NCBI RefSeq assembly: GCF_001027745.1
Contig: NZ_LECU01000002.1
Span: 186,001-250,000, forward strand
DNA: 64,000 nucleotides
Source: Pedobacter sp. BMA
GTDB lineage: Bacteria; Bacteroidota; Bacteroidia; Sphingobacteriales; Sphingobacteriaceae
Reading direction: 5' to 3'
In this document: in pieces, positions 1 to 64,000 of the stretch
Layout of the letters: each line of letters begins with the position of its first letter
Position numbering within the stretch: the stretch's first letter is position 1
Notes under the pieces: generated by a model
Databases searched by the model: none
What the model was told of the DNA's origin: nothing
What the model saw: the letters and a program-made list of their open reading frames with translations, nothing else
Position numbers and translations under genes: made by a program

Positions 1-52
1 AATGATTCAGGCCTACAGTATCTAGTTATTATTATACTTTAATGCTAACAAT

Positions 53-1477
53 ATGTCACAGTCAATAAAGACACCGGGCAAATTATCTTCTTTTTTTAGT
101 TTACTCTTACAGTCAGTAAAGGGTAATGAAGTCGATCTGACATCCATTAGCATCAAGCGTGCGATCATTTTACTCGCTATTCCAATGATGCTCGAAATGG
201 CAATGGAATCTGTTTTCGCGCTCGTTGATTTATATTTTGTCGGGCACCTGGAAAACAGTAGTTATGCCATACAAACGGTTGGACTAACGGAATCAGTACT
301 CACCATTATTTATTCCCTCGCCATTGGTTTAAGCATGGCAGCTACTGCTGTTGTAGCCAGGAGAATTGGGGAGAAAAATCCTGATGCAGCTGCAAAGGCA
401 GGTATGCAAACCATTGTTATTGCCGTGGTGATCAATATCATCATCAGCATATTAGGTTTAATTTACGCTGGTGATATTTTGCGCCTGATGGGTGCCTCCA
501 GCGAAACCGCTCAGCATGGCGCCCCTTTCGTACGCATTATGATGGGCGGAAGCATCATCATTGTATTATTGTTTCTGATCAACGGAATATTTCGCGGTGC
601 AGGCAATGCGGCCATCGCCATGAGAAGTTTGTGGATCGCTAATATCGCCAACATCATCCTCTGCCCTGTTTTAATTAATGGTTTAGGGCCCATTCCGGCC
701 TTTGGATTAACAGGCGCCGCAATTGCCACTACTATTGGACGTGGGCTTGGAGTCATATACCAGGCATGTCAGCTATTCAATGGAAAAAATACCCTTAAAA
801 TACATGTCAGCCATTTTATTCCTGATTTTAGCCAGATCAGAGCCATTGTTAAAATTGCCGCACCTGCTATCTTTCAGTTTGTCATAGCGAGTTGCAGTTG
901 GGTCTTTCTGGCAGAACTAGTAGCCACGACAGGTGGCGATGAAGGTTCGGCAGGATACCAGACAGCCCTGCGTTTAATGATGTTTTTTATGCTGCCCGCC
1001 TGGGGGCTGAGTAATGCAGCTGCTACGCTGGTGGGCCAGAATCTGGGTGCAGGCCATATAGAGCGTGCTGAACAATCGGTTTATCAGACACTAAAATATA
1101 TTATCGTTTTCATGGCGACCGTAAGTGTGGTATTTTTGACCTGCGGGCATCTATTTGCTTCGTTTTTTACATCCGATTTGGCCGTAATTGCGATTGCAGG
1201 AAAGGCGCTAAAGATTTTGAGTATCGGTTTTGTAATCTATGGTGCAGCTATGGTATTTAGCAGTGCGTTCAATGGCGCAGGTGATACCTGGACGCCAACC
1301 AAGATTAATATATTTGCTTTCTGGTTGTTTCAGATTCCACTGGCTTATTTCTTAGCGAAGTATCTCGAACTTGGACCCACTGGTGTTTTTATTGCAATTC
1401 CCACAGCTGAGGCAGGTATAGCCCTTGCAGCCTTTATCTTGTTCAAAAAAGGCAAATGGAAGAAAACCATGGTATAA
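53..1477 (+). CDS. MATE family multidrug/sodium efflux transporter
   Basis: This 474-residue protein is a polytopic membrane transporter of the MATE (NorM/DinF) type, expected to export cationic drugs or metabolites using a sodium or proton gradient. About 35 hydrophilic residues precede the first membrane helix (IILLAIPMMLEMAMESVFAL). Two homologous halves follow, the usual twelve-helix MATE plan. Features typical of the family are the early 'FVGHL' and repeated glycine/alanine-rich helices with an 'LVGQNLGAG' segment in the second half. The length is normal. It ends in a hairpin shared with the convergent DUF6266 gene. The substrate cannot be read from sequence. Confidence 0.9.
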   Translation: MSQSIKTPGKLSSFFSLLLQSVKGNEVDLTSISIKRAIILLAIPMMLEMAMESVFALVDLYFVGHLENSSYAIQTVGLTESVLTIIYSLAIGLSMAATAVVARRIGEKNPDAAAKAGMQTIVIAVVINIIISILGLIYAGDILRLMGASSETAQHGAPFVRIMMGGSIIIVLLFLINGIFRGAGNAAIAMRSLWIANIANIILCPVLINGLGPIPAFGLTGAAIATTIGRGLGVIYQACQLFNGKNTLKIHVSHFIPDFSQIRAIVKIAAPAIFQFVIASCSWVFLAELVATTGGDEGSAGYQTALRLMMFFMLPAWGLSNAAATLVGQNLGAGHIERAEQSVYQTLKYIIVFMATVSVVFLTCGHLFASFFTSDLAVIAIAGKALKILSIGFVIYGAAMVFSSAFNGAGDTWTPTKINIFAFWLFQIPLAYFLAKYLELGPTGVFIAIPTAEAGIALAAFILFKKGKWKKTMV

Positions 1478-1484
1478 ACAGCTT

Positions 1485-1534
1485 ACCGCAAAGGCACTCC
1501 TGACAGCTAAGTCTTTCGGGTGCCTCTGCGGTTT
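1485..1534. terminator. hairpin between convergent genes
   Basis: Arms at 1485-1497 and 1520-1532 pair at 12 of 13 positions around a 22-base loop. The hairpin lies just after the MATE stop and just before the end of the convergent DUF6266 gene. There is no long T-run, so termination on either strand is inferred. Confidence 0.55.
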
Positions 1535-1541
1535 GGAATAA

Positions 1542-2180
1542 CTAATATAGAATTTCTCCCATATATTTGCTGGTCGAAACTGATTCACGGTTATCGGCAA
1601 TAAATGCCACCCAGATGTGGAATTTTTTTCCTTTTAGTGCAGTCGCAATTTCCAGTTGTTCTGATCCCGCTTTGCGCTTTGTGCCACTGTACAATACAGC
1701 AGCTTTACGTTTTTCTAAGCAATATGCCAGGACCATCACCTGATCACGGTTCCGGATTAGTGAATTTTCCAGTTGATTTATCCACCGGACCTCAATTCCC
1801 TGTTCATTAGCTGTTACAGAAATTTCCTCAGGCATTTCGAGCTTCCCGTAAGTGAGGACAATCTTGCTGTAGTCGAGCTGGTCATCGGCATTGAATGCAT
1901 GCTGCATATTGTATGACTTTGCTGCGTTATGCGCAGATAGATTTCTACTCCGCGCCTCAAGATTAAAACCAGTTCGGATAAAATCCTGTACAGGAGACAT
2001 AAATTCCTGCAAATCCCTGAACTTCTTTCTACATTTGTTCTGCTTAACAGAACCCTTTTTGTTTTTTGTGCTGGGCGTTGGTAATGCCCTGATCACCCAT
2101 TTCCCGTTTTGGGGGTACCCAACTACGTTTCCAACCTTTCCGCGGAAACCTCCATTAATGCCGTCATTCAAAACTGCCAT
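1542..2180 (-). CDS. DUF6266 family protein
   Basis: This 212-residue protein begins MAVLNDGINGGFRGKVGNVV, which I recognise as the conserved start of DUF6266, a family of unknown function common in Pedobacter and relatives. A basic segment follows (TKNKKGSVKQNKCRKKFRDL). The later half is beta-rich with alternating hydrophobic residues (VMVLAYCLEKRKAAVLYSG). There is no signal peptide and no membrane segment, so a cytoplasmic location is expected. The length fits the family. The 5' side faces a non-coding stretch with unusual GTCGG/CCGAC repeats. No function can be assigned. Confidence 0.8.
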   Translation of the reverse strand: MAVLNDGINGGFRGKVGNVVGYPQNGKWVIRALPTPSTKNKKGSVKQNKCRKKFRDLQEFMSPVQDFIRTGFNLEARSRNLSAHNAAKSYNMQHAFNADDQLDYSKIVLTYGKLEMPEEISVTANEQGIEVRWINQLENSLIRNRDQVMVLAYCLEKRKAAVLYSGTKRKAGSEQLEIATALKGKKFHIWVAFIADNRESVSTSKYMGEILY

Positions 2181-2286
2181 AATACATAAATTTAAAAAAT
2201 TAATAATAATATCATGGGATGATCATACTAATATAAGTAACGGTTTTCAATTAGTTAACATTTAATTCGAAATTATTTCGCTGCCT

Positions 2287-2348
2287 GGTCGGAGTTCAGT
2301 CGGGTACAATTGTCACAAGCCCGACCAATGTCCGACCAAAGCCCGACT
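2287..2348. repeat. cluster of GTCGG / CCGAC inverted and direct repeats
   Basis: Two forward units, GGTCGGA (2287-2293) and AGTCGGG (2298-2304), are followed by three complementary units: CCCGACC (2320-2326), TCCGACC (2331-2337) and CCCGACT (2342-2348). GGTCGGA is the exact complement of the second of these and AGTCGGG of the third. The three CCGAC units recur every 11 bases, about one helical turn. The cluster sits in the 291-base gap between the DUF6266 and arr starts. It could be a regulatory binding array, a hairpin-forming leader or a genome-wide repeat. Confidence 0.6.
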
Positions 2349-2471
2349 AAACCGTGACGCAGGTATTAGCAGTGGCAGGAAAATATACCCTAAAATGAGC
2401 TCACAAAACATGATTTTTTTGATACTTTAGCCCTCAGTGAATACGGGAATTTACGCTAATCCGTTATTCTG

Positions 2472-2915
2472 ATGGAAGAAAACATAAAACCTAAAACCAG
2501 TACCATGGCTCACAGTCCTTTTAAACAAACCTATTTTCACGGAACAAAAGCAGTTTTAAAAATCGGTGAATACATTACAACAGGCATCAGTTCTAATTAC
2601 GGACAAAATAAAAATGCAAAGTTTATTTACCTGAGTGCAACACTTGATGCGGCCGTTTGGGGGGCGGAACTTGCTTTGGGGGATGGAAGAGAGCGGATTT
2701 ATCTCGTGGAGCCCACCGGGCCCATCGAAGATGATCCTAATCTTACAGATAAAAAGTTCCCGGGTAACCCAAGTCTCTCCTATCGTTCCAAAGATCCTTT
2801 TAAAGTTGTGGGTGAAATTACAATCTGGGCAGGCCATCCGGAAGATCAGGTAAATACCATGAAGATGCACTTGGCAAAACTAAAGGATGATGGTATCGAA
2901 GCCATTGAAGATTGA
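2472..2915 (+). CDS. arr: NAD(+)--rifampin ADP-ribosyltransferase
   Basis: This 147-residue protein matches the small Arr enzymes, which transfer ADP-ribose from NAD to a hydroxyl of rifamycins and so inactivate them. Hallmarks seen are YFHGTKA near residue 23, the segment 'IYLSATLDAAVWGAELALGD', 'IYLVEPTGPIEDDPNLTDKK', and 'FPGNPSLSYRSKDPFKVVGE'. Length and motif order are those of mycobacterial and environmental Arr. The first ATG at 2472 is used, and an ATG at 2505 would also leave the domain whole. It is cytoplasmic and a single-gene unit. Whether it gives clinical-level resistance cannot be told from sequence. Confidence 0.9.
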   Translation: MEENIKPKTSTMAHSPFKQTYFHGTKAVLKIGEYITTGISSNYGQNKNAKFIYLSATLDAAVWGAELALGDGRERIYLVEPTGPIEDDPNLTDKKFPGNPSLSYRSKDPFKVVGEITIWAGHPEDQVNTMKMHLAKLKDDGIEAIED

Positions 2916-2968
2916 TGACACAATATTTTAATCCTGGTGCATTAGCCTGTTGCATTTCTGATATAATA

Positions 2969-2999
2969 AAAAAGCTGCCCCCGCATGGAGACAGCTTTT
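2969..2999. terminator. terminator of the susC-susD-LamG operon
   Basis: Perfect arms AAAAGCTG (2970-2977) and CAGCTTTT (2992-2999) surround a GC-rich loop. Read on the minus strand, the stem is followed by a run of T, as in intrinsic terminators. It lies between the 3' ends of arr and the LamG lipoprotein gene and may serve both. Confidence 0.75.
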
Positions 3000-3021
3000 C
3001 AATGAAGGAACCAGATTTAAA

Positions 3022-4083
3022 TTAGTCCGGTTTTTCGTTGTTATAGATCCGAAGTACCTCATCCGCACTGAGCGCTTTGTTGTAATACCTGATGTCGTCC
3101 ATTGAACCCCGGAAATAAGCAGCACTGGAATAATAGAACGGACTCGATGTATCTGTGAAGTTGAGTATGCTTTTCGGAAGGATCTGGCCAATTGCCATAT
3201 TTACCGGGCTCGTTAGTCGAAATGCTGTACCTGAAGCACTTTCTGTTCTGGTTTGAACACCATCTACATAGAAAGTAATTGCGCCATTTCCAGCTGTAAC
3301 CACTGCATGGTGCCAGGCGCCAACGGTCATCTTCCCGGGGTTACTATCCCGGTCGTAAGTTGCCGAGGTGGTTTTCAATGTCATAAACAGAAAATTATCC
3401 GATTGCAGCTGAAATTTAAATCCGTTCCATTTATTTAATGAAACCATGTAATTATCTGCATTGGCTTCTTTTACATTGACCCATAAACTTATGGTGAGCT
3501 GGTCGGGGTTTAACGAAGCGGTATAGGGTATTTCAATATATGCGCCATTATCAAACGCATAGGCATTCGCCTCACGTCCAAAACGATCGGCGGTAGCAAC
3601 AGGAAGTCGCCCCCCGTCACTATGATTCGCCGCGTTTCCTATAATTCCTGTCATCAGCGTTCCATGATGACCATTTGGAGTAGCATCCTGAGCATTACCA
3701 CTAAAAAGCCATTTGGCAATAAGGTTCGATGCTGCCACTTCCTCAATTCTCCTTGCGCTGAAAGCGGTGGCCACTCTTCTTAAATTTGCTAATGCGTTAT
3801 TTACTTCCTGTTGAGTAAAGGCTCCTGCGTTTACATTAACAGCCAGATCGAGTGCAGATTTCAGCTCGGCACGGGCCTGCTTTGGGTATTGACCGATATC
3901 GTGTCCTTCAACACTACTATTGTACACCCGTGACAGCGAGTCAGCCAGTTGAGTGAGCCCTGATTTATTAGAAGCATAATCAGGTACTTCCACATCGTCT
4001 TTACAAGATGAAATGAGAAAGAGCAGCGAACATAAGGTCAAACAATACCTGGTATATCTGTGAATATTAGCGTTCATTTTCAT
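3022..4083 (-). CDS. LamG-fold (concanavalin-like) surface lipoprotein of a Sus-type locus
   Basis: This 353-residue protein has a lipoprotein signal (LCSLLFLISSCKDD), predicting a lipid-anchored cysteine near residue 27 and a location at the outer membrane. Residues about 35-115 form a helical FIVAR/DUF4972-like segment. From about residue 120 a LamG/jellyroll domain follows, seen in 'AYAFDNGAYIEIPYTASLNP', 'FTISLWVNV'-like strands and the closing 'GSMDDIRYYNKALSADEV'. Such domains bind glycans. It starts 5 bases after the susD stop, so it is the third gene of the susC-susD operon and probably an accessory glycan-binding lipoprotein. The ligand is unknown. Confidence 0.82.
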   Translation of the reverse strand: MKMNANIHRYTRYCLTLCSLLFLISSCKDDVEVPDYASNKSGLTQLADSLSRVYNSSVEGHDIGQYPKQARAELKSALDLAVNVNAGAFTQQEVNNALANLRRVATAFSARRIEEVAASNLIAKWLFSGNAQDATPNGHHGTLMTGIIGNAANHSDGGRLPVATADRFGREANAYAFDNGAYIEIPYTASLNPDQLTISLWVNVKEANADNYMVSLNKWNGFKFQLQSDNFLFMTLKTTSATYDRDSNPGKMTVGAWHHAVVTAGNGAITFYVDGVQTRTESASGTAFRLTSPVNMAIGQILPKSILNFTDTSSPFYYSSAAYFRGSMDDIRYYNKALSADEVLRIYNNEKPD

Positions 4084-4088
4084 TGTGA

Positions 4089-5546
4089 TTAAAGTTTTCC
4101 GTTAGCATTTAGTTCTGTTTGGGGGATAGGAAAGAACCTGTTCGTGCTATAGTTGAAATTTGGTGCACCAGGTTTGAGTGCAGATTCAGCAAAGGCCTGT
4201 CCATAACGCATCACATCAAAGAATCTGTGAAATTCCAGCGCCAGCTCCGAACGTCGTTCCCTGCGGATGATATCTCTTAACTGTAATTGGTTTACAACCG
4301 TGACCGGTGCGAGTAAACCAGCGGGTGCTGTTCCGGAAAAGTTTTTACGTGCCCGTTCCCGGATACGGTTCAATGGTATTAATGCTGCCGTAGACTGGCC
4401 CGACTCATTTAAGGCTTCGGCTTTGATGAGTAATATATCTGCAAACCGGATAGCCTCGTAATTCAGGTTACCATCATTTTTCGTGGTCACCGGTACTTCA
4501 CTTATCGGCTGGATATGTTTTTTTGAAAGGTAACCTGTGGTAGACCACGATGCATCAAAAGTATTATCGTAATAAGGTTTGCCCGCCCTGGCCAGTGTTA
4601 AATCGAGCCTGGGATCATTGGGTTCAAAATTATCTACCAGACTTTGCGTTGGGAAAAAGGTTCCTGCACCGTTAAGTGTCCTCGGTGCAAACCAGTAATT
4701 TAATGAGTTACCTTGTGATGGTTGTGCGCCACGACTATGCCATACCGAGAAAATCGCTTCATTATTCGTTTTTGCACCTGAATTAAAGTTATCTGCAAAA
4801 TTGTCTGTAAGCGAATAGCCCAGTGCTTCTACCTGTTCGCTGAATTGAATAGCCTGGGGATATTTATTCTGAAAAAGGGATACCTTGGCCAGCAGTGCCA
4901 GGGCGGCTCCTTTAGTTGCCCTACCCTGATCAGTAGCCGATTCCCATTTTGAAGGCAGCCCGGCAGCAGCCTCAGTGAGGTCCTTTTCAATCTGGGTGTA
5001 TACCTGCGCCTGTGGTGTAGCGGCGAGTGCTGCATCTTCAAGTGTTGCTACTTTCAACCGCAAGGGAATATTGCCGTAAAAATTCGTCAGCACGAAGTAG
5101 TAATAGCCACGCAGAAACTTTGCCTGCGCCACAATTTGTGTTTTAACCGCTTCCGATACGTTAGTGTTATCGGCAGTGAGCCCACCGGTAACGACATTAC
5201 AGCGGTTAATGCCATCGTAATATCGTGCCCAAAGAGATTGTACAGCGGCATTTCCCGGCAGAATATTATAAAGATCAATGGCAGTATAGTCGGCCTGTTC
5301 TCCTGCATTTCCACCAATAATGGCATCATCAGTTGCCACGTCGCCCAAAACCCACACCGGATTAGAAGCGGCGTCGGTAAAAGTTAGCGGAATATAGGCG
5401 GCATTAACTGCAGTTCTTGCGGTTGCATCATTGCTAAAAAGATCCGAGTCCAAGTAGTAACCCAGTGCTGGCTGATCCAGAAATTTCTTGCATCCCAGGG
5501 TTGAACACGTTAATGCGATAAGGGATATTATATATAGTTTTTTCAT
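4089..5546 (-). CDS. SusD/RagB family nutrient-binding outer membrane lipoprotein
   Basis: SusD-like proteins cap the SusC channel and bind the oligosaccharide or peptide to be imported. I chose the ATG at 5546 rather than a longer upstream extension because it gives a clean lipoprotein signal (MKKLYIISLIALTCSTLGCK) and lies 4 bases after the susC stop. The 485-residue product has the family's helical TPR-like body, 'FLRGYYYFVLTNFYGNIPL' and the C-terminal 'ADILLIKAEALNESG', 'RRERRSELALEFHRFFDVMR' and 'NRFFPIPQTEL' segments. It works with the adjacent SusC. No degradative enzyme adjoins, so the substrate is open. Confidence 0.95.
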   Translation of the reverse strand: MKKLYIISLIALTCSTLGCKKFLDQPALGYYLDSDLFSNDATARTAVNAAYIPLTFTDAASNPVWVLGDVATDDAIIGGNAGEQADYTAIDLYNILPGNAAVQSLWARYYDGINRCNVVTGGLTADNTNVSEAVKTQIVAQAKFLRGYYYFVLTNFYGNIPLRLKVATLEDAALAATPQAQVYTQIEKDLTEAAAGLPSKWESATDQGRATKGAALALLAKVSLFQNKYPQAIQFSEQVEALGYSLTDNFADNFNSGAKTNNEAIFSVWHSRGAQPSQGNSLNYWFAPRTLNGAGTFFPTQSLVDNFEPNDPRLDLTLARAGKPYYDNTFDASWSTTGYLSKKHIQPISEVPVTTKNDGNLNYEAIRFADILLIKAEALNESGQSTAALIPLNRIRERARKNFSGTAPAGLLAPVTVVNQLQLRDIIRRERRSELALEFHRFFDVMRYGQAFAESALKPGAPNFNYSTNRFFPIPQTELNANGKL

Positions 5547-5550
5547 CAGA

Positions 5551-8500
5551 TTAGAAATTAAGATTAAGACCAAGCGTATAAATTCTTGCCGAAGGGTAAG
5601 TTCCCCAGTCAATCCCTACTGCGCGTACACCATCTCCCTGGCCATTACTGCTGGTATAAATTTCAGGATCCAGACCCGTGTATTTCGTAAATGTCAATAG
5701 GTTTTGACCGCTGGCATAAACCCGCATGGAAGCGATTTTTAAGGCCGACAATACCTTGGGGCTTAAGGTATAACCTATCTGTAAATTTTTGAGTCTCAGG
5801 TAAGAGCCATCTTCCAGAAATCTGGTTGAAGGTCTTTTGTTGTTTGTGGAAGAAGCCGAGCTCCAGGTAAGGCGTGGAAACTCATTGGTACTGCCCGCAC
5901 CGTTCCAGCTTCCCGTAGCAATGCGCTCAGTGATGTTGAAGGCGCGGTAAAAGCCTTCAATATCGGTAGCCACCTGATTATACAGTTTATTGCCGTAAGC
6001 GCCTTGAAAAAATACACTCAGATCAAATTGTTTGAATTTCAGATTGCCTGTAAAACCATAGGTTAATTTCGGAATCGGACTGCCTGCAAATTCTCTGTCT
6101 TTCTCATCGATAAGCCCGTCGCCATTCGAATCTTTATATTTTACATCTCCAGGTTGAATTCCGGCGCCCTGATAGGCATGGGTGAAAATATCCAGATCAT
6201 TCTGGAAAATACCTTCCATAGGAAGCAGGTAAAAAGCGCCTATGGGCTGTCCAACAGTAGTCAATGTAGCATAATACTCATTGTCAATCCTGCCTCCTAC
6301 AATTGGCGAACCAGCTAACGAAAGTACCTTATTATTTAAAGTAGCAACATTTCCTGATACATCAAAACTCCAGTTCTCTGCAATTTTTCCACGGTAGGAA
6401 ACCTGTAGTTCAATGCCCTGATTACGGACTTTTCCGGCATTGACATATGGGCTGCCACCTCCGCCAGCACTTGGTGGCAGTGGATTGGCAAAAAGAATAT
6501 CAGAATTATCCCGGATGAAATAGTCGGCATTCAGCTGAAGTGCATTGTCGAAAAATGCCACATCCAAACCAAAATTGCTTTGTGTGCTGGTTTCCCAGGT
6601 AATGTTGCTGTTTCCTCTCGATGTGAGAGAATTTCCGATTACAGGTGTGCCACCAAACGGATAGAAGCCTACAAAAGAATTTAATGAGGTATAGGCATAA
6701 TTACTGATTTCCTGGTTTCCGGTCTGCCCGATGCTTGCCCGCAGTTTCAGCATCGATAGTGGTTTAAAATTCTTTAAAAAAGATTCCTGATCTAACCTCC
6801 AGCCAATTGAGCCGGCATAGAAGTTACCATACCGGTTTGCAGGATTCAGGCGCGAAGACCCATCGCGGCGAACAGTGAAGCTAGCAAGATACTTTTCAGC
6901 GTATTGATAATCGGCTCGTCCAAACAAAGAGAATAATGCCCATCGGGATTCGTTCTCACCATTCTGCTGTATGCCAATTCCATTATCCAGGTATTGGAAG
7001 TCTGCAGATTGATTTGGAAAAATTGACCTTGAAGCAGAGAGGCCGTTGGTGCGGCTTTTGATACTTTCCGATCCGGCCAGGAAGTTAAATGTATGGTTGT
7101 CGCCCAGTTTAAGGTTATAAGTCAGGGTATTGGTCCAGTTATAATCCAGTTGATTAGCATTTGAGCGGGCTAAACTACCAGGTGAGTTCTGTGCGCGATC
7201 TCCCCAGATTTTAAAAAACTGCTTAAAGTCGGTGATGACCAGCGTACCACCGAGGGTAGTACGGAACTTCAAACCTTCAAGAATTTTGGCTTCCAGAAAA
7301 ACGTTACCAAGCATGCTATAAGCATTATTGTTTCTGTCAAAGTTATCTGCATATCCTACAGGATTTAATCCATCACCAAAAAAAGCCGGGTTGTCAGGAA
7401 GATCCACATAATCTCCGTTCGGTTTAAACACCGGAGTAGCCGGCGTGCGGAAAAGAGCATAACGCATGACGCTGGCGCCCTGGTTTCCGCTTCCGAAACC
7501 ATCGCCTGAGGCTCCTACCTGCCGGGTGCGTGCATAAGAAAGGTTAAGGTTTAGGCCTGTAGAAAATATTTTCGATAGTGTACTGTTTACGGCAGTCCTC
7601 AGGTTAAACCGATCATAAGCACTGTTATTGATCAAACCATCCTGTTTGTAATAGTTAGCGGCCACCAGATAGTTACCTGTTTCATTTCCGCCATCTACAG
7701 AGAGGTTAGTATTGTTGATCAATGCGGGTTTAAGAACCTCCTTTTGCCAGTTTACGTCCGGAAGACCGGCAATCAAAGTAGCCGGTATCTGCGTTCTGCC
7801 GTCTGCCATAGCAGCGGTGTTAAATGCTGCAACGTACTGTTCGGTATTGGCCATTTTAATCAAATCGCCATGTACCTGTACACCTGTATATTGCGACAGG
7901 TTGAAATGTGATTTTCCTGATTTTCCCTTTTTAGTAGTGACCACTACTACGCCATTAGATGCCCGGGCACCGTAGATTGAGGCCGAAGAAGCATCCTTTA
8001 GGATACTGATACTTTCAATATCCGTTGGTGAAATCTGGTTAATGCCTGATGTGCTTGGCACGCCATCGATCACGTACAGCGGATTGTTATTGTTGATTGT
8101 TCCGATACCTCTGATACGCACAGCAATACCTTCACCAGGTGCGCCTGTGCCTTGTGTCACCGAAACCCCGGCCGCTTTTCCCTGAAGTACCTGATCAACA
8201 CCTCCAACCGGCATATTGTCGATATCCGACGATCTGATTTGCGATACGGCTCCCGTAAGGTCTTTCTTTTGCTGGGTAGAATAACCCGTAATCACTACAT
8301 CGTCTAACTTCTGGCTGGATGGAACAAGGGTTATTGAAAGCTCACGCTGGCTTCCGGGTGTAACTGTTTTAGTGATATATCCGATAAACAATACCTGAAT
8401 GCTGCTGTTTTTAGCTGGCAGATTGATGGTAAACTTTCCATTTTCATCAGTAGTTGTTTTAACAGGTTTTCCTACAACCTGTACAACAGCGCCTGGAACA

Positions 8501-8817
8501 GGAAGATTTTTTTCATCGCGTACAGTACCTTTCACTACGATAGCCGTCGTATCTGATGATTTGGATGAGGAAGTGTTGGTTAGGTTGTTACCTGTACTGG
8601 CCGGAGCGGCTGATCTTACAGAGAGAGGATTGGGAGGCGTTTTTACTGGAGTTTTTGGTATGGATTGCGTCTTCGGGACCGTATCTGGTGGATTTACTGG
8701 TCGGGAAGTACTGTCCGTTCGGCGCCGGACTGTATCTGTTTTGATTTGAGCCTGCGCACCTGCGGCTAGAGAAAACAAGGCCAGAAAGAAAATTTGCCTT
8801 TGTATAGGTAGCTTCAT
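5551..8817 (-). CDS. SusC/RagA family TonB-dependent outer membrane transporter
   Basis: This 1088-residue beta-barrel importer takes up nutrients through the outer membrane with TonB energy. A signal peptide (about residues 1-23) is followed by an unusual Pro/Thr/Ser-rich linker (about 25-90). Then come a carboxypeptidase-like domain (VKGTVRDEKNLPVPGAVVQV), the SusC signature and plug (ITGYSTQQKKDLTGAVSQI; VRIRGIGTINNNNPLYVIDG; SASIYGARASNGVVVVTTKK), and a long barrel ending in LGLNLNF with the expected C-terminal phenylalanine. It is the first gene of the susC-susD-LamG operon. The linker is longer than I would expect. The substrate is unknown. Confidence 0.95.
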   Translation of the reverse strand: MKLPIQRQIFFLALFSLAAGAQAQIKTDTVRRRTDSTSRPVNPPDTVPKTQSIPKTPVKTPPNPLSVRSAAPASTGNNLTNTSSSKSSDTTAIVVKGTVRDEKNLPVPGAVVQVVGKPVKTTTDENGKFTINLPAKNSSIQVLFIGYITKTVTPGSQRELSITLVPSSQKLDDVVITGYSTQQKKDLTGAVSQIRSSDIDNMPVGGVDQVLQGKAAGVSVTQGTGAPGEGIAVRIRGIGTINNNNPLYVIDGVPSTSGINQISPTDIESISILKDASSASIYGARASNGVVVVTTKKGKSGKSHFNLSQYTGVQVHGDLIKMANTEQYVAAFNTAAMADGRTQIPATLIAGLPDVNWQKEVLKPALINNTNLSVDGGNETGNYLVAANYYKQDGLINNSAYDRFNLRTAVNSTLSKIFSTGLNLNLSYARTRQVGASGDGFGSGNQGASVMRYALFRTPATPVFKPNGDYVDLPDNPAFFGDGLNPVGYADNFDRNNNAYSMLGNVFLEAKILEGLKFRTTLGGTLVITDFKQFFKIWGDRAQNSPGSLARSNANQLDYNWTNTLTYNLKLGDNHTFNFLAGSESIKSRTNGLSASRSIFPNQSADFQYLDNGIGIQQNGENESRWALFSLFGRADYQYAEKYLASFTVRRDGSSRLNPANRYGNFYAGSIGWRLDQESFLKNFKPLSMLKLRASIGQTGNQEISNYAYTSLNSFVGFYPFGGTPVIGNSLTSRGNSNITWETSTQSNFGLDVAFFDNALQLNADYFIRDNSDILFANPLPPSAGGGGSPYVNAGKVRNQGIELQVSYRGKIAENWSFDVSGNVATLNNKVLSLAGSPIVGGRIDNEYYATLTTVGQPIGAFYLLPMEGIFQNDLDIFTHAYQGAGIQPGDVKYKDSNGDGLIDEKDREFAGSPIPKLTYGFTGNLKFKQFDLSVFFQGAYGNKLYNQVATDIEGFYRAFNITERIATGSWNGAGSTNEFPRLTWSSASSTNNKRPSTRFLEDGSYLRLKNLQIGYTLSPKVLSALKIASMRVYASGQNLLTFTKYTGLDPEIYTSSNGQGDGVRAVGIDWGTYPSARIYTLGLNLNF

Positions 8818-8845
8818 AGAATAAATAAAGTGTTAATGATTCTTG

Positions 8846-8859
8846 ATAGTAGCTACTAT
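8846..8859. promoter_or_regulatory. perfect 14-bp palindrome upstream of susC
   Basis: ATAGTAGCTACTAT is its own reverse complement and lies 29 bases before the susC start, inside the 154-base divergent gap shared with the UvrA-like gene. On the minus strand it follows TTTGTTTG (8868-8861), a 7/8 match to the Bacteroidota -7 box. An operator or start-site element is possible, but no dedicated regulator gene is adjacent. Confidence 0.35.
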
Positions 8860-8971
8860 ACAAACAAAGCTCATATAATGTTTGACCATAATTATATTTT
8901 CAAAGAAGAAATTATCTCTGCTGTTTTTAAAACAATATAACGGTTTGGATCTTTGTAATATTGAATACATG

Positions 8972-11485
8972 ATGGCAGATAAAAATAATAACAATATGAT
9001 CAGGATCCGCGGCGCACGGGAGCACAACCTGAAAGATGTTTCGCTTGATATACCACGCGACAAACTGGTAGTATTTACCGGTGTATCCGGATCAGGTAAG
9101 TCATCACTGGCCTTTGGGACCTTGTATGCAGAAGCACAACGACGGTATCTGGAATCAGTCTCTCCTTATGCACGCCGCCTCTTCAATCAAATGAATGTAC
9201 CCGAGGTGGATTCGATAGATGGACTCCCGCCCGCAGTGGCCCTCCAGCAACAGCGCGGAGGCGCCAGCACCAGGTCTTCTGTTGGCAGTGTTACCACCCT
9301 TTCAAACCTGCTCCGCATGTTATACTCCAGGGCAGGAGATTATCCTGAAGATCAGGAAATCATTTATGCAGAGGGTTTTTCGCCCAACACACCAGAGGGC
9401 GCATGTCCCGAATGCCATGGACTTGGAAGCGTATTTGAAGTGACAGAGAAAACAATGGTACCTGATGCTTGCCTTAGTATCAGGGCACATGCAATTGCCT
9501 CTTGGCCAAAAGCCTGGCAGGGACAGAACCAACGCGACATATTGGTTTCAATGGGCTACAATGTAGATATTCCGTGGAAAGATTTGCCACAAAAAGACCG
9601 CGACTGGATCCTCTTTACAGAAGAAACGCCAACGGTACCGGTATATCCGGGTTATACGCCGGAGGAGACAGCAAAGGCAATCAGGCAGAAAAGGACACCA
9701 GATTATATGGGTACTTTTATAGGTGCAAAACCGTACGTGCTCAAAACCTTTTCGTCAAGTCAGTCTGAACTGATGAAAAAAAGGGTCAGTGAATTCATGA
9801 TCAGCACACCCTGTCCGGTATGCGAAGGCAAACGCCTGCAGCGCGCCGCGCTATCGGTTAAGTTTGATAAAAAAGATATCGCAGAAATGTCACGTCTCTC
9901 CCTTTCGTCACTATCTGCTATTGTTGGAAAACATGCCCGCAATAATGGAAAAAGGGAAAAACAAGTGGTTAAGCAAAGAATTTGCGCCGACATCCTTTCG
10001 CGCATCAGCGTGATGCTGGAGCTGGGACTTGGCTATCTCACATTAGAAAGGACCACTCCTACCCTTTCACCTGGAGAACTTCAACGGCTCCGCCTGGCCA
10101 CACAGGTTCATTCAAATCTTTTTGGTGTCGTTTATGTACTTGACGAACCTTCCGCAGGATTACATCCGGCAGATACCCGGGCGCTGCTTAACATCCTGGA
10201 CAAACTAAAGGCAGCAGGGAACAGCATTTTTGTCGTAGAACATGAAATTGAAGTCATCCGCCATGCAGACTGGATTGTTGATGTGGGGCCTTCTGCAGGT
10301 GCACACGGAGGCCAGATTTTATATAATGGTTTGCCGGGCGGCCTAAAGAATATCGCAGACTCACTCACCTCCAGATATCTCTTCAGTGCAGCTGGAAAGA
10401 ATCGTTCAGCTAACCGCCAGACAACAGGAAAGCTGAGCATTGGTGGAGCCACCAGGCATAACCTCAAAAATATCAGCGTTGAGTTTCCACTCGGCTTATT
10501 GACTTGCGTAACCGGTATTTCAGGATCGGGCAAAAGCAGTCTGGTGAGCCATATTCTGGTAGAACTCGTCGCCAAAGGACTGGGACAAGATTTTCAAGTG
10601 TTACCTGTAAACCCGGCCGATGATTATCACGCAGAAGTTAGTGCACCGGTTCAAGGCAAAATCATATCGGGATTGAATAACATTTCCCGTTTGGTTGTTG
10701 TAGACCAAAAGCCTATAGGGCGTACCCCCCGTTCAAACCTGGCCACATACACCGGTCTTTTTGACCATGTGCGAAAACGCTTCGCGGAAACACCGCTGGC
10801 CAGAAAGCGAAAATACGATGCAGGTCGTTTTTCTTTCAATGTAGCTAAAGGCCGTTGCCCCAGATGTCAGGGAGAAGGCTTCGTAATGGTTGAATTGCTA
10901 TTTTTGCCAAGTGTTTATACACCTTGTCCGGTATGTGACGGAACACGTTATAACAACGCTACGCTCGAGGTGACTTTTAAAGACAAAACCATCGCCCAGA
11001 TTCTGGAACTAACTGTAGACCAGGCACGAAACCTTTTTGATGAAGATCCACAGATTTACCGTTCACTCGATATTCTTCGGGAAGTTGGATTGGGATACCT
11101 GCGCCTGGGACAATCTGCCACTGAACTTTCTGGTGGAGAAGCACAGCGAATCAAGCTCGCTACTGAATTGCAAAAAATTCAGAAAGGGTCTTCGCTATAC
11201 GTACTTGATGAGCCAACAACCGGCCTCCACCCTGCTGATGTTGAAAGATTGATGATACAACTCAATAAATTAGCAGATGCCGGAAATACAGTAATTATTG
11301 TAGAGCATGATATGCAGGTAATTGCCCAGAGTGATTGGGTAATTGATATCGGGCCTGGCGCCGGAGATGAAGGAGGTAAAATTGTATATGCAGGAACAAC
11401 CGAAGGACTTAGACGTTGTACAGAAAGTAAAACAGCTCCTTTTCTGGCGCATTACATTGCAGAGGTTACAGCAGATCGAAGTTAG
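8972..11485 (+). CDS. UvrA-like ABC ATPase (short, UvrA2-type)
   Basis: This is a paralogue of the excinuclease subunit UvrA, with two ABC ATPase halves. From the ATG at 8972 (837 residues) it has Walker A 'GVSGSGKSS' near residue 37 and zinc-binding pairs 'CPECHGLG' and 'CPVCEGKR'. ABC signature and Walker B in the first half are '[13 protein letters not shown]' and '[15 protein letters not shown]'. A second Walker A 'GISGSGKSS', zinc module '[10 protein letters not shown]...CPVCDG', and '[13 protein letters not shown]' follow. It is about 100 residues shorter than canonical UvrA, as in UvrA2 proteins that lack the UvrB-interaction insert. These are linked to tolerance of DNA-binding drugs or damage. 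Further ATGs lie upstream, but the first conserved residues are [11 protein letters not shown]. Confidence 0.88.
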
Positions 11486-11628
11486 ACTTGGTAGCAAGTT
11501 TCATTATTATCTGCTTATTGTTTTTCCATGATGGATTATTTTGTAAACCACTAAACACGGCGATCAGTGCCATTGAAAGAAGAATTCTTTTATTGGAAAC
11601 TATTTTGATGGCTGCCGGTTAATTAAAT

Positions 11629-11967
11629 ATGGAAAATGAAATACTAGCAATTCAGTACTTAGAAAATAAAGAAAAAGCACTTGCAGAACGTGCAGAGATA
11701 GACCTGGAACTGAAGCCAGCGTTAGCAGAGGCAGATCAGGATAAAAGTGCAGCGGGTAAACAAGCAACTGAAGCGCTGAAAACCACGATTGATCTTAAAG
11801 AGTCAGCTTTTCAGCAAACCGTTGAAGGAATGACACTAATTTTTAGTGAATTCTTTCCTGTTTTACAAACCCTTGGTGCAACAAAAGATAACCCCTACCA
11901 TATTTTCTATCACGAAAAAGATTACGGTTTTTATATCGATGATAACAAGAATATTCATTACACGTAG
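11629..11967 (+). CDS. small acidic helical protein, unknown
   Basis: I do not recognise this 112-residue protein. The first two thirds are rich in Glu, Lys and Ala with a heptad-like pattern (LENKEKALAERAEIDLELKP), suggesting one or two long helices. The C-terminal third is aromatic (NPYHIFYHEKDYGFYIDDNK). There is no signal peptide or membrane span. It stands alone, 143 bases after the UvrA-like gene and 47 bases before the sugar dehydrogenase gene, on the same strand. Composition looks coding, and no competing frame is convincing. Confidence 0.6.
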   Translation: MENEILAIQYLENKEKALAERAEIDLELKPALAEADQDKSAAGKQATEALKTTIDLKESAFQQTVEGMTLIFSEFFPVLQTLGATKDNPYHIFYHEKDYGFYIDDNKNIHYT

Positions 11968-12014
11968 CAGCTTTAATTGAACTAAGATTAATCAGAAACC
12001 TAAAAATCACTACC

Positions 12015-13250
12015 ATGAAAAACAAGCTTAACCTGATTACCATCGCCAGTTTCTTTCTGCTGGCAGCAGCATGCTCCAAAGGAAGCATTGAGGAAACAGA
12101 CCCTGAAATTGACCCGGTTATTGGTCTTGGCGTTGAAACCAATGCACCCAATACCAGCTACGCTCCCGCATTTGCTGGACAAACGAGAATGACAGCGGTA
12201 CGTACCAGTACAGCCATACAAGGCACCGCAATATCAACAGCGCTTAGCGCTCCCTGGGGCATCACAACCCTTCCTGACGGGAGATTCTTAATTACTCAAA
12301 AAGCTGGCACCATGCGCATCGCCACCACAACCGGAACGTTGAGTGCACCGATAACCGGTCTTCCCGCTGTAAATGCAAACGGACAGGGCGGACTGCTCGG
12401 CCTCTGTATCGATCCGCAGTTTTCAAGCAATCGAATGGTTTATTGGGTATTTTCAGAAAATGTGGCGGGTGGTACACAAACTTCAGTAGCGAAGGGTCGG
12501 TTGGCACAAAATGAACTGATCATTGAGAATGCTACAATAATTTACCGTGCAGGACCGGCATATAACGGCACATTGCATTATGGTGGCAGAATTCTTTTCG
12601 ACAAAACCGGCAATCTCATCGTGAGTGCGGGTGAACGATCAGACCTGGCCACAAGACCACTGGCACAATCAGTAACTGCAGGCCTGGGCAAGGTGATACG
12701 AATCAATACCAACGGTCAGGCTGCCGCTGGGAACCCAACTTTCACCACTTCAGGTGCACTACCAGAACTCTATAGTATGGGACACCGGAATCCTCAGGGA
12801 TTAGCGCTGCATCCCGTTACCGGAGATATCTGGCAAAGCGAACATGGGCCACGTGGTGGCGATGAACTCAACAGACTACAGGGCGGCAAAAACTACGGCT
12901 GGCCAACTATTACGTACGGTATCGAATATAGCGGCGCGGCAATAGGATCTGCTATCCAGCAGCAGAATGGACTGGAACAACCTGTTTATTACTGGGATCC
13001 GGTAATTTCCCCAAGTGGTATGACTTTTTATAGTGGCAACCGTATACCTGAATGGCAAAACAATCTGTTTATGTGTTCGCTGAGCGCAACGCATATTGCC
13101 CGGCTGGTGATCACTAATAATAAGGTAGTGGGTGAAGAAAGGCTCCTGGCCAGTGAAGGACAGCGATTCCGCGACATTACGCAAGGTATAGATAATGCAC
13201 TTTATGCCGTCACTGATGGAGGAAGGTTATATCGTATTGATAAACAGTAA
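12015..13250 (+). CDS. PQQ-dependent sugar dehydrogenase lipoprotein (GSDH/Asd type)
   Basis: This 411-residue protein has a lipoprotein signal (FFLLAAACSKG, Cys at about residue 20). After a 50-residue linker comes a six-bladed propeller of the glucose/sorbosone dehydrogenase family. Recognisable segments are 'APWGITTLPDGRFLITQKAG', 'GGLLGLCIDPQFSSNRMVYW', 'SAGERSDLATRPLAQS', 'YSMGHRNPQGLALHP', 'WQSEHGPRGGDELNRL' and 'NYGWPTITYGIEYSG'. Relatives oxidise aldose sugars at C1 using PQQ and calcium outside the cytoplasm. No PQQ biosynthesis gene is in the window, so cofactor supply is unknown. A bidirectional terminator follows. Confidence 0.9.
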   Translation: MKNKLNLITIASFFLLAAACSKGSIEETDPEIDPVIGLGVETNAPNTSYAPAFAGQTRMTAVRTSTAIQGTAISTALSAPWGITTLPDGRFLITQKAGTMRIATTTGTLSAPITGLPAVNANGQGGLLGLCIDPQFSSNRMVYWVFSENVAGGTQTSVAKGRLAQNELIIENATIIYRAGPAYNGTLHYGGRILFDKTGNLIVSAGERSDLATRPLAQSVTAGLGKVIRINTNGQAAAGNPTFTTSGALPELYSMGHRNPQGLALHPVTGDIWQSEHGPRGGDELNRLQGGKNYGWPTITYGIEYSGAAIGSAIQQQNGLEQPVYYWDPVISPSGMTFYSGNRIPEWQNNLFMCSLSATHIARLVITNNKVVGEERLLASEGQRFRDITQGIDNALYAVTDGGRLYRIDKQ

Positions 13251-13283
13251 ACCTGCTTACAACCCTACAGAAAACATAATCTC

Positions 13284-13324
13284 AAAAAAAAATCCTCTTT
13301 AAAATTAATTAAAGAGGATTTTTT
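13284..13324. terminator. bidirectional intrinsic terminator
   Basis: Perfect arms AATCCTCTTT (13291-13300) and AAAGAGGATT (13311-13320) are flanked by an A-run on the left and a T-run on the right. The structure can end the sugar dehydrogenase transcript (+) and the tRNA-Arg transcript (-), which converge here. Confidence 0.9.
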
Positions 13325-13325
13325 G

Positions 13326-13399
13326 TACCCCGGAAGGGATTCGAACCCCTGACCCACGGTTTAGAAAACCGTTGCTCTATCCAACTGAGCTACCGAGGC
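13326..13399 (-). tRNA. tRNA-Arg, anticodon TCT
   Basis: Read on the minus strand, the 74 bases fold as a cloverleaf. The acceptor arm GCCTCGG pairs with CCGGGGT including wobble pairs. The D arm contains AGCTCAGTTGGATAGAGC, and the anticodon stem ACGGT/ACCGT encloses the loop TTTCTAA with anticodon TCT. The T arm carries GGTTCGAATCC. The discriminator is A and CCA is not encoded. It decodes AGA, a frequent arginine codon in AT-rich genomes. Confidence 0.95.
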
Positions 13400-13417
13400 T
13401 CATTTTTTAATGAGCTG

Positions 13418-13448
13418 CAAATATAGAAGTTCTATTTAATAAGAGAAA
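13418..13448 (-). promoter_or_regulatory. promoter of tRNA-Arg
   Basis: On the minus strand a perfect Bacteroidota -7 box TATATTTG (13425-13418) is preceded, after exactly 19 bases, by TTTC (13448-13445), a 3/4 match to the -33 TTTG. The tRNA 5' end is 18 bases beyond the -7 box, allowing a short processed leader. Confidence 0.7.
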
Positions 13449-13575
13449 ATATATTTCAAAAATATCGCCCATTCTGCGCTACAGCGGAATAAGTAATTCA
13501 ATACTAATGAATTAATTTTTCACTATTATTATCTAAATGATGAAATCATACTTCTGCAAATCAAAAACAATGATT

Positions 13576-14745
13576 TTAGTAATTTCCGGTTACCCCTATT
13601 TCCAAGCCTCTTAGCTCTGCCAGGCCTCTTAAACGGCCAATTGCCGAATAACCCGGATTGGTTTGTTTGGCCAGGTCATCCAACATCTGATGCCCGTGAT
13701 CTGGTCGGAATGGAATAGGCTGTGCACGTAGCGCATTCTCTTCCGAAACGGCTTTCATAATTTCATACATGTTAACGTCGCCACCGAGGTGATCGGCTTC
13801 ATAAAAACTGCCATCTTCATCCTTGGTCACATTACGCAGGTGAAGAAAATACACCCGCTCCTTTACCGCCTGAAAAATTTCAAGGGCATCGTTTTTCATA
13901 CCTGCACCTAGTGAACCTGTGCAGAAACATACACCGTTAAAAGGCTGGTCTACACCAGATATAATGTCTTTGAAATCCTGAAGGGTACTGGCAATCCGGG
14001 GTAAGCCTAAAATAGGATAAGGTGGATCATCAGGGTGGATAGTCATCCTGATCCCTTCTTCGGTACATACATCGGCTATGGAAGAAAGGAAAAAATTTAA
14101 GTTTTCTTTCAATCCGGCGGTACCTATTGCAGCGTATTCATTAATGCTGGCCCTTAAAGTCTCCAGTTCAATCTCTTTCTCATTCGGAATGCCCATCAGT
14201 ACGTTTACCCGCAAATCATTTAGTGCGTTTTCATCCAGTGTAGCATATTTATCTTGTGCGCGTTGCAAAATAGAAGGCGAATAATCTGAAGCTGCATGGT
14301 CGCGTTTTAAAATGTAAAGGTCAAAAATCGCCAGGTCGATCCAATTGAAATATAAAGCTTTAGAGCCATCGGTCATCTCCAGATCGAGTTGCGTACGTGT
14401 CCAGTCCAGCACAGGCATAAAATTGTAGCAAACGGTTTTAATCCCGCATGCAGACAAGTTTCTTAACGAAGTCCTGTAGTTTTCGAGGTAGTGCTCCGCA
14501 TCGGCCCTGCGTGTTTTAATGGCTTCATGAACCGGAACACTCTCAACTACCGACCAGTTGAGGCCTGCGGCTTCAATAATAGCTTTCCGTTCCTGAATAT
14601 CTTCCAGAGGCCAGATTTCGCCATGGGGAATATGGTGTAGTGCAGATACGATCCCGGTTGCACCGGCCTGCTTAACATCCTGTAAACTAACCGGATCATT
14701 CGGACCATACCAACGCCAGGTTTGCTCTAGTTTTTTATATTTCAT
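13576..14745 (-). CDS. uxuA: mannonate dehydratase
   Basis: UxuA removes water from D-mannonate to give 2-keto-3-deoxygluconate in hexuronate breakdown. I start at the ATG at 14745, giving 389 residues beginning MKYKKLEQTWRWYGPNDPVS, the conserved start of the family. A 17-residue upstream extension is unlikely. Other family segments are 'GATGIVSALHHIPHGEIW', 'TIHPDDPPYPILGLPRIAST', 'GVCFCTGSLGAG' and 'FRPDHGHQML', which carry the His/Asp/Cys metal and substrate ligands of the TIM barrel. It is the last gene of GH30-SDR-uxuA, 29 bases after the SDR stop. Confidence 0.95.
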   Translation of the reverse strand: MKYKKLEQTWRWYGPNDPVSLQDVKQAGATGIVSALHHIPHGEIWPLEDIQERKAIIEAAGLNWSVVESVPVHEAIKTRRADAEHYLENYRTSLRNLSACGIKTVCYNFMPVLDWTRTQLDLEMTDGSKALYFNWIDLAIFDLYILKRDHAASDYSPSILQRAQDKYATLDENALNDLRVNVLMGIPNEKEIELETLRASINEYAAIGTAGLKENLNFFLSSIADVCTEEGIRMTIHPDDPPYPILGLPRIASTLQDFKDIISGVDQPFNGVCFCTGSLGAGMKNDALEIFQAVKERVYFLHLRNVTKDEDGSFYEADHLGGDVNMYEIMKAVSEENALRAQPIPFRPDHGHQMLDDLAKQTNPGYSAIGRLRGLAELRGLEIGVTGNY

Positions 14746-14774
14746 AAAAATTTGTGATATATTTAAATTTGGTT

Positions 14775-15599
14775 TTATACACCTGAAAACGCACAAAATC
14801 CACCGTCTACTGTAATGCTCTCGCCACTTACAAATTTCGAAGCATCACTTAAAAGGTACACCAAAGCCCCTATTAATTCATCGGGAGAACCGAATCGTTT
14901 AAAGGGCGTTTTGGTAATAATGGCCTGTCCCCTGCTTGTGAGTGATTCATCAGTGTTGGTAAGCAACGCCCTGTTTTGATTAGTGATAAAAAAACCAGGA
15001 ACAATGGCATTCATCCTGACCTTATCGCCATACCTGTTGGCCAGCTCCACCGCCATCCATTTGGTATAACTGTCAATTGCTGTTTTAGCAAGCGAATAAC
15101 CCAGTACACGGGTTACCGCTTGTGAAGCTGAAACCGATGAGATGTTTACAATACTACCGCCATGTTTGGCAATTTCCTTCCCGAAAATCTGTGTAGGCAC
15201 TATCGTTCCAAACAAATTCAAGTCGAAAGCCTGTTTCAAAGCATTAATATTTAAATTGAAAACATCGCTGCCAGGTTGAACAACTGCTTCAGGAATATTT
15301 CCACCTGCACCATTCACCAGCGCATCGATGCGGCCATAGGTTTTCATGATTTCAGTATGCGCATCGTTCAGGTTCTCCTCATTGAGTACATCTGCAATGA
15401 TATAAATGGCTTTTCCCCCTGCTTCAGTAACGTCTTTTACACGCTGCCTGGCCGCATCTTCGTTTCTGCCAATGACTACAATTGTGGCTTGAGCTGCACA
15501 CAACCCATTAATAAAAGCCTCCCCCAAAACACCGGTTGCGCCAGTAACCACTACAACCTTGTTTTTTAATGAAAAAAGACTTTCGACTTGATTTACCAT
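14775..15599 (-). CDS. SDR oxidoreductase, probable D-mannonate/fructuronate oxidoreductase
   Basis: This is a 274-residue short-chain dehydrogenase. The Rossmann motif TGATGVLG lies near residue 19, NGAGG follows near 96, and the catalytic pair is in YSLAK, preceded by 'IVNISSVSAS'. Its position between a GH30 enzyme and uxuA points to interconversion of D-fructuronate and D-mannonate, the step before UxuA. In Bacteroidota this is commonly done by an SDR of this type rather than the UxuB of enterobacteria. The specific activity is inferred from context, and the SDR fold is certain. The spacing of 19 bases from the GH30 stop supports an operon. Confidence 0.85.
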   Translation of the reverse strand: MVNQVESLFSLKNKVVVVTGATGVLGEAFINGLCAAQATIVVIGRNEDAARQRVKDVTEAGGKAIYIIADVLNEENLNDAHTEIMKTYGRIDALVNGAGGNIPEAVVQPGSDVFNLNINALKQAFDLNLFGTIVPTQIFGKEIAKHGGSIVNISSVSASQAVTRVLGYSLAKTAIDSYTKWMAVELANRYGDKVRMNAIVPGFFITNQNRALLTNTDESLTSRGQAIITKTPFKRFGSPDELIGALVYLLSDASKFVSGESITVDGGFCAFSGV

Positions 15600-15618
15600 T
15601 TTTTTAGTTTTTATTCGG

Positions 15619-17100
15619 TTAGTTTACCACTAATGTGGCAATGGAATGAGGTAAGCTTGTTGCTTCGGCCGCCTCACCTTTAATCCATAAATTGTATTTT
15701 AATTTTTCGTCTGATTGGTTCATCACCACAACTACAAGTTTACCATCGGTATTTAAGAAAGCTGTGGAAATCAGTTTATCACGACTTGATGCTGTACCTA
15801 CTCTTTTAGCTCCCGGACGGATAAACTTTGAGAAGTGTCCGATATAATAGTAGGCATTTGTATAAATGATTTTATCTTTTTTGGTATCGGCATGTACTGG
15901 TGCAAAACAAAAGTTCCCTACATGATTCGGACCGCCTTTTTCGTCCAGAAGGATATTCCAGTCGGTCCATGCGCCTGTACCGGCGTTAAAATCGTTGATC
16001 ATAGAATAGCCATAACGCTCGCCCAAAGTCCAGTCATCCAGTTTTTTTACATCATACTGTTCTTTACATCCTTCAGTAAAAATCAGGGCTTTATCCGGAT
16101 AAGCCTCATGTGTTTGTTTTACATTTCCAAACTGCATGCCACTACCTGTCCAGGTTTCGTACCAGTGATACCCAATCCCCCAAACATATTTAGCTGCTTC
16201 CTTGTCATTTAAGATGATACTTGCCCGCTGGAAAATCTGATCCCGGTTATGGTCCCACGCAATAAGTTTCTTGCCAGCAAGTCCGGATTTCTGTAAAGTT
16301 GGGCCCAGGAAGTTTTTAATAAAGTCCCGTTCTTCTTCGGCCGTGTACACGCACGATTCCCAGATTTGTTTGGCCATAGGCTCGTTTTGAACAGATAAAC
16401 CCCAAACCGGAATGCCCATAGCCTCATAGGTTTTAATGAATTTAACATAATGGTTGGCCCATGCCTGACGGTATGCAGGCAATAAGTGACCCCCTCCGAT
16501 TACGCTATTATTGTCTTTCATCCATGCAGGTGGCGACCATGGACTTACATATAAAGTTAATTTACCGCCGGCGGCAGCTGTAGCCTGTTTAATCAATGGA
16601 ATTTTAAACTGTTCATCATGTGCCACACTGAAAGTTTTCAGTTCCTTGTCGTTATCCTGAATATAGGCATAAGTCCCGCTGGAAAAGTCGCAGCTTGCGA
16701 TATTAGTTCTGGCCAGGCTGTAACCAATCCCTTTATCAGTACTATAGTAGGCCGTTAGTAATTCCTGCTGATTTGCTTTGGACAGTTTAGCAAAGGTTTC
16801 AGCAGAAGCATCGGTGAGTGCGCCACCAATACCTACGAAGGTTTGATATTTGATCGTTGGATCAACAAAGATACAAGGCTCGGTTTCAAATGGTTGTTTA
16901 TGCTCCGTAAAGTCTAACGTTTCTGTTTTACTCATCCGGTAATCAGACTTGTCTGCAGTTACATAAACGGTTACTTTTTTGTTTACTGTTGAATAGCTTC
17001 CGGTGCTTTTCACAGCTGGTTTTGTTGCTTTCCTGGTTTGGGCACCAGCCGTAAAGGCGGTGGCCAGCATTAACAGGATGCTCAGTTTCTCTTTCATCAT
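15619..17100 (-). CDS. glycoside hydrolase family 30 enzyme, secreted
   Basis: This 493-residue protein has a signal peptide (LSILLMLATAFTAGAQ). A GH30 TIM barrel with a C-terminal beta domain follows. The acid/base glutamate is in 'WGLSVQNEPMAKQIWESC', and the nucleophile glutamate is in 'KALIFTEGCKEQ'. 'FVGIGGALTDASAETFAKL' and 'LIAWDHNRDQIF' are typical of the glucosylceramidase-like branch. Family members include glucosylceramidases, beta-1,6-glucanases and glucuronoxylan xylanases. Given downstream glucuronate genes, a glucuronate-bearing glycan is plausible but unproven. It heads the GH30-SDR-uxuA group, 186 bases after the GH2 gene. Confidence 0.92.
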   Translation of the reverse strand: MMKEKLSILLMLATAFTAGAQTRKATKPAVKSTGSYSTVNKKVTVYVTADKSDYRMSKTETLDFTEHKQPFETEPCIFVDPTIKYQTFVGIGGALTDASAETFAKLSKANQQELLTAYYSTDKGIGYSLARTNIASCDFSSGTYAYIQDNDKELKTFSVAHDEQFKIPLIKQATAAAGGKLTLYVSPWSPPAWMKDNNSVIGGGHLLPAYRQAWANHYVKFIKTYEAMGIPVWGLSVQNEPMAKQIWESCVYTAEEERDFIKNFLGPTLQKSGLAGKKLIAWDHNRDQIFQRASIILNDKEAAKYVWGIGYHWYETWTGSGMQFGNVKQTHEAYPDKALIFTEGCKEQYDVKKLDDWTLGERYGYSMINDFNAGTGAWTDWNILLDEKGGPNHVGNFCFAPVHADTKKDKIIYTNAYYYIGHFSKFIRPGAKRVGTASSRDKLISTAFLNTDGKLVVVVMNQSDEKLKYNLWIKGEAAEATSLPHSIATLVVN

Positions 17101-17286
17101 GATCGTATACTTATGTTAAATGCCAGTGAAGACATCGATATATTTGTAACGCCGAATTTCCGAATAAAAACGTCATTACTTACATCATTTAACATCATTC
17201 TAAGGTATATTTTTTCTGTAGCACCCTGATTTGGGTTTAACCGTTTATTTATTAGGCAAATAACACCATCTGTTGATTTAATTTCC

Positions 17287-19116
17287 CTATTTATATTTCG
17301 TCTGCATTTGCCCGTAAAAATCTTTTAGTATGTAATAGGCCTTCTTTTTCTTACCGGTTTCACTAATTAGTCCTTTGCGGTTCCAGAAATTCTGGTAAAT
17401 GGGATGCTGCCGTCTTGGAGACCTGAAATCGGTTAAAATCCAGGGCGTCATGCCGCGTAATGCACCTATTTTAGATAAGAGTGTAATCTGGTTCCTGTAC
17501 AATGCTTCCTGATATTCTTCGCTCCAACGGGTATTTTCATCCGCGTGAAAGCCGCCAAGGGCATCGCCACCGAACTCTGTAACCACCACTGGTTTGTTAT
17601 ATTTGATATTGAACGTGTATTTGGTAATTTCTGATGGATTACCCCCCCAATACCAGCCCGCATATTCATTAAAACTAACCAGGTCGATTTTTTCGCCCAG
17701 CGGATCGTTCAGTAACATTGCATTTCCATCGCGGTGTACTTCCAAAGCAGCTGCAACCAAGCGGGTATCGTCAAGCGTGCGGGCAGTTTCTACCAGATTC
17801 GTCATGAAGCTTAACCGAGCATCACTCAGTGGTGTTTCGTTACCTACCGACCACACTATAACACTGGCTCGGTTTTTATCACGCACGATTAAATCAGTAA
17901 GCTGCTGTTTGGCGTTGGCATAAGTTGCGGGGTTAGTCCAGCTGATGGTCCAGTACACCGGTACTTCTGCCCAAACGAGCAGGCCCATTTCATCAGCTAA
18001 ACGAATCATTTCCTCATTATGCGGGTAATGCGCCAGGCGGACATAGTTACAGTTCATGTCTTTTGCCCATTGCAACATCATGCGCATATCACCTTCCCCA
18101 CGCAAACGACCGGCTACAAGTGGGTTTTCATCATGAATAGAAATGCCACGAAGAAAAACTGATTTGCCGTTCAGAAGAATGCTGTCGCCATCTACTTGTA
18201 TGGTTCTAAAGCCAATCTTATCATCAATGTTTTCTTTATCAGTTTTGATATTTACCGCATAAAGCTTTGGTGTTTCGGGCGACCATAAACTTAAATTGTT
18301 CCAGGTGAAATCATCGGCTATCTTACCTTCAGCATCCGTTTTGTATTTTTTTTCGAGCTTTAATTCCGGGATAGATAGTGTAATTTCCTGATTTGGGGTG
18401 GCATCATTCAGTTTTAGTGTAAAACTCAATAAGTTATTATTTCCTTTAACGAGTTGTAATTTATAATCACTAATAAAGTGCTCCGGAAATTCCGCAAGGA
18501 AAACGTCGCGGGTGATGCCGCCATAATTCCACCAGTCGGTATTTACGGTCGGAATTTCATCGGCCTTCCGGGTATTGTCAACTTTAACAACAATAGAGTT
18601 CTCGCCCACTTTCAATGTGCTGGTTACGTCGAACTGGAATGGAGTAAAACCGCCCTTATGTATTCCTACCTTCTTCCCATTTACGTATACATGCGCTTCG
18701 TAGTTCACTGCTGCGAAATAGATAAAGTATTTTTTGCCTTTTTCAGGCCTGGCGTCAAATTTCCTTCTGAACCAGATATTACCTTCATAAAGTTCCAGTT
18801 TTTCCAGTTGTGAGTTCCAGTCTCCCGGGACGTTCATTTGAGGTGAACGATCGAAATCGTATTCAATGAGTTCTGATTTATCTTTTTGAACACGGTCATC
18901 GAAGAAGCCGCCTGTGCCACTTTTGGATTTATCAAATGGTTCATGTCTGTAGTCATAATAGCCATTTTCGTAAGGATCGATGATATAGTTCCATTTTCCG
19001 TTCAGACTTTGGACCTTCCGGGCCTGAATATTTTGTATAGATGTAACCTGAGCGTAACTAACTGAAGAAAAAAGCGATAAGCAGATTAAAAGTAGTCTAT
19101 AGGTTAATTTTAGCAT
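17287..19116 (-). CDS. glycoside hydrolase family 2, probable beta-glucuronidase
   Basis: This 609-residue protein has a signal peptide (residues 1-22) and the GH2 layout: sugar-binding jelly roll (about 35-210), immunoglobulin-like domain (about 215-305) and TIM barrel (about 305-600). The acid/base Glu427 is in WSVGNET and the nucleophile Glu514 in VVTEFGGD. Asn579-Arg-Lys581 (NRKGL) aligns with the N-x-K motif that recognises the glucuronate carboxylate in bacterial beta-glucuronidases, and the length equals E. coli UidA. Uncertain point: this motif also occurs in other Bacteroidota GH2 enzymes. It is transcribed divergently from the LacI regulator and would release glucuronate for the downstream genes. 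Confidence 0.85.
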   Translation of the reverse strand: MLKLTYRLLLICLSLFSSVSYAQVTSIQNIQARKVQSLNGKWNYIIDPYENGYYDYRHEPFDKSKSGTGGFFDDRVQKDKSELIEYDFDRSPQMNVPGDWNSQLEKLELYEGNIWFRRKFDARPEKGKKYFIYFAAVNYEAHVYVNGKKVGIHKGGFTPFQFDVTSTLKVGENSIVVKVDNTRKADEIPTVNTDWWNYGGITRDVFLAEFPEHFISDYKLQLVKGNNNLLSFTLKLNDATPNQEITLSIPELKLEKKYKTDAEGKIADDFTWNNLSLWSPETPKLYAVNIKTDKENIDDKIGFRTIQVDGDSILLNGKSVFLRGISIHDENPLVAGRLRGEGDMRMMLQWAKDMNCNYVRLAHYPHNEEMIRLADEMGLLVWAEVPVYWTISWTNPATYANAKQQLTDLIVRDKNRASVIVWSVGNETPLSDARLSFMTNLVETARTLDDTRLVAAALEVHRDGNAMLLNDPLGEKIDLVSFNEYAGWYWGGNPSEITKYTFNIKYNKPVVVTEFGGDALGGFHADENTRWSEEYQEALYRNQITLLSKIGALRGMTPWILTDFRSPRRQHPIYQNFWNRKGLISETGKKKKAYYILKDFYGQMQTKYK

Positions 19117-19307
19117 AACTTATTTTTAATTTGTTAATTAATTGATTGTTCCAAAACTAACAATTAAATAACTGACGATGTTTCCATCAGGGGCAAAATT
19201 TGGTTTTAGATGAGTTTTTCCGCCAAAGGCATAGCGAATTTATAAAAGGGAAACCGATAACAACGGTATAAAATGCACCCCGGCATGCACAGCAGATAGA
19301 AACAACG

Positions 19308-19323
19308 TTTCAAACGTTTGAAA
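19308..19323. promoter_or_regulatory. perfect palindrome, candidate LacI-family operator
   Basis: TTTCAAACGTTTGAAA is its own exact reverse complement over 16 bases. It contains the central CG step typical of LacI-family operators and lies 40 bases before the likely lacI-type start, in the divergent gap with the GH2 gene. It is the strongest candidate site for control of the hexuronide genes and of the regulator itself. Confidence 0.7.
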
Positions 19324-19362
19324 TAATTGCGTTTTTTTCTTAACTATGCATGGAGATTGGAA

Positions 19363-20382
19363 ATGATGATGCAAAATACGCCTGTTACGCTTAAATTTCT
19401 TGCCGGGAAGTTAAAGATGTCGGTATCTACAGTTTCGAAGGCGCTTAACAACTACCCTACAATTAACGAGTACACCAAGAAGCGTGTACAGGAAATGGCC
19501 AGGGAACTGAACTTTACTCCAAATAAATCAGCCATCAATTTGAAGGAAAAACGTTCCAGGATTATCGGGATCATTCTGCCAAATTTATCGGATCATTTTT
19601 TTACCCGGAGTATTGATGGCGTGGAGCAATTTGCCACAGCGAACGGATATAATGTGATTATCAGTCAGTCTCACGATGATTTGCAAAAGGAAATTCTATC
19701 GGCAGATATGCTCTTAAGAAGCCGGGTAGATGGATTGATAGTGGCTATATCCAAACATACACAGGAATTTGATCATCTTGATCAGTTTGAAAAAATGGGT
19801 GTGCCGGTAGTATACTATACCCGTAATCCAAGCTTCAATTTAAATTGCCATAAAGTACTCGGAAATACTTTTCAAGGGTGCTATCAGGCTACGCAGTTCC
19901 TGATTGAACGGGGGCACCGAAAAATAGCCTACCTCGGCGGGCCAAAGATGATTAATTTTACGCACGACCGTTTTAATGGCTATATCAATGCACTAAAGGA
20001 TAATCAGATTCCCTTTTCCGCTGACCTGGTTGCTTATACTGATTTTGATCAGAAGAATACCATTACTGCGATAAAACACCTCTTTTCTGGCGAAGATAAT
20101 ATACCGACAGCTTTGGTTGCTTTCAAAGAGCCAATCCTGTTCGATGCAATCAAATACCTGAAATCAATAGACTACCCCGGATTTGCTAAAATAGAATGTG
20201 TTGGGTTTGGAAACAATGCATTTATTACCTATCTGGATAATCCGCCGGTGGCCTCCATAGAAGAAAATCCTGAATCGGTGGGTGAAAATGCTATAAAACT
20301 GCTCTTACAACTCATCAATAAGGAAATCGACTTGCAGGATTACAGGAAAATAATGGTTGACTGCAGGCTCGTATTGCATTAA
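19363..20382 (+). CDS. LacI family transcriptional regulator
   Basis: The N-terminal helix-turn-helix reads VTLKFLAGKLKMSVSTVSKA with the hinge helix near NFTPNKSAINLKEKRSR. A periplasmic-binding-protein-like sensor domain follows (IIGIILPNLSDHFFTRSIDG ... HRKIAYLGGPKMINFTHDRF). I start at the ATG at 19363 (two further in-frame ATGs follow), because a TTG at 19327 would add a non-conserved tail. The product is 339 residues, normal for the family. It is divergent from the GH2/GH30/uxuA genes and likely represses them until a sugar acid or disaccharide binds. The effector is inferred from context. Confidence 0.92.
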   Translation: MMMQNTPVTLKFLAGKLKMSVSTVSKALNNYPTINEYTKKRVQEMARELNFTPNKSAINLKEKRSRIIGIILPNLSDHFFTRSIDGVEQFATANGYNVIISQSHDDLQKEILSADMLLRSRVDGLIVAISKHTQEFDHLDQFEKMGVPVVYYTRNPSFNLNCHKVLGNTFQGCYQATQFLIERGHRKIAYLGGPKMINFTHDRFNGYINALKDNQIPFSADLVAYTDFDQKNTITAIKHLFSGEDNIPTALVAFKEPILFDAIKYLKSIDYPGFAKIECVGFGNNAFITYLDNPPVASIEENPESVGENAIKLLLQLINKEIDLQDYRKIMVDCRLVLH

Positions 20383-20406
20383 TGCGTATGGGGTTCGGCC
20401 TTACAT

Positions 20407-21627
20407 CTAAAATGCCATAGCATTGGTTTTCGCAATGTGTTTTTCATGATATATAAAGGCAGATACAATCAGTAAGCCCGCAAAACCTTCAAAGGCGACA
20501 ACAGTTTGCGTACCAAACTGGTGTGCAAAATAGCCCATTAGTAAACTTCCAATCGGCAAAACCCCCTGGTATGCCATGATATAGTAACTCAGGGTACGCC
20601 CCCTCATCAAATCATCAGCATGTGTTTGCAAATAGGTATTGATGGAAGAAGTTTGGGCCATTAAACCCAGCGCTGCCAATCCCGTACAAACCAGTGCCAA
20701 TATTAACGAAGGGGAAACAGCAAGTGCGATCACGGCTACCGCCAGCACAGTACCCGATAATATGACGATTTTTTGCAGGTTCTGACCTGGTTTTAATGTA
20801 GCCATGTAAATGGCTCCAAAGAACGCACCAAATCCAGCTGCACTTTCAAACCACCCAAATGTAGTGGCATTACCATTAAAAATATCTTTGGCAAACACGG
20901 GAAGTAAAGTCGTAAATGGAATAACGAGTAAGCTCGATGCAGCCATCATCAAAATCATTGAAGCCAGGTCAGGTGACGCTTTTAAATAATCATATCCCTT
21001 TTTCAGATCAATCCAAATATTTTCTTTTGATTTGGCTTGTTCGGCGAGATTTAGTTTCATCATTACCATACAACCCAGCACAGCAATAAAACTAAGAAAA
21101 TTGATTAAAAAACAAATGTCTTCACCGAGTGTACTTAATATCACACCCGCAAGAGCGGGTCCGATGAGCCTGGCGGCATTGAACATAGAGGAGTTAAGTG
21201 CAATCGCATTCGGCAAATCCTGTTTGTCATCAATTAAATTTACCATTAGTGATTGACGTGCCGTAACATCAAATGCATTTACCAAACCCTGGACAAGTGA
21301 GAGGGCTGCGATCCAGAACATATCATAAACCTTAAACCAGATCATGGCGGCAAGTGCACCAGCCTGTAGCATCAGGATAACCTGTGTAATGACCAGGATT
21401 TTGTATTTGTTATGCCTGTCTACATAACTACCGGCGTAAGGTGCCAGTATTAAGGATGGGATTAAACTAAGGAAGGTTATGAGGCCCAGTAAAAAAGCGG
21501 AGCCTGTTAGCCTGTATACCAGCCAGCTGATGGCTACACGTTGCATCCATGTACCTACGAGTGAGATGGCTTGCCCTGTAAAAAATAATCTATAATTGTA
21601 ATGCCTTAGTGAACGAAAAATACTCAT
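20407..21627 (-). CDS. MFS transporter, EntS/MFS_3-like exporter
   Basis: This 406-residue protein has about twelve membrane helices. Its start, 'LRHYNYRLFFTGQAISLVGT', followed by 'WMQRVAISWLVYRLTGSAF', is typical of the MFS_3 group that includes enterobactin exporter EntS and macrolide-type efflux proteins. The cytoplasmic loop 'YAGSYVDRHNKYK' between helices 2 and 3 is the MFS signature region, and 'ARLIGPALAGVIL' lies in helix 5. It is divergent from a MarR gene and shares paired operator-like sites with it, so it is probably the efflux pump that MarR controls. The substrate is unknown. Confidence 0.9.
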   Translation of the reverse strand: MSIFRSLRHYNYRLFFTGQAISLVGTWMQRVAISWLVYRLTGSAFLLGLITFLSLIPSLILAPYAGSYVDRHNKYKILVITQVILMLQAGALAAMIWFKVYDMFWIAALSLVQGLVNAFDVTARQSLMVNLIDDKQDLPNAIALNSSMFNAARLIGPALAGVILSTLGEDICFLINFLSFIAVLGCMVMMKLNLAEQAKSKENIWIDLKKGYDYLKASPDLASMILMMAASSLLVIPFTTLLPVFAKDIFNGNATTFGWFESAAGFGAFFGAIYMATLKPGQNLQKIVILSGTVLAVAVIALAVSPSLILALVCTGLAALGLMAQTSSINTYLQTHADDLMRGRTLSYYIMAYQGVLPIGSLLMGYFAHQFGTQTVVAFEGFAGLLIVSAFIYHEKHIAKTNAMAF

Positions 21628-21637
21628 GATTAATATA

Positions 21638-21659
21638 GTAAAGTAACTTTACAAAAGTA
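21638..21659 (-). promoter_or_regulatory. MFS gene promoter with overlapping MarR-type operator
   Basis: On the minus strand the -7 box TACTTTTG (21659-21652) is a perfect TAnnTTTG. Its last base begins the 15-base site GTAAA-N5-TTTAC (21652-21638), which here is symmetric over seven base pairs each side (GTAAAGT/ACTTTAC). The site ends 11 bases before the MFS start. Binding there would block transcription. Confidence 0.75.
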
Positions 21660-21768
21660 CCAATTATTCCCGTAATTCTATAAACTGAATACGCGATTTT
21701 TATCATATTAAGATCATTTAAGTAATGTTCTGATCCTTTCTGCTATTCAGTATTTAATAAATAAGCAT

Positions 21769-21790
21769 TATATTTGTAAAGTTTATTTAC
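21769..21790 (+). promoter_or_regulatory. marR promoter with overlapping MarR-type operator
   Basis: A perfect -7 box TATATTTG (21769-21776) overlaps by one base the site GTAAA-N5-TTTAC (21776-21790), in exactly the same arrangement as on the divergent MFS promoter. The site ends 7 bases before the marR start, consistent with autorepression. Confidence 0.75.
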
Positions 21791-21797
21791 CATTATT

Positions 21798-22241
21798 ATG
21801 CCAACTCAAACACAAGAAATTGCTGCAAAATTAAGGAGCACCGTTACCCGGCTTACGCGCCAGTTAAGAAAACAGAATGTAAGTTCCGAGTTTAGTAATG
21901 CGGAATTGCTCACGATGTCGCTATTAGAGCAACATGGAAAAATGCTGTCTACGGAGCTGGCGGATCTGGAACGTGTTTCAAAGCAGGCAATATCTCAGAT
22001 TATTAATCGCTTGTACGAAGCTAAATGTGTTGAACGTTTCCCCAGTGAGGAAGATAAGCGAAAGGTTTTTATTGCCCTGACAAAACTTGGAGAAAAGCAT
22101 ATTATTGCCAGTAGAAAGATTAAAGAGGAATGGCTGGTGCAAACCATGGAAAAAATATTCTCTTCAGAGGAGATTAATCTGATACAGGCATTCCTTCCAT
22201 TACTTTCCCGTTTGGTAGAGCATAATGGGACAAGGGTGTAG
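21798..22241 (+). CDS. MarR family transcriptional regulator
   Basis: This 147-residue winged-helix protein has the typical MarR layout: N-terminal dimer helices, a helix-turn-helix 'LSTELADLERVSKQAISQII' with following 'NRLYEAKCVERFPSEEDKRK' as recognition helix and wing, then C-terminal dimer helices. MarR proteins bind palindromes as dimers and are released by small hydrophobic or oxidising compounds. The divergent MFS exporter and the two matching sites in the 170-base gap indicate that it represses both genes. No cysteine cluster for oxidant sensing is obvious. Confidence 0.92.
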   Translation: MPTQTQEIAAKLRSTVTRLTRQLRKQNVSSEFSNAELLTMSLLEQHGKMLSTELADLERVSKQAISQIINRLYEAKCVERFPSEEDKRKVFIALTKLGEKHIIASRKIKEEWLVQTMEKIFSSEEINLIQAFLPLLSRLVEHNGTRV

Positions 22242-22286
22242 TTTTACTTTCTCTTTACGTGAATTAGACGTAACTTGCGGCACGGC

Positions 22287-23123
22287 ATGGGACTATATTT
22301 TACTTCAATAAATTCGGGTAGTAATGGCAATTGCTATTATGTGGGCAATCAGGATGAAGCGGTGCTGATTGATGTGGGTTTGACTTGCAAGGAAGTGGAA
22401 AAAAGGATGATGAGGCTGGGTTTGTCAATCCATAAAGTGAAAGCAGTTTTCATTTCACATGAGCATAGCGATCACATCAAAGGCCTGAGTGTTTTTGCCA
22501 AAAAGTACAATCTTCCGGTATACATCAGTACCCCAACCTTAAAAAGCAGCAAACTATTATTGAACGAGGGTGTCACCTACCCTATTGGCCATACCCAAAG
22601 TTTTAATATTGGAAACCTCAAAGTACTGGCGTTTTCCAAATTTCATGATGCCGCAGATCCGTATAGTTTCACTGTTGAGTATAATGGTATTCGTGTAGGG
22701 GTATTTACCGACATCGGTGCCGTTTGCGACAGGCTCATTAATCAGTTCAGAACTTGTCATGCCGCATTTCTGGAGTCCAATTATTGCACTCAGATGCTTG
22801 CCAACGGCAATTATCCCTATTTTCTAAAAAGGAGAATCACCAGTGGTCATGGCCACCTGAGCAACACGCAGGCACTAGAGCTTTTTCAAAATCATAAGCC
22901 TGAGTTTATGAGCCATCTTTTGTTAAGTCATTTATCAAAAGATAATAATGACCCGTTATTGGTAGAAGAACTTTTCAAAAAGGTAGCAGGCAATACGCTG
23001 ATAAAAGTTGCTTCGCGTTACGAAGAGACAGAACTATATTATGTAGGTCAGGAAACTTCAGGCTTTAAAACTTACGAGTTTAACCCTTACAGTCACCAGG
23101 CAAATCAGTTAAACCTGTTTTAA
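22287..23123 (+). CDS. metallo-beta-lactamase fold hydrolase, WalJ/YycJ-like
   Basis: This 278-residue protein carries the metal-binding motif HEHSDH near residue 57 and the N-terminal 'FTSINSGSNGNCYYV', characteristic of YycJ/WalJ. Later ligands are in 'FTDIGAVCDRL', 'LESNYC' and 'SGHGHLSN'. Relatives are single- or double-strand DNA exonucleases or otherwise linked to cell-wall/cell-division signalling in Firmicutes. In Bacteroidota it is a conserved housekeeping gene of uncertain role. I use the ATG at 22287, since four extra residues from an upstream non-ATG start are not conserved-looking. An intrinsic terminator follows. Confidence 0.88.
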   Translation: MGLYFTSINSGSNGNCYYVGNQDEAVLIDVGLTCKEVEKRMMRLGLSIHKVKAVFISHEHSDHIKGLSVFAKKYNLPVYISTPTLKSSKLLLNEGVTYPIGHTQSFNIGNLKVLAFSKFHDAADPYSFTVEYNGIRVGVFTDIGAVCDRLINQFRTCHAAFLESNYCTQMLANGNYPYFLKRRITSGHGHLSNTQALELFQNHKPEFMSHLLLSHLSKDNNDPLLVEELFKKVAGNTLIKVASRYEETELYYVGQETSGFKTYEFNPYSHQANQLNLF

Positions 23124-23218
23124 AAATAGCCCTAAATCACTATTGTGATTGATATGGAAATTTCTCATTTTTGAATTGTTAAGCAAAATCAACGGGAACG
23201 ATTTAGATTAACAATTTG

Positions 23219-23250
23219 AAAGGGATTAATTTTTATTAATCTCTTTTTTT
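23219..23250 (+). terminator. intrinsic terminator
   Basis: Arms at 23219-23230 and 23235-23246 pair at 11 of 12 positions around a TTTT loop and run directly into seven T residues (23244-23250). It ends the MBL-fold hydrolase transcript and precedes the aquaporin gene. Confidence 0.85.
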
Positions 23251-23309
23251 ATTTACATTCGATTCAAATCTCCCCCTATTGTTTTTTTAATCTAAAAAAA
23301 TAATAAACA

Positions 23310-24020
23310 ATGGAGACAAACAAATTCTCAAAGTTTAGTGCTGAGTTTCTTGGCACGCTGGTCCTGGTTTTAATGGGTTGCGGCAGCGCAGTTATTGCAG
23401 GCGCTAACGGTACTACCGGCGTAGGGCTATTAGGTATTTCATTTGCTTTTGGTTTATCTGTAGTTGCAATGGCTTATGCCATCGGGCACATTTCGGGCTG
23501 CCACATTAATCCGGCAATTTCCATAGGTATGGTGGTAGCAGGGAGAATGAAACCCACGGAAGCTGCTTATTATATTCTAGCGCAGGTTTTGGGCGGCATA
23601 GCCGGAGCCGCTTTGCTCTATCTGATCGCCGCAAACCAAAATGGTTTCGAGATGAAAGAATGGGCATTGGGTTCTAATGGCTGGGGAACAGGATATCTCG
23701 GTGGCTACAATACAACGGCCGCATTTATTGGGGAAGCTACCTTTACTTTTATTTTCCTGCTGGTTATTTTCGGTGCTACCTCAACCAAAAACATCAATGG
23801 CGGATTTGCAGGTTTAGCAATCGGCCTGAGTCTCGTATTGATCCATATTGTTGGAATTAAGATTACCGGCGTTTCGGTAAATCCAGCCCGGAGCATTGGT
23901 CCTGCGCTACTGTCAGGTGGATTAGCACTTAAACAAGTGTGGCTATTTGCGGTAGCGCCTGTTATCGGGGCAATATTAAGCGCTGTGGTTTGGAAAACAG
24001 TATTGGAGAAGCATAATTAG
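23310..24020 (+). CDS. aqpZ: aquaporin, AqpZ-type water channel
   Basis: This 236-residue protein has six membrane helices and two half-helices ending in the channel motifs 'SGCHINPAIS' and 'GVSVNPARSIGP'. The start 'FSAEFLGTLVLVLMGCGSAV' and the early histidine in 'AYAIGHISGCHINPA' match AqpZ. The combination with 'NPARSIGPAL' suggests the narrow aromatic/arginine filter of water-selective channels rather than glycerol facilitators. It acts in the inner membrane. It is a single-gene unit between two hairpins. Confidence 0.95.
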   Translation: METNKFSKFSAEFLGTLVLVLMGCGSAVIAGANGTTGVGLLGISFAFGLSVVAMAYAIGHISGCHINPAISIGMVVAGRMKPTEAAYYILAQVLGGIAGAALLYLIAANQNGFEMKEWALGSNGWGTGYLGGYNTTAAFIGEATFTFIFLLVIFGATSTKNINGGFAGLAIGLSLVLIHIVGIKITGVSVNPARSIGPALLSGGLALKQVWLFAVAPVIGAILSAVVWKTVLEKHN

Positions 24021-24040
24021 GACATTCGGCACGGGACTTA

Positions 24041-24084
24041 AGACGGAAGATGTGAGACGGTTGTACACCTCACATCTTCTGTCT
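24041..24084. terminator. long hairpin between convergent aqpZ and peroxidase genes
   Basis: Sixteen-base arms (24041-24056 and 24069-24084) pair at 15 positions around a 12-base loop. There is no T-run. The gap is only 72 bases, so the hairpin probably ends both transcripts. The sequence style also resembles dispersed intergenic repeats, which a genome scan would settle. Confidence 0.6.
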
Positions 24085-24092
24085 CATAGCTA

Positions 24093-24608
24093 TTACAGGT
24101 TTTTAATAATCGCCTCGTCTGTCGGTTTTGTTTTCGAACGGAAACGGTGAACCAATTCCCCTTTTTCGTTGATCAGGAATTTTTCAAAGTTCCATTTGAT
24201 ATCACCTTGTTCCTCGGTATTGGTTTGAGTTGTCAGGTATTTGAATAACGGACTGATGTCGTCACCTTTAACACTGCTTTTTTCTGCCAGCATGAAAGAA
24301 ACGTTGTATTTTCCCGTACAAAATTCTTTAATCTCTGCATTGGTTGAAAATTCTTGTCCACCAAAGTTCCCGGCAGGAAATCCGATTAAAACTACTTTCT
24401 TGCCGTATTGTTTCTGTAGTTTCTCCAGGTCTTCATATTGAGGGGTAAATCCACATTTAGAAGCGGTGTTGACAATCAGAATTTTTTTACCTTTAAATTT
24501 CGATAATTTAATTTCTTTGCCATCAATAGTCTTGAAGCTGAAATCGTAAACATTTTTCGGCGGGTTTGGTACCAAAAAGTTTAATAGGATAAGGATAGTG
24601 TTGATCAT
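24093..24608 (-). CDS. glutathione peroxidase family thiol peroxidase
   Basis: This 171-residue thioredoxin-fold peroxidase reduces peroxides, in bacteria usually with thioredoxin. The N-terminal hydrophobic stretch (INTILILLNFLVPNPP) may be a signal peptide. The peroxidatic Cys is in 'NTASKCGFTPQYEDL', and the Trp of the active-site tetrad is in 'IKWNFEKFLI'. The usual FPxNQF motif reads FPAGNF, so the active-site Gln is replaced by Asn. A second Cys in 'IKEFCTGKY' is placed like the resolving Cys of thioredoxin-dependent members. Expected roles are oxidative-stress defence, possibly in the periplasm. Confidence 0.9.
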   Translation of the reverse strand: MINTILILLNFLVPNPPKNVYDFSFKTIDGKEIKLSKFKGKKILIVNTASKCGFTPQYEDLEKLQKQYGKKVVLIGFPAGNFGGQEFSTNAEIKEFCTGKYNVSFMLAEKSSVKGDDISPLFKYLTTQTNTEEQGDIKWNFEKFLINEKGELVHRFRSKTKPTDEAIIKNL

Positions 24609-24699
24609 TTCTTTGTTTTATTTTATATACGAAGATAAGCAGAAATAGGATTTAGAAAGGTAATGTAGCTATAAATAATTGAACAAAATCGTGTTTAGG

Positions 24700-24732
24700 T
24701 TTGGATTTATCGCTTTATTATAGCTTTATTTG
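24700..24732 (+). promoter_or_regulatory. candidate topA promoter
   Basis: TTTG (24700-24703) and TTTATTTG (24725-24732, 7/8 match to TAnnTTTG) are separated by 21 bases and lie 16 bases before the topA start. Spacing and position fit a Bacteroidota promoter. Confidence 0.5.
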
Positions 24733-24748
24733 CACAAAAACGTATTTC

Positions 24749-27322
24749 ATGGCCAAAAACTTATTAATCGTAGAGTCACCCGCAAAAGCTAAAACTATAG
24801 AAGGCTACTTAGGCAAAGATTTCCTGGTGAAGTCGAGCTATGGCCACATTCGGGATTTAGCCAAAGGCGATATGGCAATCGATATTGAGAATGATTTTGC
24901 GCAGAAATACGAGGTTCCTGCTGATAAGAAAGCACTGGTAGCCGAATTAAAGAAACTTGCAAAGGATGCCGAAATGGTATGGCTCGCATCCGATGAGGAC
25001 CGTGAGGGCGAGGCTATTTCATGGCACCTGTTTGAAACTTTAGGCCTTAAAGTGGAGAAAACCAAACGGATCGTTTTTCATGAGATTACCAAACCTGCAA
25101 TATTAAAAGCCATTGACAGTCCCAGAACAATCGACTACAACCTGGTTAATGCCCAACAGGCACGCCGGGTTCTCGATCGCCTGGTAGGCTTTGAACTTTC
25201 TCCTGTTTTATGGAAGAAGGTAAAGCCATCCCTTTCAGCCGGTCGTGTACAATCGGTAGCGGTTCGATTGATTGTGGACAGAGAGAGAGAGGTTCAACAA
25301 TTCAATGCGGCTGCAGCTTTCAAAATTACTGCGCAGTTTGCTACCGGTAAAGGAAAGGAAATTGTAAAGGCAGAACTTCCCCAGCGTTTTGAAAACGAAG
25401 CGGAGGCAGAGCAGTTTCTTCAGGATTGCGCATCAGCGAAGTTTGATATTACCAGTTTAGAAACTAAACCAGCAAAGCGCAATCCGGCAGCGCCCTTTAC
25501 CACATCAACATTGCAACAGGAGGCTTCCAGAAAGTTGGGCTTCTCAGTAGCGAGAACCATGCAGGTTGCGCAAAGGTTATACGAAGCCGGTAAAATAACC
25601 TATATGAGAACGGATTCGGTGAACTTATCCGAGACCGCCATCAATGCGGCAGCTGCCGAAATTAAATCAGCTTACGGAGAGAAATACCATCAGCACAGGG
25701 TTTACAAAACCAAATCAGCAGGTGCCCAGGAGGCTCACGAAGCTATTCGTCCAACCTATTTTGACCGGCACTCAGTGGATGGCGATATTTCCGAAAAGCG
25801 TTTGTATGATTTAATATGGAAACGTTCCATTGCATCGCAAATGAGCGAAGCCCTGTTTGAAAAAACAACGGCACATATTACGGCTTCTACCAGAAAGGAA
25901 CACCTTGTAGCCGAAGGTGAAGTGTTAAAATTTGATGGCTTTTTAAAAGTTTATCTCGAGTCTACTGATGAAGAAGAGGGTGAAGAAAAAGAAGGGGGTT
26001 CTATCCTCCCTCCTTTGGCTAAAGGACAAGAATTATTTTTAAAGGAAATGCAGGCAACGGAACGTTTTTCACGTCCGCCTGCAAGATATACAGAAGCCAG
26101 TTTGGTTAAGAAATTAGAAGAACTGGGTATAGGCAGACCATCAACATATGCACCAACCATTTCCACTGTTCAAAACCGCGGTTATGTGGTGAAGGAGGAT
26201 CGGGATGGTAAGCAGAGAAAATTTTCTTCGATTATACTGGCAGACGGACAGTTAAAAAAAGAAACCAGGTCCGAAATTACCGGCGCGGAAAAGTCCAAAC
26301 TCTTCCCTACCGATATCGGTGAGGTGGTTAATGATTTTCTTGTTGAACACTTTAAAGGAATCGTTGATTTCAACTTTACCGCAAAAGTAGAGAAGGAATT
26401 TGACGAAATAGCACAAGGTTTACAGGAATGGACCAAAATGCTGCATTCTTTTTACAACCCTTTTCATTCTGAAGTGGAAACCACTCTGGAAAATGCTGAG
26501 CGCGCTACAGGCGAACGGTTGCTTGGTTTAGACCCTGCAAGCGGCAAAAATGTATACACCAAGGTAGGTAAATTTGGTCCGTTGGTTCAAATTGGCGAGC
26601 TAGATGAAGAAGAAAAGCCACGTTATGCAAGCTTAATGCGTAGCCAGTCGGTCGCTACCATAACGCTTGAAGATGCCTTAGAGCTGTTTAAACTTCCATT
26701 TTCGCTACCTGATTTCGAAGGAAAAGAAGTATTGGTGGGTGTTGGCCGCTTTGGCCCATATGTGAAATGGGGTGAAGCATTTATCTCCCTTCCAAAAAAC
26801 GAAGAACCACTTTCAGTTAACTACGAAAGAGCGGTACAGATCATTCAGCAGAAAATGGATGCAGATGCGCCCATTGCCTATTATGAAGGCTTAGAGGTTA
26901 CAAAAGGTAAAGGTCGCTTTGGTCCTTTTATTAAGTGGAATGATTTGTTCATCAACATACCTGCGAAAGGATACGACTTTGACAACTTAACACAGGCAGA
27001 CATTGACACCTTAATTGGCAAGAAAGTCGAAAAAGAAGCAAACCGTTATATTAAAACATGGGACGCTGAAAAGATCTCAATTGAAAACGGCCGTTGGGGA
27101 CCATTTATCCGTTTTGGCAAACTCATGCTGAAATTAAGAAACAATGAGGCTACAAAACAAAAATACACAGCTGAGGAACTGGTTGATATCGACCTGGAAG
27201 TAGTTAAAAGGATGATTGTAGAGCAGGTACCAAACGCTTTCGAAACGAAAAAGAAAGCGGCAGCTAAAAAAGCTCCGGCTAAAAAGGCTCCAGCCAAAAA
27301 AGCAGTTACGAAGAAAAAATAG
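24749..27322 (+). CDS. topA: DNA topoisomerase I (type IA)
   Basis: TopA relaxes negative supercoils through a tyrosine-linked break in one strand. The ATG at 24749 begins MAKNLLIVESPAKAKTIEGY, the universal Toprim start, and a 16-residue upstream extension is discarded. Toprim acidic residues are in 'SDEDREGEAISWHL', and the catalytic Tyr285 is in ITYMRTDS. The C-terminal half has no zinc fingers. It carries repeated 'GKFGPLVQIG', 'GRFGPYVKWG', 'GRFGPFIKWN' and 'GRWGPFIRFG' units, then a Lys/Ala/Pro tail (AAAKKAPAKKAPAKKA) likely to hold DNA. The length of 857 suits the Bacteroidota form. Confidence 0.96.
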   Translation: MAKNLLIVESPAKAKTIEGYLGKDFLVKSSYGHIRDLAKGDMAIDIENDFAQKYEVPADKKALVAELKKLAKDAEMVWLASDEDREGEAISWHLFETLGLKVEKTKRIVFHEITKPAILKAIDSPRTIDYNLVNAQQARRVLDRLVGFELSPVLWKKVKPSLSAGRVQSVAVRLIVDREREVQQFNAAAAFKITAQFATGKGKEIVKAELPQRFENEAEAEQFLQDCASAKFDITSLETKPAKRNPAAPFTTSTLQQEASRKLGFSVARTMQVAQRLYEAGKITYMRTDSVNLSETAINAAAAEIKSAYGEKYHQHRVYKTKSAGAQEAHEAIRPTYFDRHSVDGDISEKRLYDLIWKRSIASQMSEALFEKTTAHITASTRKEHLVAEGEVLKFDGFLKVYLESTDEEEGEEKEGGSILPPLAKGQELFLKEMQATERFSRPPARYTEASLVKKLEELGIGRPSTYAPTISTVQNRGYVVKEDRDGKQRKFSSIILADGQLKKETRSEITGAEKSKLFPTDIGEVVNDFLVEHFKGIVDFNFTAKVEKEFDEIAQGLQEWTKMLHSFYNPFHSEVETTLENAERATGERLLGLDPASGKNVYTKVGKFGPLVQIGELDEEEKPRYASLMRSQSVATITLEDALELFKLPFSLPDFEGKEVLVGVGRFGPYVKWGEAFISLPKNEEPLSVNYERAVQIIQQKMDADAPIAYYEGLEVTKGKGRFGPFIKWNDLFINIPAKGYDFDNLTQADIDTLIGKKVEKEANRYIKTWDAEKISIENGRWGPFIRFGKLMLKLRNNEATKQKYTAEELVDIDLEVVKRMIVEQVPNAFETKKKAAAKKAPAKKAPAKKAVTKKK

Positions 27323-27364
27323 TCAGTCAGTAAATTAGTCATCCATTCACTCAATAATTATCAG

Positions 27365-27769
27365 TTGAAAGCAGATTTACCACAAAATACAGTTGAAGAT
27401 ATTGCAATGGCTGTGGTGCTCATGGGCGAAACGCCGGAAGTGAAAAGCTGGACTGTTTATCTCGTTAACCTGAAAAACGAGCCGATTACAAATGTGTTAA
27501 TCAGCTCAAAAGGGTATGGTGAGAAAGACGGAAAGCAAGTGAAGACTTCTGTCCTTCGTCATTTCATAGGCGACATGGCAGCAAATGACTTTAAAGGTGT
27601 TGAAGCCATTGACCCTGAAGTTTTTGGACTTACCAACGAATACTGGCTGAGTTACTATATCGGTTCAACAATCTATGACAAGAAATTCATCTTTCTTCCT
27701 GAAAGTATTATTGATGCCAACATGATCAAAATCCCCCTGGTAAACCGGCCTGGAGTAATGATTAAATAA
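27365..27769 (+). CDS. conserved Bacteroidota protein, unknown function, probable TTG start
   Basis: This 134-residue protein resembles a small family I recall from Flavobacteria and Sphingobacteria with a shared opening (DLPQNTVEDIAMAVV), middle (SWTVYLVNLKNEPI; TSVLRHFIGD) and end (IYDKKFIFLPESI; IPLVNRPGVMIK). The family has no established role. The conserved opening lies before the first ATG (27407), so translation should begin at the TTG at 27365. There is no signal peptide. It follows topA by 42 bases on the same strand and may be cotranscribed. Confidence 0.75.
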   Translation: MKADLPQNTVEDIAMAVVLMGETPEVKSWTVYLVNLKNEPITNVLISSKGYGEKDGKQVKTSVLRHFIGDMAANDFKGVEAIDPEVFGLTNEYWLSYYIGSTIYDKKFIFLPESIIDANMIKIPLVNRPGVMIK

Positions 27770-27778
27770 ATGAATGGA

Positions 27779-28201
27779 CTAAAGCACCTTAACCGCCTGT
27801 CTGCCCAATAACTTCCACCCTGCTTTCTCTTTACTCCAGATCAGTAAAATATATAGCTTTACATTTCCAGGTACGTTTTTATCATTTGTCTTGGCCGTAA
27901 GCGTATGTCTTACCAGTGCGGTATTGTTTTGAACGACAACCCTTTGATCAGTCAGGCTGATATCTAAAAAGTCTGATTCTCCTGATAGCAGCGAATGTAA
28001 AAACTCTTCTTTGGTCTGTACTTTGCCGCTGGAATGTCCATAGCTTAAATTCTTCAATACGAGTTTATCTAATGCTGAACTATCGGGACTGATCATCAGT
28101 TTTGTAAGTAAGTTAACGGCATTTTCCACGCTTTCTTTTTGGGCAAAGGCCGCATTGGCGCCGAAGATTAAACCACAAAACAGCACGAGTTTCTTTATCA
28201 T
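27779..28201 (-). CDS. NTF2-like / DUF4440-type secreted protein
   Basis: This 140-residue protein has a signal peptide (LVLFCGLIFGANAAFA) and a single cone-shaped NTF2-like domain: an N-terminal helix (VENAVNLLTKLMISPDSSAL), then curved strands ending 'YILLIWSKEKAGWKLLGRQA'. This fold hosts many unrelated enzymes and binding proteins, so no reaction can be named. The middle 'KNLSYGHSSGKVQTKEEFL' is typical of Bacteroidota nuclear-transport-factor-2 family annotations. It is expected in the periplasm. It converges on the preceding gene with a 9-base gap. Confidence 0.8.
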   Translation of the reverse strand: MIKKLVLFCGLIFGANAAFAQKESVENAVNLLTKLMISPDSSALDKLVLKNLSYGHSSGKVQTKEEFLHSLLSGESDFLDISLTDQRVVVQNNTALVRHTLTAKTNDKNVPGNVKLYILLIWSKEKAGWKLLGRQAVKVL

Positions 28202-28421
28202 ATCTGGTCAAAATTAGGTTGATGAAGTAAACATATTCAATTACGCTCAAAGCGCAAAGTTTCAATGCTTAATTTTCAACATCATTTTTATTCACATTTA
28301 TTTTAGTTATTTTTCGCTACCTATAAAAATCGTTATGTTGGTTTCGGGAACGCTCCTGTACTGTTTCATGTACAGTAAACTCGTAAACAGCATTTTACGT
28401 TACATCTAAATTAATTTAAGA

Positions 28422-31400
28422 ATGGAACAACCATCTACCTACCAATCCTCGCGAAAGAAAAAAATCATTTTTATCGGTCTGCTGGGGCTATCTATTGCAG
28501 CATTATTGTTTTTCTTTTTTAACAGGAAAAAGAAATCAAACGAAGACAACCAGGCCTATGCGAAATACATTGAAGCCTACACATCCGGAACAATCTCAAA
28601 AAAGAGCTTTATCCGCGTTCACCTCGCCAATGCAGCCAGTGGCATGCAAGACCTGGGTAAAGCTGATTCAAGGGATCTATTTGACTTTTCACCATCCATT
28701 TCCGGGAAAGCCTATTGGATTGACCCGCAAACCATCGAGTTTCGGCCGGAGGAAAATCTAAAGCCCGGAAAAGAATATGAAGCGACATTTAAGCTTTCTG
28801 AAGTTTCTGCCACCGAAAAAGGCCTGGAAGATTTCGACTTTGAATTTAAAGTCATTACGCCTGGAGTAATGCTTAGCCAGAACGGGCTGGTTTCACAAAA
28901 TAACACTTCCCTTGATTACATGAAATTTACAGGTGAAGTGGCTACCGCTGATGCTGAAGAAACAACCAAGATTGAGAAAATTATTGAACTGGATTTCGAC
29001 CAGAAATTAAAAGTGAAATGGCAACACGATCCGGCGAAAAACATCTCCAGGTTTACTATAGACAGTATTAAAAAGAAAGCTGAAGACCAAACACTTGAAC
29101 TCACCTGGGACGGTGATGCCATTGATGCTGAACAAAAGGGAAAAGAAGAAATCCGAATCCCGGCATTAAATAAATTCGAGGTGCTGGATATCAAAGCTAT
29201 CCAGGGCGAAGAAGATTATGGTTTGGTTCAGTTTTCTGAACCAATTGGCGTTGGACAAGATCTCACCGGAATGATTTCCCTGGGAAACCTCAGTGATTTG
29301 CGGTATACCATAGATGCCAGTCAGATTAAAGTTTATGCAGCCGAAGAATTAAAAGGCGACTATACCCTCAATGTAAATAACGGTATCCAAAATATAAACG
29401 GAAAGGTTTTGGAAGGTAGTAAAACGGCAAACCTTGTTTTCGAAGATAAGTTGCCATCCGTTACAGTTTCCGGAGCAGGTACAATTCTACCTAATTCAGG
29501 TAAGCTGGTTCTTCCTTTCGAAGCGACCAATTTAAAGGCAGTTGATGTGACGGTGATTAAAATTTATGAAAACAACATTCCACAGTTCTTTCAAACCAAC
29601 AGCTACAAAGATGGCAATGAACTGCGCCGCGTTGCTAAACCCATATTGCAGAAAACTGTTCGATTGGATGAAGATAAATCCCTGAACCTGCATAAGAAAA
29701 ACAGGTTTACGCTCGACCTTGATAAAATGCTGCGCACAGAGCCCGGAGCAATGTATCGCGTAACGATTGCTTTCCGAAGGGAGTATAATGCCTTCAGCTG
29801 TAAGGCTGGTGAAGAAAAGGCCGAGAGCGATGACGAGGGATATGATGGAGAGGAAGAATATGAAGGTTATGGCGAAAAAATTGACGAAGACGATGACTTC
29901 TGGCAACGCTATAATGCCTATTACCCGAATAACTATCGCTGGGCAGATAAGGATAACCCCTGCACCCCCTCTTTTTATACCAATGAACGCTGGGCAAGCA
30001 GAAACCTAATTGCATCAAACATTGGTTTAATCGCCAAGCGCGGCAACGACAACAGTATGCTGATTGTGGCCACCGACTTGCTTACAGCAAAACCGTTAAG
30101 TGGGGTAAGTCTGGAACTGATGGATTATCAAAAGCAGATTATTTTCACCACTAAAACAGACGGAGATGGCTTCGCGAGTTTTGACTTGAAACGTCAGCCA
30201 TTCCTGTTAATCGCGAAAAACGGATCAGAACGGGGGTACTTAAAACTGGATGATGGAAGCTCACTTCCCCTGAGCAGGTTTGATGTAGGTGGTGATGTTG
30301 TTCAGCGTGGCCTTAAAGGTTTTATATATGGTGAGCGGGGCGTATGGCGCCCGGGCGACAGCTTATATGTGTCTTTTATTTTAGAGGATAAACTGAAGAA
30401 GTTACCGGCCAATTATCCCGTAACCATGGAGTTCTATAATCCCAAGGGGCAGCTATATAAGCGTTTAATAAACGGCCGGCCTTTAAATGGATTTTATTCA
30501 TTTAAAACCGCAACCGAAAGCACGGTACCCACAGGTAACTGGCTTGCAAAAGTCAAAGCCGGGGGTGCAACCTTTACGAAAACCCTTAAAATTGAAACGG
30601 TGATGCCAAACAGGCTGAAGATCGACTTCAATGTAGGCAACAGGACCTACCTGAGTTCAGGAACATCCGCAGCTACCCTTACGGCTAAATGGCTTTTTGG
30701 TGCTGTAGCGCAGAACTTAAAAGCAAAGGTAGATGTAAATCTGAATACAACAGAAACAAAGTTTAAGGGTTTTGAAGGTTTCAGTTTTGATAACCCTACC
30801 GTTAGCTTTGAATCACAGGTAAAGACCATTTTCGAAGGCACCCTTAATGCTTTAGGTACGGCGCAGATCAATACAAATTTGAATGAAAATAATACTGCGC
30901 CCGGCGTTTTAAGGGCCAACTTTACCACTAAAGTATTCGAACCGGGAGGTAACTTCAGTATCGATAATTTCAGTATTCCATATCACGTTTACAAAAGCTA
31001 TCTGGGGATCCGTCCGCCCAAAGGCGACCGCTTGAGCGGTATGCTGGTTACTGGAAAGGACCATAAGATAGAGATTGTAAATGTAAATACAGATGGCAGA
31101 TTGCTTACCGGAACGAAAGCTGTTCAGGTAGAGCTTTATAAAACACAGTGGCGCTGGTGGTGGGAACAGGATAACCAGTATACTTATGCCAACTTCACCC
31201 AGAATCAGTACAACAAACTGGTAGAAAGCAAACAGGTTACCCTGGTTAACGGTAAAGGAAACTATAATTTAAGAATAGACGAGCCGGAATGGGGACGTTA
31301 TCTGGTGTTGGTACGCGATTTAAATGGCGGGCATGTTACAGGCAAATCAGTATATGTAGACTGGCCGGGATGGGCGCAACGTGAGCAGGGCTCCAACCCT

Positions 31401-34016
31401 ACCGAAGCATCCATGCTATCATTTACAGCCAATAAAGAAAAGTTTACTGTGGGCGAAGACATCACGTTAACGATTCCAACGGCTAAAAACGGAAGGGCTT
31501 TAATCTCCATTGAGAATGGAAGCCATGTAATCAAAACATTCTGGATTGATACTGATGCAGGACAAACCCAGTTCAAATTTAAAGCAGAAAAGGAAATGGC
31601 ACCAAATGTTTTCGCCAATATTACCTTACTGCAACCACACGCACAAACAATAAATGATTTGCCAATCAGGATGTATGGGGCGATTCCGCTGGCTGTTGAA
31701 GATCCGCAGACGATCCTGAAGCCAACTATAAAAATGCTGGACAAAATTAAGCCGGAAACCGAAAATACCATTACCGTTGGAGAACAAAATGGAAAGGCGA
31801 TGACCTACACCATTGCGTTGGTTGATGAAGGGCTGCTGGATCTAACCCGCTTCAAAACGCCTGATCTGCATGGTGCCTTTTATGCACGTGAAGGACTTGG
31901 TGTAAAAACATGGGACTTATTCGATTACGTGTTAGGTGCATGGGGTGGAAATTTAGACAGGATTCTGAGTATAGGTGGTGATGGCAGCATCAACAAAAAT
32001 CTAAATCCTGCTAAAGCCAATCGTTTCCAGGCGGTTGTAAAATACCTCGGTCCATTTAGTCTGGGTAAAGGCGAAAGCAAAACCCATAAATTTAAGCTGC
32101 CGCAGTACATTGGTGCAGTAAGGGCTATGGTAGTTGCCGGACAGGATGCGGCCTATGGCTTCGCAGAGAAATCAGTACAGGTTAAAAAACCTCTCATGGT
32201 GCTGGCTACCCTGCCAAGGGTGATCGGCCCGGGTGAAAGTTTCACCCTTCCCGTTACGGTGTTTGCTACTGAGACAAATCTTAAAAATGTATCTGTCCAG
32301 CTTCAAGCCAGCAACCTGATCGTTCAGGGAACCAATAAACAGCAGCTATACTATAAAAAAACCGGTGAACAGATGGCTTATTTCGAAGTCAAGGCACCAA
32401 ATAATGTAGGTATAGCAAAAGTAAAAGTAGTTGCACAAAGCGGTGCTGAAAAGACAGTTTACGATGTTGAAATGGATATCAGAAATCCCAATCCTTACAT
32501 CACTAATGTCGTTTCAGCAACTGTTCAGCCACATACAAAATGGACAGTTAATTATCAGCCGATTGGTATGGTGGGCACAAATGCAGGTACGCTGGAAGTA
32601 TCCTCTATTCCTGCGATCAATCTAGGTAAGCGGTTAAGTTATCTGATTCAATATCCACATGGATGCATCGAACAAACCACATCGGGCATATTTCCGCAAC
32701 TTTACCTTGAACGTCTGAGTCCGCTTAATGAGCAACAGAAAGCCAAAACTGAGGCGAATATAAAAGCTGGTATTAACAGACTTAAAGGATTTCAGAGTAC
32801 AGATGGGGGCTTATCTTACTGGCCGGGTGAAGGCAGCTCTGATGAATGGGGAACCAATTATGCAGGTCATTTTCTTGTTGAAGCCCAAAACGCAGGCTAC
32901 ACCCTTCCTGTAGGTTTACTTGAAGATCTGCTACGTTATCAGAAAGGAAAAGCTGCAAACTGGGCGCCTAACAGTAATAATTTCTACGGTGGCGATTTAT
33001 CGCAGGCCTACCGTTTATATATGCTTGCCCTCGCCAAAAAACCGGAAATGGCAGCAATGAACCGCCTGAAGGCATTTGAATACCTGTCGGTTGCTGCGAA
33101 ATGGCGTTTGGCAGCTGCATACAAACTGGCTGGTCAGAATAGTGTGGCACAAAGCATCATAAGCGGTCTGGATATTTCTGTTCAACCTTATAAACAGCTT
33201 GGCGGAACCTATGGATCGGATGTTCGTGATCAGGCCATGATTCTGGAGACACTTACCCTGATGGGACAAAAAGCAAAAGCAGCTGAACTGCTGCTTCCCT
33301 TAGCTTCAAAACTTGGAGAAAACACCTGGTACAGTACCCAAACCACCGCTTACAGTTTACTGGCTATTGCTAAGTTCTGCGGTTCAAATCAATCGTCGAA
33401 TAAATTGCAATATCAGTACGCGCTTGACGGGAAATCAGCAACAATTAATTCAGCGCAGTACCTTAACAGCACAGCCGTTACTTTTAAAGGCAGCACGGCT
33501 GCAGTCACTAATACCGGAAATAATGTTCTATTTGTGCGTCTGGTATTGGAAGGGCAACCTGTTGCAGGTCAAAACAACTTCTTACCAAACCGGGCAGACG
33601 TATTGGATATGAATGTGGTATACAAACGCTTAAACGGAACAGTTATCGATCCGGTAGCCATTAAGCAGGGTACAGACTTTTATGCAGAGGTGACGGTTAA
33701 AAATCCCGGTCGCATGGGTTATTACGAACAGATGGCCTTAACACAGATCTTCCCCTCAGGCTGGGAAATTATCAATACACGCGTAAATGACAACCAGAGT
33801 ATTTTAGCGTCTTCTCCGTATACCTATCAGGATATTCGCGATGACCGTGTATTTACTTATTTCAATATTCGTGAAAACGAAAGCCTGGTGTATAAGGTAC
33901 TGCTTAATGCATCTTACGTGGGCAAATATTACCTGTCTGCTGTACAATGTGAAGCCATGTATAATAATGATATTTCTGCTACACAGGCTGGTAAGTGGGT
34001 ACAGGTAATGAAATAG
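28422..34016 (+). CDS. bacterial alpha-2-macroglobulin with thioester motif
   Basis: This 1864-residue envelope protein is the bacterial counterpart of complement/macroglobulin protease traps. One N-terminal membrane helix (IIFIGLLGLSIAALLFFFF) replaces the lipoprotein signal of E. coli YfhM. Many macroglobulin beta domains follow, with an acidic insert near residues 465-490. An MG2 segment 'FIYGERGVWRPGDSLYVSF', the A2M domain and the thioester motif Cys1415-Ile-Glu-Gln1418 (HGCIEQTTS) come next, then an alpha-helical thioester domain and a C-terminal receptor-like domain. It traps attacking proteases at the cell surface. The next gene, pbpC, is its classic partner in cell-wall repair. Confidence 0.95.
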   Translation: MEQPSTYQSSRKKKIIFIGLLGLSIAALLFFFFNRKKKSNEDNQAYAKYIEAYTSGTISKKSFIRVHLANAASGMQDLGKADSRDLFDFSPSISGKAYWIDPQTIEFRPEENLKPGKEYEATFKLSEVSATEKGLEDFDFEFKVITPGVMLSQNGLVSQNNTSLDYMKFTGEVATADAEETTKIEKIIELDFDQKLKVKWQHDPAKNISRFTIDSIKKKAEDQTLELTWDGDAIDAEQKGKEEIRIPALNKFEVLDIKAIQGEEDYGLVQFSEPIGVGQDLTGMISLGNLSDLRYTIDASQIKVYAAEELKGDYTLNVNNGIQNINGKVLEGSKTANLVFEDKLPSVTVSGAGTILPNSGKLVLPFEATNLKAVDVTVIKIYENNIPQFFQTNSYKDGNELRRVAKPILQKTVRLDEDKSLNLHKKNRFTLDLDKMLRTEPGAMYRVTIAFRREYNAFSCKAGEEKAESDDEGYDGEEEYEGYGEKIDEDDDFWQRYNAYYPNNYRWADKDNPCTPSFYTNERWASRNLIASNIGLIAKRGNDNSMLIVATDLLTAKPLSGVSLELMDYQKQIIFTTKTDGDGFASFDLKRQPFLLIAKNGSERGYLKLDDGSSLPLSRFDVGGDVVQRGLKGFIYGERGVWRPGDSLYVSFILEDKLKKLPANYPVTMEFYNPKGQLYKRLINGRPLNGFYSFKTATESTVPTGNWLAKVKAGGATFTKTLKIETVMPNRLKIDFNVGNRTYLSSGTSAATLTAKWLFGAVAQNLKAKVDVNLNTTETKFKGFEGFSFDNPTVSFESQVKTIFEGTLNALGTAQINTNLNENNTAPGVLRANFTTKVFEPGGNFSIDNFSIPYHVYKSYLGIRPPKGDRLSGMLVTGKDHKIEIVNVNTDGRLLTGTKAVQVELYKTQWRWWWEQDNQYTYANFTQNQYNKLVESKQVTLVNGKGNYNLRIDEPEWGRYLVLVRDLNGGHVTGKSVYVDWPGWAQREQGSNPTEASMLSFTANKEKFTVGEDITLTIPTAKNGRALISIENGSHVIKTFWIDTDAGQTQFKFKAEKEMAPNVFANITLLQPHAQTINDLPIRMYGAIPLAVEDPQTILKPTIKMLDKIKPETENTITVGEQNGKAMTYTIALVDEGLLDLTRFKTPDLHGAFYAREGLGVKTWDLFDYVLGAWGGNLDRILSIGGDGSINKNLNPAKANRFQAVVKYLGPFSLGKGESKTHKFKLPQYIGAVRAMVVAGQDAAYGFAEKSVQVKKPLMVLATLPRVIGPGESFTLPVTVFATETNLKNVSVQLQASNLIVQGTNKQQLYYKKTGEQMAYFEVKAPNNVGIAKVKVVAQSGAEKTVYDVEMDIRNPNPYITNVVSATVQPHTKWTVNYQPIGMVGTNAGTLEVSSIPAINLGKRLSYLIQYPHGCIEQTTSGIFPQLYLERLSPLNEQQKAKTEANIKAGINRLKGFQSTDGGLSYWPGEGSSDEWGTNYAGHFLVEAQNAGYTLPVGLLEDLLRYQKGKAANWAPNSNNFYGGDLSQAYRLYMLALAKKPEMAAMNRLKAFEYLSVAAKWRLAAAYKLAGQNSVAQSIISGLDISVQPYKQLGGTYGSDVRDQAMILETLTLMGQKAKAAELLLPLASKLGENTWYSTQTTAYSLLAIAKFCGSNQSSNKLQYQYALDGKSATINSAQYLNSTAVTFKGSTAAVTNTGNNVLFVRLVLEGQPVAGQNNFLPNRADVLDMNVVYKRLNGTVIDPVAIKQGTDFYAEVTVKNPGRMGYYEQMALTQIFPSGWEIINTRVNDNQSILASSPYTYQDIRDDRVFTYFNIRENESLVYKVLLNASYVGKYYLSAVQCEAMYNNDISATQAGKWVQVMK

Positions 34017-34050
34017 ATTATATCACACCATACCTGATAAATTTAATTGT

Positions 34051-34104
34051 TTTTGCCTCGCAATAACGGATACCATAGCCGTCAATGCGAGGCAAAAGCT
34101 TTTT
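34051..34104 (+). terminator. strong hairpin between the macroglobulin and pbpC genes
   Basis: Perfect 12-base arms TTTTGCCTCGCA (34051-34062) and TGCGAGGCAAAA (34086-34097) enclose a 23-base loop and are followed by GCTTTTT. It fits an intrinsic terminator or attenuator placed inside an otherwise expected operon. Confidence 0.7.
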
Positions 34105-34124
34105 CGATGAGTTGATATGCTAAT

Positions 34125-36497
34125 ATGAACAAAAAATCAAGTGCTCTTTTAATTTCAGACATCAGTTGCCTTTTTCTGCTACTCATTTTCCTTTTAATAT
34201 TACCTCCAAAACTGTTCAAGTCTCCTACTTCCTACGTTGTTGAGGCCAGTAACGGAGCACTGCTGAGCGCGTCTATTGCGAAGGATGGACAATGGCGTTT
34301 TCCCGTAGCCGATTCCGTGCCTGCGAAGTTTAAAGCCTGCATCATTGCTTTTGAAGACAAAAGATTTTACAGTCATTTTGGAGTCGACTTAATGGCCATG
34401 TCAAGGGCTATCAGACAGAACATCAGGGCAAAAAGCATTATAAGCGGCGGTAGTACACTAACCATGCAAGTAATTCGCTTGTCCAGTAGGGAAGACCGTA
34501 CCATCTTGCAAAAGCTTTTTGAGATTATACTGGCGTTCCGTTTAGAGGTTAAGGATTCGAAAGATGAGATCATGGGGTTATATGCTGCAAACGCACCATT
34601 TGGTAGCAACGTAGTAGGTTTGGAAGCAGCAAGCTGGCGTTATTTTGGAAGGGACGCGGCCACCCTTTCATGGGGTGAGATGGCAACACTGGCTGTGCTG
34701 CCCAATAGTCCGTCTTTGGTGCACCCCGGTAAAAATGCAGGGAAATTAATCAAAAAGCGAAACGACCTGCTCGATAAACTTGCAAGGCTGAAGTACATTG
34801 ATCAATCAACAGCAAATTTAGCAAAGCTCGAGCCTGTTCCGGGTAAACCACTTCCTTTACCACAAAATGCACCCCACTTGCTTAACCGCTTCAAAGCAGA
34901 ACGGAGTGCGCTTAATATCACTTCTACAAGGATTAAATCTACCCTTGCGGAAGATCTTCAGCTTAAAATTAACAGCATCTTAAAGCGGTATAATAACCGA
35001 TACCGTGCCAACGACATTAACAATATCTCGGCTTTGGTGCTGGATGCCCGGACAGGCAGAGTAGTCAGTTATGTGGGCAATATCTATCAGCCTGAGAATG
35101 CAGATCTGCAAAGCCATGTTGATATGATCAAAGCGCCCAGAAGTCCGGGCAGTACCTTAAAGCCATTATTATACGCGAGTATGCTTAACGACGGATTCAT
35201 CCTGCCCCATAGCCTGGTGCCGGATATACCAACACAGATTGCAGGCTATTCGCCACAGAATTATGATCTGGGTTACGATGGTGCCATCGCAGCAGATAAG
35301 GCGCTTAGTCGCTCCCTGAATATCCCGGCTGTAAAAATGCTGCAACAATATAAGTATGAGCGTTTCTACGATAAATTAAAAAAGCTGGGCATGAGCACCT
35401 TAAATCAGCCAGCTGATCATTATGGCCTTTCTCTCATACTTGGTGGCAGTGAAGTGACGATGTGGGACCTGGCAAATACATATATGGGCATGGTGAGGAC
35501 CTTAAATCATTTTAATACCTATAAAGGTTTTTATAATCCGGCAGATTACAATCAGGCCAGTTATGTTTTGAAGGAAGATGAAGGTTTAAAAGACGATCAG
35601 CGTAATTCCTATTTAGACCACGGCTCGATTTGGGCAACATTCAATGCCATGGAAGAAGTGATGCGGCCCGGTGATGAAGGATTGTGGGAACAGTTTTCCT
35701 CTTCACAGCGTGTGGCGTGGAAAACCGGAACAAGTTTTGGCTTCAGGGATGCGTGGGCGGTAGGACTTACACCAGATCACGTAGTATGTGTTTGGGTTGG
35801 CAATGCCGATGGAGAAGGCAGGCCTGGATTAGTGGGGATAGAAGCAGCAGCTCCTGTACTATTTGATATTTTCAGGTTGCTACCCAAGGGGAAATGGTTT
35901 GATGCGCCCGTAACTAAGCTCAAAAAGATTAAAGTATGTAAACAAAGCGGTTTTAAAGCAGGCGACTACTGCCCGGATCAGGTGGATGAACTGATACCCC
36001 CTGCCGGCGAAAAAACTGTTGTTTGTCCCTACCACAAGTTAATACACCTGGACAGAACGGCAACTTACCGTGTGACCGATTACTGTGAAAATGTGACCGA
36101 TATGCAGCACAAAAGCTGGTTTATTTTACCTCCGGCTATGGAATACTATTATCGGATTAAGAATAGCGACTACAAAACTTTACCATCCTACAAGCCCGGT
36201 TGTGATTTGAGTGGGGCGAACAACGTGATGGAGCTGATTTACCCGAAGAATGGAGCGGTAATTTATATCCCCCTTGAACTAAATGGCCAGCGCGGAAAGT
36301 TGGTGCTAAATGCAGCTCATAGGAACCAGCATGTTAAGATTTACTGGCATATAGACAATGAATATGTCGCTACCACCACTAACTACCATCAACTTGCGGT
36401 AAGCCCCGCACCAGGAAAACATACTTTGACATTAGTCGATGAAAACGGCGAACGCTTAGAGCAGGTATTTACAGTACTGGATAAAGAGAAAAAGTAA
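34125..36497 (+). CDS. pbpC: penicillin-binding protein 1C
   Basis: This 790-residue bifunctional peptidoglycan synthase is anchored by an N-terminal helix (ISCLFLLLIFLLILPP). The glycosyltransferase (GT51) domain has Glu77 in AFEDKRFYSHFGVD and 'SGGSTLTMQVIRL'. The transpeptidase domain has Ser343-Thr-Leu-Lys346 (SPGSTLKPL), the SxN motif in 'SRSLNIPA' and KTG in 'AWKTGTSFGFRDAWAVG'. A C-terminal beta domain typical of PBP1C (BiPBP_C) ends the protein. PbpC is thought to repair wall damage together with the alpha-2-macroglobulin encoded just upstream. Its 3' end converges on the lysoplasmalogenase gene, 13 bases apart. Confidence 0.96.
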   Translation: MNKKSSALLISDISCLFLLLIFLLILPPKLFKSPTSYVVEASNGALLSASIAKDGQWRFPVADSVPAKFKACIIAFEDKRFYSHFGVDLMAMSRAIRQNIRAKSIISGGSTLTMQVIRLSSREDRTILQKLFEIILAFRLEVKDSKDEIMGLYAANAPFGSNVVGLEAASWRYFGRDAATLSWGEMATLAVLPNSPSLVHPGKNAGKLIKKRNDLLDKLARLKYIDQSTANLAKLEPVPGKPLPLPQNAPHLLNRFKAERSALNITSTRIKSTLAEDLQLKINSILKRYNNRYRANDINNISALVLDARTGRVVSYVGNIYQPENADLQSHVDMIKAPRSPGSTLKPLLYASMLNDGFILPHSLVPDIPTQIAGYSPQNYDLGYDGAIAADKALSRSLNIPAVKMLQQYKYERFYDKLKKLGMSTLNQPADHYGLSLILGGSEVTMWDLANTYMGMVRTLNHFNTYKGFYNPADYNQASYVLKEDEGLKDDQRNSYLDHGSIWATFNAMEEVMRPGDEGLWEQFSSSQRVAWKTGTSFGFRDAWAVGLTPDHVVCVWVGNADGEGRPGLVGIEAAAPVLFDIFRLLPKGKWFDAPVTKLKKIKVCKQSGFKAGDYCPDQVDELIPPAGEKTVVCPYHKLIHLDRTATYRVTDYCENVTDMQHKSWFILPPAMEYYYRIKNSDYKTLPSYKPGCDLSGANNVMELIYPKNGAVIYIPLELNGQRGKLVLNAAHRNQHVKIYWHIDNEYVATTTNYHQLAVSPAPGKHTLTLVDENGERLEQVFTVLDKEKK

Positions 36498-36510
36498 AAT
36501 GAGTAGTAAT

Positions 36511-37203
36511 CTATATGGCAGTACGTTTAACCACCAGTTCCCTCACCACTGTACCATAAACAATCAGGTATTGCGCAATCATATAACTTCCCATGATCAG
36601 AATACCGCTTTGTGGTATCGGTTGCGCGTATCTGTTTACAGCCAGAACAGTGTCTGATAGCAGGAAGAAAAAGGCACCATATAAAACAAGTTTATAACTG
36701 AATATATTCACTTTACCATAACGGTTTAACGCCATAATGGCCATCACCGTAATAACGATGGCATATACCAGTACGGCAAACTGCATAGCGCCCAAAAAGG
36801 GTTGCAGGTAAAAGAATAAACCAATACAAAATATAATCAGTGCGCCTGCCGACCATAAAAAGAAAGGTATTTTTACTGATGGATTAGATTTGTGGTCAAG
36901 CGTAAAAGCCCTGATATAGGAGATGTGACATATTAAGAAGGCAATTAATCCATAAGTGAAATAGCCCGGATGATTTGCCTGAAGCATCAGAAAAATGTCG
37001 CCGGTAAGGGCAAATAGTAATCCTATGAAAATCCGCTTGTGGAATCTGCCCTTCAGCTTTGTAGCACTATACAACCACACCAGTAAGGTAATCGCAATCA
37101 GCGGCTTGGTGAAATTGCGGATAAACAAATCTCCGGTAGTTTCAGCATAAACCTGTAATACATAAACTATGGCAAAAGCAAGGGCAAATAACTTAGTCTT
37201 CAT
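36511..37203 (-). CDS. YhhN family lysoplasmalogenase-like membrane protein
   Basis: This 230-residue protein has about eight membrane helices. The family pattern is visible: 'FTKPLIAITLLVWLYSATKL' near the start, 'IFIGLLFALTGDIFLML' with its conserved Asp, 'YGLIAFLICHISYIRAF', and 'LVLYGAFFFLLSDTVLAVNR' with another conserved Asp. The TMEM86/YhhN family hydrolyses the vinyl-ether bond of lysoplasmalogens. In aerobic bacteria lacking plasmalogens the natural substrate is uncertain. It is a single gene, divergent from the OB-fold protein. Confidence 0.85.
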   Translation of the reverse strand: MKTKLFALAFAIVYVLQVYAETTGDLFIRNFTKPLIAITLLVWLYSATKLKGRFHKRIFIGLLFALTGDIFLMLQANHPGYFTYGLIAFLICHISYIRAFTLDHKSNPSVKIPFFLWSAGALIIFCIGLFFYLQPFLGAMQFAVLVYAIVITVMAIMALNRYGKVNIFSYKLVLYGAFFFLLSDTVLAVNRYAQPIPQSGILIMGSYMIAQYLIVYGTVVRELVVKRTAI

Positions 37204-37303
37204 TTAAATGGTGGCTGGCATTAATAATCGAATGCCAAATTACGGATAATACGGCGACGCCTGCAAATTTTAGCGGATCATAAAAATCTCCGTTTAAATT
37301 TCC

Positions 37304-37311
37304 TAACTTTG
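37304..37311 (+). promoter_or_regulatory. candidate -7 promoter box
   Basis: TAACTTTG is a perfect TAnnTTTG and lies 16 bases before the ATG at 37328. No good -33 TTTG is seen at the expected distance. Confidence 0.4.
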
Positions 37312-37327
37312 AGCACATCCCAACGCC

Positions 37328-37678
37328 ATGAGAAAGTTATTCCTGTTTTTATTGTTTTTATCTGCTGGTTATATCGCTAAAAGCCAGACGATGGTTTTAG
37401 CAAAAGATGCTGCCCAGTATGTTGGCAAAACCGTAACTATTTGCGATTCAGTTTACAGTACAAAAGCCCTGGATAAACTGACTTTGATCAATCTTGGCGG
37501 TGCTTTTCCTAAAGAATTGATCACAGTGGTCATTAATAAAGAAGACTTGGGAAAGTTTACATCAGAGCCCAGCAGCATGTATATTGGCAATAATATTTGT
37601 GTAACGGGCCTGGTTTCTGAATTTAAAGGGAAACCTCAGATCGTAATTACAGATCCAAAGCAGATTGTAGTAAAATAA
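37328..37678 (+). CDS. small secreted OB-fold protein
   Basis: This 116-residue protein has a signal peptide (LFLFLLFLSAGYIAKSQ), followed by a single small beta domain. The pattern 'DAAQYVGKTVTICDSVYSTK', 'LTLINLGGAFPKELITVVI' and 'NICVTGLVSEFKGKPQIVIT' is that of nucleic-acid-type OB folds exported by many Bacteroidota, where 'GK-x-V-x-[IV]-x-G-x-V' and 'GKPQIVI' recur. The function is unknown, and the domain may bind an oligosaccharide, protein or nucleic acid. It stands alone. Confidence 0.75.
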   Translation: MRKLFLFLLFLSAGYIAKSQTMVLAKDAAQYVGKTVTICDSVYSTKALDKLTLINLGGAFPKELITVVINKEDLGKFTSEPSSMYIGNNICVTGLVSEFKGKPQIVITDPKQIVVK

Positions 37679-38004
37679 GACAGGTTAAAATCAACCGAAG
37701 CCCCTCCTGGTTTTTTCAAGGAGGATGACTTGGGTTGGAGCGTTAATCGTGGGTATATTTTTAGAGAGATTTATCCTGGTGAGTTGCCTTTCAGTCGGCA
37801 GATTAGCATCCGCCGACTTTCCAAGCACAGATATCCTTATTATCTGAAGCAAATATGAAGAATGCCCATCAAATAAACCAAATGTTTATACAGAAAGTAC
37901 TTTATCCTTGATGAACAGGTCCAGTTCCGTGATGAAGTTTTAATCCTGATTATTTTTACCGTTTTTATAATCCTGATTCAGCATATTTATATAGTTTTGG
38001 GTTT
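37679..38004. other. 326-base intergenic stretch with two small inverted repeats
   Basis: This stretch holds no convincing open frame. CCTCCT/AGGAGG (37703-37708, 37719-37724) forms a weak hairpin 25 bases after the OB-fold gene, with T residues inside the loop rather than after it. AGTCGGC/GCCGACT (37793-37799, 37812-37818) forms a second, 12-base-loop hairpin. Its AGTCGG core recalls the repeats near 2.3 kb. Confidence 0.5.
37992..37999 (+). promoter_or_regulatory. -7 box unusually close to the PAP2 start
   Basis: TAGTTTTG matches TAnnTTTG perfectly but ends only 5 bases before the ATG at 38005. If active, it would start the RNA at or next to the start codon, giving a leaderless message. 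No clear -33 element is seen. Confidence 0.35.
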
Positions 38005-38640
38005 ATGTCTGCATTCTCAAAAAGAAACTGGTTTATTATCGTATTTATTGCCCTTGTAGTGGCATTCGTATCGCTAAGTGTTTTTGTCGCTCACCATATC
38101 ATTTGGGATTTCGACGTTAAAGTATCTTTGTTTATTCAGGAGTTCCAGTCTGCCTGGTTAGATAAACTAATGCTTGCCATAAGTTTTTTTGGTGAACTAC
38201 CCTATTCACTTCTTTCGGTAGTACTTGTAGCATTGATATTTTATTGGCAGAAATACAAAAGAGAGGCTTTGTTTATTGCAACAGTTTTATTGTCAGGCCT
38301 AATTATTTTAGGCGTCAAAAATGTGATCAACCGGCCTCGTCCAACCTCATTCTATGTAAGGCTGGTTGAAGTGAACCGTTTTCAAAGCTATCCCAGTGGC
38401 CATACGCTGTCTTATGTCCTGTTTTTTGGCTTCCTGATTATCTTAATGAGTCATTTGAAAGATATTCCTAAAACCACCAGGATGATTGTATCGCTAATTT
38501 CAGCATTTTTAATGCTCACGGTTGCGCCTTCCAGGATATATCTCGGTGCACATTGGTTTACCGATACCCTCGGTGGATTTCTTTTAGGGCTGATCTGTTT
38601 ATTTCCGCTGTGTTATTTATATTTTAAACGGAAAGGGTAA
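38005..38640 (+). CDS. PAP2 family membrane phosphatase
   Basis: This 211-residue, roughly six-helix protein has all three phosphatase motifs: 'KNVINRPRPTS' (KxxxxxxRP), 'YPSGHT' (PSGH) and 'SRIYLGAHWFTD' (SRxxxxxHxxxD). These residues dephosphorylate lipid phosphates such as phosphatidic acid, phosphatidylglycerol phosphate or undecaprenyl pyrophosphate on the outer face of the inner membrane. The exact lipid cannot be read off. It ends 2 bases before the end of the convergent Crp-type gene. Confidence 0.92.
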   Translation: MSAFSKRNWFIIVFIALVVAFVSLSVFVAHHIIWDFDVKVSLFIQEFQSAWLDKLMLAISFFGELPYSLLSVVLVALIFYWQKYKREALFIATVLLSGLIILGVKNVINRPRPTSFYVRLVEVNRFQSYPSGHTLSYVLFFGFLIILMSHLKDIPKTTRMIVSLISAFLMLTVAPSRIYLGAHWFTDTLGGFLLGLICLFPLCYLYFKRKG

Positions 38641-38642
38641 GA

Positions 38643-39251
38643 TTATTCTGCACGCTGTATTTTATTTTTCTTTCTGATTCTGCTTAGCGTTTCCACCCTC
38701 ATGCCGAGGTAAGATGCAAGGTATTTCAATGGAACCCGTAAAGAAAACGAAGGATGATTTCCAACAAACTGTTTGTACCTTGATTCTGCCGATGGAATCC
38801 GCGATATAACCGACCTTTCCTGACTGATATGAAAATGGATGGCTAAAAGCTTTCTGGCAAGTACATTGGTTTCGGGGAATGCATGGTATAGTTCATCAAT
38901 AAACCGATAAGGTATAATTAAGATTTCTGAATCTTCTATGGTTTGAAATTGCTCAGGATATGCAGTTACCGACGCTGCTGGATTTCGGATATTACCAAAC
39001 ATATTGTTTTCTTCCACAAAGCAAACGGTAATGTCCTTTTGATTATCATTAATGAAGCCCCTTACCAGCCCCTTGATCATAAAAAACACACAATCTTCCT
39101 GCTGATCCTGCAAATCATTTATGATGGTATTTTTACCTACAGCAACCCTGAAAGTCTCTCGTCGGGCCAACTGAATAATTTCTGTTGTCAAAGGAACTAA
39201 TCCGTTCAGAAACGTGATCATTGCCTTATCTTGTTGATCTGTGCCTGGCAT
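38643..39251 (-). CDS. Crp/Fnr family transcriptional regulator
   Basis: This 202-residue protein has an N-terminal cyclic-nucleotide-binding-like beta barrel (FRVAVGKNTIINDLQDQQED; MIKGLVRGFINDNQKDITVC) and a C-terminal winged helix ('LKYLASYLGMRVETLSRIRK'). The phosphate-binding arginine motif of true cAMP receptors is not evident, so, as in most Bacteroidota members, cAMP binding is doubtful. There are no clustered cysteines for an Fnr iron-sulfur centre. Its 5' flank has a CGGGA-N5-TCCCG inverted repeat at 39268-39282, a possible self-control site. Confidence 0.88.
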   Translation of the reverse strand: MPGTDQQDKAMITFLNGLVPLTTEIIQLARRETFRVAVGKNTIINDLQDQQEDCVFFMIKGLVRGFINDNQKDITVCFVEENNMFGNIRNPAASVTAYPEQFQTIEDSEILIIPYRFIDELYHAFPETNVLARKLLAIHFHISQERSVISRIPSAESRYKQFVGNHPSFSLRVPLKYLASYLGMRVETLSRIRKKNKIQRAE

Positions 39252-39267
39252 AGCGGATGTTTGGTTT

Positions 39268-39282
39268 CGGGAATATATCCCG
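39268..39282. promoter_or_regulatory. inverted repeat upstream of the Crp-type gene
   Basis: CGGGA and TCCCG arms are separated by ATATA, 16 bases before the regulator's start codon. The size suits a Crp-family dimer site, but arms of five bases can arise by chance. Confidence 0.3.
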
Positions 39283-39426
39283 CAATGTATTACTCGCTTT
39301 TCGTATTTGCAAATGTTTAACCTTTATGATGACTAGATTGACAATGGCGAACTTTCGTAACAAATTAGATCTAACAATGACAATTACCCTATGTTTAGAT
39401 CAAAAAAATCTGATAATTTTACCGTT

Positions 39427-40092
39427 ATGACAACGACAAAAGCTAAAGCATTTCTTTTCGACCTCAATGGTACAATGGTAAACGATATGGTTTTTCATAA
39501 CCACGCCTGGCACGAAATTCTGACTAAAGATCTAGGTGCCAACATTAGTTTTGAAGAGGTTAAAAAGCAAATGTATGGTAAGAATCAGGATTTACTGGAG
39601 CGGGTATTCGGCGTTGGTCATTTTACCCAGGATCAGATCGATCAGATTTCTATTGAAAAAGAAAGAAGGTACCAGGCCGCATATCTCAAACATCTGGAAC
39701 TTATTGCCGGCTTGGGAGACTTTCTTGACAAAGCAAAGAACAATGGTATTTTAATGGCTATAGGTTCAGCAGCCATTCCGTTCAATATAAATTTTGTGCT
39801 CGATAATCTTGATATCAGGGCTTACTTTAAAACCATTGTAAGCGCCGAAGATGTAGTAAATAGTAAACCGGCACCTGAAACCTTTACGAAGGGTGCACAT
39901 TTATTGGGTATTGACCCGGTAGATTGCATTGTATTTGAAGACGCGCCAAAAGGTGTTGAAGCTGCTCAAAATGCCGGAATGAAGTGTGTGGCACTGACAA
40001 CGATGCATACCGAAGAGGAATTTGCTGCTTATGATAATATTATTGCATTCATTGCCGATTATCATGATCCGGTTTTAAATGAATTGTTTTAA
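39427..40092 (+). CDS. HAD-IA hydrolase of beta-phosphoglucomutase type with DxN motif
   Basis: From the ATG at 39427 (221 residues; the upstream 12 residues look unconserved) the protein opens with FLFDLNGTMVNDM. This is HAD motif I with the nucleophile Asp present but the usual second Asp replaced by Asn. Motif II Ser/Thr is in 'GILMAIGSAAI', motif III Lys in 'VVNSKPAPETF', and motif IV acidic residues in 'CIVFEDAPKGVEAAQNAGM'. The four-helix cap resembles beta-phosphoglucomutase and sugar-phosphate phosphatases. The changed residue should affect general acid/base chemistry. The substrate is unknown. Confidence 0.88.
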   Translation: MTTTKAKAFLFDLNGTMVNDMVFHNHAWHEILTKDLGANISFEEVKKQMYGKNQDLLERVFGVGHFTQDQIDQISIEKERRYQAAYLKHLELIAGLGDFLDKAKNNGILMAIGSAAIPFNINFVLDNLDIRAYFKTIVSAEDVVNSKPAPETFTKGAHLLGIDPVDCIVFEDAPKGVEAAQNAGMKCVALTTMHTEEEFAAYDNIIAFIADYHDPVLNELF

Positions 40093-40096
40093 AAAT

Positions 40097-40126
40097 AAAG
40101 GCTTCTGATTTTCCCAGAAGCCTTTT
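40097..40126. terminator. bidirectional intrinsic terminator
   Basis: Perfect arms AAGGCTTCTG (40098-40107) and CAGAAGCCTT (40115-40124) with a 7-base loop, A residues before and T residues after, lie between the convergent HAD and aldose epimerase genes. Confidence 0.88.
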
Positions 40127-40144
40127 CCATTTTACCAGCCTGTA

Positions 40145-41317
40145 CTATTTTGAAAATTTATATATAGAGCTCGTTTTATATACCTGACCTGGTTTTAATA
40201 CTGTAGTAGGAAAACCGGGTTGATTTGGCGAATCAGGGAAATGCTGCGTTTCAACGGCAATAGCAGTCCTGAAATCATCTTTCGCTCCTGTTTTAAATGT
40301 ATTTTTACTTTGCATAAAATTACCGCTGTAAAATTGTAAGCCAGGCTCCTGTGTATAAATATCCATTACAATACCGGATACATCACCTTTGATTTTAGCT
40401 GCATGAAACATGCCCATTCCTTTCGTTTTATTTAATACATAATTATGATCATAGCCCTTGCCAAATTTTAGCTGCTCATTTTGATCTTCAATGCGCGCAC
40501 CAATAGTGAGGGGCTTAGTAAAATCAAATGGCGTTCCGGTCACTTTTTCAATTTTTCCAGTAGGGATTAATGTAGAATCAACCGGTGTGTATTCATCAGC
40601 AAAAATCTGAGCTTCATGATTTAAAATGGTGCCGCTTCCATCTCCGTTTAGATTAAAAAAAGCATGATTGGTTAAATTCACCACTGTAGTTTTGTCGGTT
40701 TTGGCTTCGTAGTCCATTTTTAATTCGTTATCATCGGTCAACGTGTAGGTCACCTTTACATCCAGGTTCCCAGGAAAGTTTTCGTCGCCATCTTTTGAAA
40801 GATAATGCAACACCAATGTATTTGTATTCGGCTGACTCGCATCCCAAACAACGTACTGATAACCTTTTTTACCTCCGTGTAAGGTATTCTGGCCGTTATT
40901 GGTAAATAAAGAGTAGGTTTTTCCTTCCAAAGTAAACTTACCTTTGGCAATCCTGTTTCCAAACCTGCCAATGGTTGCACCAAAATAAGGTTCTGTTGCT
41001 TTTTCATAATCACCAACACTTTTAAAGCCGACAACCACGTCTACAGGTTTACCATCTTTTCCTGGTACAATCAAACTTACCAAACGGCCACCGTAGTTTG
41101 TAAATGTGGCTTCAGCATCATGCTTATTCTTCAAAGTATAAAGTGCAACTTGCTTACCATCAATTTCTTTTTTAAAGGAATCGGCAATTAATTTCACCAC
41201 TGCTGTTTTCTTCGTATTGGAACTGTCTGTTGTAGTGCTTTTTTTGGTTTCAGACTGGCAGGATGTAAATCCGATCGCTGCAATAGCGCCTAAACTGGCT
41301 AGAGATTTAAATTTCAT
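40145..41317 (-). CDS. galM: aldose 1-epimerase (mutarotase), exported lipoprotein
   Basis: GalM interconverts the alpha and beta anomers of aldoses such as galactose and glucose. The 390-residue protein has a lipoprotein-type signal (LGAIAAIGFTSCQSE) and a roughly 30-residue linker. The epimerase fold follows: 'GRFGNRIAKGKFTLEGKTYS', 'NTLHGGKKGYQYVVWDA', the catalytic His in 'VNLTNHAFFNLNGDG' and the catalytic Glu in 'AIAVETQHFPDSPNQPGFPT'. Exported mutarotases are usual in Bacteroidota. A promoter with both elements lies 38-68 bases upstream of the start. Confidence 0.94.
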   Translation of the reverse strand: MKFKSLASLGAIAAIGFTSCQSETKKSTTTDSSNTKKTAVVKLIADSFKKEIDGKQVALYTLKNKHDAEATFTNYGGRLVSLIVPGKDGKPVDVVVGFKSVGDYEKATEPYFGATIGRFGNRIAKGKFTLEGKTYSLFTNNGQNTLHGGKKGYQYVVWDASQPNTNTLVLHYLSKDGDENFPGNLDVKVTYTLTDDNELKMDYEAKTDKTTVVNLTNHAFFNLNGDGSGTILNHEAQIFADEYTPVDSTLIPTGKIEKVTGTPFDFTKPLTIGARIEDQNEQLKFGKGYDHNYVLNKTKGMGMFHAAKIKGDVSGIVMDIYTQEPGLQFYSGNFMQSKNTFKTGAKDDFRTAIAVETQHFPDSPNQPGFPTTVLKPGQVYKTSSIYKFSK

Positions 41318-41354
41318 ATGTACTGATATTTGGTGTAGGGTATTATTTAATTTT

Positions 41355-41385
41355 TAAATATAGGAATAAGTGTCAAGTTTACAAA
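41355..41385 (-). promoter_or_regulatory. galM promoter
   Basis: On the minus strand TTTG (41385-41382) is followed after 19 bases by TATATTTA (41362-41355), a 7/8 match to TAnnTTTG. Spacing is ideal for the Bacteroidota primary sigma factor, and the start codon lies 37 bases downstream. Confidence 0.65.
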
Positions 41386-41536
41386 TAAAACGTTTTACCA
41401 AGCTGACTGGCACAGGTCGCAACATATCATTTCAAGATGATTTCTGTAGTATATAAGCGATCTGCAAAATGGTTAGTTATTTTATATTGCAGTTTTAACA
41501 TAAACTTTCTAATTTGCCTTCGAATCAACATCAATA

Positions 41537-42526
41537 ATGAACAAGAATATCTCAGATAACCGCTACGAAAAGATGATTTATCGTCGTTGTGGAAACAGCG
41601 GATTAAAGCTTCCAGCAGTGTCCTTAGGCTTATGGCACAACTTCGGACATGTAAATGTATACGAAAACAGCAAAAACTTAATTTATACTGCATTTAATAA
41701 CGGCATTACGCATTTCGATCTTGCTAACAATTATGGGCCTCCCCCAGGCTCGGCAGAAGAAGTATTCGGGAGGATCCTGAAGGATGATTTTAATGGTTAC
41801 AGAGATGAAATGATCATTTCAAGCAAAGCCGGATACACCATGTGGGATGGCCCTTATGGAGACTGGGGATCTAAAAAATACCTTGTGTCGAGTCTCGACC
41901 AAAGTTTAAAACGGATGAAACTGGATTATGTAGACATCTTTTATCATCATCGTCCCGATCCTGAAACACCTCTTGAAGAAACGATGGGTGCATTAAGTCT
42001 ACTTGTACAACAGGGCAAGGCACTTTATGTAGGCATTTCTAATTACAGAGCCCCCGAAGCCGAAAAAGCAATAAAAATATTAGAAGCAAACGGAACACCC
42101 TGCCTAATCCATCAGCCGAAGTATTCGATGTTTGAAAGATGGGTGGAAGATGGGTTGCTCGACGTGTTAAGAGAGAATGGCGTTGGCTGTATTCCTTTCT
42201 CTCCTCTTGCGCAGGGACTTCTTACAGATAAATATCTTCATGGCATTCCATCTGATTCGCGCGTGGCTACAAGTGGAGTTTTCTTAAAAGAGAGTAATAT
42301 CACCCCCGAAAAAATTGCGACGATTGCGAAGTTAAATGACGTGGCACAGTCACGGGGACAAAAACTGGCTCACATGGCCCTTTCATGGATCTTAAAAGAC
42401 GACCGGATCACCACCGTACTTATTGGCGCCAGTAAGCCAGATCAAATCACCGATTCTATAAAGGCATTAGATAATATCATTTTTAGCGATGAAGAGATCA
42501 GATTAATCAATGAAATATTGAAATAA
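41537..42526 (+). CDS. aldo/keto reductase, YghZ/glyceraldehyde-3-phosphate reductase type
   Basis: This 329-residue TIM-barrel NADPH oxidoreductase carries the catalytic set: Asp and Tyr in 'HFDLANNYGPPPGSAEEVFG', Lys in 'ISSKAGYTMWDGPYGDWGS', His in 'VDIFYHHRPDPETPLEETM'. The C-terminal nucleotide-binding segment is 'VLIGASKPDQI'. The opening 'MIYRRCGNSGLKLPAVSLGL' and the WDGPYGDWGS loop match E. coli YghZ (Gpr), which reduces L-glyceraldehyde 3-phosphate and methylglyoxal. It is cytoplasmic. A large perfect hairpin follows the gene. Confidence 0.92.
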   Translation: MNKNISDNRYEKMIYRRCGNSGLKLPAVSLGLWHNFGHVNVYENSKNLIYTAFNNGITHFDLANNYGPPPGSAEEVFGRILKDDFNGYRDEMIISSKAGYTMWDGPYGDWGSKKYLVSSLDQSLKRMKLDYVDIFYHHRPDPETPLEETMGALSLLVQQGKALYVGISNYRAPEAEKAIKILEANGTPCLIHQPKYSMFERWVEDGLLDVLRENGVGCIPFSPLAQGLLTDKYLHGIPSDSRVATSGVFLKESNITPEKIATIAKLNDVAQSRGQKLAHMALSWILKDDRITTVLIGASKPDQITDSIKALDNIIFSDEEIRLINEILK

Positions 42527-42545
42527 ATCTTTTTGAATTCTTCCC

Positions 42546-42584
42546 GTACTACTGAATTCACTTTTCATTTGAATTCAGTAGTAC
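42546..42584. terminator. perfect 15-bp inverted repeat after the aldo/keto reductase gene
   Basis: GTACTACTGAATTCA (42546-42560) and its exact complement (42570-42584) enclose the 9-base loop CTTTTCATT, 19 bases after the stop codon. No T-run follows, so it is an RNA-stabilising or factor-assisted terminator hairpin, or a repeat element. Confidence 0.65.
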
Positions 42585-42680
42585 ACCTCATTTGCTGCCA
42601 CAAATTGTTCATTTGGTTTCATACATCCAAAACCAAATCAGTACAATTTCGTTTAAGAAGTAAAATCTTTCATTCTTAAT

Positions 42681-43622
42681 ATGGCAAGAGCCAACAAGTC
42701 CATCTATAGCGCTTTAGCGGCAAACCTCCTGATCGCAGTTACTAAATTCATTGCGGGAGCTTTTACCAATAGTTCATCCATGATTGCGGAAGGTATTCAC
42801 TCCACGGTTGACACCAGCAACCAGATTTTGCTGTTGTATGGTTTAAAACGAAGTGTTAAACCGCCCGATAAATACCGCCCATTTGGCTATGGTAAGGAAT
42901 TGTATTTCTGGTCATTTATCGTTTCCATTATGATTTTCGGTTTAGGCGGGGTAGTTTCTATCTCACAGGGGATCACGCATATGCGCCACCCGGAAAATCT
43001 GGTTAATCCAATATGGAATTATCTGGTGCTTGCCCTTTCATTTGTTTTCGAAGGCGTGTCGCTAATCATCGCCATCAGGGAATTTGATAAAACCCGAAAA
43101 GGCCTGCCCTGGTGGAAAGCCATTATTAAAAGTAAAGATCCTTCAGGTTTTCTGGTGTTATTTGAAGATGGGGCTGCTGTTTTAGGCCTCGTCATTGTAT
43201 TTGTTTTCATGGTATTAAGCCACAACCTCAATATGCCGGTTTTGGATGGGTTGGCTTCGGTTTTGGTCGGTACACTTTTAATTTTCGTATCTTTCATCCT
43301 GGCAAGAGAGAGCAGAAGCCTTTTAATGGGAGAAGGTTTAACACCCGAAACCCAGCAGAAACTGAAAGAGCTTGTACAGGCTGATCAGGATGTGATTGAA
43401 CTCAAAAGCTTGCTCTCTACCTATCAGTCCCCGCGTGAGGTGCTTCTGGTACTCATACTTACATTCCGAGCCGACCTCCGCACTGAAGAAATCACCACAG
43501 CGATCGACAGGTTAAGGGGTAAAATCAAACTCGAATATGACATTATCAAGTTCGTTATCATTCAGCCACAGTCGGTAAATGTTCCTGAAAAGGCAGAGTC
43601 GGGCGACATTTACCTGAAATAG
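42681..43622 (+). CDS. cation diffusion facilitator (CDF) metal transporter
   Basis: This 313-residue protein exports divalent metals such as zinc, cobalt, iron or manganese by proton exchange. Metal-site residues lie in helix 2 (AEGIHSTVDTSNQILLL, a HxxxD pattern). A second polar set in helix 5 (LFEDGAAVLGLVIVF) lacks the HxxxD of zinc-specific members, so specificity is unclear. The loop 'PPDKYRPFGYGKELYFWSFI' is the family signature. The C-terminal cytoplasmic ferredoxin-like domain is present (VIELKSLLSTYQSPREVLLV). It converges on the DUF3095 gene with a 10-base gap. Confidence 0.9.
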   Translation: MARANKSIYSALAANLLIAVTKFIAGAFTNSSSMIAEGIHSTVDTSNQILLLYGLKRSVKPPDKYRPFGYGKELYFWSFIVSIMIFGLGGVVSISQGITHMRHPENLVNPIWNYLVLALSFVFEGVSLIIAIREFDKTRKGLPWWKAIIKSKDPSGFLVLFEDGAAVLGLVIVFVFMVLSHNLNMPVLDGLASVLVGTLLIFVSFILARESRSLLMGEGLTPETQQKLKELVQADQDVIELKSLLSTYQSPREVLLVLILTFRADLRTEEITTAIDRLRGKIKLEYDIIKFVIIQPQSVNVPEKAESGDIYLK

Positions 43623-43632
43623 TACCTTTAAC

Positions 43633-44796
43633 TCAGATTACCCTACCTTCCCTTATTTTTTGCTTCAGTAAGGCCGCTGCACGTGTGTAGCCGCCATCAC
43701 TACCATCAACAAAATGAATATGATCATCCTCAAGGTCCCTTACATAACATGACATTACTGATTCTTTGCTTACGTACAAACCGTATAAAATTTCGTTCTT
43801 TTGCTCCAGAATATTTAAGGCAGTCTGAAGCCTTAAACGTTGTTCCTCTGAACCTGTGATTACCGTATTGATTCGTCCATCCATTACAAGCGTATCCGAC
43901 ATTTCAACAAGTTGTTTCAAATACTTCTTTCCGCTGTCTGTTCTAAAATAGATATAACCGTAAATATTTATAAACCAGGTTTTGATCAGTTCTAACCATT
44001 TAAGCTTGCCTATGCGGTGTCGCATTTCTCTACCTAAGTTATTGAAACTGGTTTTAAATATAAGTTTAGGAATACTAATGGGCTGTCTTTTTTCCGGGGT
44101 ACCATAAATCTGATCGATATGTTTGATCACTCTGCTAAAGGCTGACGCCTGGTCCCTTCCCTGTTTCGCAATAACAATTAAAGTCACTACTTCTTCCATA
44201 TTCTCAGGAGGTGCAATTTTGTCCCACCTGCATTGCATGCCAGTGAGATCAATGTCTTCGGCTCCATATTCCTTTGCAGCAAGCAGATAATCTTCTCCTT
44301 TAATCTGTTTCTCCGCGTACTCCAAACCATCCCCCAAAATTACAGGTATCACAAAATTATCAGAGGCGCTGAATCTACTGATACTTAAGCGATGTGCTTT
44401 GTCGTAAATCTCCTTAACTGAGATTACACCAACCCGTAGATCAAGATTAAAATTATTGAGTGTATTTGCCTTATATTGAGATAAACCTTTCAATGCTTTA
44501 TCAACTATAGCATCGGGTACCAAAAAGGTTGCACCATCGCCGCCAAAGAAAAATGGTATGGAAATATTCGCTTTGAAAGCAATGTTTAAGACTGTGACCA
44601 TACTACCTGTGGCAATTAAATTGACCGTTTCATGCAAACCTGAATTAACAGCTATCGTTGAGCTTTTAATATCAGTAATAATCACATGCCAATCTGCAGG
44701 GATATCATTAAACAGTTGCTTCCTAAGCAATAATTCATGCAAAGGCAATTTACTAATGTGTAGATTCGAATAAAAGTGTTCTGTATGAGCTTTCAT
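43633..44796 (-). CDS. DUF3095 family protein, class III cyclase-like N-terminal half
   Basis: This 387-residue cytoplasmic protein belongs to DUF3095, a family of unproven function. Its N-terminal half resembles class III nucleotidyl cyclases: 'WHVIITDIKSSTIAVNSG' parallels the metal-binding (F/T)xDIxxST start of those enzymes, 'FFFGGDGATFLVPDA' parallels the GD loop, and 'NNFNLDLRVGVISV' parallels the following beta strand. The C-terminal half is unique to the family, with a basic segment near 'GREMRHRIGKLKWLELIKTW'. Whether it makes a cyclic nucleotide is unknown. It is a single gene, divergent from the siderophore receptor gene. Confidence 0.85.
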   Translation of the reverse strand: MKAHTEHFYSNLHISKLPLHELLLRKQLFNDIPADWHVIITDIKSSTIAVNSGLHETVNLIATGSMVTVLNIAFKANISIPFFFGGDGATFLVPDAIVDKALKGLSQYKANTLNNFNLDLRVGVISVKEIYDKAHRLSISRFSASDNFVIPVILGDGLEYAEKQIKGEDYLLAAKEYGAEDIDLTGMQCRWDKIAPPENMEEVVTLIVIAKQGRDQASAFSRVIKHIDQIYGTPEKRQPISIPKLIFKTSFNNLGREMRHRIGKLKWLELIKTWFINIYGYIYFRTDSGKKYLKQLVEMSDTLVMDGRINTVITGSEEQRLRLQTALNILEQKNEILYGLYVSKESVMSCYVRDLEDDHIHFVDGSDGGYTRAAALLKQKIREGRVI

Positions 44797-44892
44797 CTAT
44801 TATAGATTATAACAATATACGAAGTGAATTGATTAAAGTATCTATAATAACTGCCATTACATTAAAGCTTATTTAGAATTAATAAAAATAAT

Positions 44893-44924
44893 TTTGCTAA
44901 TACGGTTTTAATGTCATTCCTTTG
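44893..44924 (+). promoter_or_regulatory. candidate promoter of the TonB receptor gene
   Basis: TTTG (44893-44896) and TTCCTTTG (44917-44924, 7/8 match to TAnnTTTG) are 20 bases apart, and the start codon lies 28 bases further on. No Fur-like palindrome was recognised. Confidence 0.5.
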
Positions 44925-44952
44925 CGCCAACTAAGAATTAATCTAAATAATT

Positions 44953-47361
44953 ATGTACAAAAAAATTACCCATTTTTTTTCTGTGCTGGCTGTCGCAATG
45001 TTATTTACCGCTTCCGCTCTTGCACAATCCAAATATGGTTCGGTGTCCGGATCAATCAAAACCAGTGATGGAAGCCCTGCTCCTTTTGTGAGTGTAGGTT
45101 TAAAAAACACAAACAAAACTTCCCAAACAGATGAAAAGGGTAATTTTACAATTAAAAATATCAATCCTGGTGATTATACTATCAAAATCTCAGCTATCGG
45201 TTTGTCTGTCCAGGAAAAGCAGGTCAATATTACTGCCGGTCAGGTAGCTCAGGTTAGCTTCACAACTGTCGAATCTTTGTCTCAGTTAGATGAAGTTGCC
45301 GTTAATGGGTACAGAACACCTAATAAGAAGCCTGTTACCTTGGGCAAGATTGCTATTGCACCAAAAGATTTACCCCAATCTGTTCAGATCGTGAACAGTC
45401 AGATAATCACTGACCAGCAAGCATTACGGTTAAGTGACGTTCTGGCAAATGTAAATGGAGTGGCGTATTCCGAAAATCGTGGAGGCGTAAGTGGCGAAAC
45501 ATTTGTTGCACGTGGCTACAGTCTTGGAGGAAATAATCTACTAAAGAATGGAGCGCGTACGTCTTCAGGTGGAACACCAGAGGTAAGCACTTTAGAGTCT
45601 GTTGAAGTATTGAAGGGAAGTTCCGCATTGTTGTATGGTGGAGTTACCGGCGGAGCGATTATTAATATGATTACTAAAAAACCAAAATTCGAATATGGTG
45701 GTGAAGTATCAATGCGTGTAGGCAGCTATGATCTGTATAAGCCAACAATCGATTTTTATGGACCCGTTTCTAAGAAACTGGCATTTCGTGTGATTGGAAC
45801 TTACGAAAATGCCAAAAGCTACAGAGATGATGTAAAAACTAAAAGATTTTATATCAATCCTTCATTATTATACAAAATTAGTGATAATACCGACTTCTTG
45901 CTTCAAGGAGATTACTTAAAAAGCGATTTCACACCAGATTTCGGGATTGGAACAGTAGCCAATGCTATCCCGGATATTAGCAGAAAAGCTTACCTTAACG
46001 CGCCATGGGCATATAACAAAACCAATACTGCAACAACGCAACTAAATTTTAATCATAAGTTCAATGAGAATTGGAAGTTAAATGTAGTTGGTTCGTTTCA
46101 ATCTTACAATAGAAATTATTTCAGCGCAGAACGGCCTTTCGCAACTACTGCAAACGGAATAGCGGCCAGGAATGTAACTCGATCGAAATCCAAAGAATTT
46201 ACATATAACGAACAGGTAAACTTAAATGGTAAATTCACAACTGTTGGTATATCACATACCCTTTTAGTAGGTGCAGATGCTGATCAGTCGAGATCGACGT
46301 CTGCAGCTAATTGGACTTACAACGGAGCAACTGCCTTTAATTATGGCAATTTCAACATCCTCGACCCATCTACGTATTATGGATCTGGCTTAGAACCCAA
46401 TGCTGTATCTGCTGCATCTACTTTTGCACCAATTTTTAGAATGGGCGCATTTGTTCAGGATTTGGTAAGCATAACTGAAAAATTTAAAATTCTCGCAGGT
46501 GTTCGATGGACATTTCAAAAAACACCGTCAACGCAAACAACCGCCGCTGCTACTGGCATAACAACAGCAAGTACTACTGTAGATAAAATTGATAAGGCAT
46601 TTTCTCCAAAGTTTGGTTTAGTTTATGAACCATTGAAAAGCACATCTGTATATGTAAGTTATGCGAATAACTTTACATCTAACTCTGGGACGGATATTTA
46701 TCTCGCGCCAATGAGACCTTCGATTATTGATCAATATGAAGCTGGTATTAAAAATGACTTTCTTGAAGGAAAACTTACAGCTAATGTTACTGTTTACAGA
46801 ATCCTAAATAGCAACTTCGCTCAAACAGCATTATTCAAGCAAGATGGGACTGCCAATGCGGATGCTACTATAAAAGAATTTACTGGGAAAACAGCCAGTG
46901 ACGGCGTTGAGCTTGACTTAAGCGGAACAATTACAGCAGGCTTAAACTTCCTAGCCGGCTACAGTTACAACTATTACCGTTATTTAAGCACATTACCAGG
47001 TACTGGTATTATTGAAGGAGACAGAGTAGTTGGAACAGTAAAAAATAAAGCAAATGCAACGGTTTTCTATACCATTCAAAATGGGGTGGTAAAAGGCTTA
47101 AAATTAGGTGCTACAGCAATTTACACAGGCGACCGCTTTGGTGGTAGGAACCAGAACAAAAATGGAACAACCACCGGCCTCATTCCTTTGACTCCATTTA
47201 CAACCTTGGATATTAGTGCGGGTTATACCTGGAAAAGATTATCACTGCTTGCAAAAATATCAAATCTTACGAATGAATTGAATTACTATGTTCACGAAAA
47301 CTACAGCGTGAACCCCATTCCCCCTCGTCAGTTCGTAACCACATTATCGTATAAGTTCTAA
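44953..47361 (+). CDS. TonB-dependent siderophore-type receptor
   Basis: This 802-residue outer membrane importer has a signal peptide (FSVLAVAMLFTASALAQ). A carboxypeptidase-like domain (about 30-115; 'GSVSGSIKTSDGSPAPFVSV') precedes a plug with 'DLPQSVQIVNSQIITDQQAL', 'FVARGYSLGGNNLLKNGART' and 'EVLKGSSALLYGGVTGGAII', the siderophore-receptor style. A 22-strand barrel follows, ending 'QFVTTLSYKF'. Such receptors import ferric siderophores. No other iron gene adjoins, so the ligand is unknown. It forms a single-gene unit with its own promoter and terminator. Confidence 0.93.
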   Translation: MYKKITHFFSVLAVAMLFTASALAQSKYGSVSGSIKTSDGSPAPFVSVGLKNTNKTSQTDEKGNFTIKNINPGDYTIKISAIGLSVQEKQVNITAGQVAQVSFTTVESLSQLDEVAVNGYRTPNKKPVTLGKIAIAPKDLPQSVQIVNSQIITDQQALRLSDVLANVNGVAYSENRGGVSGETFVARGYSLGGNNLLKNGARTSSGGTPEVSTLESVEVLKGSSALLYGGVTGGAIINMITKKPKFEYGGEVSMRVGSYDLYKPTIDFYGPVSKKLAFRVIGTYENAKSYRDDVKTKRFYINPSLLYKISDNTDFLLQGDYLKSDFTPDFGIGTVANAIPDISRKAYLNAPWAYNKTNTATTQLNFNHKFNENWKLNVVGSFQSYNRNYFSAERPFATTANGIAARNVTRSKSKEFTYNEQVNLNGKFTTVGISHTLLVGADADQSRSTSAANWTYNGATAFNYGNFNILDPSTYYGSGLEPNAVSAASTFAPIFRMGAFVQDLVSITEKFKILAGVRWTFQKTPSTQTTAAATGITTASTTVDKIDKAFSPKFGLVYEPLKSTSVYVSYANNFTSNSGTDIYLAPMRPSIIDQYEAGIKNDFLEGKLTANVTVYRILNSNFAQTALFKQDGTANADATIKEFTGKTASDGVELDLSGTITAGLNFLAGYSYNYYRYLSTLPGTGIIEGDRVVGTVKNKANATVFYTIQNGVVKGLKLGATAIYTGDRFGGRNQNKNGTTTGLIPLTPFTTLDISAGYTWKRLSLLAKISNLTNELNYYVHENYSVNPIPPRQFVTTLSYKF

Positions 47362-47378
47362 GTACACTCTCAAAAACG

Positions 47379-47413
47379 AAAGCCCGGAATCAGCAATGAT
47401 TTCGGGCTTTTTT
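47379..47413 (+). terminator. intrinsic terminator of the TonB receptor gene
   Basis: Arms AAAGCCCGGAATCA (47379-47392) and TGATTTCGGGCTTT (47397-47410) pair at 13 of 14 positions around GCAA and run into further T residues. It may also serve the convergent small gene. Confidence 0.92.
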
Positions 47414-47424
47414 GTAAGTACAAC

Positions 47425-47622
47425 TTACGCAATGATAAAAATGGTTCCTGATTTCCCCAGGTAGAAATAATAATGCGATTCCCTTGGATAGTCAACCTTT
47501 TCAATATTGTTGACCTTGCCGGATCTGCCATACTCATCCGCTACAAAGTCGCCAACTTTAATATTTTCCAATAGCATCCGGTTGGCCGAAGATCTTTTAA
47601 TTAGTTTAGCATGTTTTTCCAT
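47425..47622 (-). CDS. small protein of 65 residues, uncertain
   Basis: This short frame is a possible gene. The middle 'LLENIKVGDFVADEYGRSGK' looks like a small beta-barrel start seen in other folded proteins, and the tail 'YYFYLGKSGTIFIIA' is strand-like. Translation could start at the first Met or at the Met before LLENIKVGDF, 15 residues later. It ends 12 bases from the receptor gene's terminator and is followed upstream by a separate small gene. No family was recognised. Confidence 0.45.
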   Translation of the reverse strand: MEKHAKLIKRSSANRMLLENIKVGDFVADEYGRSGKVNNIEKVDYPRESHYYFYLGKSGTIFIIA

Positions 47623-47725
47623 GAGATATGCGTTTAGAAACTTATTTACGCATTCTCAAATCTTTCGGTTTCAGGTAACTGCAGAATACTTAAAACTAAG
47701 TATTAATAAAAGTCAAATTCCTGAT

Positions 47726-48046
47726 TTAGAAATGAACCATTTCGTAAATACGCCTCATGTACAGCGCCTCATCTACTTTATGAAAAAACTCTTCCCATTC
47801 ATATCTGGTAAACACTAAACTGATATCCGGTAATGGTGTAGAAAGAATCACCACCTCTTTCCCGTCTGGTCTGTTTTCGAGATAATCGTCGAAGCTTAAC
47901 TTTTTGGTAGATTGATAAAAAACCTCAAACTGGTCAAAAGAAAAATTCATAAGCACACCGGCACGCCAGATATTCAGAACTTTACAATTGTTGCACTGGG
48001 CAATGGTGATATTATCATTTTGGCTAAGTACTGTGGTTTGGCACAT
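47726..48046 (-). CDS. DUF6686-like small cysteine-bearing protein
   Basis: From the ATG at 48046 (106 residues) the protein opens MCQTTVLSQNDNITIAQCNN with a C...C-x-x-C arrangement (QCNNCKVLNIWRAGVLMNFS) that I associate with DUF6686, a family of unknown function in Bacteroidota. The later 'RPDGKEVVILSTPLPDISLV' and 'FTRYEWEEFFHKVDEALYM' fit its usual end. A 14-residue upstream extension is hydrophobic but less likely. The three cysteines could hold a metal. No function is known. Confidence 0.65.
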   Translation of the reverse strand: MCQTTVLSQNDNITIAQCNNCKVLNIWRAGVLMNFSFDQFEVFYQSTKKLSFDDYLENRPDGKEVVILSTPLPDISLVFTRYEWEEFFHKVDEALYMRRIYEMVHF

Positions 48047-48125
48047 AAGTGATGATTTTGCAATTAAACAGATTAAAGCAAATATCATACTATTTAGAAT
48101 AATTCCAAATAATTATCTAAACATT

Positions 48126-48155
48126 TATAAAAAAAACCGGATGATGAGTCCGGCT
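48126..48155 (-). terminator. intrinsic terminator
   Basis: On the minus strand CCGGA/TCCGG arms (48137-48141, 48149-48153) with a 7-base loop lead into a run of T (48136-48130 as A on the plus strand). It closes the ligD-Dabb transcript. Confidence 0.8.
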
Positions 48156-48161
48156 TAAGTT

Positions 48162-48458
48162 TTAATGTGCATCGTAAATAATTACGTTTTCGAAGTACTG
48201 TTTAAATTCATCCAGAAATGCTTTATGTAATGGATGTACCTGATACACATCATGAGCAGCAAGATCTTCAAAAATTAGAATCAAACTAAAGGTATATGTA
48301 GTATCTACAACTGCGCGTTCTATAGGTGCAGGTGTTCCGATATGGAACGTTTTAACAACTTCAATGTCTTCCAGGGTCTGTAAGCTAGCACGAAAAGCTG
48401 CTTTCTGTTCTTCAGTGATATCGGCTTTAAGCCAGAATAATACGTGGTGAGCTATCAT
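48162..48458 (-). CDS. Dabb (stress-responsive alpha/beta barrel) domain protein
   Basis: This 98-residue protein starts at the ATG at 48458 with MIAHHVLFWLKADITEEQKA, the typical Dabb opening. It then runs through 'FHIGTPAPIERAVVDTTYTF' and 'HDVYQVHPLHKAFLDEFKQY'. Dabb proteins are ferredoxin-like dimers. Some are stress-induced and others catalyse polyketide or terpenoid cyclisations, so the role here is unknown. An 11-residue upstream extension is discarded as unconserved. It lies 47 bases after ligD on the same strand and shares its terminator. Confidence 0.85.
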   Translation of the reverse strand: MIAHHVLFWLKADITEEQKAAFRASLQTLEDIEVVKTFHIGTPAPIERAVVDTTYTFSLILIFEDLAAHDVYQVHPLHKAFLDEFKQYFENVIIYDAH

Positions 48459-48505
48459 AATATATTTTTTTGCCAAAGATAATGAAAGCAAACATTCGAA
48501 CCTCC

Positions 48506-51196
48506 CTAACCGAATACTGTTTTTGCTTTATTGATGGCTTTTTTTAAATCTATTCCTTTTCCTAGAACTCCTTTAAATAAATCACCCTCAGCTTTCAAAC
48601 GTTCGAGCGTATTGACGATATTAAAATCTTTCATTTTTAATCCGGGTTTCACTTCATCCCAATGTAACGGCATAGAAACTGTAGCCCCTTCTTTTGGTCT
48701 AAGGGAATATGGGCCTGCAATGGTTGCTCCAGGTCTGTTTTGAAGAAAATCCAGATACATTTTACCTTTACGTGCAGAAATCATCCGCTCTAATGAAGTA
48801 AAAGATGGAATTTGCTGGTGTACCAGATTTACAATAATCTTCGCGAACATCTGGCTTTGTTCGTAGGTATACTTCGCATCAAGTGGAATATAAATATGCA
48901 TTCCGGTTGAGCCCGAAGTTTTACAAAAGCCCGGAACTTCAATGGCATCCAGAATCTTTTTCGTTTCCAGAGCTGCCGTAATTACCTGGTCAAAGGTATG
49001 CTTATCCGGGTCCAGATCAATTACACAATAATCAGGATGATCAGGACTTTGAATTCTGCTGAACCAGGGATTCATTTCAATACAACCTAAACTGGCCATC
49101 CAAAGTAATGAAGCTTCATCCGTACCAACCAGATACTCTTTCTTTTCACCCTCACCGTTTTCATAGGGAAAGGTTTTAGCCCAGTCCGGAGCTTTACCTT
49201 TAACGTCTTTTTGATAAAAACTTTTTCCGTGAATTCCGCTCGGAAAACGGTTCAAAGACTGTGGCCTGTCCTTTAGATAAGGTAATATATAATCCGACAC
49301 CTGGTAGTAATAGTTAAACATATCCCGTTTCGTCACCTTGTCCCCTGGCCAGTAAACTTTACTCAGGTGCGTAAACTTTAGCTCATGTCCCTTCACTTTT
49401 CTAACCTGCGTTTCATCCTTTGGGTTTAAAAGTGTTTTTCCCCCTTTTTCCTTTGGTGGTTTTATCGCCGAATCGTGTTTTGCATCTACCTCATTCATGA
49501 TCTGGCCTACAGGAACTTCTTTCTCTCTAACTACATCTTTTGCCGCTTTATCGGTACGCATACCTTTAAAAGATGGATGCCTGAATACGCCATCTTCGGT
49601 AACTTCAGTAAACGCGACTTCGCATACCAGCTGAGGCTTCAGCCATGTTGCTTTTGCATTTGGAGGGTTAGGTCTAAAACGAGATGGTTTATTTACATCA
49701 GGCAATTCACTGAAAGGCAACTTTTCAGTTTCCAGCGGCTTAAACAGTTTCATCATTTCCTTTTGATCGGCATCTGAAAAGCCAGTTCCTACCTTGCCTA
49801 CATAACTCAGATTCTTTTGATCATATACGCCTAATAATAGAGAACTAAAGGTTTTAGGACTATCTGCATTGGTAGTATACCCCGCAATAACCACCTCCTG
49901 ACGCTTACTCACTTTAATTTTAAGCCAGTCCTTCGATCTGCGGTCTGCAACATAAGTACTGCTTGTTTTTTTAGCAATAATTCCTTCTAAACCCATTTTT
50001 TCTGCTGCAGCAAAAAACTCTACTCCACTGGCCTTGAAAACCTGGCCCAGTCTGATCTGGTCACTGTCTAAGGGCAGTATATCCTTCAATATTGCCTGCC
50101 GCTCTATCAATGTTAAACCCATTAGGTTCTTACCTTCGTACCAAAGCAAATCGAAAACATAATACACCAGTTCACCATCTGCTTCACTTCGCCAGTTCTG
50201 CAGCGCACCAAAGTCCGATACGCCATTTTTTTTCAACACCAGAATCTCGCCGTCGATAACTGCATTAATTTCCCATTTGGCGAGTAAATCATGAATCGGG
50301 TAAAATTTATCGTCAAACGATTTGTTGTTGCGGGATAGTAGTGAAACTTTTCCTTTCTCTATAAAAGACAATGCCCTGTAACCGTCCCATTTTACTTCAT
50401 ATTGCCATTCATCATCATCAAATGGCGCATCAACCAATGTGGCTAGCATAGGTTTTATCCCGGTAGGTATGGATGATTTAGGGGCATCCTTTAGTATTTT
50501 CTTTGTATTAAGATCATCTTTATTTATGCTTGCCGGCTTCTTCTTTGCAGCACTTTTTCGGGGCTCTGCTGGCTTTTCTTTGATCTCCTGTTCTTTGCCG
50601 TCTTTCCATACCTTCTCTGATGACTTCGCCATGGTTTCTATTGTCTTTCCCGAAAGTACAGATTCACCCTTCTTAGTGATGTCCTTAACCGAGGCGTAAT
50701 CGTCTTTATGTTTAATTAACAGCCACCCATTTTCCCCCATTCCATGCGTTTTAACCAGGGCAAACTCGCCCTCCAGTTTCTTACCATGAAGCTTAATTTT
50801 TACTGATCCCTCTGCCAGCTGTTTCAAGAGGTGTTTCTCCTGCGCCTTTTTACCTTTGATTGCCTCAATGGGCTCATAGGTTCCTTCATCCCAAACAATT
50901 ACAGTCCCGCCGCCATACTCCCCTTTAGGGATTAATCCTTCAAAGTTTCGGTAATCAAACGGATGATCTTCAACCATCATCGCCAAACGCTTATTCTTAG
51001 GATCGGTAGAAGGGCCTTTTGGAACAGCCCAACTCTTTAAAACCCCGTCCATTTCCAGCCTGAAGTCATAATGTAGTCTGCTGGCGTCATGTTTCTGAAT
51101 TACAAAAAGTAACTTGTTTTTATCTTTACTTTTTCCCGCTTCAGGCTCCGATGTTTTGGAGAAATCCCTTTTGGTTTTATATTTTTCAAGACTCAT
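48506..51196 (-). CDS. ligD: multifunctional ATP-dependent DNA ligase LigD
   Basis: LigD repairs double-strand breaks by end joining. The 896 residues hold three domains in order. The 3'-phosphoesterase comes first (about 1-200; 'QKHDASRLHYDFRLEMDGVL', 'DHPFDY', 'GGGTVIVWDEGTYEP'). The ATP-dependent ligase follows (about 240-530; adenylated Lys269 in EVKWDGYR). The primase-like polymerase is last (about 600-890; 'VIDLDPDKH' with catalytic aspartates, 'KTSGSTGMHIYIPL'). This PE-LIG-POL order is normal for non-mycobacterial LigD. Ku, its usual partner, is not in the window. The next gene on the strand is the Dabb protein. Confidence 0.95.
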   Translation of the reverse strand: MSLEKYKTKRDFSKTSEPEAGKSKDKNKLLFVIQKHDASRLHYDFRLEMDGVLKSWAVPKGPSTDPKNKRLAMMVEDHPFDYRNFEGLIPKGEYGGGTVIVWDEGTYEPIEAIKGKKAQEKHLLKQLAEGSVKIKLHGKKLEGEFALVKTHGMGENGWLLIKHKDDYASVKDITKKGESVLSGKTIETMAKSSEKVWKDGKEQEIKEKPAEPRKSAAKKKPASINKDDLNTKKILKDAPKSSIPTGIKPMLATLVDAPFDDDEWQYEVKWDGYRALSFIEKGKVSLLSRNNKSFDDKFYPIHDLLAKWEINAVIDGEILVLKKNGVSDFGALQNWRSEADGELVYYVFDLLWYEGKNLMGLTLIERQAILKDILPLDSDQIRLGQVFKASGVEFFAAAEKMGLEGIIAKKTSSTYVADRRSKDWLKIKVSKRQEVVIAGYTTNADSPKTFSSLLLGVYDQKNLSYVGKVGTGFSDADQKEMMKLFKPLETEKLPFSELPDVNKPSRFRPNPPNAKATWLKPQLVCEVAFTEVTEDGVFRHPSFKGMRTDKAAKDVVREKEVPVGQIMNEVDAKHDSAIKPPKEKGGKTLLNPKDETQVRKVKGHELKFTHLSKVYWPGDKVTKRDMFNYYYQVSDYILPYLKDRPQSLNRFPSGIHGKSFYQKDVKGKAPDWAKTFPYENGEGEKKEYLVGTDEASLLWMASLGCIEMNPWFSRIQSPDHPDYCVIDLDPDKHTFDQVITAALETKKILDAIEVPGFCKTSGSTGMHIYIPLDAKYTYEQSQMFAKIIVNLVHQQIPSFTSLERMISARKGKMYLDFLQNRPGATIAGPYSLRPKEGATVSMPLHWDEVKPGLKMKDFNIVNTLERLKAEGDLFKGVLGKGIDLKKAINKAKTVFG

Positions 51197-51255
51197 CTGT
51201 TCTGTTTTTAGTCCCTGATATTAATCACAATACGGGTAAAACAGGACCTGAACAA

Positions 51256-51298
51256 AAAAGGTTTTAACACCTGCTATCGACACAGACATTAAAACCTT
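51256..51298 (-). terminator. intrinsic terminator of the GT87-like gene
   Basis: Perfect arms AAGGTTTTAA (51258-51267) and TTAAAACCTT (51289-51298) have a 21-base loop and, on the minus strand, a T-run after the stem. It lies between the GT87-like gene and ligD. Confidence 0.8.
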
Positions 51299-51319
51299 CA
51301 AAAAAATAAATGATTTAAA

Positions 51320-52531
51320 CTATTCGGCCAACCTGGGCAAAATACCGGCATCCATTTCATCAGCAAATTCATGCTGACTTTTTACGGCACTAAACAGCAC
51401 CCTTAGCCAAACCAGAAAATATGGAAAACTCAACATGGATAGTGAAAGTGGATTTGCTTTTGCAAACTGCGGAAAACACAATAGTGGGATGTTACAGGTT
51501 ACAACAAGCAATATGGGTAAGAGTACATGCTTTAGTCCTTTATTCTTTTCAAGCACATACCAGATACCAACCCCTGTAATAGAGATAATGTAAGTACAGT
51601 CTTCAGACCCTGTGCTGAAAAGTACAGGAAATAATAGCACTGATGATAAAATCAACAGCTGAAACTTACGCTTGGAAAAACGGCTGACAAAAGCAAACGG
51701 AAACATAAATAATAATGCTCCTACTGCCAGAAACATGATATTTGATAAGCCGGGATAATGTAGCAAGCGCCTGAAAAAACCCATAATAGAAATATCAGTA
51801 GCGGCACCTGCAATATTTGCAATATTCTTATTTACCAGTTCATTTTTCCAGTCAATATAGGAATGAGCCACGAAATCCGGAGAAGCAAAAATCATCGGAA
51901 GCACAAAAAACACTGCAGACCACAGTATAAGATAGCCGATAAATGCAGGTTTCTTTTTAATAAAAAAGAATACAACTATCCCAACAATGCCGTATAGTTT
52001 AACAAATGTACCAAACGCAATGCACATGGCCGACCAGAATCCGTTTCGTTTTTCAAACTGGGTATAACTCAATATCATAATTGCCCCTGCTCCAGCATTA
52101 AATTGCTGATTCAACATCGAAGCTACCAGACAAGGTATAGCAATATAGCCTATGATGACCTTTTTGTTTTTACTCAAGGGTAAGGTTTGTATAGCCTTAA
52201 ACAAGAGAAAGCAATTAAAAAGATTCCAGAACAATAGCCCGAGCCAGTTTGGCATCAAGGCAAAAGGTGAAATCAGTACACTAAAGATCGGGCCATAGTG
52301 ATTAACATCACCGTGATATTGGGGATAAAAAGCGTACAATGACCGCTCATGAAGCAAATTTCTGAAGGTATTTTCAAAAATGAGGTAATTGTTTAAACGG
52401 TTTGTTGCCCATGAATCTATAACAAAGATTAAGGTGACAAGGACCCATAATAAAAGTACGAAGCGATTGTCCTTGTAAAAATTACGACGCGACAATCCAT
52501 CGAATGGTTTGGTTAGGAAATGATTTAGCAT
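51320..52531 (-). CDS. GT87-like polytopic glycosyltransferase (DUF2029)
   Basis: This 403-residue membrane protein has about ten helices. The first extracytoplasmic loop reads 'NLLHERSLYAFYPQYHGDVN' followed by 'HYGPIFSVLISPFALMPNWL', the arrangement of polyprenyl-phosphate-mannose/arabinose-dependent GT-C enzymes (GT87/DUF2029), where early acidic residues are catalytic. 'FGTFVKLYGIVGIVVFFFIK' is the second family block. The sugar donor and acceptor are unknown. It stands alone between a terminator and a long non-coding upstream region. Confidence 0.82.
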   Translation of the reverse strand: MLNHFLTKPFDGLSRRNFYKDNRFVLLLWVLVTLIFVIDSWATNRLNNYLIFENTFRNLLHERSLYAFYPQYHGDVNHYGPIFSVLISPFALMPNWLGLLFWNLFNCFLLFKAIQTLPLSKNKKVIIGYIAIPCLVASMLNQQFNAGAGAIMILSYTQFEKRNGFWSAMCIAFGTFVKLYGIVGIVVFFFIKKKPAFIGYLILWSAVFFVLPMIFASPDFVAHSYIDWKNELVNKNIANIAGAATDISIMGFFRRLLHYPGLSNIMFLAVGALLFMFPFAFVSRFSKRKFQLLILSSVLLFPVLFSTGSEDCTYIISITGVGIWYVLEKNKGLKHVLLPILLVVTCNIPLLCFPQFAKANPLSLSMLSFPYFLVWLRVLFSAVKSQHEFADEMDAGILPRLAE

Positions 52532-52832
52532 GTAAAAAAAGTATTACACAGCAATAATACAATCTGAAAATTAATTATGAAAATACTGTGTAAGGAAAGT
52601 GTTACAAAGTTATTGACTTTAGTCAAATGAACCGATTTACAATTGATTATATTTACAACTGTATTGTGTTTGTGGCGTTATCTACGTTTACAACGGCTAT
52701 AAATACGTGCAAAACGACTGAATGTCAGTCTTTTTAATGTTTATTGCCATTTTTTTGGATGAAATAAAAAAAAACAGATAATAATCAGCAAAACAATTAA
52801 GCCTTACTAATGTTTAATACTAATAACTAAAT
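52532..52832. other. AT-rich divergent intergenic region
   Basis: These 301 bases separate the GT87-like gene and the DUF3606 gene, which point away from each other. On the minus strand TAACTTTG (52612-52605) is a perfect -7 box about 74 bases upstream of the GT87-like start, but it lacks a -33 partner. No coding frame or strong hairpin was seen. Confidence 0.5.
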
Positions 52833-53063
52833 ATGAATCCCATGGAATATCCACTTCAATCCCTGAATGCCAGAAAAGAATTCATTGAAATTGCAGATGA
52901 AAAAGACCGCGATTATTGGGCAACAAGATTAGGTGTAAGCACCGAAAAACTGAAGTCTGCAATCAGGGCTATCCAAAGCATGGAATTTTTGCAACTAAAG
53001 GAATATTTAGCAATGGAAAAAATTAAATCAGGTACTGCATACCAGCATTTCCTAAACGCATAA
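52833..53063 (+). CDS. DUF3606 small protein
   Basis: This 76-residue cytoplasmic protein has the DUF3606 pattern, especially 'DEKDRDYWATRLGVSTEKLK' and 'AIRAIQSMEFLQLKEYLAME', a small helical domain often seen in Proteobacteria and Bacteroidota and sometimes found near stress genes. Its function is unknown. The sequence before the domain is short and no signal peptide is present. A compact terminator follows at once. Confidence 0.82.
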   Translation: MNPMEYPLQSLNARKEFIEIADEKDRDYWATRLGVSTEKLKSAIRAIQSMEFLQLKEYLAMEKIKSGTAYQHFLNA

Positions 53064-53086
53064 AAAGCTCTTTCAAAGAGCTTTTT
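53062..53086 (+). terminator. intrinsic terminator of the DUF3606 gene
   Basis: AAAAAGCTCTTT (53062-53073) and its complement AAAGAGCTTTTT (53075-53086) form a perfect 12-base stem. It overlaps the end of the stop codon region and ends in a T-run. Confidence 0.92.
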
Positions 53087-53181
53087 ATATTTTCTATTCC
53101 CCCTTCGCTAAAACGTTTCTTCCATCGCTCTCACCCGACTACCTAAAATTCCTTACACATCTCTTTTGCATGCAATCAATA

Positions 53182-54327
53182 CTATTTTACAAAATAGTTA
53201 TAGAGCAGATTAATCGCTGCGCGACTGAAATCAGGAAAATCTCCTGTGTAGGTGGCATTTATTCCATTGGTGATAATTACAAATCCAAACTTTCGCTTAG
53301 GTTCGAAGAACATTGTGCTATACAATCCATACGCTGACCCGGTATGCCCGATTAATGAAATGTTGGGAATAAGTGTTTTGGTGCCCCTCAAGGCCAGGCC
53401 ATAATCCTCATCTGCAGATAAAGGGGTTTGCATTAAACGTGCACTCTTCCGGGAGATCAATCGAACGCCCCCGGTCTTTCCATAATTCATATGCATAACC
53501 ATATATCGGGCAAGATCGCCCGCCGAAATCTTCATTCCTCCTGTCGGAGAAAAAATTGGAGTTGAGTAACCCATTACATAATTACCAATCTCAGTACGCC
53601 TGGGTGCATAAGCTGAAGTTGCTTCTGTGAAGCTTTTAGCAACTGGCTGGTATTCATAAAGCTTTACGAAACGCGCCGAATCGAGTGAATCTATGCAGTA
53701 ACCACCGTATAAACCTAACGGTTTAAGAATATGACTTTTAACGTAAGCATCAAAACGTTCACCAGATTTCTTTTCTATAATAGTTCCAATCAGATTGAAG
53801 TTCAGGTTACAGTAGTTAAACTTCGTGCCGGGCTCATATTCATTATAACATTTGGCCCAGTCAGCATTTTTGGCAGGGTTGATCAGATCCAGGTTAAGGT
53901 AACCTTGCGAATCATTCAGACTTGAGGTATGGGAAAGTGCCATCTTCAGTGTAATCTTCACGTCGGGGTATTTTGGGTTTCTGATTTTGAAGCCTACTAA
54001 ATCTCCGAAGTCATCATCCAGAGATAACTTACCAGCTTCCACAAGCTGCATGATGGAAGTGGCAGAAAATGATTTGGATATTGATGCAATTCGAAAGATA
54101 TCACTGTTTTCCAAAGGTATTTTACGATCAAGGTCTTTCAAACCAAACGAATGGTTGTAAATAACCTTACCATCCTTTATTACCGCAACCGATGCGCCAA
54201 CAGCGCTAAACTTTTGCATCACGGAATCAAAAGCAGTCTCTAATTTATTTTCCTGCGCCCCGGCACCACCACCAATCAGTAATAATAGTAATGCAGGAAT
54301 GGCAAGTCGCACAATCAGATTTTTCAT
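53182..54327 (-). CDS. serine hydrolase of the class C beta-lactamase / DD-peptidase fold
   Basis: This 381-residue exported enzyme has a signal peptide (LAIPALLLLLIGGGAGAQ). The catalytic set is complete: Ser and Lys in 'IASISKSFSATS' (SxxK), Tyr in 'KFNYCNLNFNLIG' (YxN), and 'IGHTGSAYGLYS' (HTG, the third motif). Members include DD-carboxypeptidases, D-aminopeptidases and esterases. The HTG form, rather than KTG, favours an esterase/peptidase over a true cephalosporinase. It is a single gene in the periplasm with an unknown substrate. Confidence 0.9.
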   Translation of the reverse strand: MKNLIVRLAIPALLLLLIGGGAGAQENKLETAFDSVMQKFSAVGASVAVIKDGKVIYNHSFGLKDLDRKIPLENSDIFRIASISKSFSATSIMQLVEAGKLSLDDDFGDLVGFKIRNPKYPDVKITLKMALSHTSSLNDSQGYLNLDLINPAKNADWAKCYNEYEPGTKFNYCNLNFNLIGTIIEKKSGERFDAYVKSHILKPLGLYGGYCIDSLDSARFVKLYEYQPVAKSFTEATSAYAPRRTEIGNYVMGYSTPIFSPTGGMKISAGDLARYMVMHMNYGKTGGVRLISRKSARLMQTPLSADEDYGLALRGTKTLIPNISLIGHTGSAYGLYSTMFFEPKRKFGFVIITNGINATYTGDFPDFSRAAINLLYNYFVK

Positions 54328-54392
54328 ACAATATGGGATAAAAACCTAAATATAAACTTTAATCCTATGGAAGCAGGCCTGTACCTAAAAAT

Positions 54393-54845
54393 TTACCTTG
54401 CATTGTTAACCTCCAGCCAATGCCCGTCAGGATCCTGAAAGTAGATTTGTTTTACCCCATCAACACGCACGTTGATTGCACCTGTTTTGCCTCCCCAGTC
54501 TCCATATGAAATCTTTTGCGTTTGAAGCTTCTTTATAAAGTCTTCTATGGAGCTGATACTGAAACACAAGTGATCATTTCGGTCATAAACCTGGCCCGAT
54601 TTGGCCCCTTCAATCAAATGCAGTGCCGAACCATTACCCAATGAAAACCACGTATGTTTTCCGTCCTTGAAAGGCTCTGGTATGATCTTGAGATTAAACA
54701 AACTTTCATAGAAATCAGTTGATTTCTTCAAATCGCCAACATATACGGCAATGTGGTTTAAAACTGCGGGTGTCTGCTGTGCCATGGTTTTATTCATGAT
54801 AGATCCCGTTAATCCAAATATGAGAATGATCAGATATTTTTTCAT
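54393..54845 (-). CDS. VOC family (glyoxalase-like) exported protein
   Basis: This 150-residue protein has a signal peptide (LIILIFGLTGSIMNKTMAQ). The paired beta-alpha-beta modules of the vicinal-oxygen-chelate fold follow: 'LNHIAVYVGDLKKSTDFYES' with the first metal His, 'GSALHLIEGAK', 'HLCFSISSIEDFIKKL' with the second, and 'IYFQDPDGHWLEVNN' with the terminal Glu. The arrangement resembles lactoylglutathione lyase (glyoxalase I) more than dioxygenases. An exported form is unusual, so the substrate is uncertain. Confidence 0.85.
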   Translation of the reverse strand: MKKYLIILIFGLTGSIMNKTMAQQTPAVLNHIAVYVGDLKKSTDFYESLFNLKIIPEPFKDGKHTWFSLGNGSALHLIEGAKSGQVYDRNDHLCFSISSIEDFIKKLQTQKISYGDWGGKTGAINVRVDGVKQIYFQDPDGHWLEVNNAR

Positions 54846-55004
54846 TCTTCAATATCGCATTAATTGCTGAAAAATACAGATCAAATCAACGATAAATTAT
54901 GAACGTACAATTATTTAGATTCTTGCGACCTGTGTGTCTTTCAGGATTACAATGGAACTGGTCCCCCAGTCATTAAAACCATCGGTTATGAAACCATCAA
55001 TAGC

Positions 55005-56009
55005 TTAACTGAAAACCCCGGCAAACAACTTATTTGAATGAAGCTTAGCCTCGTGATCGTATATATGCGAAGTACTCATCACCTCATTCACACCATGCTG
55101 ATCAATAAAATCACTTAGTTGCTGCTTGATAGTTTTTGCGCTGCCAATGAACGAATAATGTAGCATCTGCATCACGGCTTCTTTTTCCATTTGATCCCAC
55201 TGGCTATCCAGGTGATCTATTGCAGGCTTTAATAGCTCACGTCTTCCGGTAATCACACCTAAAAACATGCGCTTAACCGAACTCGATAACCGTTCTGCTT
55301 CCGCATCTGTATCGGCCGCTACTACATTCACACAGGCAATAACATAGGGTTCCTGTATATAGATGGAAGGTTTAAAACGGCTTTTGTAAAGGGCTATAGC
55401 CTGCTCAAAATAGGTAGGCGCAAAATGACTCGCAAAGGCGTAAGGCAAGCCTTTTTCTGCGGCAAGCAAGGCGCTGTCAGTACTTGATCCTAACACCCAT
55501 ATCGGAATCTCCAACCCTTCACCGGGGATTGCCCGCACATTTGAGCGCGAATTGCCAGCAGAAAATAACTGTTGAAGTTTGTCGATATCCCGGGGAAAGC
55601 TGTGCACAGCATTAAAATTTTCACCCCTTATGGCCATGGCAGTAACCTGATCCGTGCCAGGTGCCCTGCCTAATCCTAAATCTATACGATTGGGATATAA
55701 GGATGCGAGCGTTCCAAATTGCTCGGCAACGATTAAGGGCGAATGGTTGGGTAACATAATCCCACCCGATCCTACCCGGATTCGACTGGTACCACCGGCA
55801 ACATAACCAATGAGGATAGGCGTTGCTGAGCTGGCAACTCCAGCCATGTTGTGATGCTCTGCGAACCAGTAACGTGTATAACCAAGGGATTCAGACTGCT
55901 GAGCCAGCTCCAGGCTCGTTTTAAAAGTATCAGCAGCAGTATATCCCTCTAAAACAGTAGCAAGATCAAGAACAGAATAAGGTATGTTTTTTAATGTAGT
56001 GTTTTCCAT
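55005..56009 (-). CDS. LLM class flavin-dependent oxidoreductase (MsnO8/YhbW-like)
   Basis: This 334-residue cytoplasmic protein is a bacterial-luciferase-like TIM barrel using reduced FMN. Family segments are '[20 protein letters not shown]', '[20 protein letters not shown]' (the conserved HHN), '[20 protein letters not shown]', 'GRAPGTDQ' and '[20 protein letters not shown]'. The closest group I recognise is E. coli YhbW and the MsnO8 family. Substrates of these are mostly unknown, and some oxidise aldehydes or sulfonates. It is a single gene with no flavin reductase adjoining. Confidence 0.9.
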
Positions 56010-56150
56010 AGTATGCGCAGGTATTAAAACCTACTCCGCAAAAATATCTTTTGATATCCTGGATACCACATTTCATTGCCACAAATGACCCTAAGGCAAC
56101 ATTAAAAGATTGTCATGACAAAACACGATAACTTCCACATCATTATATTA

Positions 56151-56984
56151 CTATCGTTTCGCAAAGTAATTGTTAAAGAATAACATTTGATAAGCAATAG
56201 CATTGCCCCAGTATTCCCAGGTATGACCTCCCGGCCTTACGATAAAATCATGCGCTACATTTCTATCAACCAGCTTGTTGTGCAGATCTACATTAACCTT
56301 ATAAAAGAAATCACTGTAACCGCAGTCAATAATAACCGCCAATTTATTTGGTGTAATTAAATGTGTCAGGTTGATCACCGTGTTCGCTTCCCATCGCTCC
56401 GGATGCTCGCTGTATTTACCTAAACGTTTCGCGATTTCCCAGTTCTCCGGAAAGGGCCTGATATCTACACCACCACTCATGCTCCCGCAGGCTCCAAAAA
56501 CATCCTGGTGCCTGAAACCCAGATATAAACCACCATGGCCGCCCATGCTCAAACCTGTAATCGCCCTACCGCTCCTGTCTTTTATAGTGGCATAATGACT
56601 ATCGATATATTCAACCAGTTCACCGGCTACATAGGTTTCATATTTGTAGGTCGGGTCTTCAGGGGCATCGAAATACCAGCTGGTTACCCCTCCATCCGGG
56701 CAAACCACAACCATATTGTAAAGATCAGCAAGCCGTTTTACAGTTTCCTTATCCGGCGTTTTGCTTACCCACTCAGAATACTTGCCTCCTGCGCCATGTA
56801 GCAGGTAAAGTGTAGGGAATTTTCGGTCCGTATTGTAGCCTGCAGGTTTAATTACCACAGCTTTAATATCTTTTTTCATGGCTTTGCTACGGGTAACTAC
56901 AGTATCTACCGTTGCTGCAAGCGCTATATTGCACCATACGAGTGCCAATAAACCCAATGTTCCTGATAACAGATTTCTTTTCAT
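56151..56984 (-). CDS. secreted esterase family (Esterase_D/antigen 85-like) hydrolase
   Basis: This is a 277-residue alpha/beta hydrolase. I use the ATG at 56984, which gives a clean signal peptide (LLSGTLGLLALVWCNIALAA), over an upstream start. The nucleophile elbow is 'TGLSMGGHGGLYLGFRH', the oxyanion strand 'PTLYLLHGAGGKYSEWVSKT', and the histidine in 'VRPGGHTWEYWGNAI'. Members include feruloyl/acetyl-xylan esterases and S-formylglutathione hydrolases. Export and Bacteroidota context favour a carbohydrate esterase. The gene lies 95 bases after the sulfatase gene on the same strand, with a hairpin between. Confidence 0.9.
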   Translation of the reverse strand: MKRNLLSGTLGLLALVWCNIALAATVDTVVTRSKAMKKDIKAVVIKPAGYNTDRKFPTLYLLHGAGGKYSEWVSKTPDKETVKRLADLYNMVVVCPDGGVTSWYFDAPEDPTYKYETYVAGELVEYIDSHYATIKDRSGRAITGLSMGGHGGLYLGFRHQDVFGACGSMSGGVDIRPFPENWEIAKRLGKYSEHPERWEANTVINLTHLITPNKLAVIIDCGYSDFFYKVNVDLHNKLVDRNVAHDFIVRPGGHTWEYWGNAIAYQMLFFNNYFAKR

Positions 56985-57026
56985 GGAATGTATAAGATGT
57001 TTGCTGCACAATATAAATAAAATGCC

Positions 57027-57060
57027 AAAAGGGAACGATATCAATCATTCCCTTTTTTTA
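57027..57060 (-). terminator. hairpin between sulfatase and esterase genes
   Basis: AAAAGGGAA (57027-57035) and TTCCCTTTT (57048-57056) are exact complements with a 12-base loop. On the minus strand the stem ends in a short T-stretch after the sulfatase stop. It is a terminator or attenuator before the esterase gene. Confidence 0.7.
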
Positions 57061-57078
57061 TTGTTTCCTTAAATAGCC

Positions 57079-58797
57079 TTATTTTGATTTTGCAGGTTTG
57101 GGAAATACCTGGTTGTTATTCGCCCAGTTTTTCCACAAAACCTCCAGTTCCTTTACTTTTTCAGGCAGTTGTTTTGCCAGGTCGTTTACCTCCGACTTGT
57201 CTTTCGACAAATCAAATAAATGCCAGGTACTGTCGTTGCTGAGTGAAACCAGTTTCCAGTTACCTGATCTGGCATATTGCGCACCAAAATGCTCATTGAA
57301 CAATACTTCGTGTCCTGCATTTTCTTTACCTTCAAAGGAGGGAACCAAGCTCACTCCGGTGGTAGGAATGATTTTATTACCCTTATAGCTCGATGGATAT
57401 TTCGCGCCGGCTAATTCCACAAAAGTTTTCATAAAATCCATCACATGGCCCCGCTGATCACTAAAGCTTCCTTTATTCCCTTTTATTCCTTTTGGCCAGA
57501 AAGCAATCATCGGTGTATGTATTCCACCTTCAAATGATTCAGCTTTAGCGTATTGATATGGTGTATTCGCTACACTGGCCCATATTTTTCCTATAGAGCT
57601 ATAGGTCGTTTGAGGCCCTGGCATAGCCTGTTTCTGCGTAGCGTAAATAATGGGAGAACCCCCACGGCTTTCACTGGGACGGTCAAAGCCTGGTCCGTAA
57701 GCAGCAGCGTTTTCCGGACTTGCGCCGTTATCAGAAAGGAAAATAATAATCGTGTTATCAAGTTTGCCTGTTTTACGAAGTGCATCAATGATTCTTCCGA
57801 TTCCCTGATCCATTCTGTCGATCATAGCAGCATGCACCGCCATCGCTTCTGCATCCCATACCCGATCGGGATTATCAGCCCAGGTAACTGTACGCCCTAA
57901 GGGTTTGGGTAATTTGGTGGTGTTCGAATCAATAAGCCCCAGCTTAACCATCTTTTTATAACGGGCTTCACGAATCAAATCCCATCCGGCTTTATAAGTA
58001 TCTTTATATTTCGCAATATCCTCGGGTTTAGCCTGCAAAGGCCAGTGGGGCGCATTTTGCGCTACGTACAAAAAGAATGGTCTATCTGTTTTTTTCCAGG
58101 AGTTGATATAGGCAACAGCGGTATCATTAATAGCGTCTGTTTGATAATAATCTTTGGGTACCGTTTTAACAGGCTTTGTGCCACTTACCAGACTAAAAGG
58201 ATCAAAGAAATCCACCACCCCCCAAATGGTACCGAAAAACTGATCGAAGCCCCTGCTTGTTGGATATTGGTTGATGGGTGAAAAATCGCCATAGTCCTTT
58301 TGATGATTTAGCCAGCTTAGCTGATCCTTGGGATTTTTCTGCACAATCGTATTACTCACATGCCATTTTCCCGACATAGCTGTATGATACCCCGCTGTTT
58401 TTAACACCTCGGCAAGGGTAACGGAGTTATCCGCTAACCTTCCTAAATAGCCAGGCTCATCTTCTGCCTCCGTCATCTTACCTATTCCAGCCTGTTGATT
58501 ATACAAACCAGTAAGCAATGATGCCCTTGTAGGACAACACCTCGATGTATTATAAAATTCCCGGTAACGCAGTCCGTTGTTGGCGAGATAATCCAGGTTT
58601 GGTGTATTAATTTCACCGCCATAACAGCCGGCATCCGAAAATCCCATGTCATCAGCAAGGATGACCACAATATTAGGCCGGCTGGCTTTAGCTTCTGTCT
58701 TCTGCTTTTTTGATTGCTGATCAAATGCACTCAGGAAAACAAGCGCTGAACCTGATACTGCTGCAAGGGTTAAAAAAAATAGCTTTGTTGATTTCAT
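57079..58797 (-). CDS. type I sulfatase (arylsulfatase family), exported
   Basis: Sulfatases cleave sulfate esters with a formylglycine made from Cys. From the ATG at 58797 (572 residues) an N-terminal hydrophobic segment (LFFLTLAAVSGSALVFLSAF) directs export. Metal-binding 'PNIVVILADDMGFSD' is followed by the modification site 'SRCCPTRASLLTG' (C-x-P-x-R, Cys87 from this start), 'AMSGKWHVS', 'APHWPLQAKPED' and 'IIIFLSDNGASPENAAAY'. The substrate may be a sulfated glycan or aryl sulfate. The maturation enzyme is not in the window. No glycosidase adjoins. Confidence 0.93.
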   Translation of the reverse strand: MKSTKLFFLTLAAVSGSALVFLSAFDQQSKKQKTEAKASRPNIVVILADDMGFSDAGCYGGEINTPNLDYLANNGLRYREFYNTSRCCPTRASLLTGLYNQQAGIGKMTEAEDEPGYLGRLADNSVTLAEVLKTAGYHTAMSGKWHVSNTIVQKNPKDQLSWLNHQKDYGDFSPINQYPTSRGFDQFFGTIWGVVDFFDPFSLVSGTKPVKTVPKDYYQTDAINDTAVAYINSWKKTDRPFFLYVAQNAPHWPLQAKPEDIAKYKDTYKAGWDLIREARYKKMVKLGLIDSNTTKLPKPLGRTVTWADNPDRVWDAEAMAVHAAMIDRMDQGIGRIIDALRKTGKLDNTIIIFLSDNGASPENAAAYGPGFDRPSESRGGSPIIYATQKQAMPGPQTTYSSIGKIWASVANTPYQYAKAESFEGGIHTPMIAFWPKGIKGNKGSFSDQRGHVMDFMKTFVELAGAKYPSSYKGNKIIPTTGVSLVPSFEGKENAGHEVLFNEHFGAQYARSGNWKLVSLSNDSTWHLFDLSKDKSEVNDLAKQLPEKVKELEVLWKNWANNNQVFPKPAKSK

Positions 58798-59011
58798 GCC
58801 AGAATCTATCATAATTTAACGCTAATCTAACTAAACCGTTTTAATAGCTCAAACTACAGCGAATAATCATCTCCGAATTTTCATCTTTACAAAGAAATAA
58901 TGTCGAACTATCCAACAGAATACCTATATAGCAAAGCAATTAACAAACCATTAAACCAATAAGAAACATTTCTAAAACTAAATCACCTTATTCTTCGTTT
59001 ATCCAACTATA

Positions 59012-59293
59012 ATGAGCAGTTTTACCATACAGGAGCAATTCGATAATTACCTCGACATTCTCAATAAGATCCATGTCATCGATCACGATATTGACGCCTC
59101 GATCAACGAAGTTGAAATAAATGATCTGGCAAACCGTCGTACCGCATTAAAAAACAGGCTACATCACGTAACCAAAAGCCTGGTCAATTCATTAAATGAA
59201 ATGGGGAAGAAATATCCCGTTCAAAATAACCTGGCCAACCAAACCACCTACATTTACACTGAAGGCGGCAAACTCATGTTCGAGTACCACTAA
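59012..59293 (+). CDS. small helical protein, unknown
   Basis: This 93-residue protein was not recognised. Residues about 8-68 look helical and heptad-like ('FDNYLDILNKIHVIDHDIDA', 'DLANRRTALKNRLHHVTKSL'), possibly a two-helix coiled coil. The end is more strand-like (TTYIYTEGGKLMFEYH). There is no signal peptide. It lies 111 bases before the first glycosyltransferase on the same strand and could belong to that group. Codon use looks normal. Confidence 0.6.
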   Translation: MSSFTIQEQFDNYLDILNKIHVIDHDIDASINEVEINDLANRRTALKNRLHHVTKSLVNSLNEMGKKYPVQNNLANQTTYIYTEGGKLMFEYH

Positions 59294-59391
59294 TACTAAT
59301 ACATCCTCGCAATCAGTGGCTGGAACGCTACTGATCCATATGCACCTGCCCATCACCCTAAAAGGCTATAGCAGGAAAAATACGGTTTGGC

Positions 59392-59399
59392 TAGTTTTG
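59392..59399 (+). promoter_or_regulatory. -7 box unusually close to the glycosyltransferase start
   Basis: TAGTTTTG, a perfect TAnnTTTG, ends 5 bases before the ATG at 59405, the same sequence and spacing as at the PAP2 gene. No clear -33 element is seen. Confidence 0.3.
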
Positions 59400-59404
59400 T
59401 GACA

Positions 59405-60322
59405 ATGGCAATAACATCTATCGTTACCGTAAACTACAATCAACCCGAAGCCACCCTGGCTCTTTTAGCGTCCATTAAGCTTAATCTAAACCTTGAAAAT
59501 CTGGAGGTCATTATTGTTGATAATGGCAGTTTAATTGATTCAGGTGCCAGCTTCAAAGCATTTTTACCGCAAACAATCTATATCCGCTCCGAAGCTAACC
59601 TGGGCTTCGCCGGTGGTAACAACCTGGGTATCAAGGTCGCTTCAGGGGAATATATTTTAATGGTAAATAATGACACAGAAGTTGTAAAAGGAATGACGGA
59701 TGTGCTCATCAAAGAAATGGAGGCCAATCCCGAAATCGGAATTGTAACCCCTCTCATTTTATATTTCGATCAACCGGATACCATTCAGTATGCGGGTTAT
59801 ACCCCCATGAATTACACCACCTGCCGTAATAAAACCGAAGGCTTGATGGAAAAGAACACCGGTCAGTATATGGGGATGAGCAACGAGACCGCCTTTTGCC
59901 ATGGTGCTGCGATGATGTGCCGCAAAGCCGATATTATGGCCATCGGACTGATGCCCGAGATGTATTTCCTCTATTACGAAGAGCTCGACTGGTGTGAGAT
60001 GTTTAAGAAAGCAGGGAAAAAAATATGGTTTACCGGCAAAACACATATCTTCCATAAAGAATCCATCAGCGTGGGTCGCGAAAGTGCTTTGAAAACATAT
60101 TTTGTTACCCGTAACCGGATCCTTTTCATCAGAAGAAATGCTAACCTGTTTAATCAAATTGCTTTTGCCTTTTATTTTACCGGCATCGCCATCCCCAAAC
60201 AAATGATCATTTACATACTTAAAAAAAGAACAGATTTAATCCCTTACCTACGCAGGGCCCTAACCTGGAATATCACTCAGGCGAAAGACAGTCTCAACCT
60301 GGGCTTCAATAGAGTGGCATAA
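59405..60322 (+). CDS. family 2 glycosyltransferase, rhamnosyltransferase-like
   Basis: This is a 305-residue GT-A fold enzyme. The opening 'MAITSIVTVNYNQPEATLAL' supports the ATG at 59405 over one 18 bases upstream. Donor-binding 'VIIVDNGS' is followed by 'EANLGFAGGNNLGIKVASGE' and the NDTE metal motif in 'YILMVNNDTEVVKGM'. Acceptor-side segments are 'CHGAAMMCRKADIMAIG' and 'FLYYEELDWCEMFKKAGKKI', the pattern of dTDP-rhamnosyl and related transferases. A C-terminal hydrophobic stretch may touch the membrane. It precedes a second GT2 by 44 bases. Confidence 0.92.
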   Translation: MAITSIVTVNYNQPEATLALLASIKLNLNLENLEVIIVDNGSLIDSGASFKAFLPQTIYIRSEANLGFAGGNNLGIKVASGEYILMVNNDTEVVKGMTDVLIKEMEANPEIGIVTPLILYFDQPDTIQYAGYTPMNYTTCRNKTEGLMEKNTGQYMGMSNETAFCHGAAMMCRKADIMAIGLMPEMYFLYYEELDWCEMFKKAGKKIWFTGKTHIFHKESISVGRESALKTYFVTRNRILFIRRNANLFNQIAFAFYFTGIAIPKQMIIYILKKRTDLIPYLRRALTWNITQAKDSLNLGFNRVA

Positions 60323-60366
60323 CACACTCATCAAAACCAATCGTTTACAAATAATATCTCCATTAT

Positions 60367-61530
60367 ATGATCACGCTATTCTGGCTTTCCCTTGCCATCG
60401 TATTCTACACTTTCCTGGGTTATGGCCTGTTGCTTTATATTTTAATCAGGCTAAAACGGGTATTCAGCAAACCTGTCCGGCATGTATTAAATACACTTCC
60501 AACAGTTACTTTGCTGGTTGCTGCATGGAATGAGGAGGATATGATTGAACAGAAAATCAATAATACCCTTGCCCTCGATTATCCCGCTGACCGCTTCCAG
60601 ATCATTTTTATATCCGACGGTTCTACCGACAGGACTCAGGAATATATCCAGCCATTCAAGCAAATTGTTTCCATGCACATTGATGAAAGGAACGGCAAAA
60701 TGGCGGCAATTAAAAGGGCCATCCCGGCAGTTACAGGAGAGATCATTGTATTTTCCGACGCCAATACTTTGTTAAATGAGCAGGCCATAAAAGAACTGGT
60801 GAAACACTATCAGAATAAAAAAGTAGGCGCCGTTGCAGGTGAAAAACGAATCCTGGTAGACGCCCAAGCCGATGCCAGTTCTGCCGGAGAAGGGTTTTAC
60901 TGGAAATATGAGTCGAAGTTGAAAACATGGGATTACGAACTGTACTCTAACGTAGGTGCCGCCGGCGAACTGTTTAGCATCCGAACAGCCTTGTATCAGC
61001 CTGTTGAAACCGATACCATTATTGATGACCATATGATTGCGATGAGAATTGCCGAACAAGGCTACATCATCGCCTATGAGCCGAATGCCTATGCCTCCGA
61101 AACTGCATCAGCCAACACCAGAGAAGAACTAAAGCGTAAAATTCGGATTGCTGCAGGCGGTATTCAATCGATCTTCAGGCTTAAAAAATCTGCAAATCCA
61201 TTCAACCATCCCATACTAACTTTTCAATACCTGTCACACCGGGTACTCCGCTGGACGGTTACACCATTCCTCATTATTCTTGCCTTCATACTTAATATTG
61301 CACTGGTTGCCACCACAAATAATAATGTTTATACCGTATTGCTCATCGCCCAAATATTCTTTTACAGCGCGGCCTTCATCGGTTTAATCTTTGAAAGAAG
61401 GAACATTAAAATCAAATCGTTTTTTGTCCCCTACTATTTCTGTGTGATGAATTATGCCGTGATCGCCGGAATCGGCCGATACATCAAAAAGAACCAAAGC
61501 GCAGCCTGGGAAAGATCACTCAGAAAATAA
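60367..61530 (+). CDS. family 2 glycosyltransferase, membrane-bound processive type
   Basis: This 387-residue protein has an N-terminal membrane helix (FWLSLAIVFYTFLGYGLLLY), a GT2 catalytic core, and two or three C-terminal helices (TPFLIILAFILNIALVATTN; VYTVLLIAQIFFYSAAFIGL). Donor-site residues are in 'LLVAAWNEEDMIEQKI' and 'IIFISDGSTDRTQEYI'. The DxN motif is in 'VFSDANTLLNEQAIKEL', and the later acidic motif is in 'TDTIIDDHMIAMRIAEQGY'. It resembles hyaluronan/cellulose-synthase-like GT2 enzymes and probably builds a surface polysaccharide or glycolipid. It is the last gene before the assembly-line gene. Confidence 0.9.
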   Translation: MITLFWLSLAIVFYTFLGYGLLLYILIRLKRVFSKPVRHVLNTLPTVTLLVAAWNEEDMIEQKINNTLALDYPADRFQIIFISDGSTDRTQEYIQPFKQIVSMHIDERNGKMAAIKRAIPAVTGEIIVFSDANTLLNEQAIKELVKHYQNKKVGAVAGEKRILVDAQADASSAGEGFYWKYESKLKTWDYELYSNVGAAGELFSIRTALYQPVETDTIIDDHMIAMRIAEQGYIIAYEPNAYASETASANTREELKRKIRIAAGGIQSIFRLKKSANPFNHPILTFQYLSHRVLRWTVTPFLIILAFILNIALVATTNNNVYTVLLIAQIFFYSAAFIGLIFERRNIKIKSFFVPYYFCVMNYAVIAGIGRYIKKNQSAAWERSLRK

Positions 61531-61535
61531 AAAAC

Positions 61536-61576
61536 AAACGCTGAAGGCATCAACCCGCAATAGCCCTTCAGCGTTT
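61536..61576 (+). terminator. hairpin after the second glycosyltransferase
   Basis: Perfect 12-base arms AAACGCTGAAGG (61536-61547) and CCTTCAGCGTTT (61565-61576) enclose a 17-base loop, 5 bases after the stop codon. Only three T residues end the stem. It should end the glycosyltransferase transcript before the assembly-line gene. Confidence 0.75.
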
Positions 61577-61676
61577 CCAGTTTCTCCCCCGCCCCCCGTG
61601 GCAAAATAAAAACGCTTCTAAACATTCTCCGCCCTGCCTTCTATTTACTTACATCCGCATATGGTAAAAGATACCG

Positions 61677-61757
61677 TCGGCAGCGCCCTATAAAGCCATT
61701 CCGTGGCTCCGCCTTTCCGTGGCTAAATTAACATGCCGGAGGCATGCCCCCTGCCGA
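61677..61757. repeat. intergenic repeat-like structured element
   Basis: Outer inverted arms TCGGCAG/CTGCCGA enclose direct repeats of TTCCGTGGCT near 61699 and 61715 and a perfect 6-base hairpin with 3-base loop at 61732-61746. GC content is above its surroundings. The make-up suggests a dispersed palindromic element rather than a gene-specific control site. Confidence 0.5.
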
Positions 61758-61904
61758 TAGCCCTTTCGCACTATTTTCAGCACCGCATATAACCGGTATT
61801 TTAGTACACGCAAAAAAGATAACCGGCTTAAAGCTACAGTACTGCTTTACAGTCACTTAATCATTTACGCACAAAATTAACGATCCAGTTAACCCCGGTT
61901 TTGT

Positions 61905-64000
61905 ATGCTTAATAATACCCTCATATCCCGTTTTTCCGAGCACTGTAGTGTAAGCCCACATAGCATTGCTCTCGAACTTAATAATGAATCGTTAACCTAT
62001 CAGGAACTCGACAACCAGTCAAATCAACTTGCAAACTTATTGGTTAACACAGGAGTAAAACCAAATAACCATATCCCAATACTTCTAAACCGGTCATTTG
62101 AAATGATCATAGCCATTTTGGCCACAATGAAATGCGGGGCAACTTACATCCCTATCGATCCTTCTTCCCCTTCGCAGAGAATCAATTATATATTGAATGA
62201 TCTGCAGGCTGATTTTTTAATTACCGAAGGAGCAAACGAACTGAATTTTGCTGGTACCACTATCAAAGCCGACGATCCGCAACTTTCAATACAATCCTGT
62301 GAAAAAATTCAAATCCAGGGAGCACACTGTGATATCTGTTACATCATATATACCTCTGGTTCCACCGGCAAACCAAAAGGTGTAATGATCGGTGATCAGG
62401 CCGTCGGTCACTTCATCAACAGCCAAAGTGAATACTATGGAATTGGGAATGATGACCGGATACTGCTTTTTTCCAGCTTCGCCTTCGATGCATCAGTTGA
62501 ACAAATCTTTCTGGCTTTAACTACAGGTGCATCTTTAATATTAATACCTGAAGAATATTTAATAGACGTTAAACGGTTCACACAATATGTTCAGGATAAA
62601 AAAGTAACCCATCTCGATGTCACTCCTGGGTTTCTCGACAACCTGAATCCCGATCACTTCAACAACCTCAAACGGATCGTTGTAGGTGGAGACACCTGCC
62701 CAAAAAGTCTTTACCTCAAATGGCAGGCAAAGGGGACATTTTACAACGCCTACGGGCCCACTGAAGCAACAGTAACCGCAACCCTCTTCAAATGTAGTCC
62801 ACACCAGTTGTCGTTGTCTTCAGGTTTGCCCATTGGGAAACCAGTAAACGGAACAGGGGTATATATTCTCGACGAAACAAAAAGACAAGTAGCAAATGGC
62901 GTTGCTGGCGAAATTTATTTGAGCGGAGAACATCTCGCCAAGGGCTACCTCAACAATCCTGAACTTACAGACGAACGCTTTGCCATGATAGATATATCCG
63001 GCCCGCAACGATTGTATAAAACCGGTGATCTCGGCCGGCTTCTTGCAAATGGAAACATAGAATTCTTAGGGCGGATAGATAGCCAGGTTAAGATAAGGGG
63101 ATACCGGGTGGAGCTGGGCGAAATCGAAACCGCATTGAGCACACTCCCCAACATCAGCCAGTCTGTTGTGGTGGTCAAAAGTCACGACCTAGGCGACAAG
63201 CAATTAGTAGCCTTTGTTGTTGCTGCGAATTCATTTTCCAAAGAAGCTGCTGAAGCAGCACTTTCTGCAAACCTTCCCGAATTCATGATCCCAAAAATAT
63301 GGGTTCAGCTTAACCACATGCCATTAACAGTAAACGGAAAAATCGATAGGAATGCATTGGAAGTTCCCGACTACGCCGACTTACTGCACACCCCTTATGC
63401 ACAACCTAAAACAAAACTCGAAACTAAAATAGCCGCCATCTGGAAACAGGTACTCGATGTAAAACGAGTGGGACTAAACGACAACTTTTTTGATCTCGGA
63501 GGAAATTCACTCCTGTCGCAAAAACTGATGCTGGCCATGCAGGAACAAAATATTGTGCTGCCTATCGCAAAACTGTATCAATATCCTACAATAGCGGGAT
63601 TAGCAAAATACCTGGATAAATCTGCCGAAAAAAACACCAATACAAAACGCCATCAGGCACAAGCCGGAAGAAATATAGCGGTGGTTGGCCTGGCAGGTCG
63701 CTTTCCCGGTGCAGATACTGTCGGCGAGTTATGGGACCTGCTTTGCAAAGGAAAAGAAACCACCACATTCTTTACCAGCGGTGAGCTGGATGTAAACATA
63801 CCCGACAATATCAAAAACGACGACCTTTATGTAAAGGCCCGGGGAATCATTAACGATACCATGATGTTCGATCCCGATTTCTTCGGCATCAATAAAAAGC
63901 TTGCTGAACTCATGGATCCTCAGCAAAGGATATTTCTCGAGATTGCATTCGAGCTACTGGAGAAAACTGGTCATTTGCAAAAAACCGATCAATATAAAAC
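61905..64000 (+). CDS. hybrid NRPS/PKS, N-terminal part: adenylation, carrier, ketosynthase start
   Basis: This gene runs off the window end after 698 codons. It begins directly with an adenylation domain (about 15-500). Core motifs are YTSGSTGKPKG (Tyr149), FDASV (Asp195), NAYGPTEA, 'YKTGDL', 'GRIDSQVKIRGYRVELGEIE' and NGKIDR (Lys479). A carrier domain follows with its pantetheine serine at Ser535 (FFDLGGNSL). From about residue 590 a ketosynthase starts (IAVVGLAGRFPGADTVGELW; FDPDFFGI; LMDPQQRIFLEIAFELLE). The ketosynthase cysteine and all later domains lie outside. No condensation domain precedes, so this is a loading module that activates an amino acid and passes it to polyketide extension. 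The product is unknown. Confidence 0.93.
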   Translation, partial: MLNNTLISRFSEHCSVSPHSIALELNNESLTYQELDNQSNQLANLLVNTGVKPNNHIPILLNRSFEMIIAILATMKCGATYIPIDPSSPSQRINYILNDLQADFLITEGANELNFAGTTIKADDPQLSIQSCEKIQIQGAHCDICYIIYTSGSTGKPKGVMIGDQAVGHFINSQSEYYGIGNDDRILLFSSFAFDASVEQIFLALTTGASLILIPEEYLIDVKRFTQYVQDKKVTHLDVTPGFLDNLNPDHFNNLKRIVVGGDTCPKSLYLKWQAKGTFYNAYGPTEATVTATLFKCSPHQLSLSSGLPIGKPVNGTGVYILDETKRQVANGVAGEIYLSGEHLAKGYLNNPELTDERFAMIDISGPQRLYKTGDLGRLLANGNIEFLGRIDSQVKIRGYRVELGEIETALSTLPNISQSVVVVKSHDLGDKQLVAFVVAANSFSKEAAEAALSANLPEFMIPKIWVQLNHMPLTVNGKIDRNALEVPDYADLLHTPYAQPKTKLETKIAAIWKQVLDVKRVGLNDNFFDLGGNSLLSQKLMLAMQEQNIVLPIAKLYQYPTIAGLAKYLDKSAEKNTNTKRHQAQAGRNIAVVGLAGRFPGADTVGELWDLLCKGKETTTFFTSGELDVNIPDNIKNDDLYVKARGIINDTMMFDPDFFGINKKLAELMDPQQRIFLEIAFELLEKTGHLQKTDQYK

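Follow-up and report, generated by a model that had tools for sequence, protein, structure and literature searches.

At the right-hand end of the window (the whole 64,000-nucleotide stretch of Pedobacter sp. BMA DNA that was analysed) lies the 5' part of a hybrid NRPS/PKS gene, referred to here as gene 1, preceded by two GT2 glycosyltransferase genes (Table 1). The window shows 698 residues of gene 1 with the frame still open at its end, and on the contig the stop is reached at 2162 residues (C2:247905-254393, window-equivalent 61905-68393). The Pfam domain order of the complete protein is adenylation (A), carrier (T), ketosynthase (KS), acyltransferase (AT), carrier and class-III aminotransferase (AMT), or A-T-KS-AT-T-AMT. 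The A domain consists of an AMP-binding region (residues 10-349, 1.5e-74) and a C-terminal subdomain (406-479), and Pfam finds no condensation (C) domain ahead of it. The KS starts at residue 589 (ketoacyl-synt, 1.5e-63) and runs to 963 plus an extension, its catalytic Cys760, His896 and His935 lying beyond the window end. The AT (1110-1383) carries the motifs GHSVGE and HAFH, the latter being the malonyl-type motif; it is followed by the second carrier (GFDSL) and by the AMT (1711-2070), with its PLP lysine, Lys1940, within YGKVVGAG. The E-values of these domains are far past chance level, and the closest PDB structure to the AMT is that of the mycosubtilin synthase MycA (374 bits, 1.1e-110). 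An A domain, carrier Ser535 and the start of a KS in one frame, with no leading C domain, had been read from the translation in an earlier note, and Pfam confirms this arrangement. That it forms a loading module passing an aminoacyl unit to a PKS is supported by the finding of A-T and then KS-AT-T in the same polypeptide, which is the standard NRPS/PKS logic for such a module.

Table 1. Features of the locus that lie within the window.
Feature	Position in window	Strand	Basis or remark
GT2 glycosyltransferase, rhamnosyltransferase-like (c2)	59387..60322	+	44 bp before c4
GT2 glycosyltransferase, PgaC/cellulose-synthase-like (c4)	60367..61530	+	374 bp upstream of gene 1
Gene 1, 5' part, hybrid NRPS/PKS	61905..64000	+	ORF, Pfam domains, active-site motifs
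Adenylation domain, aa 10-479, pocket code DAEDVGAVTK	61932..63341	+	Pfam; code via PheA core
First carrier domain (PP-binding), aa 508-570, Ser535	63426..63614	+	Pfam, motif
Ketosynthase start, aa 589 onward	63669..64000	+	Pfam, motif

The remainder of the pathway had been expected beyond the window, and extension to the right with domain calling located it there: besides the rest of gene 1 with its AT and integrated AMT, a gene ending in a thioesterase (TE) and a phosphopantetheinyl transferase (PPTase) gene were found. Gene 2 starts 16 bp after gene 1 and encodes a C-A-T-TE protein of 1347 residues with the motifs HHIICDG (C domain), GGNSL (third carrier) and GYSMGG (TE); the PPTase gene, which carries GIDVE and WxxKEAxxK and whose start position is approximate, comes after gene 2 and overlaps it. 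The joining of A and T to KS-AT-T in one polypeptide is that of a cis-AT type I hybrid, and an ACP followed in cis by a class-III AMT with its PLP lysine is that of a beta-aminating, MycA-type enzyme. The catalytic residues looked for were all found (KS Cys/His/His, AT Ser, carrier Ser, C HHxxxDG, TE Ser). Within the genome, the C domain of gene 2 is the single match to the condensation model, and of six matches to the KS model five are in frames of 393-430 residues, that in gene 1 being the only one in a modular-size frame. A decayed or inactive assembly line, at which the cutting of gene 1 by the window edge is the sole hint, is highly improbable and is refuted at the sequence level: an early stop and a KS lacking its Cys or His residues were both checked for and are absent, the frames of 2162 and 1347 residues are open with their motifs in place, and almost every one of the 112 matching family genomes has an open frame of about 2160-2270 residues. 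The assignment as an intact cis-AT hybrid NRPS/PKS line of two proteins with its own PPTase is solid on domain content, and the enzymology assigned in this way, which is of a known kind, is strongly supported.

By NRPS/PKS logic, the first A domain would load an amino acid X, the KS would extend X by one malonyl unit and the AMT would convert the beta-keto group into an amino group. The C domain would join the resulting beta,gamma-diamino acyl chain to a second, glycine-like amino acid, and the TE would release the product of the own-locus line. The predicted product is X plus malonate, beta-aminated, and then a glycine-like residue. The adenylation codes were extracted with a PheA core. The second A code, DILQIGMIYK, is presumed to be glycine-like, and DILQ begins 49 of the 77 gene-2-type A cores in the best 80 named loci. 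No firm substrate can be assigned from the code meanings to the first A code (Table 1), and gene-1 codes vary among these loci: DVQFMAQV-K, presumably proline-like, occurs in 23 of 77 (28 of 77 with close variants), and other codes are taken to resemble those for Ser or Asp or have no assignment. In one locus (L080:11746-16980) Pfam finds the second A domain interrupted by a methyltransferase domain, which makes N-methylglycine possible there; further gene-2 proteins are of similar length (about 1740 residues), the insertion being shown by Pfam for L080 alone. In Parapedobacter soli (L113:5147-18436) there are tandem A-T-KS-AT-T-AMT genes whose first A codes differ (DFWNIGMVHK and DVWHLSLIDK, the second presumably serine-like), which suggests diversification of the loading unit.

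Gene 1 belongs to a co-directional run spanning window-equivalent 59387-79868, in which the gap ahead of gene 1 is the widest. The order of the run is GT2, GT2, NRPS/PKS, NRPS, PPTase, UDP-glucose dehydrogenase (UGD), an SDR of NDP-sugar type, a WaaS/CpsH-type glycosyltransferase (GT), a Wzx-type Polysacc_synt flippase, GT2 and GT2. Genes facing the opposite way encode a group-1 GT, a GT2, Wzy_C, a Wzz-type protein, an outer-membrane OEP protein and a bacterial sugar transferase. With Pfam matches to Bac_transf, Wzy_C, Wzz, GTs, the Polysacc_synt flippase and OEP, the own locus is by its predicted content a Wzx/Wzy-type exopolysaccharide (EPS) locus. Upstream, on the minus strand and facing away from the EPS run, LLM-like flavin oxidoreductase, esterase-like and sulfatase-like genes were seen by eye at 55005-58812.

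In 43 of the 47 own-genus carriers the PgaC-like GT2 gene, c4, is no more than 15 kb from gene 1, in one of two arrangements: c2, c4 and the NRPS in the same direction, or the NRPS facing c4-c2. Since 229 of 399 family genomes carry c4 (E<=1e-50) and only 112 carry the line, c4 was rejected as its exclusive partner. In 4 of 7 c4 loci from line-free genomes there is a c2-c4-UGD EPS operon with an empty c4-UGD interval, and alignment of carriers with cassette-free relatives gives a jump of about 12.6-12.7 kb on the carrier side against 0.08-0.19 kb on the cassette-free side in 3 of 3 aligned pairs. Given that cassette-free EPS operons align in this way, the line and PPTase, together with a cupin-8 protein in those carriers, form an optional EPS-locus cassette, and given that EPS loci are complete without it, the cassette is not needed for EPS. 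In two of the other three c4 loci from line-free genomes, PPTase-like genes of 41-42% identity lie beside the GT pair (L236:7697-8410 and L237:10792-11487) and are possible remnants of a lost cassette.

The ACP-AMT part of gene 1 is matched in 112 of 399 genomes of the family sample (E<=1e-60) and in 18 of 395 genomes of the phylum sample (E<=1e-120). Of the six weakest family matches, one is a shortened copy (G339), one is a second copy (G003) and the remaining four are other AMT lines, three of which were read; in G345 such a line is the single match. Five of these phylum genomes (G434, G637, G517, G628, G646) have weaker matches only and were compared as other AMT lines. The named loci are the best 80 of at least 597 relatives from a scan of species genomes and not a random sample; 71 are from Bacteroidota, with hosts that include Pedobacter, Mucilaginibacter, Parapedobacter, Hymenobacter, Spirosoma and relatives, Flavobacteriaceae and Chitinophagaceae, and nine are from Xanthomonadales. 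The order A-T-KS-AT-T-AMT was read in 75 of the 80 by simple ORF picking, L152 and L153 being recovered later, and a C-A...T-TE protein is also present in 65. At least 80% of the protein is covered in 46 plasmid records, and 13 of 25 listed plasmid loci were examined. In Aliiroseovarius the own-locus order is fused in one protein, A-T-KS-AT-T-AMT-C-A-T-TE; in Rhizobiaceae and Loktanella the order is A(-T) / KS-AT-T-AMT-C-A-T / C-T-TE, with the first gene or the terminal TE unrecognised in some; and the three Variovorax and most Xanthomonadales lines end C-A-T-C-(A)-T without a recognised TE, with the exception of a Pseudoxanthomonas locus (L158) in which TE matches are present. Agrobacterium vitis H23 was rejected as a family member, its match being scattered across several genes of a cluster annotated as siderophore-type. 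Judged by these matches, the line is not peculiar to this genome and is one of a family widespread in Bacteroidota and Proteobacteria.

Association with EPS genes was scored with profile markers (OPX, Wzc, sugar transferase (PGT), Wzx and Wzy; seeds checked partly by Pfam), for which a looser marker scan was dropped (any marker 42/80 against 4/20 controls; core 21/80 against 2/20). Of the 80 named loci, whose flanks reach mostly about 5 kb past the genes, 27 have core markers: 18 of the 71 from Bacteroidota, four of which are shorter than 15 kb in total length among the 71, and all nine from Xanthomonadales. Core markers also occur in 9 of 13 plasmid loci (a raw 10 of 13 minus L202, with the non-colinear A. 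vitis locus counted in the 13) and in 1 of 6 further phylum loci. As controls, 3 of 20 random 20-kb stretches from own-family carrier genomes have core markers, and EPS markers occur in 0 of 9 other AMT synthetase loci, where large genes leave short flanks; L217 and L220, two of these nine with the same initial A-T-KS-AT-T-AMT order, have no EPS neighbours. Two 'Wzc' hits were rejected: that in L202 is annotated as a chromosome-partitioning ATPase, the locus being counted as without EPS in the tree labels, and one in L208 sits at MinD. Deposited annotation gives EPS genes for the Variovorax VAI-C, two Loktanella, Rhizobium SL42, Rhizobium CCGE531 and Aliiroseovarius plasmids, three unannotated Rhizobiaceae plasmid records are assigned to EPS by markers alone, and the plasmid loci of Variovorax WDL1, RA8 and Spirosoma linguale have no EPS genes.

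In the order to which Dyella jiangningensis belongs, 200 evenly sampled genomes gave 24 matches, of which the 19 at E<=1e-244 were used and five weaker ones excluded. Core EPS genes lie within about 10 kb of the two genes in all 19 (for two of them, the downstream side alone was fetched), and where both sides were fetched, 12 of 17 have a sugar transferase upstream and a GT2, a deacetylase and Wzy close downstream; a TE was seen in none of the 19 second genes. The PF02397 sugar transferase has 25 matches in these 19 genomes, at one or two copies per genome; 18 of the genomes have a copy no further than about 20 kb from the line, and in the remaining one (G869) the line sits close to a contig end and the PF02397 match is on another contig. 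In the own genus, 35 of 47 carriers have a sugar transferase within 50 kb of the line, where copy number and genome size predict about 2.3; only 9 of 47 have one within 25 kb. Given that the sequences within each order are related, these counts are not independent.

A FastTree phylogeny of 104 KS-AMT stretches unites these lines in a single clade, which comprises alphaproteobacterial, Xanthomonadales-plus-Variovorax and Bacteroidota groups; five of the seven other AMT lines included fall outside the clade, and L217 and L220 are at its base. The deep branching order is of limited reliability because of long branches and uneven composition. Bacterial groups mostly stay together in the tree. The EPS label switches at least 16 times, indicating that neighbours have been gained or lost repeatedly.

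The genomic company of the line suggests that it belongs to EPS biosynthesis, and the reading preferred here, with a probability of about 0.5, is that it makes a beta-amino-acid-containing EPS substituent. The line would be an optional cassette added to an otherwise complete Wzx/Wzy-type locus, and its product would presumably be attached to the polymer, most likely by an amide or ester link to the sugar repeat unit; no transferase or acceptor was found for the putative substituent. For the Xanthomonadales and Variovorax relatives, mostly without a recognised TE, release by hydrolysis would give way to transfer onto an acceptor by a separate enzyme. The EPS role is supported by the recurrence of this company in distant bacteria, the tight linkage in the Dyella order and the place of the cassette in the operon. 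Flavobacterial copies and basal lines without EPS genes count against it, as do cassette-free EPS loci and the TE. In place of EPS genes, many Flavobacteriaceae copies are flanked by a gene for a methyltransferase, a cupin-8 protein or a CAAX-protease-like protein. Such copies, with their possible tailoring enzymes, raise the possibility that the product of the line is a small molecule secreted in free form, namely an X-beta-amino-acyl-glycine peptide or its lactam or cyclic form, which would serve in signalling, metal binding or antagonism, and that the EPS neighbourhood arises from both being used in biofilms and co-regulated. This is consistent with the TE that ends the own-locus and Aliiroseovarius lines and accompanies most named loci, and which in Bacteroidota could simply release a free molecule, with the methyltransferase domain in L080, and with a first A domain that is as variable as in diversifying natural products. 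However, the EPS setting recurs in four bacterial groups, the tightest EPS linkage is found in the Dyella order, where the second genes show no TE (that of L158 does), and no dedicated exporter or resistance gene was recognised among the scanned or eye-read own-locus neighbours besides the EPS flippase and the OEP-type protein; a free product is considered less likely than the preferred reading.

That the same GT pair adjoins the line in two arrangements in the own genus, that all 19 Dyella-order lines are linked to EPS genes with a layout shared by most of them, and that none of the other AMT synthetases lies in an EPS locus are difficult to reconcile with mere hitch-hiking, in which variable EPS loci collect inserts and the cassette is functionally unrelated to the polysaccharide. 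Such an origin would fit a discrete cassette that is present or absent at one site in relatives, copies carried on plasmids, one of them (Spirosoma linguale) near copper genes and without the second gene, and the many switches of neighbours on the tree; the same tree nevertheless groups mostly by bacterial group, and hitch-hiking is considered unlikely. The preferred reading, a substituent of EPS, extends to the tentative proposal, held at slightly less than even odds, that a dedicated line in the EPS operon equips a widespread class of EPS with an NRPS/PKS substituent composed of an amino acid, a beta-amino unit derived from malonate, and glycine. If this reading is true, the variable first A domain (Pro-, Ser- and Asp-like codes and others) would give strain-specific surface chemistry.

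Among known systems, gene 1 resembles MycA of mycosubtilin/iturin synthesis, in which KS-AT-T is followed by an integrated class-III AMT for a beta-amino acyl chain. The starter of MycA is a fatty acid, supplied through an acyl ligase; gene 1, in contrast, has an NRPS A domain for amino acid loading, and a single further residue is added before the line ends. Microcystin McyE and other AMT-bearing hybrids likewise have the AMT inside a PKS/NRPS line, and we know of none in EPS loci. The first A domain of gene 1 also matches the AMP ligase of exosortase-A (XrtA) loci (TIGR03098), and relatives of exosortase-A hydrolases 1 and 2 (TIGR03100/3101) follow the NRPS/PPTase genes in Variovorax VAI-C, all below the NCBI cut-offs. 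Exosortase-A systems make EPS; to our knowledge no NRPS/PKS line has been placed in their loci. PKS-like genes such as RkpA occur among the surface polysaccharide genes of rhizobial K-antigen loci, and the O-antigen of Flavobacterium psychrophilum is substituted with a dihydroxyhexanoyl, polyketide-like group; we are aware of no amino acid loading, AMT or C-A-T module in either system.

An NRPS/PKS cluster is normally taken to produce a free natural product, and an EPS locus to produce sugars. Genome surveys give NRPS-PKS hybrids as 12% (PMC12181424) and hybrids as 17% (PMC10609062) of Pedobacter clusters, and NRPS-PKS hybrids as 6.68% in Flavobacteriaceae, where some groups are exclusive to genera such as Winogradskyella (PMC10734526). 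Neither the line nor an EPS setting is described in the portions available of these three or of PMC9248904 and PMC12074574. In searches of the open-licence literature, no title or abstract start pointed to the line or to an NRPS product on EPS. The enzyme kind itself is known, and no earlier report of an EPS role for such a line was found. Were the preferred reading true, it would mean a new biosynthetic junction in EPS loci of Bacteroidota and Alpha-, Beta- and Gammaproteobacteria, an unrecognised route by which bacteria decorate polysaccharides, and polysaccharides with positively charged beta-amino groups, and it would account for a group of product-less 'hybrid' clusters in genome surveys.

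Several smaller observations concern the neighbours of relatives. In Spirosoma/Fibrella, three loci have gene 1 without an adjoining C-A-T-TE gene (L202:13941-20768, L139:4919-11764, L090:5003-11818); L202 is the S. linguale plasmid pSLIN02, on which copper-resistance genes are annotated some kb downstream. Thioredoxin-, CydA/CydB (cytochrome bd)- and heme-protein-like genes were seen by eye, not in every locus, in the flanks of five Winogradskyella loci (L137, L138, L142, L146, L148) and may be plain inherited gene order. A cupin-8/JmjC-like protein (cluster N4, Pfam on one representative), a candidate tailoring hydroxylase, adjoins the line in 14 of the 80 named loci from Bacteroidota and Dyella, including L079, L081, L086, L087, L093, L097, L102 and L154. 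TIGR04325-family methyltransferases are annotated near six lines in Variovorax, Rhizobium and Loktanella (L200, L201, L203, L205, L206, L207).
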